From: Deltaproteobacteria bacterium
Lineage (GTDB): Bacteria > Myxococcota_A > UBA9160 > UBA4427
Direction: 5' to 3'
Length of the DNA: 32,234 nt
Assembly: GCA_019310385.1 (NCBI GenBank)
Contig: JAFDEK010000075.1
Location: 1 to 32,234, forward strand
The notes under the pieces were generated by a model. It worked only from the letters and a program-made list of their open reading frames with translations. It had not been told where the DNA came from and ran no database searches. Each line of letters begins with the position of its first letter. The first letter of the stretch is position 1. Below, piece after piece: positions 1-32,234 of this stretch. The position numbers and the translations under genes were made by a program.

Positions 1-1
1 C

Positions 2-289
2 GACGCGGCCAGATACGCAGCCGGGGATCCGAATCGACTCGAAGTCAGCTGGGTGCCGGAGCAGTCCCTGCAGAACGAAGCGGGCTTGAGGAGCGGGGAT
101 CAGGTCGTCTCGGTCGGAGGCGAGAGCTTCACTTCGCGCTACGAGTATTTGCAGTGGCTGGGAAAGCAGGAGCAAACTGGCGATTTCGTCCCCGTCGAGG
201 TCCTACGCGACGGGGAGCTCATCGTTCTCGGCCTGCCCAACGGAAACCTCGGACCGGCGGTCACCGAAGTCTCGGTTCGGCCGGACTAG
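2..289 (+). CDS. PDZ-domain protein, C-terminal fragment (5' end outside window)
   Basis: The reading frame is open to the left edge, so only the last 95 codons are present; a GTG at 53 lies inside the domain and is not taken as the start. The visible part is a PDZ fold. A hydrophobic carrier-like stretch leads into ending residues typical of PDZ domains: AGLRSGDQVVSVGGE, followed by an amphipathic helix and the strand PVEVLRDGELIVLGL. PDZ domains of this type bind C-terminal peptides and usually sit at the end of periplasmic proteases (DegP/HtrA, retropepsin-like) or secretion proteins. Which applies cannot be told, because the catalytic part is missing. It ends only 11 nt before the convergent lipoprotein gene. 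The PDZ call is good; the full protein's function is unknown. Confidence 0.75.
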   Translation, partial: DAARYAAGDPNRLEVSWVPEQSLQNEAGLRSGDQVVSVGGESFTSRYEYLQWLGKQEQTGDFVPVEVLRDGELIVLGLPNGNLGPAVTEVSVRPD

Positions 290-300
290 CAGGCTGCGGG

Positions 301-1893
301 CTACGATCCGCTGGATCCGATCTCGGCAAGCAGGGCACGCGCCGCCCGGATGTCCTTCCCGGCCCTCGCCCGGGTGAGGATGGCCTCCGTATCGATCCGT
401 GCGGCGAGCCGGTCGCCCTCCCGCAGGCGCAGGCGCCCGCGTAGGAGCCGAGCCCGCAGCGAGGCCGGCACGAGCGCCAGTGCCCGATCGACGTGGGTCA
501 GGCCGGCCGCCGCCGGCCCTTCGATCAGATACGAAGCCGCCAGCATGGCGTGGCTTTCCGCGATTACCTCATCGAGCTCGAGGCTCTCGCGATAGTGATC
601 GCGAGACTGCCCGACCAGGCTCAGGCGTTCGGCCCCGTCCTGCGTCCCCTCTGCCCGGGCGCGCAGGGCGTTTCCATAGTCGAGGTGAATCATGGGATCC
701 CGGGCATCGATTTCGAGCGCCTTCATGAAGTGCCTGTGCGCGGAGGTCCAATCGTCCATCAGCGCGAGCGCGGATCCCGTGCCGGCCCAGAGGTCGGCCG
801 TCTGTGGGCCTCGCGACGCCGCGTCCCAGAAGAACTGCTTCGCCTGCTTGGCCCGCTCGAGAGCCAGCGAGAGGCGCCCGAGCTCCGCGAGCACCTCAGG
901 AAGCGCCAGGGCGCGGGTCCTCGATCGCGTCTCCTCCGCTTCCATCCCCAGGCCGACGGTCAGCGAATCCAGCGTGCCGGCGGTTGCGTACTTGCGCACT
1001 CTGCGACCGAAGTCTCCTCCCAACACCTCGGAGACCTCGGAGACCTCGGAGGTGACTCGTACCCGGGAATCCCCGGCGCCAATGCCCCCGGCGCCGACTC
1101 CAATGCCGCCGGCGCCAGCTCCAATGCCGCCGGCGCCAGCTCCAATGGAGGCGAGATAGCTCCCGCGCAGATCTTCCGATCCCGATGAGCCTCGACTTCC
1201 CACCGCGATGTAGTGCGCGATTGCCCAGGATTCCAGGTCGAACATCTCGCGATCGGCATCGCTCCAGCCTGCGAGGCTACTCGCTTCGAGGACGCGCTGG
1301 ACACCGACCCAGTTCGAGCGCTTCAGCCGGCGCACATGGTCGTCGTCGAGGATCCCGACATGAGCACGGTCCCCTGCGATGACGAGGGTGCTCGCGAGCC
1401 GCGCAAAGCCCTCGCCGTACCAGGGCGGCAGATCGAGGGCACCCGCGCTGCGAAAGAGCCGGCGCGCGTAGCGGAGCTTGAGCTCGGTCGATGCGTCTTC
1501 GGCCCAGCCCCCTCCCGCGCGCAGCACGATGACGTCTCCACGCAGCCGCGGCAGCAGGTACCCGGACTGGTTCCGGACCGCAAACTTCTTGTCGAAGCCG
1601 CGATCGTCCATGGCATAGACCCGCGTGCGAATCCGAGCCGGGGGGATCTGTCGCTCGAAGACGTACTCGGCGGCCCGACGAAAGGACTCCAGGTCCCGAG
1701 CGAGGGCCGCGGTCCGGGCGTCACCGAGGGAGCTCACGACATCGTAGTGGGGCGTCTGGACCTCGACCCAGGCACGTTTTTGCAGCGGCGTCGAGTTGCA
1801 GCCCGCCAGACAGACCGCCACCCCGAGCACGAGGAGCGCTCCACACTTCGCGAGCACGAATTCCGCGCCGGAGGCTACCCCCGGCGTCACCAC
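301..1893 (-). CDS. Lipoprotein with degenerate peptidase-like domain, Gly repeat insert and C-terminal TPRs
   Basis: 530 aa. A lipoprotein signal ends in the lipobox LAGC (Cys32), so the mature protein should be membrane anchored. Residues ~45-230 resemble the DUF1570/gluzincin-like region found N-terminal to TPRs in deltaproteobacteria: there is a PPWYGEGFARL motif (~156-166), but the expected HExxH position reads LRYAR, so zinc binding looks lost. Residues ~250-272 are GAGAGGI repeats and ~283-290 are SEV repeats, both encoded by in-frame tandem DNA repeats. Residues ~330-525 are helical TPR-like units (motifs such as LWAGTGSALALMDDW and LDYGNALRARAEG). The GTG start overlaps the stop of the upstream DUF1232 gene (shared GTGGTGA), implying translational coupling. 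The lipoprotein and TPR calls are firm; the peptidase relationship is an inference. Confidence 0.75.
   Translation of the reverse strand: MVTPGVASGAEFVLAKCGALLVLGVAVCLAGCNSTPLQKRAWVEVQTPHYDVVSSLGDARTAALARDLESFRRAAEYVFERQIPPARIRTRVYAMDDRGFDKKFAVRNQSGYLLPRLRGDVIVLRAGGGWAEDASTELKLRYARRLFRSAGALDLPPWYGEGFARLASTLVIAGDRAHVGILDDDHVRRLKRSNWVGVQRVLEASSLAGWSDADREMFDLESWAIAHYIAVGSRGSSGSEDLRGSYLASIGAGAGGIGAGAGGIGVGAGGIGAGDSRVRVTSEVSEVSEVLGGDFGRRVRKYATAGTLDSLTVGLGMEAEETRSRTRALALPEVLAELGRLSLALERAKQAKQFFWDAASRGPQTADLWAGTGSALALMDDWTSAHRHFMKALEIDARDPMIHLDYGNALRARAEGTQDGAERLSLVGQSRDHYRESLELDEVIAESHAMLAASYLIEGPAAAGLTHVDRALALVPASLRARLLRGRLRLREGDRLAARIDTEAILTRARAGKDIRAARALLAEIGSSGS
1025..1051. repeat. 9-bp tandem repeat, three copies
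   Basis: Three perfect copies of ACCTCGGAG lie head to tail inside the lipoprotein gene. The unit is a multiple of three and reads as Ser-Glu-Val repeats on the minus strand, so copy-number change would preserve the frame. Confidence 0.9.
1081..1147. repeat. 21-bp tandem repeat, about three copies
   Basis: Three 21-bp units (1081-1101, 1102-1122, 1123-1143) plus a partial fourth, based on AATGCCGCCGGCGCCAGCTC. The last two full units are identical and the first differs at two bases. The unit encodes the seven-residue repeat GAGAGGI on the minus strand. Identical adjacent copies suggest recent slippage. Confidence 0.9.
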
Positions 1894-2429
1894 AGCCCGA
1901 TGATGCGAGAGGATCGCGCGCCCCTCGACCGCAGCCCCTCGCGGTCGGCACGGCGTCGCCGACGCATTCGGGCGTGCAGGTTGTCGCGGCGACGCAGAAG
2001 CGACTCCGCGCTGGGGCTCTTCTCACGTCGGAACTGGCAGAAGCTCTCGTAGGCCTCGATCTCGTGACGCAGGCCGTTGAGCACGATCTGTAGCATGATC
2101 GCATCGTCGAGATAGCCGAGGCCGGGAACGCGATCCGGAATGATGTCGTCCGGGTCCGCGAAATAGGCGAGCACGCTGAGAACGCGCTTTCGATCCTCGC
2201 CCTTGAGACTCCAATCCTCGTCTTCGAGCATCGCGATCAAGAGGCCCAGCTTCTCGATGCGCAGGCGAACGTACTCCGGCGGCTCCGAGGCGAGGGCTTC
2301 GTCCTTGAGCTTCCCAGCCTCCTGGATCACCGTTCCTTCGTCCTGTGCGAGCTCGCCTCGACCCACGCTCTTCAGCGCATCTCGGAAGTAACGCAAGTCC
2401 TTGTCGCTCAGGTCCAGTACGATACGCAA
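1887..2429 (-). CDS. DUF1232 (YkvA-type) family protein
   Basis: 180 aa from a TTG start. The TTG at 2429 is chosen because GGAGG lies 8 nt upstream (2438-2442) and because the domain-like sequence begins there; the longer in-frame extension to 2573 is low in protein character. Residues ~84-117 carry the DUF1232 signature: a hydrophobic helix, then FADPDDIIPDRVPGLGYLDD and a second hydrophobic helix. The family is usually a small membrane-associated protein of unknown function (YkvA-like). Residues ~1-75 form a charged helical extension, and the tail from ~148 is strongly Arg-rich. It is the first gene of a two-gene minus-strand unit; its stop overlaps the start of the following lipoprotein gene. 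Confidence 0.8.
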   Translation of the reverse strand: MRIVLDLSDKDLRYFRDALKSVGRGELAQDEGTVIQEAGKLKDEALASEPPEYVRLRIEKLGLLIAMLEDEDWSLKGEDRKRVLSVLAYFADPDDIIPDRVPGLGYLDDAIMLQIVLNGLRHEIEAYESFCQFRREKSPSAESLLRRRDNLHARMRRRRRADREGLRSRGARSSRIIGLW

Positions 2430-2942
2430 TCGAGCTCCCTCCGACCGTTGGTCCACACGTCCCGTGCCTCGCCAGAGCGGGCTCCCTGATCCTATCACAG
2501 ACCCTACAGCGTCCGGAAGCAACGAGCACTTCCAGCGGCCGCCCAGGAACCCCCGCGGCGACTTCGTCGACACGCGTTCGAGCCCGAGCGCGAGATTTGG
2601 CTACGCCTCGCCAGCGGAGGCACCGTCGAGGGCGCGCTCTCATCACCGAAGCCGCCCGAATTCTAAGTCATTGAAAAACAAAAGAAAGCGGCTTTGGACT
2701 CCGAAGTCCACGCGCGCCTGAGGCGAGCGAGCCCCGAACCATGCTCGCCGGCCCGGCGCTCAGCCCTGCGAAAGCGGTGCTCGACCACAACCACCCGACC
2801 ACAACCATCCGAACGAGTTGACGAACGAGATAGATGAGCTTGACTTCTGAGTGTGGAAAGATGCACGATCGCAAGTGTAATTGCACGACATCTCGATATC
2901 CTCGGTGGTGGACATCGAAACAGACTAGAACAGGGAGAAGGC
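2430..2942. other. Divergent intergenic region, 513 nt, with a tandem direct repeat and a palindrome
   Basis: No convincing gene is seen; short frames here lack protein character. It should hold promoters for both the DUF1232 unit and the TonB operon. Visible elements: a 14-bp direct repeat of CGACCACAACCA(C/T)C at 2782-2795 and 2796-2809; a 16-bp palindrome TGGACTCCGAAGTCCA at about 2696-2711; and TTGACG and TTGACT -35-like hexamers near 2818 and 2840 that lack a convincing -10 at normal spacing. A short AT-richer patch lies around 2660-2690. Confidence 0.5.
2438..2442 (-). promoter_or_regulatory. Ribosome binding site fixing the TTG start of the DUF1232 gene
   Basis: GGAGG on the minus strand, 8 nt before TTG at 2429. 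It is the only strong Shine-Dalgarno match ahead of any start in this frame. Confidence 0.7.
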
Positions 2943-3803
2943 ATGACGCGAACGCGCCCTTCGCGCAGGCTGCTGAGCACCGTTGTCTCTACCGCGATCT
3001 CTACGATTCTGCTCACCGCTCCCGCGGTGCTCGCACAGGATCCCACGCCCCAGTCACCCGCCGCGCCCGGTGACTCCACGGCCGGCGCCCCGGAACAGCT
3101 GCTCGAGGAATCGCGAGAAGTTCGCCGCGACGGCAACGTCGAGGGAGCGGCTTCCCAGAAGCGCGTCGAGGATCTGAGCGACACGACGGAGAAGCTCTTC
3201 GCCCGCTACAGCAACACGCTTCGCCAGGTCGACTCGATCAACGTGTACAACGGGCAGATGGAGCAGCTCGTGGCCTCCCAGCTCCAGGAGATCGACTCGA
3301 TCAGCTCCCAGCTCGACCGCGTGGAGGAGGTCGGCCGCAGCGTAACCCCACTCATGCTGCGCATGATCGACTCCCTCGGAGCCTTCATCAAGCTCGACAT
3401 TCCCTTCTTGATCGACGAGCGCAAAGAGAGAATCGCCAATCTGCGCGAGATGATGAGCCGCGCCGACGTCACGAACGCCGAGAAGTTCCGCAGCATCATG
3501 GAGGCGTATCAGATCGAGAACGAGTTCGGCCGCACCATCGAGGCCTATCGCGCGACCCTGCCTCGCGAGGGCAAGGAGCTGACCGTCGACTTCCTGCGCT
3601 TCGGTCGCGTCGCCCTCGTCTACCAGACCATCGACGAGTCCGAAGCCGGCGTCTGGGATCAGGAGGCGGGCGGGTGGCGGCCCCTCGATTCCGGCTACCG
3701 CACGGCGATTCGGCAGGGGCTGCGAATCGCCCGCAAGCAGGCCGCGCCCGACATGATTCGACTGCCACTGCCCGCGGCGCAGCCGGCCGGAGGTGCGAGC
3801 TGA
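2943..3803 (+). CDS. DUF3450 family periplasmic protein, first gene of the TonB2-type operon
   Basis: 286 aa. The ATG at 2943 is preceded by GGGAGAAG, and the protein then begins with a clean Sec signal peptide (cleavage near AVLAQ, ~31), so the upstream in-frame start at 2853 is rejected. The mature protein has a long coiled coil (~60-150, with VDSINVYNGQMEQLVASQL and DRVEEVGRSVTPLM), then the family block around DIPFLIDERKERIANLREMM and a C-terminal domain with YQIENEFGRTIEAY. DUF3450 proteins stand directly upstream of TtpC/ExbB2/ExbD2/TonB2 in Vibrio and relatives and are thought to assist that complex in the periplasm. Its stop overlaps the next start (TGATG). Confidence 0.88.
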   Translation: MTRTRPSRRLLSTVVSTAISTILLTAPAVLAQDPTPQSPAAPGDSTAGAPEQLLEESREVRRDGNVEGAASQKRVEDLSDTTEKLFARYSNTLRQVDSINVYNGQMEQLVASQLQEIDSISSQLDRVEEVGRSVTPLMLRMIDSLGAFIKLDIPFLIDERKERIANLREMMSRADVTNAEKFRSIMEAYQIENEFGRTIEAYRATLPREGKELTVDFLRFGRVALVYQTIDESEAGVWDQEAGGWRPLDSGYRTAIRQGLRIARKQAAPDMIRLPLPAAQPAGGAS

Positions 3804-5185
3804 TGGGGATCGGAATCCAGTGCAGGATGTGGCTGCTGGGACTCTCGCTGCTTCTCTTCAGCGCGCCGCTCCACGCACAGGCGCCGGCTGAGGGCGCGCC
3901 TCCGGAGCCCACGAGCATGGCGGAGCTGCTCGACCTCGTGCGCACGGGGTTCGAGGTGGAGCGCCTCGAGAACAAGCAGCGCGAAGAGGAGTTCGTGCGC
4001 CGCAGAGCGGATCAGGAGTCGCTGCTCGCCGAGGCGGAGGCGGATCTGGCGCGGCAGGAAGAGCGCAGCCAGCGGCTGGAGGAGGACTACAACGAGAACG
4101 AGCAGCAGATCGGCGTCCGCGAGGAGCAGCTCACCGAACGCCTGGGGCAGCTAGGCGAGCTCTTCGGCGTCGTGCGCCAGGTCTCCACCGACACGAGCGG
4201 CCAGATATGGGATTCGCTCACGAGCTCGCAGCTCGGACCGCGCCGCGATCTGCTCGAACGCCTGGGCCGCAGCAAGGAACTCCCCTCGACCGCGGATCTC
4301 GAAGCGCTCTGGTTCGAGCTGCAGCGCGAAATGGTGGAGCAGGGAAAGGTCGTCCGTTACCCCGCGAAGGTCCTCACCATCAACGGCGACATCGAAGAGC
4401 GCGAGGTCATCCGGGTTGGCCCCTTCGCCGCGATCTCCAATGGGCGATACCTGCTCTGGGAAACCCAGGATCAGCATCTTCGAGAGCTGACTCGACAGCC
4501 GCCTTCCCGCTACCTCAGCACGGTCGCGCGCTTCGAAAGCGCGAAATCGGGCTTCGCGGACCTGGCGGTCGATCCCTCGCGGGGCGCGCTCCTCAACGCC
4601 CTCACGGATACGCCGGGCGTCACCGAGCGCATCAACCAGGGCGGCTACGTCGGCTACGTGATCATCAGCCTGGGGATCTTCGCCGTCATCATCGGGCTCT
4701 TCCGATGGATCGTGATTGCGGTCGTCGGACGCAAGGTCGCCTTCCAGCGCAAGCGGGACAAGCCCAGCCTCGGGAATCCCCTGGGTCGCGTGCTGAACAT
4801 CTACGAAGAGAACCGCGATCTCGACCCAGAGGTCCTCGAACTCAAGATCGACGAAGTCGTGATGAAGGAGTCCGCGAAGCTGACCCGCCTCTTGTGGCTG
4901 ATCAAGGTGGTATCCGTCGTGTCTCCCCTGCTCGGGCTGCTGGGAACGGTGACCGGCATGATCCAGACCTTTCAGGCCATCACCCTCTTCGGCGCTGGCG
5001 ATCCCAAGATGATGGCCGGCGGCATCTCCGAGGCGCTCGTAACCACGATGCTCGGGTTGACGGTCGCCATTCCGCTGGTGCTGCTCCATGCCGTGCTCGC
5101 CAACAACACCAAGCGCATCATCGAGACCCTCGACGAACAGAGCGCGGGCTTGATCGCCACGCGCGCCGAGCAAGCCAGTGTCTGA
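3803..5185 (+). CDS. Large MotA/TolQ/ExbB family protein (TtpC-like)
   Basis: 460 aa. The ATG overlaps the upstream stop in TGATG. A signal peptide (~1-25, ending LHAQA) is followed by a periplasmic coiled coil (~45-115, Glu/Arg/Gln rich), a middle domain, and a C-terminal proton-channel domain. Membrane segments lie at ~282-308, ~365-395 and ~415-440, with the family hallmark SPLLGLLGTVTGMIQTF in the second. This layout, a long periplasmic N-terminus fused to an ExbB-like channel, is that of TtpC in the Vibrio TonB2 system, which is needed alongside ExbB2 to energise TonB2. It overlaps the next gene by 8 nt. Confidence 0.9.
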   Translation: MGIGIQCRMWLLGLSLLLFSAPLHAQAPAEGAPPEPTSMAELLDLVRTGFEVERLENKQREEEFVRRRADQESLLAEAEADLARQEERSQRLEEDYNENEQQIGVREEQLTERLGQLGELFGVVRQVSTDTSGQIWDSLTSSQLGPRRDLLERLGRSKELPSTADLEALWFELQREMVEQGKVVRYPAKVLTINGDIEEREVIRVGPFAAISNGRYLLWETQDQHLRELTRQPPSRYLSTVARFESAKSGFADLAVDPSRGALLNALTDTPGVTERINQGGYVGYVIISLGIFAVIIGLFRWIVIAVVGRKVAFQRKRDKPSLGNPLGRVLNIYEENRDLDPEVLELKIDEVVMKESAKLTRLLWLIKVVSVVSPLLGLLGTVTGMIQTFQAITLFGAGDPKMMAGGISEALVTTMLGLTVAIPLVLLHAVLANNTKRIIETLDEQSAGLIATRAEQASV

Positions 5186-5699
5186 AGCCCTGGGCGCAGT
5201 GCGGGATTTCATCGAGACCGGCGGCGACGTCATGCTCGTGATCGCGTTCGTGACCGTCATGATGTGGTCGCTGATCGTCGAGCGCGTCACCTACTTCCTG
5301 ACCGCCTACCGCAACGAGCGAGATCACATCCGCAAGCTGTGGGAAGAGCGCGAGGATCACACCTCCTGGTATGCGTACCAGCTCCGCCGCATGATGATCT
5401 CGCAGGTGCGCCTGAAGCTCACGCGGGGTCTCCTGATGATCAGGACGATCGTCGCCGTGTGTCCCATGTTCGGCCTTCTGGGCACGGTGACGGGGATGAT
5501 CGAAGTCTTCGACGTAATGGCGATCTCCGGCAGTGGCAATACCCGCGGCATGGCGGGCGGCGTATCGAGGGCGACCCTCCCGACCATGGCGGGAATGGTC
5601 GCGGCGCTGTCGGGGATGATCTTCAGCATCCAGCTCGAACGCTTCGCCAACCAGGAGACCGAGCGGCTGGCCGATCAACTGGAAGTCCGATCCACCTGA
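5178..5699 (+). CDS. exbB: ExbB-type proton channel subunit
   Basis: 173 aa from a GTG start that overlaps the end of the preceding gene by 8 nt. Three membrane segments are visible: ~15-36; one around CPMFGLLGTVTGMIEVF, the ExbB/TolQ/MotA signature; and ~133-152 in the MAGMVAALSGMIFS region. ExbB forms a pentamer around ExbD in the inner membrane and passes proton-motive energy to TonB. The short, channel-only form complements the longer TtpC-like protein encoded just upstream. Translational coupling with its neighbours is likely. The call is secure at family level. Confidence 0.92.
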   Translation: MSEALGAVRDFIETGGDVMLVIAFVTVMMWSLIVERVTYFLTAYRNERDHIRKLWEEREDHTSWYAYQLRRMMISQVRLKLTRGLLMIRTIVAVCPMFGLLGTVTGMIEVFDVMAISGSGNTRGMAGGVSRATLPTMAGMVAALSGMIFSIQLERFANQETERLADQLEVRST

Positions 5700-5718
5700 G
5701 GCACTTGGAGGCGCGAGC

Positions 5719-6123
5719 ATGCGACGCAGACGCTCCATCGACGAGGAAGAGAGCGAAGTCAACCTGACGCCGATGCTCGACGTCGTCTTCATCATGCTGA
5801 TCTTCTTCATCGTCACGGCCTCCTTCGTCAAGGAGGCGGGCATCGACGTGACTCGACCCCCGGCGGCGACCGCGGAGAAGAAGGAGCGCGGCAACATCCT
5901 CGTGGCGATCACCGCGAACAACCAGATCTGGATCGATCGCCGGCAGGTGGATGCGCGCGCGCTGCGCGCAAACATCGAGCGTCTCTACGCGGAGAATCCG
6001 CAGGGATCCGTGATAATTCAGGCCGACGTGCTCTCCCAGAACGGACTGCTCGTCAAGGTGATGGACGCCGCACGCCTGGCCGGAGTGAGCAATGTCGCGT
6101 TGGCGGCTGAGATTGTGGAGTAA
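5719..6123 (+). CDS. exbD: ExbD/TolR biopolymer transport protein
   Basis: 134 aa. The ATG at 5719 has GGAGG 7 nt upstream. A short Arg-rich cytoplasmic start leads to one membrane helix with the family motif NLTPMLDVVFIMLIFFI. Asp21 is the conserved membrane aspartate that carries protons in ExbD. The periplasmic domain follows, ending near AGVSNVALAAEIVE as in other ExbD proteins. It acts within the ExbB pentamer and drives TonB. It is the fourth gene of the operon, 19 nt after exbB. Confidence 0.94.
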   Translation: MRRRRSIDEEESEVNLTPMLDVVFIMLIFFIVTASFVKEAGIDVTRPPAATAEKKERGNILVAITANNQIWIDRRQVDARALRANIERLYAENPQGSVIIQADVLSQNGLLVKVMDAARLAGVSNVALAAEIVE

Positions 6124-6128
6124 GCGTC

Positions 6129-6743
6129 TTGGCGGCCAGTCTCCGCAATATGATGGCGTTCTCGGTCGCATGTGTCGTGACCCTCGGCCTGTTCTGGATC
6201 ATGCAAGCTCTCGTAGGAGTCGAAGGGGAGCTCAAGGAGGGAGGCGGCAAGCCCCGTATCGAGTTCGTCCGGCTCCGCAAGGACACGGCGCCCGCCGAGA
6301 AACAGCGCGAGCCCCCGAAGCGGGAGAAGCCCGAAGAGGCTCCCCCACCTCCGGACATCAGCATGTCCAAGGCCAGCCTCGACCCGGGCGAGGGCGTCGG
6401 AACCATCGCACCGCAGATCGACGCGGGCGAGGCCCTGGCTGGCGGCATTGGAATGGCGGGGGGCGCGGACCGCGACGTCGTGCCGATGGTGCGAATCCAG
6501 CCCCAGTATCCCATGAGGGCGCGTCAGAGAGGCATCGAGGGGTGGGTCGAGGTCGGTTTCACGATCACGGAGATCGGCACCACCAAGGACGTCGCGGCCC
6601 TGTCGTCGCAACCCGGGCGGGTCTTCGACCGGGCCGCCACGACGGCCGTTCGCAAGTGGAAGTTCAACCCGAGAGTCGAGGATGGCAAGCCTGTGGAGAG
6701 CTCCGGCCACAGGACGGTCATCGACTTCTCCTTGGATGACTGA
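6129..6743 (+). CDS. tonB: TonB energy-transducing protein
   Basis: 204 aa from a TTG start 5 nt after exbD. An N-terminal membrane helix (~9-30) is followed by a short Pro/Lys/Glu-rich periplasmic linker (KREKPEEAPPPP) and a C-terminal TonB domain (~117-204) with RIQPQYPMRARQRGIEGWV and AVRKWKFNP, the typical 'YPxxAxxxxxxGxV' and 'WxFxP' blocks. TonB links the inner-membrane ExbB/ExbD motor to TonB-dependent receptors in the outer membrane. No receptor gene lies in the window, so the substrate cannot be named. The short linker and IEFVRLRKD motif after the helix fit TonB2-type proteins. Confidence 0.92.
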   Translation: MAASLRNMMAFSVACVVTLGLFWIMQALVGVEGELKEGGGKPRIEFVRLRKDTAPAEKQREPPKREKPEEAPPPPDISMSKASLDPGEGVGTIAPQIDAGEALAGGIGMAGGADRDVVPMVRIQPQYPMRARQRGIEGWVEVGFTITEIGTTKDVAALSSQPGRVFDRAATTAVRKWKFNPRVEDGKPVESSGHRTVIDFSLDD

Positions 6744-6744
6744 T

Positions 6745-8034
6745 ATGGGTAGGCCGACCGCACGCATCTGGCTGATCGCGATTCTGGCGTCGCTGCTGGC
6801 CCTGCCCGCTGCGGCGCCGGCAAAGGAGGGCGACGCCAAGAAGAAGGCCAAGACGGGCCGCTGGGCCCGCAGCAGCGAGACCGAGGAGGGCGGCTGGGTA
6901 CAGCCGGACTACTTCGTCGACGAGCGCACGGCCAAGCGGCTGCTCGTCGCGACCGAAGCGCTCACTGCCGAAGACTACGACAAGGCCGACGGGGCCCTCG
7001 ACAGGCTCCGCATGCGCAACCTGAACCCCCTCGAGAAGTCCAAGGTCTACACCATGCGGGCCTACATCGAGAACGGACGCGAGAATACCGCCGGTGCGCG
7101 GGAATTCCTCGCCAAGGCGATCGCCGAGAAGGTCCTGAGCCCCGAAGACACGGCGCGGCTGCGCTTGCAGATCGCACAGCTCTGGTTCCAGGACTCGAAC
7201 TGGACCGAAGGCGCGAAATCCCTCGAATACTGGTTCACGGTCGCCCCCGACCCCCAGCCCGCACACTACTACCTGCTCGCCCTCGCCTACTACCAGCTCG
7301 AGGATTACGAGAAGGCACTGGTCCCTGCGCAGCAGACCCTCGCCCTCTCCGAGAAGCCTCGCGAGGGCTGGCTGCAGCTGGTCTTGTCGCTGCGACTCAC
7401 CTTGAAGCAGTACAAGGAGGCGATCCCGATCCTCGAAGAGCTCGTCGTCCGATTTCCCAAGAAGAACTATTGGTTGAGCCTCTCGACGGTGCACGGCGCG
7501 GTCGGCAACTACGAGGAGGCGCTGGTCCCGCTACAGCTCGCCTACACCCAGGGACTCCTGACGAAGGGCAGCGAGCTCGAACGCCTCGCTCGACTGATGC
7601 TCTTCCTGGACCTCCCCTACCGATCGGCGCGAGTCCTCCAGCAGGTGCTCGACGACGGGACGATCGAGAGCGAGTCCGATTCCTGGGAGACGCTCAGCAA
7701 CAGCTGGATCGGCGCACGAGAGTACAAGAAGGCCGCCGGACCCCTGGAGCGTGCGGCAGAGCTCGCCGAGGATGGCCGACTCTACGTTCGCCTCGCACAG
7801 GTTCACATCCAGCGCGAAGACTGGAGCGATGCCCAGCGCGCACTGCGCCTGGGCATCGACAAGGGGCTGGAGCAGCCCGGCGAAGCCTATCTGCTCATGT
7901 GAATCACGTTGCATCGTGAGAAGCGCCCCGCCCAGGCGAGGGGCTGGTTCGCGCGTGCAATAGAGCATCAGGATTCCAAGAAGGAAGCGGAATCCTGGAT
8001 CACCTTCATCGATCGGGAGCTCGCTTCGGGATGA
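6745..8034 (+). pseudogene. TPR protein of the TonB2-type operon, interrupted by an in-frame TGA at codon 386
   Basis: The ATG at 6745 follows tonB by 1 nt. A signal peptide (~1-26) and repeated TPR helices fill the protein (for example AHYYLLALAYYQLEDYEKALVPAQ, shown in part as LLALAYYQLEDYEKAL), ending in a last TPR that runs QPGEAYLLM-stop. The same frame continues past TGA (7900-7902) for 43 codons to TGA at 8032. That extension reads as the missing half of the TPR (ITLHREKRPAQARGWFARAI) and a helical tail ending RELASG. A Gly is expected where TGA stands, so one G-to-T change in GGA explains it. As written the product is 385 aa; the undamaged form would be 429 aa and would overlap the next start by ATGA. 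It could instead be a truncated but working gene, or a sequencing error. Confidence 0.8.
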
Positions 8035-8051
8035 AGGGGCAGAGAGGCATC

Positions 8052-8417
8052 ATGAAGTCCAGAACCCGCACGCGCTCGTGGCCCCGGCTGCTCATGACCG
8101 CCCTCCTCCTTCACTTTGCTTCGGGCGTCGCGCTGGCCGACGAGACGGGTGGCCAGGAGCCGGCCGCGGCGAAGTCGGACAGCGATTCCCAAGAGCAGAA
8201 CGAGAGTGGTGGCATCGACGTCAGCCATATCGGCGCCTCGACCCTCGACCTCGTGATCATTCGTCCGCTCGGGGTGGGGGCGACGGTGGTTGGGTTCGTG
8301 ATGTTCGTGGTCTCGGTTCCCTTCGTCGCTCCCTCACGCGGCATCGGTACGAGCTGGGAGATCTTCGTCGAAGGGCCCGGCGAATACACCTTCGTCCGAC
8401 CGATCGGGGAGATCTGA
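8052..8417 (+). CDS. Small exported or membrane protein, unknown function
   Basis: 121 aa from ATG 8052 (GAGAGG just upstream); an alternative ATG at 8031 would give 128 aa and would overlap the full-length TPR frame in ATGA. The N-terminus is a signal peptide (RSWPRLLMTALLLHFASGVALAD). A Glu/Ser/Gln-rich linker follows, then one strong hydrophobic segment (~70-97: DLVIIRPLGVGATVVGFVMF) and the tail GTSWEIFVEGPGEYTFVRPIGEI. Similar short proteins with 'RPLG...T..G...F..S.P' patterns occur in Gram-negative bacteria, without known role. It is probably the last gene of the TonB operon by position; a function is not claimed. Confidence 0.65.
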   Translation: MKSRTRTRSWPRLLMTALLLHFASGVALADETGGQEPAAAKSDSDSQEQNESGGIDVSHIGASTLDLVIIRPLGVGATVVGFVMFVVSVPFVAPSRGIGTSWEIFVEGPGEYTFVRPIGEI

Positions 8418-8433
8418 GAAAGACAGGTTCTCG

Positions 8434-8490
8434 TCAGGCGCCCGCTTCTCAGGCGCCCTCTTATCAGGCGCCCTCTTATCAGGCGCCATA
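8434..8490. repeat. 15-bp tandem repeat between convergent genes, overlapping a stop codon
   Basis: Units TCAGGCGCCCGCTTC (8434-8448), TCAGGCGCCCTCTTA (8449-8463 and 8464-8478) and a partial TCAGGCGCCATA (8479-8490). The last copy contains the stop and final codons (Gly-Ala-stop) of the minus-strand gene, so the gene's 3' tail appears to have been copied outward. Each unit carries a GGCGCC palindrome. The repeat lies in the 61-nt gap between two converging genes. Confidence 0.85.
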
Positions 8491-9402
8491 GTTCCGATTG
8501 ATGAAGCGCGACATGACGATGGTGAAACGCTCGATGTTCTCGACGGTGCGCCGCTGACGTTTCAGGACCAGGTACAGGTCGAAGTCGGGCGTCTTGCCCG
8601 ACAGCAGGATGTCGAATTGCGCGCGCATCCCGTCCCAGTCCTTTCGGATCTCGTCGATCAGCTGCGAGGCGATCTCGCCGGCCTTCCCCTGCTCCAGCGC
8701 CAGGGCGGCCTTGAGTAGGTCGCTCTCCTCGTTCGCCACCCGCTGGCGCTGGAATGCGGCCACGCTCTCTTTCAGCCGCTTCTTGTTCCGGTCGACGTCG
8801 ATACCCGCGAAGACCAGGACGGCCTCCTTCGTCGATCTCTCGATCAGCATCTCCGAAAGGCCGGCAGCCGCCGCCGCGTCACACAGCCGGTAGGTCGTCT
8901 TGCGGCACTCCTGGTCGTAGAGCGCAATGAGCTTCTCGGCTTCGGCGACCAGGTCGAGGCTCAGATTGTCGAAATAGCGGATCGAGAGCGGGTCGCCCAG
9001 CCCGCTCTCCGGCGCCATGAACTGCCGGGTCCGGCGCAGGTACTCGTAGGGGCTGGCCGTGGCGATCGCGCGAAGCGGCTGCCACGCCTCGTGGACACCT
9101 CGCACCTGCTCGCGAATCTCGGGCGTCCAGGGCGCGGGAACCCCGAAGGTCGTACTCCCCTCCGCGAGCATCTCCAGGTTGCGGTCGATCTGGGCCGTCG
9201 TAGCCACCAGGTCCGACTTGTGCACGTCTCCCAGATGTAGCTGGTAGAGGAGGTTGTCCTTGCTGAGCTGCTGGGCCAGCCTCCGCACGCGTCCCGCCGT
9301 GCCCTCGGCGCTCCCGACCTCGTAGGGCAGAAGCTCCGCCGCCTCCGCTTGGGCGAGGAACAAGGCGCTGACACAGCTCAGGATCAGCGTGATCTGGCGC
9401 AT
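8479..9402 (-). CDS. Exported PilJ/NIT-like sensory-domain protein, paralogue A
   Basis: 307 aa. The ATG at 9402 has GGGAGGG about 9 nt upstream. A signal peptide (~1-21, ending AEAAE) is followed by an all-helical periplasmic protein. Two stretches resemble the type IV pili methyl-accepting chemotaxis transducer N-terminal domain: AGRVRRLAQQLSKDNLLYQL (~36-55), with helices following, and AAGLSEMLIERSTKEAVLVF (~183-202) followed by GIDVDRNKKRLKESVAAF. There is no kinase, HAMP or signalling domain, so it would be a free periplasmic helical protein. It lies 39 nt downstream of a closely similar paralogue. The domain relation is inferred from pattern; the function is unknown. Confidence 0.65.
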   Translation of the reverse strand: MRQITLILSCVSALFLAQAEAAELLPYEVGSAEGTAGRVRRLAQQLSKDNLLYQLHLGDVHKSDLVATTAQIDRNLEMLAEGSTTFGVPAPWTPEIREQVRGVHEAWQPLRAIATASPYEYLRRTRQFMAPESGLGDPLSIRYFDNLSLDLVAEAEKLIALYDQECRKTTYRLCDAAAAAGLSEMLIERSTKEAVLVFAGIDVDRNKKRLKESVAAFQRQRVANEESDLLKAALALEQGKAGEIASQLIDEIRKDWDGMRAQFDILLSGKTPDFDLYLVLKRQRRTVENIERFTIVMSRFINRNYGA

Positions 9403-9441
9403 ACGGGGAAGCCCTCCCTACGGCCCGCGATCGCTGGATCG

Positions 9442-10365
9442 TCAGGCTCCGTACTTTCGATCGAAGAAGCGTCCCATGACCATACGCAGACGCTCGACGC
9501 TCCCGATGATGCGCCGCTGGCGCTTCAGAACCAGCGGCAGGTCGAAGTCGGCCGTCTTGCCCGCAAGCAGGTCGTCGAACTCAGCGCTCATCTCGGCCCA
9601 GTCCTTTCGGACGTCGGCAAGCAGCTGCGCGGTGACCTCGCCGGACTTCCCCTCCTCGGGCGCCGTGGCGGCCTTGAAGAAGTTGCTCGCCTCGTTCTCC
9701 GCCCGCTGGCGCTGGAAGGCCGCCACGGTCACCTTCAGCGCCTTCTTGTTCTCTTCGACGTCGATGCCCGCGAAGACCATGATGGCCTCTTTCGCGGCTC
9801 TCTCGAGCATCGTCTCCGTGGCCCCGGAGATCCTTGCCGCATCGCACAGGGGAAAGCCGGACCTGCGGCACTCGTGGTCGTAGAGTGCACCCAGCTTGTC
9901 GGCCTCGGCGACGAGGTCGGACCTCAGAACGTCGAAGTAGCGGATCGAGAGCGGGTCTCCGAGCCGACTCTCGGGCGTCATGAACTCTCGGCTCCGGCGC
10001 AGGTACTCGTAGGGGCTCGCCGTGGCGATCGCGCGGAGGGGCCCCCACACCTCGTCGAGGCGTCTGATCTGCGCGCGAATCTCGGGCGTCCAGGGCGCGG
10101 GAATCCCGAAGGTCGGGCTCCCCTCCGCGAGCATCTCCAAGCTGCGGTCGAGCTTGGCCGCTGTGGCGACCAGATCCGACTTGTGCACGTCGCCCAGATG
10201 AAGCTGGTAGAGGAGGTTCTGTTTGCTGAGCTTCTCGGCGAGCCAGCGCACCTGCCCCGTCAGCGCCTCGGCGGTCGAGATCTCGAAGGGAAGCAGATCC
10301 GCCGCCGCCGCGTGAGCGAGGAACAGGGTAGTGATGAAACTCGCGAGCGCCGGGGTCGGGCGCAT
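9442..10365 (-). CDS. Exported PilJ/NIT-like sensory-domain protein, paralogue B
   Basis: 307 aa, the same length as its neighbour and alignable without gaps over most of its length. Shared blocks include LHLGDVHKSDLVAT, APWTPEIR, LRAIATASPYEYLRR, GDPLSIRYFD, FAGIDV and VLKRQRR. It has a signal peptide (~1-22), and the two PilJ-like helical blocks recur (LTGQVRWLAEKLSKQNLLYQ and ATETMLERAAKEAIMVF). GGAGGG lies 8 nt before ATG 10365, and the leader sequence GGAGGGCTTCC is shared with the paralogue, so the duplicated unit included the ribosome binding site. The two genes are probably co-transcribed. No function can be assigned. Confidence 0.65.
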   Translation of the reverse strand: MRPTPALASFITTLFLAHAAAADLLPFEISTAEALTGQVRWLAEKLSKQNLLYQLHLGDVHKSDLVATAAKLDRSLEMLAEGSPTFGIPAPWTPEIRAQIRRLDEVWGPLRAIATASPYEYLRRSREFMTPESRLGDPLSIRYFDVLRSDLVAEADKLGALYDHECRRSGFPLCDAARISGATETMLERAAKEAIMVFAGIDVEENKKALKVTVAAFQRQRAENEASNFFKAATAPEEGKSGEVTAQLLADVRKDWAEMSAEFDDLLAGKTADFDLPLVLKRQRRIIGSVERLRMVMGRFFDRKYGA

Positions 10366-10488
10366 GCCGGAAGCCCTCCGCTTACCCTACGAATGCTACA
10401 GCGTAGGTCCCCGGGCGCGACTAGCCAAGGCTTCCGGCGCGACGCCCCGCCGGGCTAGGCCAGGGGCGCGCTGGAGGTGGATCCCCGA

Positions 10489-12579
<2,091 letters not shown>

Positions 12580-12787
12580 GATGGCCCCGTTCGCCCCCCG
12601 CTCATGTGGGGGCTGGATCCGCCGCCAGGGCGGCCGGATCTCTACTTACGTGTGTCAATACTGTTTAGAAGGGTGTAGCTCGAATCTTTAGTGGCCGCGC
12701 AATCTAGCGAGGTGTCAAGATATCGGCCACCCGTTCGGAAACCTGCGTATCGGCTGCGGTTCCATGAGGCAGTCCGACGTCGGCGAT

Positions 12788-12809
12788 GCGCCCGCGGGGA
12801 AGCGGGCGC
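12788..12809 (-). terminator. Strong GC hairpin downstream of the formyltransferase gene, possible terminator
   Basis: A perfect 8-bp stem GCGCCCGC / GCGGGCGC with a 6-nt loop begins 19 nt past the stop of the minus-strand gene ending at 12828. No clear U-tract follows, so intrinsic termination is uncertain. Confidence 0.35.
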
Positions 12810-12827
12810 TGCGCCTGGCCTCGGGTC

Positions 12828-13763
12828 TCAGTCGAAGCAGGCTTCGGGTGCAATTCCGGATTCCCCAGAGGGAACCTTCTTTCCCGTCCCGCGCCGCAGC
12901 TTCGCCACGGACACCGCACCGCCGTTGGCGGCCAGGACGAGGGCGCCCTTCTGGACGCCCAGCACGCTCCCGAGCAGGGCGCCCGCCGCCCGATCACGGT
13001 ATTTCGGGCACATGGAGGCGCCAAAAAAGCGAACCTGTTCGCCATCTATCTCCGCCCAGGCGCCCGGAGAGGGGTCGCAGGCGCGGATCAGGCGCTCGAC
13101 GTCGCCGGCGGAACGTGCCCAGTCGATTCGCGCGACCTCGTTGGTCACCAGGCCCTGCTCGCTCGCACCGACCTTCCCTTGGGGGCGATACTTGGCCCTG
13201 CCCTCTCCCACGGTCGCCACCGCCTCGACTGTGGCCTCGACCCCCATCGCGTAGAGCTTGTCGAAGTAGAGGGAGCCCATGGTGTCGGTGGGCTCGATCG
13301 TGACGCCACCACGCTGCACCACGATGGGCCCCGTATCGACCCCTGCGTCGGCCCGGAAGACCGTGACCCCAGACTCGGTGGCCCCCATGATGATCTGCCA
13401 GGAGAGCGCGGCTCCGCCACGAAAGGCCGGCAGCAGCGAGGGGTGGAAGACGAGGGATCCGTGCTGGGGCCCGTCGACGATCTCGGGCGGGAGGATCACG
13501 GTCGTAAAGGGAAGGACGTTGAGATCCGCGCCGAGGCCTCGGTACTCCTCGACGAGCTCCGGGATCGCCTTTGCCTTGCGGCGGAAGCGCTTGTGGCGAA
13601 AGAGCGGCCAACGGCGTTCCTCGGCGAGGGCGCCGAGGGGATCCGGGCGTCCTTCGTCGGGGGGCACGTACACGCCGACGATCTCGTGGCCCGCCTCTGC
13701 GAGCCGCTCGGCGACGTCTCTACCGAAGGGGGCCTGTCCGAAGATCGCGATGCGCAGCGCCAT
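12828..13763 (-). CDS. Formyltransferase-family protein similar to the hydrolase domain of 10-formyl-THF dehydrogenase
   Basis: 311 aa from ATG 13763. The whole protein follows the N-terminal domain of ALDH1L1 rather than methionyl-tRNA formyltransferase: IAIFGQAPFGRDVAERL, GHEIVGVYVPPDEGRPDPLG, GADLNVLPF, HGSLVFHPSLLP and FRADAGVDTGPIVVQ. Catalytic His107 (in FHPSLLP) and Asp143 (in GVDTG) correspond to His106 and Asp142 of that domain, which cleaves 10-formyl-THF. The C-terminal half (~205-300) has the OB-like subdomain with ACDPSPGAWAEIDGEQVRFF. There is no fused aldehyde dehydrogenase and no acyl-carrier domain. The likely reaction is 10-formyl-THF hydrolysis or formyl transfer to an unknown acceptor. 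It lies 49 nt downstream of an acyltransferase gene on the same strand, so it could serve a sugar-modification step. Confidence 0.8.
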   Translation of the reverse strand: MALRIAIFGQAPFGRDVAERLAEAGHEIVGVYVPPDEGRPDPLGALAEERRWPLFRHKRFRRKAKAIPELVEEYRGLGADLNVLPFTTVILPPEIVDGPQHGSLVFHPSLLPAFRGGAALSWQIIMGATESGVTVFRADAGVDTGPIVVQRGGVTIEPTDTMGSLYFDKLYAMGVEATVEAVATVGEGRAKYRPQGKVGASEQGLVTNEVARIDWARSAGDVERLIRACDPSPGAWAEIDGEQVRFFGASMCPKYRDRAAGALLGSVLGVQKGALVLAANGGAVSVAKLRRGTGKKVPSGESGIAPEACFD

Positions 13764-13812
13764 CGCGGCAGAGTAACAGAAGCGCGCGCCGAGCAGGGTG
13801 CCTGCTTCGGCG

Positions 13813-14469
13813 TCAGATGGGGACTCGCGAGCGATCGCCCACCTTGCCGCGAGGCGCCGCGGGGTTGCCGAAGGCCAGGGTGTGCTCGGGAATGGAACGG
13901 GTGACGAGGGAGCGTGCGCCGATCACGCTGTGGGCGCCGATCTCCACCCCGCGCAACACCGTCACGTCGGAGCTGATCCAGCAGTGATCCCCGATCCGCA
14001 CGGGCTCGCTGCATTCGGGCCGCTCGGCGTCCAGGGCATGCTGGTCCGAATCGAAGACCCGCACTCCGGGTCCCACCCAGACACCGCGCCCGAGGCTCAG
14101 CTCGCGCTTCGCGCTCAGATGGCAACCGTTCAAGAAGGCGTCCGGCCCCACCGTGATGCGCCCGCCCGGAAAGGCCCGCAGCCGCACCGGCCCGACGTCG
14201 CTGTGGATCCAGCTCTGCGCGCCGATCTCGACCTCGGCGCCCGCACCCACGTGAAAGATCACGCCCTCCCGCCGGCGCTCGGTCACCACGCCGGGACCGA
14301 TTCGCAGGCGCGCGCCCGGCCCCAGGGAGAAGCCGGCGACCGCGAGGTTCGTGCTGGCGTCGGGGTGGATCTCGAGGCCTGGATGCGCCCGAGCGAGGCG
14401 CCGCAGGCGTGCCCGGTCCCAGGCCCGGATCAGCTTGAGGAGAAGAAGAGTCGCGAGCTGCCGCACCAA
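13813..14469 (-). CDS. Hexapeptide-repeat acyltransferase (left-handed beta-helix family)
   Basis: 218 aa. The start is TTG 14469 or the adjoining GTG 14466; TTG is used here. A hydrophobic/basic N-terminal helix (QLATLLLLKLIRAWDRARLRRL) is followed by imperfect [LIV]-G-x4 hexapeptide turns (ITVGPDAFLNG, LSLGRGVWVGPG, VRIGDHCWISSDVTV, VEIGAHSVIGARS) and the closing GNPAAPRGKV typical of the WbbJ/maltose acetyltransferase group. The His in DSDQHAL (~138) is the probable catalytic base. These enzymes move acetyl or other acyl groups from CoA to sugars, often on surface polysaccharides. It starts 7 nt after the end of infA and probably shares its transcript. Confidence 0.85.
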   Translation of the reverse strand: MVRQLATLLLLKLIRAWDRARLRRLARAHPGLEIHPDASTNLAVAGFSLGPGARLRIGPGVVTERRREGVIFHVGAGAEVEIGAQSWIHSDVGPVRLRAFPGGRITVGPDAFLNGCHLSAKRELSLGRGVWVGPGVRVFDSDQHALDAERPECSEPVRIGDHCWISSDVTVLRGVEIGAHSVIGARSLVTRSIPEHTLAFGNPAAPRGKVGDRSRVPI

Positions 14470-14476
14470 AGCTCGC

Positions 14477-14713
14477 TTAGGGAGCGTTCTGGCCTTCGCG
14501 CAGCCGGAAGGTGATGAAGCCGTGGGTGGGATCGTAGGGCGAGAGGCCGACCGTCACACGGTCGCCGGGGATCACGCGAATGCGGAAGCGGCGCATTCGG
14601 CCCGAGAGCTGGGCCGTGACCTGCTGCCCGGATTCGAGGGTGATCTGGTAGCGGCCGCCGCCGAGGATTTTGTCGACGGATCCGGTTACCTGAATGAGAT
14701 CGTCACGCGCCAA
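14477..14713 (-). CDS. infA: Translation initiation factor IF-1
   Basis: 78 aa from TTG 14713. This start is fixed by GGAGG 7 nt upstream and by the family's usual N-terminus (M)ARDDLIQVTGSV; longer frames lack IF-1 similarity. The OB fold is complete: ILGGGRYQITLESGQQVTAQLSGRMRR, cited in parts, then VIPGDRVTVGLSPYDPTHGFITFR. IF-1 binds the 30S A site and supports IF-2 and IF-3 in initiation. It is slightly longer than the usual ~72 residues because of the tail LREGQNAP. The common basic KxxRKNY stretch is replaced by GRMRRFRIR. It leads an infA - acyltransferase - formyltransferase set on the minus strand. Confidence 0.93.
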   Translation of the reverse strand: MARDDLIQVTGSVDKILGGGRYQITLESGQQVTAQLSGRMRRFRIRVIPGDRVTVGLSPYDPTHGFITFRLREGQNAP

Positions 14714-14720
14714 GAACTGG

Positions 14721-14725
14721 CCTCC
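14721..14725 (-). promoter_or_regulatory. Ribosome binding site fixing the TTG start of infA
   Basis: GGAGG on the minus strand with a 7-nt spacer to TTG 14713; it excludes the longer upstream frame. Confidence 0.75.
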
Positions 14726-14946
14726 GCTTGGAGATGAACCGTGGTTTCTGGAGCAGCGCTCGGTGTGGGTGCCCCGGAAGTGCGCGGCGCACCGTAGCAC
14801 GCGGGACGGGCCGATTCACCCCGAGGGCGAAGCCCGGCTGCGGCCGTCTAGAAGGGTCCCGCGGCCCCGACCTCGAAGACCAGGGTTGCCCCGTATGGGG
14901 AAGAGCGACGCGGACCCCGTGGGTGAGGTAAGGCTTCGGGCCCGGG

Positions 14947-14973
14947 TTGCTGACTTCGAGACCGTGCTAGTTT
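14947..14973 (+). promoter_or_regulatory. Weak candidate promoter for tRNA-Ser
   Basis: TTGCTG (14947-14952) and an extended -10-like TGC-TAGTTT (TAGTTT at 14968-14973) are separated by 15 bp and end 11 nt before the tRNA. Position fits, but spacing is short and the -10 match is partial. Confidence 0.3.
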
Positions 14974-14984
14974 CTTCGCCCCGC

Positions 14985-15076
14985 GGAGAGGTGGCGGAGC
15001 CTGGTTGAACGTGCCTGACTCGAAATCAGGTGAAGGTGCAAGCCTTCCGTGGGTTCGAATCCCACCCTCTCCGCCA
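14985..15076 (+). tRNA. tRNA-Ser(CGA)
   Basis: The 7-bp acceptor stem GGAGAGG (14985-14991) pairs with CCTCTCC (15066-15072), followed by discriminator G and an encoded CCA (15074-15076). The anticodon arm is CCTGA-CTCGAAA-TCAGG with anticodon CGA, reading serine UCG. A long variable arm (GTGAAGGTGCAAGCCTTCC) and the T-arm GTGGG-TTCGAAT-CCCAC are typical of class II tRNA-Ser. All stems pair cleanly. No duplicated 3' end is seen nearby, so there is no sign of use as an integration site. Confidence 0.96.
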
Positions 15077-15248
15077 CTTGATTCAGCGCCCCTTCCGGCT
15101 TCGGCCCTCCCCCTCTCGCTGGGAATGCTGCCCCGATGAGTGGGTCCAAAAACCCACGCACCTTCACAGCGGCCGCCTTCAGCAGACAGTACGAGCAGCC
15201 GATAAGCGCCACCGACCACAGGGCATTCAGGCCCGGTCTGGTGGATTG

Positions 15249-16871
15249 ATGGCATCTGCGAAATGGGGGAGCTTCGGCTCTTCCCTGAAGCTCGACCGAG
15301 GATCCTTCCTCGCCTACTTCATGGGCGGAATCGTGCCCCTCATCGCGCTCGGCGCGGTGGCGGATCGTTATGCACTCTCCCCCTTCGCGGAAGCGGCGAA
15401 GGACGACTTCGCGATCGGGCTGATCGTCCTCGTCGGATCGATCTGTCTCCTCTCCCTCGGCAGCTTCTTGATGCTTCGCCGGCTGGTGCAGCAAACCATC
15501 CGGCAGAGCCACCTCCTGGCCTACTACGACAGCCTGACGGGTTTGCCGAACCGCAAGCTCTTCACAGATCGCCTCGAGCAGTCCCTCCACCAGGCACGGC
15601 GCAGCGACCGGCTCGTGGCCATGTGCTTCCTCGATCTCGACGGCTTCAAGCTCGTCAACGATACCCTCGGCCACAGCGCCGGAGACCGGATGCTGCGCGA
15701 GGTATCTGAGCGAGTCATGAACTGCACGAGACTGAGCGACTCCATCGCGCGTGCCAGCTCCGAAGAATCCAGCGTCGCGGTCTCGCGCCTGGGAGGCGAC
15801 GAATTCACCTTCGTGCTCAACGGGATCGCGCGCAGCGATGACGCGGGCATCGTCGCCGATCGGGTGCTCAACGCGATCCGCAAGCCCTTCGTCCTCGAGG
15901 GCCGCGAGGTGACGGCGAGCGCCAGCATCGGCATCGCGGTGTTTCCCCACGATGGCGAGGATGCGGAGACGCTGCTCAGGAATGCCGATCGGGCCATGTA
16001 CTGGGCAAAAGGCCGCGGCCGCAACAACTATCAGTTCTACGCCGAATCCATGAACACCGCGGCCAAGCGCAAGATCGAGCTCGAAGGTCGCCTGCGCCGC
16101 GCCCTCGATGACGACGACCTCACGCTCCACTACCAGCCCATGCGTAACGCGGAAGGGACGACCGTCACGAGCGCGGAGGCCCTGCTTCGGTGGGAAGATC
16201 CGGATCTGGGCCCCATCTCTCCGGCCGAGTTCATTCCCGTCGCCGAAGAGACCGGCTTGATCGTTCGGGTCGGCGAATGGGTGCTGCGCACCGCGTGCGC
16301 CCAGGCCCAGGCATGGCAGGAAGCGGGCTATCGGCCGATCCGCATGTCGGTCAACCTTTCCGGCCGCCAGATCCGGCGCACGACGCTGGTAGAATCCGTC
16401 GATCGCGTGCTGCGAGAGAGCAACCTGAGTCCGGCCCACCTCGAGCTCGAGATCACCGAGAGCACCATCATGCAGGACGACGACGTGACCCTCGAGGCCT
16501 TCCGGGAGCTGGACGAGATGGGGGTGGGCCTCGCCCTCGACGACTTCGGCACGGGCTACTCGTCCTTGAGCTACCTGCGCCGCTTCCCCATCAGCCGCGT
16601 CAAGATCGACCGCTCCTTCGTGAACGGGGTCCCGGACAACAAGGACGACACGATCCTGGTCGCGGCGGTCATCGCCATGGCGCGCAGCCTCGGGCTGGCC
16701 GTCGTAGCGGAGGGCGTGGAAACCCGCGAGCAGGCGGACTTCCTGCGCGATAGCGGCTGCGACGAGCTGCAGGGCTACCTCTTCAGCCCGGCCGTTCCGG
16801 CCGAGGATTTCGCCCGCTTCCTCGAGAAGGAAAAGCCGGGCCACGAGCCCGACCCGACCGGAACCCCTTGA
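15249..16871 (+). CDS. Membrane GGDEF-EAL cyclic-di-GMP protein
   Basis: 540 aa. ATG 15249 is chosen because the longer open frame runs through the tRNA. Two N-terminal membrane segments (~20-42, ~54-76) are followed by a GGDEF domain (~90-260) with an intact G-G-D-E-F at 182-186, and an EAL domain (~275-525) with E310-A-L, NLSGRQ, EITES, DDFGTGYSSL, KIDRSF and AEGVET, all expected for an active phosphodiesterase. The protein could make and break c-di-GMP; which activity dominates is unknown. No RxxD inhibitory site is seen ahead of GGDEF. An extra stretch (ASSEESSVAVS) separates the usual SDSIAR block from RLGGDEF. It follows tRNA-Ser by 172 nt and converges on the sulfatase gene. Confidence 0.93.
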   Translation: MASAKWGSFGSSLKLDRGSFLAYFMGGIVPLIALGAVADRYALSPFAEAAKDDFAIGLIVLVGSICLLSLGSFLMLRRLVQQTIRQSHLLAYYDSLTGLPNRKLFTDRLEQSLHQARRSDRLVAMCFLDLDGFKLVNDTLGHSAGDRMLREVSERVMNCTRLSDSIARASSEESSVAVSRLGGDEFTFVLNGIARSDDAGIVADRVLNAIRKPFVLEGREVTASASIGIAVFPHDGEDAETLLRNADRAMYWAKGRGRNNYQFYAESMNTAAKRKIELEGRLRRALDDDDLTLHYQPMRNAEGTTVTSAEALLRWEDPDLGPISPAEFIPVAEETGLIVRVGEWVLRTACAQAQAWQEAGYRPIRMSVNLSGRQIRRTTLVESVDRVLRESNLSPAHLELEITESTIMQDDDVTLEAFRELDEMGVGLALDDFGTGYSSLSYLRRFPISRVKIDRSFVNGVPDNKDDTILVAAVIAMARSLGLAVVAEGVETREQADFLRDSGCDELQGYLFSPAVPAEDFARFLEKEKPGHEPDPTGTP

Positions 16872-16921
16872 TCCTCGGGTAGGGTTGACCCGGGCACGGC
16901 GTTCGCGTGGGGTGATCCCGG

Positions 16922-18526
16922 CTAGAGCGGAGCTTCGGAGAAGGGCTCTGGCGAGGGAGAGTGGGTCACCCAGTCCCGCCAGTACTTCTTTGCCCAGGGC
17001 CACGGGTTTCGTCTGAGCCACATGACGGGTTTGGGCGTCGTGCCCTTGGCCACGCCCCCCTTCCACAGGTCGTAGGCGGGGTCGCTGTACCGCGCGAAGA
17101 ACTGCTCCAGAGTCGCGTCGAGTCCCCGAACGAGCTCGCTGTCGCGCATCTCTGGATAGAGATCGTGCCGCTGCCCCGGGTCCGTGCTCATGTCGAACAA
17201 GACGGGCTCCCCCGTTCCCTCGAGCCGCTTCCAGTAGGCATGGCGCGCGGTGCGCAGGCCGCGACTCTCCTCCTGCTCGAAGAAGACCGCTTGTGGCCCC
17301 TCGCCTTCCGAGGCCGCCTCGCGCAGGGCCCCGGCAAAGCTGCGGCCGGGCGAGTCGGCGAGCTCCACGTCGCGAACTCCGGCGATGTCCAGCAGGCTGG
17401 GCGCGAAATCGTACTGCCCCACCATTCGCTTGCTCGTCACGCCCGCCCCGGCGTCCGGATGAACGACGATCAGCGGAATGTTCACGGCCTCTTCGTGGAG
17501 ATGGGACGGCGTGAACCAGATGGTGTGGCCCCAGGTGCCGTGCTGCCCGAAGAGGTTGCCCTGGTCCGCGGAATAGATGACCACCGTGTTCTTCATCAGC
17601 CCACGCCGCTCGAGGGCCGCCACCACCCGCCCCACCGCGTCGTCCACTACGCTGTTCTGGGACAGGAAGTTCGCATAGCTCTCCCGATCGCCCTGCATGC
17701 GGATGGTGCCGTAGCGCAGGGAGTCCCATACCGCGTCGAGATCCCTGACTTCCAAGCCGACACCGGGCACGTAGGGCCCGTTGAGCTGTACGAGGATGTC
17801 GTCGCTGACCGGCTCCTGGGGCATGGAGTGAAAGGTCTGGGCCGCGTAGCGGGCATAGTGGCGATTGCGGGCCGGCCCGTAGTTCGAAGGAGGCAGTGCA
17901 TAGGGCCCGTCCAGGTTGAGCTGCAGATAGAAGGGCCGATCGATCTCGACCCGCCCGAGGTACTCCACCGCCTTCTCGGCCAGGACGTCCACGATATGCC
18001 GATCTCGAACCGGGTGACGGCTGCCCTTCTCCACGAGCTCGTTGTCCCAGAAGTCCATGGTGTGCCCGTAGGGCAGCGCCACCCAGTGCTGGAAGCCCAG
18101 GCTGGCCTGCCGCGTGTCTCCGAGATGCCACTTGCCGATCATCGCGGTCTGGTAGCCCCGGTTGGCCAGCGTGAGGGGCACGCTGCGATACTCCGCCACC
18201 GCGTTCCAACCGGGCCCCAGGCTGTCCACCCAGGGGTCGAAGAGGGCGTTGTGCAGGCCGTGCTGGCTGGGCATCAACCCGGTGAGAAGGGTGGCGCGGG
18301 TGGAGGAGCACATGCCGCTGGCCGCATAGGCCCGGGTGAATCGCACGCCCTGACGCGCCAGGCGGTCGATGTGGGGAGTCCGTACATCCCGGTTGCCGTA
18401 GCTGGCCAGTGCCGTCGCGCTCTGGTTGTCGCTGAGTATGAAGACAATGTTGAGAGGCCGCGCCCCGGCCTCTGCCGCGAGCGCGGCGCAGCAGACGAGC
18501 AATGCGAAGGGCAGGCGCACGATCAT
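16922..18526 (-). CDS. Sulfatase-family protein with atypical active-site motif
   Basis: 534 aa. ATG 18526 has GGGAGGAAG just upstream and opens a signal peptide (~1-22), so the longer frame to 18646 is rejected; the protein should be exported. Sulfatase landmarks: the N-terminal metal site LNIVFILSDNQSA (Asp33-Asn34 instead of Asp-Asp), the nucleophile region GMCSSTRATLLTG (Cys73), GKWHLG (Lys132, His134), and SADQGNLFGQHGTWG (~319-333) as the second metal site. The formylglycine motif is normally C-x-P-x-R; here it is C-S-S-T-R, lacking the proline. Family S1 sulfatases hydrolyse sulfate esters of sugars or steroids; the substrate is unknown. It might be a variant or inactive member. It is divergent from the histidine kinase gene. 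Confidence 0.87.
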   Translation of the reverse strand: MIVRLPFALLVCCAALAAEAGARPLNIVFILSDNQSATALASYGNRDVRTPHIDRLARQGVRFTRAYAASGMCSSTRATLLTGLMPSQHGLHNALFDPWVDSLGPGWNAVAEYRSVPLTLANRGYQTAMIGKWHLGDTRQASLGFQHWVALPYGHTMDFWDNELVEKGSRHPVRDRHIVDVLAEKAVEYLGRVEIDRPFYLQLNLDGPYALPPSNYGPARNRHYARYAAQTFHSMPQEPVSDDILVQLNGPYVPGVGLEVRDLDAVWDSLRYGTIRMQGDRESYANFLSQNSVVDDAVGRVVAALERRGLMKNTVVIYSADQGNLFGQHGTWGHTIWFTPSHLHEEAVNIPLIVVHPDAGAGVTSKRMVGQYDFAPSLLDIAGVRDVELADSPGRSFAGALREAASEGEGPQAVFFEQEESRGLRTARHAYWKRLEGTGEPVLFDMSTDPGQRHDLYPEMRDSELVRGLDATLEQFFARYSDPAYDLWKGGVAKGTTPKPVMWLRRNPWPWAKKYWRDWVTHSPSPEPFSEAPL

Positions 18527-18757
18527 CCGGCTTCCTCCCGACGGACAGGGGTCCGCAAGAAGAGACGATACCATCGAGCTGCCGCTGGGATCGATCTCGG
18601 TATTGCCGCGCGGCGCGTCGACCTGGGGGCTCCCCGCGCGCGGCATCGACCTCCGGGATTCCGACGGGTGCTTCGGTTAGCATCACTGTGTTCACCGCCA
18701 CGCGGGCCATGCGCAGCGCTGGCCACGGATCTCCGCGGTGGGGAGGGGATCGACGGG

Positions 18758-20257
18758 ATGCAGTCGAGCACGAGTCACGAGCGGGCAGAGCCGGCCCCCC
18801 GGACGCGTCGCGTGATCGCACGGCGTCTCGCGGTGGGCTTCGGGCTCGTTTCCGTGGTGTCCGTGACCATGTGCGCGCTGCTGCTGAGCCTGATCGGAGA
18901 GGTCTCGGGGCTCGTGCACAGCATGCGGGACGACGAGGCCGCCATCCAGGAGAGCCTGGCACTCGCCACCGCGGTGCGCGAGCAGTACATCCACCAGGCC
19001 CACTGGCTGATCGGCGGCGAGCCCGAGCACCTGGATCACCAGCAGGACTGGTATGCGCGAGTGGAAGCGGGTGTCGCAACCCTGCGTCCCCTCATCCCCG
19101 AGAGTGAGCAGCACCGACTCGACCAGCTCCGGGCGGACAGCCGCGAGCTCCACGACATGTTTCGGGACGCGATTCGCCCGGCCGCCGAACGTGGCGATCG
19201 GCTGGCCGTCGCCGAGAGCCATCGACGCGCCCAGCGTATCTCCCAGCGCGCCGCCGAGCAGGCCGATGCCATCGCGCGGGGGGTCGAACAGAAGATGGCG
19301 ACTGCCCACGTTTCGGCCACCCGGGCCACGCGGCTCGGCCTAGTCAGCGGCGTGGTCGGAGCGCTGCTGGTGGTCGTCCTCGCGCTGGCCTTCACGCTGC
19401 GCCTGCGCAACGCGGTCCTCGCCCCCCTCGATCGGCTCGCCGACGCCGCCCGACGCTTCGGTTCGGGCGACTCCCGCGTTCGGGTGGGGAACGTGGGCGA
19501 GGGAGAATTCCGGGCACTCGCCGAGGCCTTCGACGCCATGGCGGAGGAGCTCGAGGCACGGGAGAGGCGCCTCGTCGAGAGCGAGCGGCTCGCGGCCATC
19601 GGCCAGCTCGCCGCGGGAGTCGCCCACGAGATCAACAACCCCATCGGGATCATTCGCGGCTATCTCAAGACCATGGGACCCGATTCGCCGCCCGAAACCC
19701 TGCGCGAGGAGCTGCAGATCCTCGACGAGGAGGCCGCCGCCTGCCAGAGCATCGCGGAGGATCTCGTCACCTTTGCGCGGGCGCCGGAGCTGCGCCGGGA
19801 CTCCTTCGCGTTGGACACGCTGCTCGCCGATACCGTGCGCCGTTTTCGGGAGACCGACGAGAGCGGCGGCCTGCCCGTGCGCCTCGACTGCCCGCCGGGT
19901 GAGGTGTACGCGGACGCGGGTCGACTGCGGCAGGTGGTGCTCAATCTCTTGATGAACGCCGCGCAGGTCTCCGCCGAGGACGATCCGATCGAGGTCGACG
20001 CCGACCGCTCGGCGGACGGCGACTGGCAGATCCGGGTGTCGGACCGGGGCCCGGGCATCCCGGCCGAGGATCGGGGCCGCGTCTTCGAGCCCTTCTTCAG
20101 CAAGCGCTCGGGGGGTTCGGGGCTGGGACTCGCCCTGTGCCGGGGCATCGTAGGGGCCCACGGCGGAAGCATCCGGGCGGAAGATCGCGCGGGGGGCGGC
20201 TGCGTGCTTCGAGTCACGCTGCCGGGCCACGCCGGACCGGAGGAGACGAGCTCATGA
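18758..20257 (+). CDS. Membrane sensor histidine kinase (NtrB-like group)
   Basis: 499 aa. ATG 18758 is preceded by GGGAGGGG. TM1 (~24-46), a helical periplasmic sensor of the four-helix type (~47-190), TM2 (~193-213), HAMP (~214-266), HisKA with His290 in GVAHEINNPIG, and a HATPase domain with N-box LNLLMNAAQV (~394), G1 DRGPGIP (~429) and G2 SGLGLALCRGIV (~453). All ATP-binding motifs are intact. Kinases with HExNNP-type H-boxes usually pair with sigma-54 response regulators, and here the partner overlaps by ATGA. The ligand is unknown; location upstream of the Cus operon suggests periplasmic metal sensing, though no Cys/Met/His cluster stands out. Confidence 0.92.
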   Translation: MQSSTSHERAEPAPRTRRVIARRLAVGFGLVSVVSVTMCALLLSLIGEVSGLVHSMRDDEAAIQESLALATAVREQYIHQAHWLIGGEPEHLDHQQDWYARVEAGVATLRPLIPESEQHRLDQLRADSRELHDMFRDAIRPAAERGDRLAVAESHRRAQRISQRAAEQADAIARGVEQKMATAHVSATRATRLGLVSGVVGALLVVVLALAFTLRLRNAVLAPLDRLADAARRFGSGDSRVRVGNVGEGEFRALAEAFDAMAEELEARERRLVESERLAAIGQLAAGVAHEINNPIGIIRGYLKTMGPDSPPETLREELQILDEEAAACQSIAEDLVTFARAPELRRDSFALDTLLADTVRRFRETDESGGLPVRLDCPPGEVYADAGRLRQVVLNLLMNAAQVSAEDDPIEVDADRSADGDWQIRVSDRGPGIPAEDRGRVFEPFFSKRSGGSGLGLALCRGIVGAHGGSIRAEDRAGGGCVLRVTLPGHAGPEETSS

Positions 20258-21601
20258 GCGAGCGGGACGCGCATCTTCCCCTCGTCCTGGTGGTGGACGA
20301 CAAGCGCAACATGGTTCGGCTCATGGCCAAGGTGCTGGGCGGGGACGCGCGCGTGCGCACGGCGGGCAGCGGAAGCGAGGCCCTGCGCATCGTCGAGAGC
20401 GAGCCCGTCGAGGTTGTGCTCTCGGACCTTCAGATGCCCGGCATGGACGGGCTCGAACTCCTGAAGAAGTGCAAGGAGCGCCGCCCCGGCATCGAGTTCG
20501 TGCTGATGACCGCCTATGCGACGGTGCCCACCGCCGTGGAGGCGCTGCGCCTGGGTGCCTACGACTATCTCACCAAGCCTTTCGAGCCCGAGGAGGCTCG
20601 GGCCGTCGTGCTGCGAGCCATCGGGCGGGCCGCTGCGAGCCTGCCCGGCTCGGGCGAGGAGCCGCGCAGCTTGGAGGTGCTTCCGGGCATGGTCGCGCGC
20701 TCCGCGTCCATGGATGAGCTCGGCTCCCTGGTGCGCCGGGTTGCGGAGAGTGACGTCACGGTGCTGCTGCTCGGCGAGACGGGGACGGGCAAGGAGCGCG
20801 TTGCCCACGCGGTCCACCAGCTGAGTCCCCGCGCCGGGGGGCGCTTCGTCGCGATCAACTGCGCGGCGCTTCCCGCCGAGCTTCTCGAGAGCGAGCTCTT
20901 ACCGGGCCGGGCTCTTCGAAGAGGCCGATGGCGGCACCCTCTTTCTCGACGAGATCGCGGAGATGCGCTTCTCCCTCCAGGCCAAGCTCACCCGCGCGCT
21001 CGAGGAGCGCGCCGTCCGCCGCCTCGGCGAGTCGAGGGAGCGCGCCGTCGATGCGCGGGTCGTCGCCGCGACTCATCGGAACATCGAGGCCATGGTGGCC
21101 GACGGGAGCTTCCGGGAGGATCTGTGGTATCGGCTCAACGTGGCCGCGGTGAAGGTCCCCCCGCTGCGCGAGCGCAAGGAGGACGTCGAGCTCCTCGCGG
21201 CCCACTTCCTCAAGGAGCGCACGCCCCAGCGCGGACGGCGCATCATCGGCTTTACCAGCGCCGCCGTCGCGGCCATGGAGAGCTTCGACTGGCCCGGCAA
21301 TGTGCGCCAGCTGCGCGCGGCAGTGGAACGAGCCTGCGTCGTGTCCGCAGGAGAGCGCATCGACGTCGGGGACCTCCCCCCGGAAGTCTCCGGCGCCCGG
21401 CCCCTCGATGACCGGCTCGCAAAGCTCGCCGATCTCACCTGGTCCGAGGCCGTCGAAGCCGGCCGCGTCGCCACCGCGCGCAGCTACCTCGAGGAAGTCC
21501 TGCGCCGCCACCAGGGCCGCGTCAGCGACGCAGCCACCCACGCCGGCGTCGAACGCGAATCCTTCTACCGCCTCCTCCGCCGCTACAACCTCAAGCCCTA
21601 A
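20254..21601 (+). pseudogene. NtrC-type sigma-54 response regulator, disrupted by deletion and frameshift at ~20900
   Basis: It starts at ATG 20254, overlapping the kinase stop. The receiver domain (~8-120) has the acidic pair VVDD, phospho-acceptor Asp58 in LSDLQMPGMDG, Thr in LMTAYAT and Lys in YLTKPF. The AAA+ domain begins with Walker A GETGTGKE (~174-181) and AINCAALPAELLESEL. There the frame breaks: the following sequence resumes in another frame (from 20906) as [20 protein letters not shown] (Walker B), continues to sensor motifs (WPGNVRQLR) and ends in a Fis-type helix-turn-helix (HQGRVSDAATHAGVERESFY). The FGHxxGAFTGA stretch, which contacts sigma-54, is absent; by family spacing about 38 nt are missing. 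The frame-one product would run out of frame to 21411. As sequenced it cannot be a working activator. Confidence 0.88.
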
Positions 21602-21809
21602 CGCAAGGTGGGGGGGACGGTCCTTAACGCAAGTCGAAACCCCGAAGCGGGAAGCGGGGGGACGTTCCTTCCGAGGTTCCGATGCGACGGACCGTCAGAA
21701 CGGAAGGAACGTCCCCCATTTCCGATCTGACGCAGTGTCATAGCGGAACTTCGGAAGGAACGTCCCCTGTCTTGGCTTGCGTTAAGGACCGTCCCCTCAG
21801 CTTGCGTTA
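21599..21809. repeat. Nested palindromic repeat cluster (REP/BIME-like)
   Basis: Several inverted pairs are nested. A 21-bp perfect pair (21613-21633 with 21776-21796) is built on GGGGACGGTCC-TTAACGCAAG. A 17-bp perfect pair (21657-21673 with 21701-21717) is built on GGGGGACGTTCCTTCCG, with a further 16-bp copy of the right arm at 21752-21767. TAACGCAAG recurs at 21599-21607, overlapping the regulator's stop, with its inverse at 21801-21809. GGACCGTC also occurs at 21689-21696. The style (GGGGAC...CC words in both orientations) resembles REP sequences mobilised by RAYT/TnpA_REP1 proteins; no transposase is present here. An enhancer role for the nearby sigma-54 promoter cannot be excluded. Confidence 0.85.
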
Positions 21810-21810
21810 T

Positions 21811-21850
21811 GGGGGGGGTGGTTGGGGGGGTTACTGGGGTGTGGCGGGGG
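21811..21850 (+). other. G-quadruplex-pattern G-tract run
   Basis: On the plus strand, G-runs of 8, 7, 4 and 5 (21811-21818, 21824-21830, 21836-21839, 21846-21850) are separated by 5, 5 and 6 nt, with a fifth run at 21861-21865. This fits the G(4+)N(1-7) quadruplex rule. It lies 45-84 bp upstream of the sigma-54 -24 element. Confidence 0.7.
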
Positions 21851-21894
21851 CGGTTACAGTGGGGGCTCTCGTGGGACTGAGGGGTGCGCTGGGA

Positions 21895-21909
21895 TGGCAC
21901 CGGACTTGC
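21895..21909 (+). promoter_or_regulatory. Sigma-54 (-24/-12) promoter of the Cus-type operon
   Basis: TGGCAC (21895-21900), five bases, then TTGC (21906-21909): an exact match to the core TGGCAC-N5-TTGC with correct GG-to-GC spacing. Transcription would begin near 21921, leaving only about 4 nt before ATG 21925, so the message would be nearly leaderless and the GGGGAG upstream of the ATG would not be transcribed. A second promoter or a downstream start may therefore matter. Confidence 0.65.
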
Positions 21910-21924
21910 GTTGGGGAGATAGCC

Positions 21925-23187
21925 ATGAAGAACACCTGGATGGGCTTGGTGATCCTGCTGTGCCCGCTGCCGGCCGTCGCGGCCGATGACCCTTCACTTC
22001 TCGCCGCGGAGGCGATTCGTGCGAACCCCGGCGTCGAGGCCATGCGCGCCCGGGCCGAGGAGCTTGCGAAGCTCGCCGAGGTGGCGGGCACCTGGCGCGA
22101 TCCAAGCTTCGGCATCGAGTACCTGAATGCTCCCGTCGACTCCTTCCGTATCGACGACTCGCCCATGTCGGGGCTGCAGTTCCAGCTGAAGCAGAAGCTG
22201 CCCGAATGGGGCTGGAGCAAGGCTTCGAAGGAGGTAGCCCGGCGGCGCAGCGCCGCGAGTCGCCACGGCGCGGCCGAGGCCGAGGTTCAGCTGAGACGAA
22301 ACGTAGAGCAGCTCTTCTGGCGGCTCAGCCTTTCGAACATGCTGCGGGAGGTCACCCGCGAACATCTCGAGCGCACCAGCGATCTGCTGGACGCGGTGCG
22401 TACCCACTACGAGGTGGGTCACGCCGGACAGAGCGCGGTGCTGCGCCTGACCATCCTGCGCGATCGACTCGCCGACGATCTGGGTGATTTCGAGCGCGCC
22501 GATCGGAAGCTCTCCGCGGGCTTGAACCAGGCCCTCGCACGCCCCCAGCAGAACCGCTTCGAGACCCCCCTGCGCGCTTCGCCTCTCGCTGTCGAAGGCG
22601 GGGCTTCTGCCTGGCTCACCCAGGCAAAGGCGCAACGCCCCGAGCTCGCGCGCATCCGCGAGGAGGTCGAGGTGGAGCGCAGAGCCGCCGAGCTGGCGCG
22701 CATCTCGATCCGCCCCGACTTCGACCTGTGGTTCAAGTACCGCTTGCGCACCGTGGACACGCCCCTGGACGACGGAACCGACTTCATCACCCTCGGCGTA
22801 TCGCTGCCGATTCCCTGGAACAGCCGCAAACGAGGCCTGGGCGAAGAAGCGGCCCGCCTGGAGGGCGCACGCGGCGCCCGGGCGCGCCTCGCGTCGGCCC
22901 TCGACGCCGTCGAGTCCGAGCTGATCGCCATCGAGGCCACCTGGCAGCGCGCCCACGAGAAGGCCACCCGCTACCACGAAGCGCTCATCCCCGCGGCGCA
23001 CGCAACCCTGGAGATGACGCTTTCGGACTTCTCCGTCGGCCGCGCGGACTTCTCCTCCCTCTACGAATCGGAGGTGACCCTGCTGCAGCTCGAGAAGACC
23101 TATCTCGCCGCCACCATCGAAACCCATCTGCAACGCGCCGATGCGCGCGCCACGGTGGGCCTGACGACTCTCGAGGAGAAGCCGTGA
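21925..23187 (+). CDS. TolC-family outer-membrane efflux protein (CusC-like role)
   Basis: 420 aa. ATG 21925 has GGGGAG 6 nt upstream; the longer frame from 21682 runs through the palindromic repeats and is rejected. A signal peptide (~1-21, ending PAVAADD) is followed by two long-helix/strand halves typical of outer-membrane factors (AAEAIRANPGVEAMRARAEEL, cited in part as IRANPGVEAMRARAEEL; DPSFGIEYLNAP; LGVSLPIPWN; DFSSLYESEVTLLQLE). It would form the trimeric exit duct of a tripartite pump. No lipobox Cys, unlike E. coli CusC. It is the first gene of the efflux operon; its stop overlaps the adaptor's GTG start. Confidence 0.88.
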   Translation: MKNTWMGLVILLCPLPAVAADDPSLLAAEAIRANPGVEAMRARAEELAKLAEVAGTWRDPSFGIEYLNAPVDSFRIDDSPMSGLQFQLKQKLPEWGWSKASKEVARRRSAASRHGAAEAEVQLRRNVEQLFWRLSLSNMLREVTREHLERTSDLLDAVRTHYEVGHAGQSAVLRLTILRDRLADDLGDFERADRKLSAGLNQALARPQQNRFETPLRASPLAVEGGASAWLTQAKAQRPELARIREEVEVERRAAELARISIRPDFDLWFKYRLRTVDTPLDDGTDFITLGVSLPIPWNSRKRGLGEEAARLEGARGARARLASALDAVESELIAIEATWQRAHEKATRYHEALIPAAHATLEMTLSDFSVGRADFSSLYESEVTLLQLEKTYLAATIETHLQRADARATVGLTTLEEKP

Positions 23188-24911
23188 AGGCCTTCGTCAC
23201 CCTGCTCGCTGCCCTGGCCTTCAGTGCATCGCTCGCCGTCGGTTGCAGGGAGGAGAGTGCAGCCACGACCGCAGCCGGAGAGCAGGAAGCCGCGCAGCAG
23301 CTCTACAGCTGCGCCATGCACCCCCACGTCCTGGAGCACGGGCCCGGACCCTGCCCGTTCTGCGAGATGGAGCTGACGCGAGTGGGCGACACCCTCGCTG
23401 CGCAGCCCCAGCCCGAAACGACGAGCGCCGCCTCTACGGAACGCAAGATCGCGCACTGGGTCGCTCCCATGGACGCAACCCACATCTCCGACAAGCCGGG
23501 CAAGTCACCGATGGGGATGGATCTCGTTCCGGTCTACGAAGACGGGGCGCCCGGCGGCGCATCCGGCACGATCTCCATCGACCCCGTAGTCGTGCAGAAC
23601 ATGGGGGTCCGGCTCGAGCGGGTCGCCCGCCAGCCTCTCTTCCGCCACATCCGCACCGTCGGCGAGGTGACGGTCGGCGAGGACGAGATCTCGGTGGTGA
23701 ATCTGCGCTTCTCGGGCTGGGTGGAGAAGATCCACGCCGACAAGACCGGTGATCCGGTCGAGAAGGGAGAGACGCTCTTCGAGATCTATTCGCCGGAGCT
23801 GGTGGCCGCCCAGGAGGAGTACCTCCTCACCCTGCGCCGGCAGGGCGCCAGGAGCGAGCTCGCGCGTTCGACGCGGCGCAGACTCGAGCTATGGGACCTC
23901 TCCCCCTCGGACATCGATGAGATCGGGCGCTCGGGCGAGGTGCATCGAGTGATGCCGGTGCGCGCCCCGCGCTCGGGCTTCATCCTCGAAAAGACCGTCG
24001 TCGAAGGCGCCCACGTGCGCGCAGGCACGGACCTCTATCGCGTGGCAAACCTCTCGCGCATCTGGGTAACCGCCGAGGTCTACGAGTACGACGCTCCCTG
24101 GGTGGAGGCCGGGCAGCCGGCCCAGATGGAGCTCACCCACGAGCCGGGCCGCGTCATCGAGGGAAGTGTTGCCTACGTGTACCCGACCCTGGATCGATCG
24201 AGCCGCACCCTCCGCGTGCGTCTCGAATTTGCGAACCCCGGCAATCGCCTCAAGCCGGGCATGTTCGCCACCGTGTACATCCAATTCCGCCGAAAGGAGG
24301 ACGTCCTCGCCATCCCCACGGAGGCGATCCTCCACTCGGGGACACGACAGATCGTCTTCGTCTCCGCCGGTGAGGGCCGCTTCGAGCCCCGCGAGATCAC
24401 GACCGGACTCGTCGGCGACCGGCACATGACGGAAGCGCTATCGGGCCTCTCCGAGGGAGAGCTCGTCGTCGCCAGCGGACAGTTCCTGATCGACTCGGAG
24501 AGCCAGCTCCAGGAGGCGATCCAGAAGATGCTGGGGCCGCGCGGCACACCTTCCACCGACCCTTCCGCGGGGAGCACGGATGCGCACGAGTCGGTCTGGG
24601 CCTGCCCGATGCACCCCGAGGTCGTCTCCCGGGAGCCCGGCCGCTGCGCGGTCTGCGGAATGGACCTCGAGAAGCGGCCGGCCACCTCCCGGGAGCTGGA
24701 ACACCTGCACGCAGACCACGAGCACAGCGGGGAGGGCACCCCGGCCTACACCTGCCCCACGCATCCGGAGATCGTGATGGACGGTCCGGGACGCTGCCCT
24801 GTGTGCCGCCTGTTTCTCGAACGAGCGTCGAAGGGTGAAGGGGAGAAGACCTTCAGCGGGGATGGAGCCTTCAGCGCGAAAGAAGCCCTCAGCGGGGAAG
24901 AAAGCGAGTGA
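23184..24911 (+). CDS. cusB: CusB-like RND efflux adaptor with heavy-metal-binding modules at both ends
   Basis: 575 aa from GTG 23184 (GTGA overlap with the preceding stop; GAGGAG upstream). Lipoprotein signal with lipobox LAVGC (Cys21). Metal-binding modules: YSCAMHPHVLEHGPGPCPFCEMEL (41-64, quoted as SCAMHPH...CPFCEME), then an APMDATHISDKPGKSPMGMDLV module (~95-116), and two C-terminal modules beginning ACPMHPEV (Cys474) and TCPTHPEI (Cys524), each closing with CxxC. Between them lies the membrane-fusion core: barrel-sandwich (SGWVEKIHADKTGDPVEKG, PRSGFILEKTVVEGAHVRAG), beta-barrel (RIWVTAEVYEYDAPWV) and membrane-proximal domain (NRLKPGMFATVYI). It links the inner-membrane pump to the outer-membrane duct and hands over Cu(I)/Ag(I). 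The usual CusB-like protein has one or two such modules. Confidence 0.9.
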   Translation: MKAFVTLLAALAFSASLAVGCREESAATTAAGEQEAAQQLYSCAMHPHVLEHGPGPCPFCEMELTRVGDTLAAQPQPETTSAASTERKIAHWVAPMDATHISDKPGKSPMGMDLVPVYEDGAPGGASGTISIDPVVVQNMGVRLERVARQPLFRHIRTVGEVTVGEDEISVVNLRFSGWVEKIHADKTGDPVEKGETLFEIYSPELVAAQEEYLLTLRRQGARSELARSTRRRLELWDLSPSDIDEIGRSGEVHRVMPVRAPRSGFILEKTVVEGAHVRAGTDLYRVANLSRIWVTAEVYEYDAPWVEAGQPAQMELTHEPGRVIEGSVAYVYPTLDRSSRTLRVRLEFANPGNRLKPGMFATVYIQFRRKEDVLAIPTEAILHSGTRQIVFVSAGEGRFEPREITTGLVGDRHMTEALSGLSEGELVVASGQFLIDSESQLQEAIQKMLGPRGTPSTDPSAGSTDAHESVWACPMHPEVVSREPGRCAVCGMDLEKRPATSRELEHLHADHEHSGEGTPAYTCPTHPEIVMDGPGRCPVCRLFLERASKGEGEKTFSGDGAFSAKEALSGEESE

Positions 24912-27900
24912 TTTCCCGCATCATCGAAGCGAGCGTCCACAACCGGCTCTTCGTCCTCATCGCGGCCACCATGCTCGCGGCCGCGGGCACCTGGGCCATG
25001 CGGACCATGCCCGTCGATGCCATCCCCGACCTCTCGGACGTCCAGGTAATCGTCTACACCGAGTATCCGGGTCAGGCGCCCCAGGTCGTCGAAGACCAGG
25101 TCACCTACCCCCTCTCCACCGCGATGCTCTCGGTCCCCTACGCAACGGTGGTGCGGGGCTACTCCTTCTTCGGCTTCTCCATGGTGTACATCATCTTCGA
25201 GGACGGGACGGACCTCTACTGGGCCCGCTCCCGGGTGCTCGAATACCTGAACTACGTCGGCGGTCGATTGCCCGATGGCGTCTCTCCCCAGCTCGGGCCC
25301 GACGCGACAGGAGTGGGCTGGATCTACCAGTACAGCCTGACCGATTTCAGCCCGCGCTCGCGGGTCCTTCGCGCCAACCTCGACGCGGACGGCTCGGGGA
25401 CCGTCGAAGCCAGAGAGCTACCCGAACCTCTTGCGCACAGCCTCGTCGGCAGCCGCACGCGCTGCACTCTCCGCGTGCTTGGCTCGTGCCTGCGGGAAGA
25501 GAGCGAGGGCGGAAGCGAGCTTGCGGTCTACTCGCACGCGCAGCTGAAGGAGCTCTTCGCCACGCCGAGTCCCCCGGCCACTCGAACCCTCGAGACCTTC
25601 CAGCAAGACTCGTTGACCTTTCTCGTCGACGGCTTCGACCGGGATCTCGACAGCCGGATCTCTGCGGCCGAGCTGCTGCGCGCCGCGAACTTCATGGGGA
25701 TCGATCTCGCCGAGCTCCGCTCGCTGCAGGACTGGTATCTCCGCTACGACCTCATGAGCCAGCAGGGCGTGTCGGAGGTCGCCTCGGTGGGCGGCTTCGT
25801 CCGGCAGTACCAGGTCGAAGTCGATCCGGAAAAGCTGCGTGCCTTTGGCGTGACGATCCCCGAGATCCGCGACGCCATTCGACGCGCCAACGTCGAAACC
25901 GGCGGTCGCCTCATCGAGATGGCCGAGACCGAGTTCATGGTGCGCGGACAGGGCTACATCGAGTCCGTCGACGATCTGGAGACCATCCCCATCGGCCTCG
26001 ACACCGAGAAACACACACCGATCCTGCTACGTCAGGTGGCGCGCATCCAGATCGGCCCCGAGGTGCGCCGGGGCCTCGTCGACATGAACGGCGAGGGCGA
26101 AGTCGTCAGCGGCATCGTGCTCGTGCGCTTCGGCGGCAACGCCCTCGAAGTGATCGAGCGCGTCGAAGACCGCCTCGCGGAGCTGAAGCGCGGACTGCCC
26201 GAAGGCGTCGAGATCCACGTCTCCTACGATCGTTCCCGACTCATCCGGCGCGCCATCGCGACCCTACGCGACAAGCTGAGCCAGGAGATGGTGGTCGTCG
26301 CCCTCGTCTGCGCGCTCTTCCTGCTCCACTTCCGCTCCTCCCTGGTCGCCATCTTCGCCCTGCCCCTGGGCGTCCTCAGCGCCTTCATCGCCATGCGGCT
26401 GCTGGGCGTGAGCGCGAACATCATGAGCCTGGGCGGGATTGCGATCGCCGTCGGCGTGATGGTGGACGCCGCGATCGTCATGGTGGAGAACCTCCACAAG
26501 CACCGCGCCGAGCGGCCCGAGGCCGAGCAGCTCACTCTCGTCATCGACTCCGCCCGGGAGGTCGGCCCCGCCCTCTTCTTCTCCCTGCTGATCGTCACGG
26601 TCTCCTTCCTTCCGGTGTTCAGCCTCGAGCAACAGGAGGGGCGCCTCTTCACCCCCCTGGCCTACACGAAGACCTTCGCCATGGCGGCCTCGGCGCTGCT
26701 CGCCATCACCGTCATCCCGGTGCTGATGTTCTATCTCGTGCGTGGACGGATACGGCCCGAGCGCGACAACCCGCTCTCTCGCTTCCTGATCGCCGGCTTC
26801 CGCCCGATCAACCGCATGGCCCTCGCCTACCCCAGGACGCTCCTGCTGCTCTGCGGTGTCGTGGTGCTCGCGACGGCATGGCCCCTGAGCCGCCTGGGCA
26901 GCGAGTTCATGCCGCCCCTCGACGAGGGTGACTTGCTCTACATGCCCACGACGCCTCCCGGCATCTCCATCACCAAGGCCCGTGAGCTCCTGCAGCAGAC
27001 CGATCGCATCATCACCCACCATCCCCAGGTGGCCCACGTCCTGGGGAAGGTGGGCCGCGCCGAGACCGCGACGGACCCGGCTCCCCTCACCATGATCGAG
27101 ACCACCATCATCTTGAAGCCGCGGGAGGAGTGGCCGGGGGGGAAGAGGATCGAGGACGTGATCCGCGAGCTGGACGCCATGGTGCAGTTCCCGGGCGTGA
27201 CCAACGCCTGGACGATGCCCATCAAGACCCGCATCGACATGCTCGCGACCGGAATCAAGACCCCCATCGGAATCAAGCTGCTGGGAGACGATCTGGAGGT
27301 CCTGTCGGCGGTGGGCGAGCGCATCGAAGCGGTACTCGACCCGCTCCCCGGAACTGCTTCGGTGTACTCGGAGCGGGTGGTGGGAGGCAACTTCGTCGAC
27401 ATTCGCGTCCGGCGCGAAGAGGCCGCGCGCTACGGCCTCAACGTCGCCGACGTGCAGGCGGTGATCGCCTCGGCCATCGGCGGCATGAACGTGACCGAGA
27501 CCGTGGAGGGGCTCGAGCGCTACCCCGTGAACCTGCGCTTTCCCCGGGAGCTGCGCAGCGACCTCGAATCGCTGGCACGAGTCGCCGTTTCCACTCCCCT
27601 GGGCCACACGGTGCCTCTCGCCCAGGTGGCCGACATCCGGACGAGCAAGGCTCCTCCCTCGATCAAGAGCGAGAACGCGCGCCGGTCAGCCTGGATCTAC
27701 GTGGACCTCAGCACGAGGGACATCGGTGGCTATGTCGAGCGGGCCCGCAAAGCCCTGGATACGCAGCTCAGCCTGCCGCCCGGCGTCACCCTGGTCTGGT
27801 CGGGGCAGTACGAGTACATGGAGCGCGCGAACCGACGCCTCCGCGTCGTGGTGCCGCTGACCCTGGGCATCATCTTCCTGCTCCTCTACGCCCACTTCCG

Positions 27901-28381
27901 CCGGATCGGTGAGAGCCTGATGGTGCTGCTGGGGACCATGCTCTTCGCCCCCGTCGGCGGCTTCTGGCTCATGTATGCGCTCGACTACAACCGCTCCATC
28001 GCGGCCGGCGTAGGCTTCATCGCGCTGGCGGGGCTGGCTGCGGAGACCGGTGTCGTGATGTTGGTCTACCTCGAGCAGAGCTACGCGCGCCGTGTGCGAG
28101 AGGGTCGCATGGCGAGCTACGCGGACCTGAAGGCCGCTGTGGCGGAAGGCGCCGTCGAGCGCGTCCGGCCGCTCCTGATGACGGTGGCGACGACGCTCAT
28201 CGGCCTGCTGCCCATCATGTTTGGCAGCGAGACGGGCACGCGCGTAATGAAGCGCATCGCCGCGCCCATGGTCGGCGGTCTCGTCTCCTCCGCGATCCTC
28301 ACCCTCGTCGTGCTGCCGGCGATCTACCTGCTCTGGAAGAGCCGAAGCCTTCCCGGCGCCAGCGCGGCAGACAAAGCCTGA
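24908..28381 (+). CDS. cusA: CusA-type heavy-metal RND efflux pump with EF-hand insertion
   Basis: 1157 aa from GTG 24908 (GTGA overlap). It follows CusA throughout: N-terminal helix and porter domain, AVGVMVDAAIVMVEN in the TM4 proton-relay region, ENARRSAWIYVDL and GFIALAGLAAETGVVMLVYLEQ. The three metal-binding methionines of CusA are conserved as Met679 (LYMPTT), Met729 (PLTMIETT) and Met778 (RIDMLATG), supporting Cu(I)/Ag(I) rather than Zn/Co/Ni. Odd feature: residues ~147-265 are an insertion between IYQYSLTD and DLAELRSLQDW, where CusA has only a dozen residues. It holds two canonical EF-hand loops (DADGSGTVEARE 159-170; DRDLDSRISAAE 244-255) and Cys186/Cys194. The ~100 extra residues explain the length over the usual ~1050. 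Confidence 0.94.
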   Translation: MISRIIEASVHNRLFVLIAATMLAAAGTWAMRTMPVDAIPDLSDVQVIVYTEYPGQAPQVVEDQVTYPLSTAMLSVPYATVVRGYSFFGFSMVYIIFEDGTDLYWARSRVLEYLNYVGGRLPDGVSPQLGPDATGVGWIYQYSLTDFSPRSRVLRANLDADGSGTVEARELPEPLAHSLVGSRTRCTLRVLGSCLREESEGGSELAVYSHAQLKELFATPSPPATRTLETFQQDSLTFLVDGFDRDLDSRISAAELLRAANFMGIDLAELRSLQDWYLRYDLMSQQGVSEVASVGGFVRQYQVEVDPEKLRAFGVTIPEIRDAIRRANVETGGRLIEMAETEFMVRGQGYIESVDDLETIPIGLDTEKHTPILLRQVARIQIGPEVRRGLVDMNGEGEVVSGIVLVRFGGNALEVIERVEDRLAELKRGLPEGVEIHVSYDRSRLIRRAIATLRDKLSQEMVVVALVCALFLLHFRSSLVAIFALPLGVLSAFIAMRLLGVSANIMSLGGIAIAVGVMVDAAIVMVENLHKHRAERPEAEQLTLVIDSAREVGPALFFSLLIVTVSFLPVFSLEQQEGRLFTPLAYTKTFAMAASALLAITVIPVLMFYLVRGRIRPERDNPLSRFLIAGFRPINRMALAYPRTLLLLCGVVVLATAWPLSRLGSEFMPPLDEGDLLYMPTTPPGISITKARELLQQTDRIITHHPQVAHVLGKVGRAETATDPAPLTMIETTIILKPREEWPGGKRIEDVIRELDAMVQFPGVTNAWTMPIKTRIDMLATGIKTPIGIKLLGDDLEVLSAVGERIEAVLDPLPGTASVYSERVVGGNFVDIRVRREEAARYGLNVADVQAVIASAIGGMNVTETVEGLERYPVNLRFPRELRSDLESLARVAVSTPLGHTVPLAQVADIRTSKAPPSIKSENARRSAWIYVDLSTRDIGGYVERARKALDTQLSLPPGVTLVWSGQYEYMERANRRLRVVVPLTLGIIFLLLYAHFRRIGESLMVLLGTMLFAPVGGFWLMYALDYNRSIAAGVGFIALAGLAAETGVVMLVYLEQSYARRVREGRMASYADLKAAVAEGAVERVRPLLMTVATTLIGLLPIMFGSETGTRVMKRIAAPMVGGLVSSAILTLVVLPAIYLLWKSRSLPGASAADKA
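25346..25702 (+). other. EF-hand-pair insertion inside the pump's periplasmic porter domain
   Basis: Codons 147-265 of the pump gene. Loop 1 has Asp, Asp, Ser, Thr, Glu, Glu at calcium positions 1, 3, 5, 7, 9, 12; loop 2 has Asp, Asp, Asp, Arg, Ser, Glu at the same positions, with the central Gly of loop 2 missing but Ile at position 8. The two loops are 73 residues apart, further than in a tight EF-hand pair. The reading frame is continuous on both sides. Confidence 0.8.
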
Positions 28382-28460
28382 GCGGGGCCGACGAGGCTCC
28401 GCACCCTCACGCCGCCGCGAAAGCAGCATGATCGCGCGTCGGCACGCTGCGCCAGGAGGC

Positions 28461-28793
28461 TCAGCGCCGCCCGCCGCCGTGGTCCTTCGCCGCGGCCGCA
28501 CGATCGCCCTTCCCGCCGGCCCCCTTTCCCTGGGAGGCCCTGGCTCGATCCCCCGCCCGGTCGCGCTGGGTCGTCTTCACTCCCTTCCGGTCCCGATACA
28601 TGTTGTTGCGGTGCGAGGCTCGGTTGCCCGCTCGATAGACGACGATCGTGGCCGTCGGATGCACGATCTCCCGCGGCCATCCCCGGTCCTCGGACTCGTC
28701 AGCCCGGGCAGCCTGACCGGCCCCGCACAGCGCGGCCAGTAGCGCGAGGGCGGCGCGCAGCACAGACCAGCGCCTCGTGGCGGCGCCCCGCAT
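28461..28793 (-). CDS. Small exported basic protein, possibly a remnant of a larger family
   Basis: 110 aa from ATG 28793. A signal peptide (SVLRAALALLAALCGAGQAARA) is followed by DESEDRGWPREIVHPTATIVVY, which resembles the opening of a family of larger exported proteins (GWPR...P...V..YQPQ). The sequence then jumps to NNMYRDRKGVKTTQRDR, similar to the far C-terminal 'NNxYxDxxGxVxRR' end of that same family, and finishes in a Gly/Lys/Arg tail. The large middle part is missing, so this may be an internally deleted remnant. The family relation is from memory of pattern and is not secure. It faces the pump gene (79 nt gap). Confidence 0.45.
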   Translation of the reverse strand: MRGAATRRWSVLRAALALLAALCGAGQAARADESEDRGWPREIVHPTATIVVYRAGNRASHRNNMYRDRKGVKTTQRDRAGDRARASQGKGAGGKGDRAAAAKDHGGGRR

Positions 28794-29152
28794 CGACGGC
28801 CGGTCTCGACGGGGCCCTTCTTCGCGCCTGTGGCCTTGCTGCGTCGCGTCTGCCGGCCTCTCGTTCTCGCGGCTCTCGTTCTCGCGGCTCTTGTTCTCGC
28901 AGAAACGTGCCCGAAGCCCGCTCATGCCGCCCTCCCCGACGCTCTGGCCGACGGTCTCGCAAACCGGGATCCGGTGTCCAATTCGCCGCGCTCTCGACGT
29001 CGCCCTTCGGCGCAGCGTCCATGGGGTCGCGCGTCGCGCTAGAATGCGCCAAGATCTTGCCGCCCTGCTCTCAGGGCGCTGCCGGAGCCCGAAGATCTGG
29101 CCCCAGCTCGCGATCGGCAGCTTCGCCCCAACACACTCAAGGAGGACACCCC
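28794..29152. other. Intergenic region of 359 nt between divergent small genes
   Basis: Contains the 15-bp repeat at 28858-28902 and, at the right end, the AAGGAGGAC ribosome binding site of the SHOCT lipoprotein. Short frames on both strands are rich in Arg/Ser/Pro and show no family signal. No sigma-70 or sigma-54 promoter match is convincing. Confidence 0.5.
28858..28902. repeat. 15-bp tandem repeat, three copies
   Basis: CTCTCGTTCTCGCGG twice (28858-28872, 28873-28887) and a third copy with two changes (28888-28902). It lies upstream of the small minus-strand gene. On the plus strand it reads as a hydrophobic Leu/Val/Ala run. Confidence 0.85.
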
Positions 29153-29368
29153 ATGCGCCGCCTCGTCACTCTTTCACTGGCACTTCCGCTCCTCTTCGCC
29201 CTCTCCTTCGGCAGCGTCGGCTGCGGCGGCGGCGGCGCAACCGTGAAGCAGAACTCGACTACCCTCGGCCAGCAGCTGGAGGATCTCCACTCCGCCTACG
29301 AGCAGGGGATCATCACCGAGAAGCAGTACGAAAAGAAGAAGAAGGAGCTGCTCAAGAACTACAAGTGA
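29153..29368 (+). CDS. Small SHOCT-domain lipoprotein
   Basis: 71 aa. ATG 29153 has AAGGAGG about 7 nt upstream, so this start is firm. A lipoprotein signal ends at GSVGC (Cys24), followed by a Gly-rich spacer and a ~30-residue SHOCT-like C-terminus: LGQQLEDLHSAYEQGIITEKQYEKKKKELL, read as L-x2-L-x2-L...GIITEKQYE-K3-ELL. SHOCT segments are thought to mediate oligomerisation or binding and often sit at the C-terminus of small envelope proteins. The function is unknown. It lies 82 nt before the GMC oxidoreductase on the same strand. Confidence 0.85.
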   Translation: MRRLVTLSLALPLLFALSFGSVGCGGGGATVKQNSTTLGQQLEDLHSAYEQGIITEKQYEKKKKELLKNYK

Positions 29369-29450
29369 GCCGACCTGCGATCCCGACGAAGCGGCTTGCC
29401 TGCAGGAATCGACCCGCCGGCCTCGCAGGCGACTCGGGAATGGAGCCGGT

Positions 29451-31031
29451 GTGATCCTCGACTTCGACGAGCTCGAGCCCGGCACGGAGATCGCGACAGA
29501 CCTGTGCATCGTCGGCGCCGGGGCCGCGGGAATCGCTCTGGCGCGGGAGCTCGCCGGCGGCCGTCTCGATGTCTGTGTCCTCGAGAGCGGCGGCTTCGAG
29601 GACGACGAAGCGACCCGTGAGCTCGGCCGGGGCGAGATCACCGGCCGTCCCTACCAGCCCCTCGAAGAGACCCGCATGCGGGCCTTCGGGGGCTCCACGA
29701 ACATCTGGCACGGCGCCTGTACGCCCCTGAACGCCCTGGATTTCGAGCGGCGTTCCTGGGTTCCCGACAGCGGCTGGCCCATCACCTTGCAAACCCTGGA
29801 GCCCTACTACCGGCGCGCACAGCAGGTGTGCAGCCTGGGCCCCTACGAGTACGGCGAGGAGTGCTGGCAGCGCGCGGGCCTCGAGCCGCCGGACCTCGAC
29901 CCGCAGAAGCTGGTCGCCCGCTTCTTCCGCTACAGCCGCGAGCCCCGCTTCGGCACGTACTACCGGGAGGAGCTGCGGCGCGCGTCGAACCTTCGCGTCT
30001 TCCTTCACGCCAACGCGACGCGTCTCGTGCCCGACGCGGCGGGCCGCCGGCTCGACCACGTCGAGGTGCGCAGCCTACAGGGCGGGCGCGGCCGTGTGCG
30101 CGCTCGGGCCTTCGTGCTCGCGGCAGGGGGCCTCGAGAACCCGCGACTGCTGCTCGATTCCGCCGCGCGGGAGGCACCGGGCCTCGGCAACCGCAACGAT
30201 CTCGTGGGCCGCTACTTCATGGAGCACACCTACCTGCAGTCCGGCTTCCTGGTGCCGCGCAGCGAGGAAGACGCCCGCCGCCTCTTCCTCCTCATGCAGT
30301 CGGGGTCCTGGACGGTGGGGCCCGGCTTTCGCCTGGCCGAGCCGCTCCAGAAGCAGCAGCGAGTGCTCAACAGCGCCATTCGCCTCGCGGAAGGAACGCA
30401 GCTCGACTCCCGCGCTGTCGTCGCCGCCCTGCGGATCGGCGCTGCAATCCAGCAAGGCACGCTTCCGGAGAGCTTCGGGACCGAGGCCTGGACGGCCCTC
30501 GGCGACATCGACGACGTCTTCCGCGCCGGCTACGGAGCCTGGCGCTATGACGACTGGCACCACGGCGAGCCCAGAGGCCTGGCGGTCTTCGCCCAGACCG
30601 AACAGTCGCCGAACCCCGCCAGCCGCGTCCACCTGCTGCAGGAGCGCGACGCCCTGGGCATGCGACGCATCGCCCTCGACTGGCGCCTCGCCGAGCTCGA
30701 CCGCCGCAGTGTTCGCGTCATGACCGAGCGCTTCGCCGCCGAGTTCGCCCGGCTGGACCTCGGCCGCGTACAGCTTGCGGAGTGGATCCGCGAGGAGGAC
30801 GGCGGCTGGGGAGAGAACATGGGCTTCGGCCACCACCACTGCGGCACCACGCGCATGGCCCACTCGCCCGCCAGCGGAGTCGTAAATCCCGACTGCAGGC
30901 TGCACGAGGTCGAGAACCTCTACCTCGCGGGCAGCTCGGTCTTCCCGACCAACGGCTTCGCGAATCCCACCCTCACCATCGTCGCCCTCGCCCTGCGCCT
31001 CGCGGATCACCTGGGGCGCACGCTCGGCTGA
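29451..31031 (+). CDS. GMC-family FAD-dependent oxidoreductase
   Basis: 526 aa from GTG 29451 with GGAG nearby. N-terminal Rossmann FAD motif DLCIVGAGAAGIALARELAG (quoted in part: GAGAAG, ~23-28), ADP-binding Glu in VLESGG, the GGSTNIWHG loop (~82-90), AAGGLENPRLLL mid-protein, and the C-terminal GMC block GFGHHHCGTTRMA with NLYLAGSSVFPTNGFANPTLTIVALALRLA (~490-519, cited in part as PTNGFANPT). His in GHHHCGT and Asn in TNGFANP are the usual active-site pair. The group oxidises alcohols, sugars or sterols; the substrate is unknown. No signal peptide is seen. A twin-subunit or cytochrome partner is absent from the window. Confidence 0.9.
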   Translation: MILDFDELEPGTEIATDLCIVGAGAAGIALARELAGGRLDVCVLESGGFEDDEATRELGRGEITGRPYQPLEETRMRAFGGSTNIWHGACTPLNALDFERRSWVPDSGWPITLQTLEPYYRRAQQVCSLGPYEYGEECWQRAGLEPPDLDPQKLVARFFRYSREPRFGTYYREELRRASNLRVFLHANATRLVPDAAGRRLDHVEVRSLQGGRGRVRARAFVLAAGGLENPRLLLDSAAREAPGLGNRNDLVGRYFMEHTYLQSGFLVPRSEEDARRLFLLMQSGSWTVGPGFRLAEPLQKQQRVLNSAIRLAEGTQLDSRAVVAALRIGAAIQQGTLPESFGTEAWTALGDIDDVFRAGYGAWRYDDWHHGEPRGLAVFAQTEQSPNPASRVHLLQERDALGMRRIALDWRLAELDRRSVRVMTERFAAEFARLDLGRVQLAEWIREEDGGWGENMGFGHHHCGTTRMAHSPASGVVNPDCRLHEVENLYLAGSSVFPTNGFANPTLTIVALALRLADHLGRTLG

Positions 31032-31047
31032 TGCCCTGCGCACGGAG

Positions 31048-31073
31048 AGGCCGAAGGCCTGCGGCGCCCGCAG
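31048..31073. terminator. Paired hairpins between convergent genes, possible terminator
   Basis: AGGCC-gaa-GGCCT (31048-31060) and CTGCGG-cgc-CCGCAG (31059-31073) overlap in the 61-nt gap between the converging GMC and TMTC-like genes. No T-tract follows on either strand. Confidence 0.3.
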
Positions 31074-31092
31074 CCCTGGCTGGCACCATCGG

Positions 31093-32234
31093 CTAGCGAC
31101 AGGAGCGAGTGCGGATCTCGTCGGAGAGACGTCGGAGGTCGGGGTCGTCGGGATCGAGCTCCCGCGCCTTGTCGATGGCGCGAGTTGCCTCGAGCCGGCG
31201 CCCCCGGTTGCAGGCTTCCCGAGCAATACGAAGGTAGATCCCGTGCTCGTCGCGCTCCAGCAGCTCCCGCGCGACGGGGTCGACGGCGTCCAGCGCGGCG
31301 TCCATCCGGCCCGCCTCCCGGTAGGCCTCGGCCAGGTAGAGGCGGCTCTGGGGATTTCGCGAGTCGACCTCCACCAGCACCCGTAGCGCTCGGATCGCCC
31401 CCGCGTGATCGCCCGCGGCCAGGTATACGCCGCCGAGGGCCTGGTTCACCAGGGCATTGCGCGGCGATGCCATCGACGCACGCTCCCAGAAGGCTACGTC
31501 GTCTTGCCAATGGCGCGCCTGCTGCCGGGTGAGGCCAACGAGCACGCCGCTGACCATCACCACGAGCAGGACGGCGCCCCAGCGGGCGGCGCTCCCCAAT
31601 GGGCCTGGCCGGAAGAGGGGGCGGGCGAGTGCGACGCCGATCAAGAGGTAGAAGGGGATGGTGGGGAGATAGGCGTAGCGGTCCGCCGCGGCCTGCCCTC
31701 CCACCTGGATGATCCCGATCACCGGCGAGAGGGTGACGAGATAGAAGAGCCACACCGCGAGCCAGAGCGGGCGCCCTCGCCACCAGGCGAAGAGGCAGCA
31801 GAGGCTCACGATCGGGACCAGGCCGAGGGGCAGCCAATAGAGGGGCAGGCTCTGCCAGAAGGAGTGATAGCTCTCGAGCGGGGCATAGTAGGTGGAGAGA
31901 TTCGCGGGCCAGAGCATCTTCTCGACGTAGAAGAGCACGCTATTGAAGGCGTTGAGGACGCGGAAGCCCTTCGGCACGTTCTCGAAGCCCGCCACGCCCT
32001 TGCCCTCGGCGAAGCCCTGGGCGAGAACCGCCACCGCGGAGGCCACCACGGTGATCGCTGCGTAGGGCACCTTTTCCAGGAGCAACCTGGCCCACTCGCG
32101 CCGCTCGGCCGCATCGGGCCAACGCCGCGCCCCCTGCGGCAGGCGCTCGAGCGGATAGAGATCGAGGATCAGAAGCAGCACGGGCAGCGTGACCGCCATG
32201 GCCTTCGACATCACGGCGAGGAGGTAGAAGAGAA
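31093..32234 (-). CDS. TMTC-like multi-spanning membrane protein with C-terminal TPRs, 5' end outside window
   Basis: The frame is open through the right edge: residues LFYLLAVMSKAMAVTL run in from upstream, so the GTG at 32214 is internal. About 380 residues are visible. Membrane helices (PVLLLILDLYPL; PYAAITVVASAVAVLAQ; LPLYWLPLGLVPIVSLCCLF; LWLAVWLFYLVTLSPV; IPFYLLIGVALA) carry the family blocks FYVEKMLWPANLSTYYAP and ADRYAYLPTIPFYLL. Then TPR-like repeats follow (ALVNQALGGVYLAAGDHAGAIRAL in part; RLYLAEAYREAGRMDAALDAV) to the end. The layout matches TMTC/DUF1736-type proteins, some of which are O-mannosyltransferases; catalytic residues lie in the missing N-terminal half. It converges on the GMC gene. 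Confidence 0.82.
   Translation of the reverse strand, partial: LFYLLAVMSKAMAVTLPVLLLILDLYPLERLPQGARRWPDAAERREWARLLLEKVPYAAITVVASAVAVLAQGFAEGKGVAGFENVPKGFRVLNAFNSVLFYVEKMLWPANLSTYYAPLESYHSFWQSLPLYWLPLGLVPIVSLCCLFAWWRGRPLWLAVWLFYLVTLSPVIGIIQVGGQAAADRYAYLPTIPFYLLIGVALARPLFRPGPLGSAARWGAVLLVVMVSGVLVGLTRQQARHWQDDVAFWERASMASPRNALVNQALGGVYLAAGDHAGAIRALRVLVEVDSRNPQSRLYLAEAYREAGRMDAALDAVDPVARELLERDEHGIYLRIAREACNRGRRLEATRAIDKARELDPDDPDLRRLSDEIRTRSCR

Follow-up and report, generated by a model that had tools for sequence, protein, structure and literature searches.

The closest described counterpart of the locus considered here is the TonB2 operon of Vibrio. It ends with ttpD2, the gene for a TPR protein of 425 aa that is required for siderophore uptake via TonB2 (PMC6957404). 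TtpD2 sequences share low identity, about 35% even inside Vibrio, and in that genus TtpD3 does not replace TtpD2 (PMC6957404). Genes in which a UGA codon is followed by an in-frame extension have also been described, among them nudL and pheL of E. coli, for which readthrough was demonstrated with tagged proteins; most suspected readthrough in E. coli has been blamed on a variant RF2 that works inefficiently (PMC5373646). In one E. coli context, UGA readthrough of up to 14% has been reported, near-cognate misreading of the codon inserts mainly Trp, and a G as the next base favours the process (PMC11126739). In-frame UGA codons are likewise a property of bacterial selenoproteins, which occur in genomes with selenocysteine (Sec) machinery, and a published selenoprotein screen demands a TGA/Cys pairing among homologues (PMC1088965).

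The gene that we describe lies in contig JAFDEK010000075.1 of assembly GCA_019310385.1, within a stretch of 32,234 nucleotides that was analysed as a whole and is referred to as the window. It carries an in-frame TGA at a position that is otherwise conserved, and closes an operon with the following features.

2853 to 3803, plus strand: ttpB-like DUF3450 gene, first in the operon (PF11932, E 2.4e-84)
3674 to 5185, plus strand: ttpC-like gene, long, with a C-terminal MotA_ExbB domain (PF01618 at residues 380-487); drawn from its first possible start, the true start may be later
5178 to 5699, plus strand: exbB (MotA_ExbB, PF01618)
5719 to 6123, plus strand: exbD (PF02472)
6129 to 6743, plus strand: tonB (TonB_C domain, PF03544, E 1.6e-21)
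6745 to 7902, plus strand: TtpD-like TPR gene in its present form, 385 aa, with Pfam TPR_16 and other TPR families, directly after tonB
7900 to 7902, plus strand: codon 386, a premature TGA in frame, where the last TPR has its conserved Gly
7903 to 8034, plus strand: continuation after the stop, 43 codons followed by the TGA that corresponds to the stop of the homologues; encodes the remainder of helix A, then helix B and the cap helix
7904 to 7919, plus strand: 5-bp hairpin TCACG-ttgcat-CGTGA, at chance level, with no role assigned

The operon runs DUF3450-ttpC-exbB-exbD-tonB-TPR, and because the TPR gene stands at its end we call the gene at 6745 TtpD-like, an identity given by position and architecture; gene order and domains together bear out the TonB2-type assignment made in the initial annotation. 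The gene resembles Vibrio ttpD2 (PMC6957404) in encoding a TPR protein and in closing a TonB2-type operon that begins with ttpB and ttpC, and the sizes compare as 425 aa in Vibrio and 429 codons here, counted to the second stop at 8032-8034; the likeness is one of gene order and domains, and the gene here, unlike ttpD2, is cut to 385 aa by the TGA. Two competing, overlapping open reading frames, 6092-6739 and 6129-6743, occur at the tonB position, and the TonB_C domain is found in the latter only. A second DUF3450/ExbB/TPR operon is present in the same genome (contig C183, approximately 17968-23078), where the TPR gene is intact and 40% identical to the window copy.

The reading frame opened by the ATG at 6745 comprises 385 codons before the TGA at 7900-7902, after which it remains open for a further 43 codons (7903-8031), up to the TGA of 8032-8034. 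The stop, the length of the extension and the peptide that follows it, ITLHREKRPAQARGWFARAI..., are all as first recorded. The ATGA overlap with a downstream gene fared less well: ATG 8031 and TGA 8032 do overlap on the plus strand, but ATG 8052, which stands behind AGAGG, is the more likely start of the next gene, whose best homologues align beginning at about residue 17 counted from there, so that a start at 8031 is disfavoured. That gene (8052-8417, plus strand) encodes a small secreted or membrane protein with no Pfam match, and members of its family occur in 26 of the 41 genomes searched, frequently as multiple copies and as a rule away from the TPR gene. Beyond it, a 15-bp tandem repeat, TCAGGCGCCCTCTTA, is present in 3.6 copies at 8434-8487, overlapping the end of a gene that converges from the minus strand (8479-9402).

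We searched 61 genomes, the source genome and 60 relatives, of which 41 gave matches, and compared 41 homologous copies that came from the same family, from the same order, from two records of a contig scan and from one paralogue in the same genome; neither the genome set nor the contig scan contained a congener, that is, a member of the same genus or species. One record with a TtpD-like gene of this type (38% identity), CAMBTO010000049.1, is titled as a Klebsiella pneumoniae MAG, a title that may be misassigned. The alignment across codon 386 that the initial annotation had put forward as a check gives a sense codon in 41 of 41 copies, every one of which extends past this point: Gly in 39 and Ala in two, with neither Cys nor a stop in any. 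The C-termini of nearly all homologues fall at approximately query position 426-437, a few lie further on and none lies at 386, and among the matches in the 61 genomes an internal stop was seen in the window copy alone. A Gly or Ala in every homologue, together with a similar C-terminus, marks the TGA, as read from the alignment, as a derived disruption in a single lineage, and the earlier view that the last TPR repeat is broken is upheld. Glycine had been expected at the site specifically as GGA; the amino acid is right but the codon cannot be read back, as all four Gly codons occur in this column.

The structural consequence can be judged from an AlphaFold model of the whole frame, in which Trp was placed at the TGA (alignment of 31 sequences, mean pLDDT 88); its helices span 379-391, 395-406 and 412-428. 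Codon 386 is a conserved small residue of helix A in the last TPR, and the stop falls within helix 379-391 so that, on this model, the helices at 395-406 and 412-428 would be lost. Ribosomes terminating at UGA 386 would release a 385-residue protein whose TPR superhelix lacks helix B and the C-terminal cap helix entirely and helix A by half; such a product is probably impaired or unstable, with reduced function. Full-length protein would be made in traces only, by near-cognate misreading of the UGA, mostly with Trp at the Gly position.

In the tail beyond the stop, all six of the most conserved positions are kept and no second premature stop has appeared, from which it follows that any decay has been short. 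Once the identity of the region before it is taken into account, the residual identity of the tail to homologues is nevertheless the lowest of 42 sequences, and its drop in coding score is the largest of the set, with none of the 41 homologues as low; these values hint that the tail is slightly relaxed and no longer fully constrained. When mutation was simulated in a simple way, 0-15 neutral substitutions in the 129-nt tail gave a likelihood ratio of about 1 to 1.5, while 30 or more were disfavoured (likelihood ratio at most 0.28). The ratio for 5-10 substitutions against none is only about 1.5, so the decay signal is weak as well as post hoc. The stop is accordingly either young or an artefact, and a long period of neutral decay is unlikely.

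We consider it probable that the TtpD-like gene carries a recent nonsense allele, confined to a single codon, and that the TGA is real in the organism, a reality that we infer and favour over a consensus error. The case has the form of other recent nonsense pseudogenes or truncated alleles, with a single in-frame stop in a frame otherwise intact, intact relatives and a paralogous system; the loss may be tolerated because the second TonB2-type operon, on C183, has an intact TPR gene, though Vibrio TtpD3 does not stand in for TtpD2 (PMC6957404). It counts against a nonsense allele that the operon is otherwise intact and shows no visible decay as a whole. The main competitor, which we regard as a good deal less probable, is that the TGA misrepresents the organism, whether through an error of base-calling, consensus or assembly or because the assembler chose a variant from a minority strain, and that the real gene is intact. 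The source genome is a multi-contig draft (215 contigs, 87.94% complete, 5.19% contaminated), and the intact homologues and a tail with all six conserved residues speak for an error. Comparable lesions are also rare in this genome: among the ten strongest same-frame continuations past a stop in a 340 kb sample, none had a Pfam domain spanning the stop, and the lesion thus looks like a one-off event and not like a systematic problem of quality. However, an error would not make the tail an outlier in coding score and identity residual, weak as that signal is, and in bacterial genomes generally, genuine gene disruptions outnumber the consensus errors that create a stop by chance. A stable, adaptive short form of 385 aa with a dispensable tail would accord with the slightly relaxed constraint on that tail, but we think it very improbable: all homologues keep the tail, including Ala405, Ala398, Ala415 and Trp418, which are invariant or nearly so, and the predicted cut falls in the middle of a helix.

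The remaining explanations have the UGA decoded. Programmed readthrough was one of three options originally offered, beside the nonsense mutation that we favour and an error, and it is the one for which we find no support: the hairpin is no more than chance would give, the stop is absent from every relative, and there is no Cys/Sec column. The hairpin itself exists as first described, in sequence and position, and had been read as either chance or a signal. A signal is disfavoured, since 375 perfect 5-bp hairpins with loops of 3-8 nt occur in the window, such a hairpin begins within 10 nt of about 10% of random window sites, and when 61 nt are folded it disappears from the minimum-energy structure and another fold takes its place. 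The downstream folds of the homologues differ and do not contain it, and Rfam gave no match after the stop. Functional readthrough could still operate through a leaky UGA and a near-cognate tRNA (Trp or Cys), yielding a regulated full-length fraction; the tail is in frame with its conserved positions kept, and UGA is the leakiest bacterial stop (PMC11126739). Here too the absence of the stop from every relative and the chance-level hairpin, unstable in longer context, are adverse. The next base is A, as in the UGAA of pheL (PMC5373646), and not the G that favours readthrough (PMC11126739); mainly Trp would be inserted, presumably a poor substitute at a Gly position; constraint on the tail seems weaker and not equal; and the attribution of most suspected E. 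coli cases to the RF2 variant (PMC5373646) lowers expectations further. In contrast to nudL and pheL, with their tagged proteins, the present case is known from sequence, and its homologues normally have sense at the site. Functional readthrough therefore strikes us as very improbable. Slightly more so is a functional recoding of UGA particular to this lineage, whether by a near-cognate tRNA or by Sec at a site without Cys, serving to adjust how much full-length TtpD is made. General recoding of TGA under an alternative code is rejected, since TGA is the predominant stop, ending 147 of the 227 genes in the 340 kb sample. An opal suppressor was likewise rejected: apart from tRNA-Sec, no tRNA with a UCA anticodon is found among those read by ARAGORN, which covered the 31 matches other than C102:11255 in a genome 88% complete. 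This genome does decode Sec, as tRNA-Sec, SelB and a SelD that itself carries an in-frame TGA show, which made Sec a rival to be taken seriously; the machinery loci are C44:55302-55396, C75:2-736 and C77:6648-7571. Apart from this machinery, a structure 29 nt past the UGA, with CCAG as its 4-nt loop, might be taken as a SECIS through which UGA 386 is read as Sec. Yet 43% of the sampled window sites show SECIS-like geometry, and the structure has no Rfam match. Unlike bacterial selenoproteins, such as the SelD of this genome, the TPR gene has no Cys/Sec column, no redox function and no clearly specific SECIS; the column is Gly or Ala in 41 of 41 homologues, and the site lies in a TPR helix, with no redox motif and in no enzyme. 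With Cys in no homologue, we reject selenocysteine at codon 386 as scarcely credible.

The nonsense allele that we favour has a practical consequence for annotation, where the gene is best entered as ttpD-like and either truncated or possibly erroneous, and not as a case of recoding; beyond this it matters little. It also illustrates that, when an in-frame TGA is met in a genome that decodes Sec, the corresponding column in homologues should be checked before a selenoprotein is named. The gene at 6745, the last of its operon, probably helps to power bacterial nutrient uptake.
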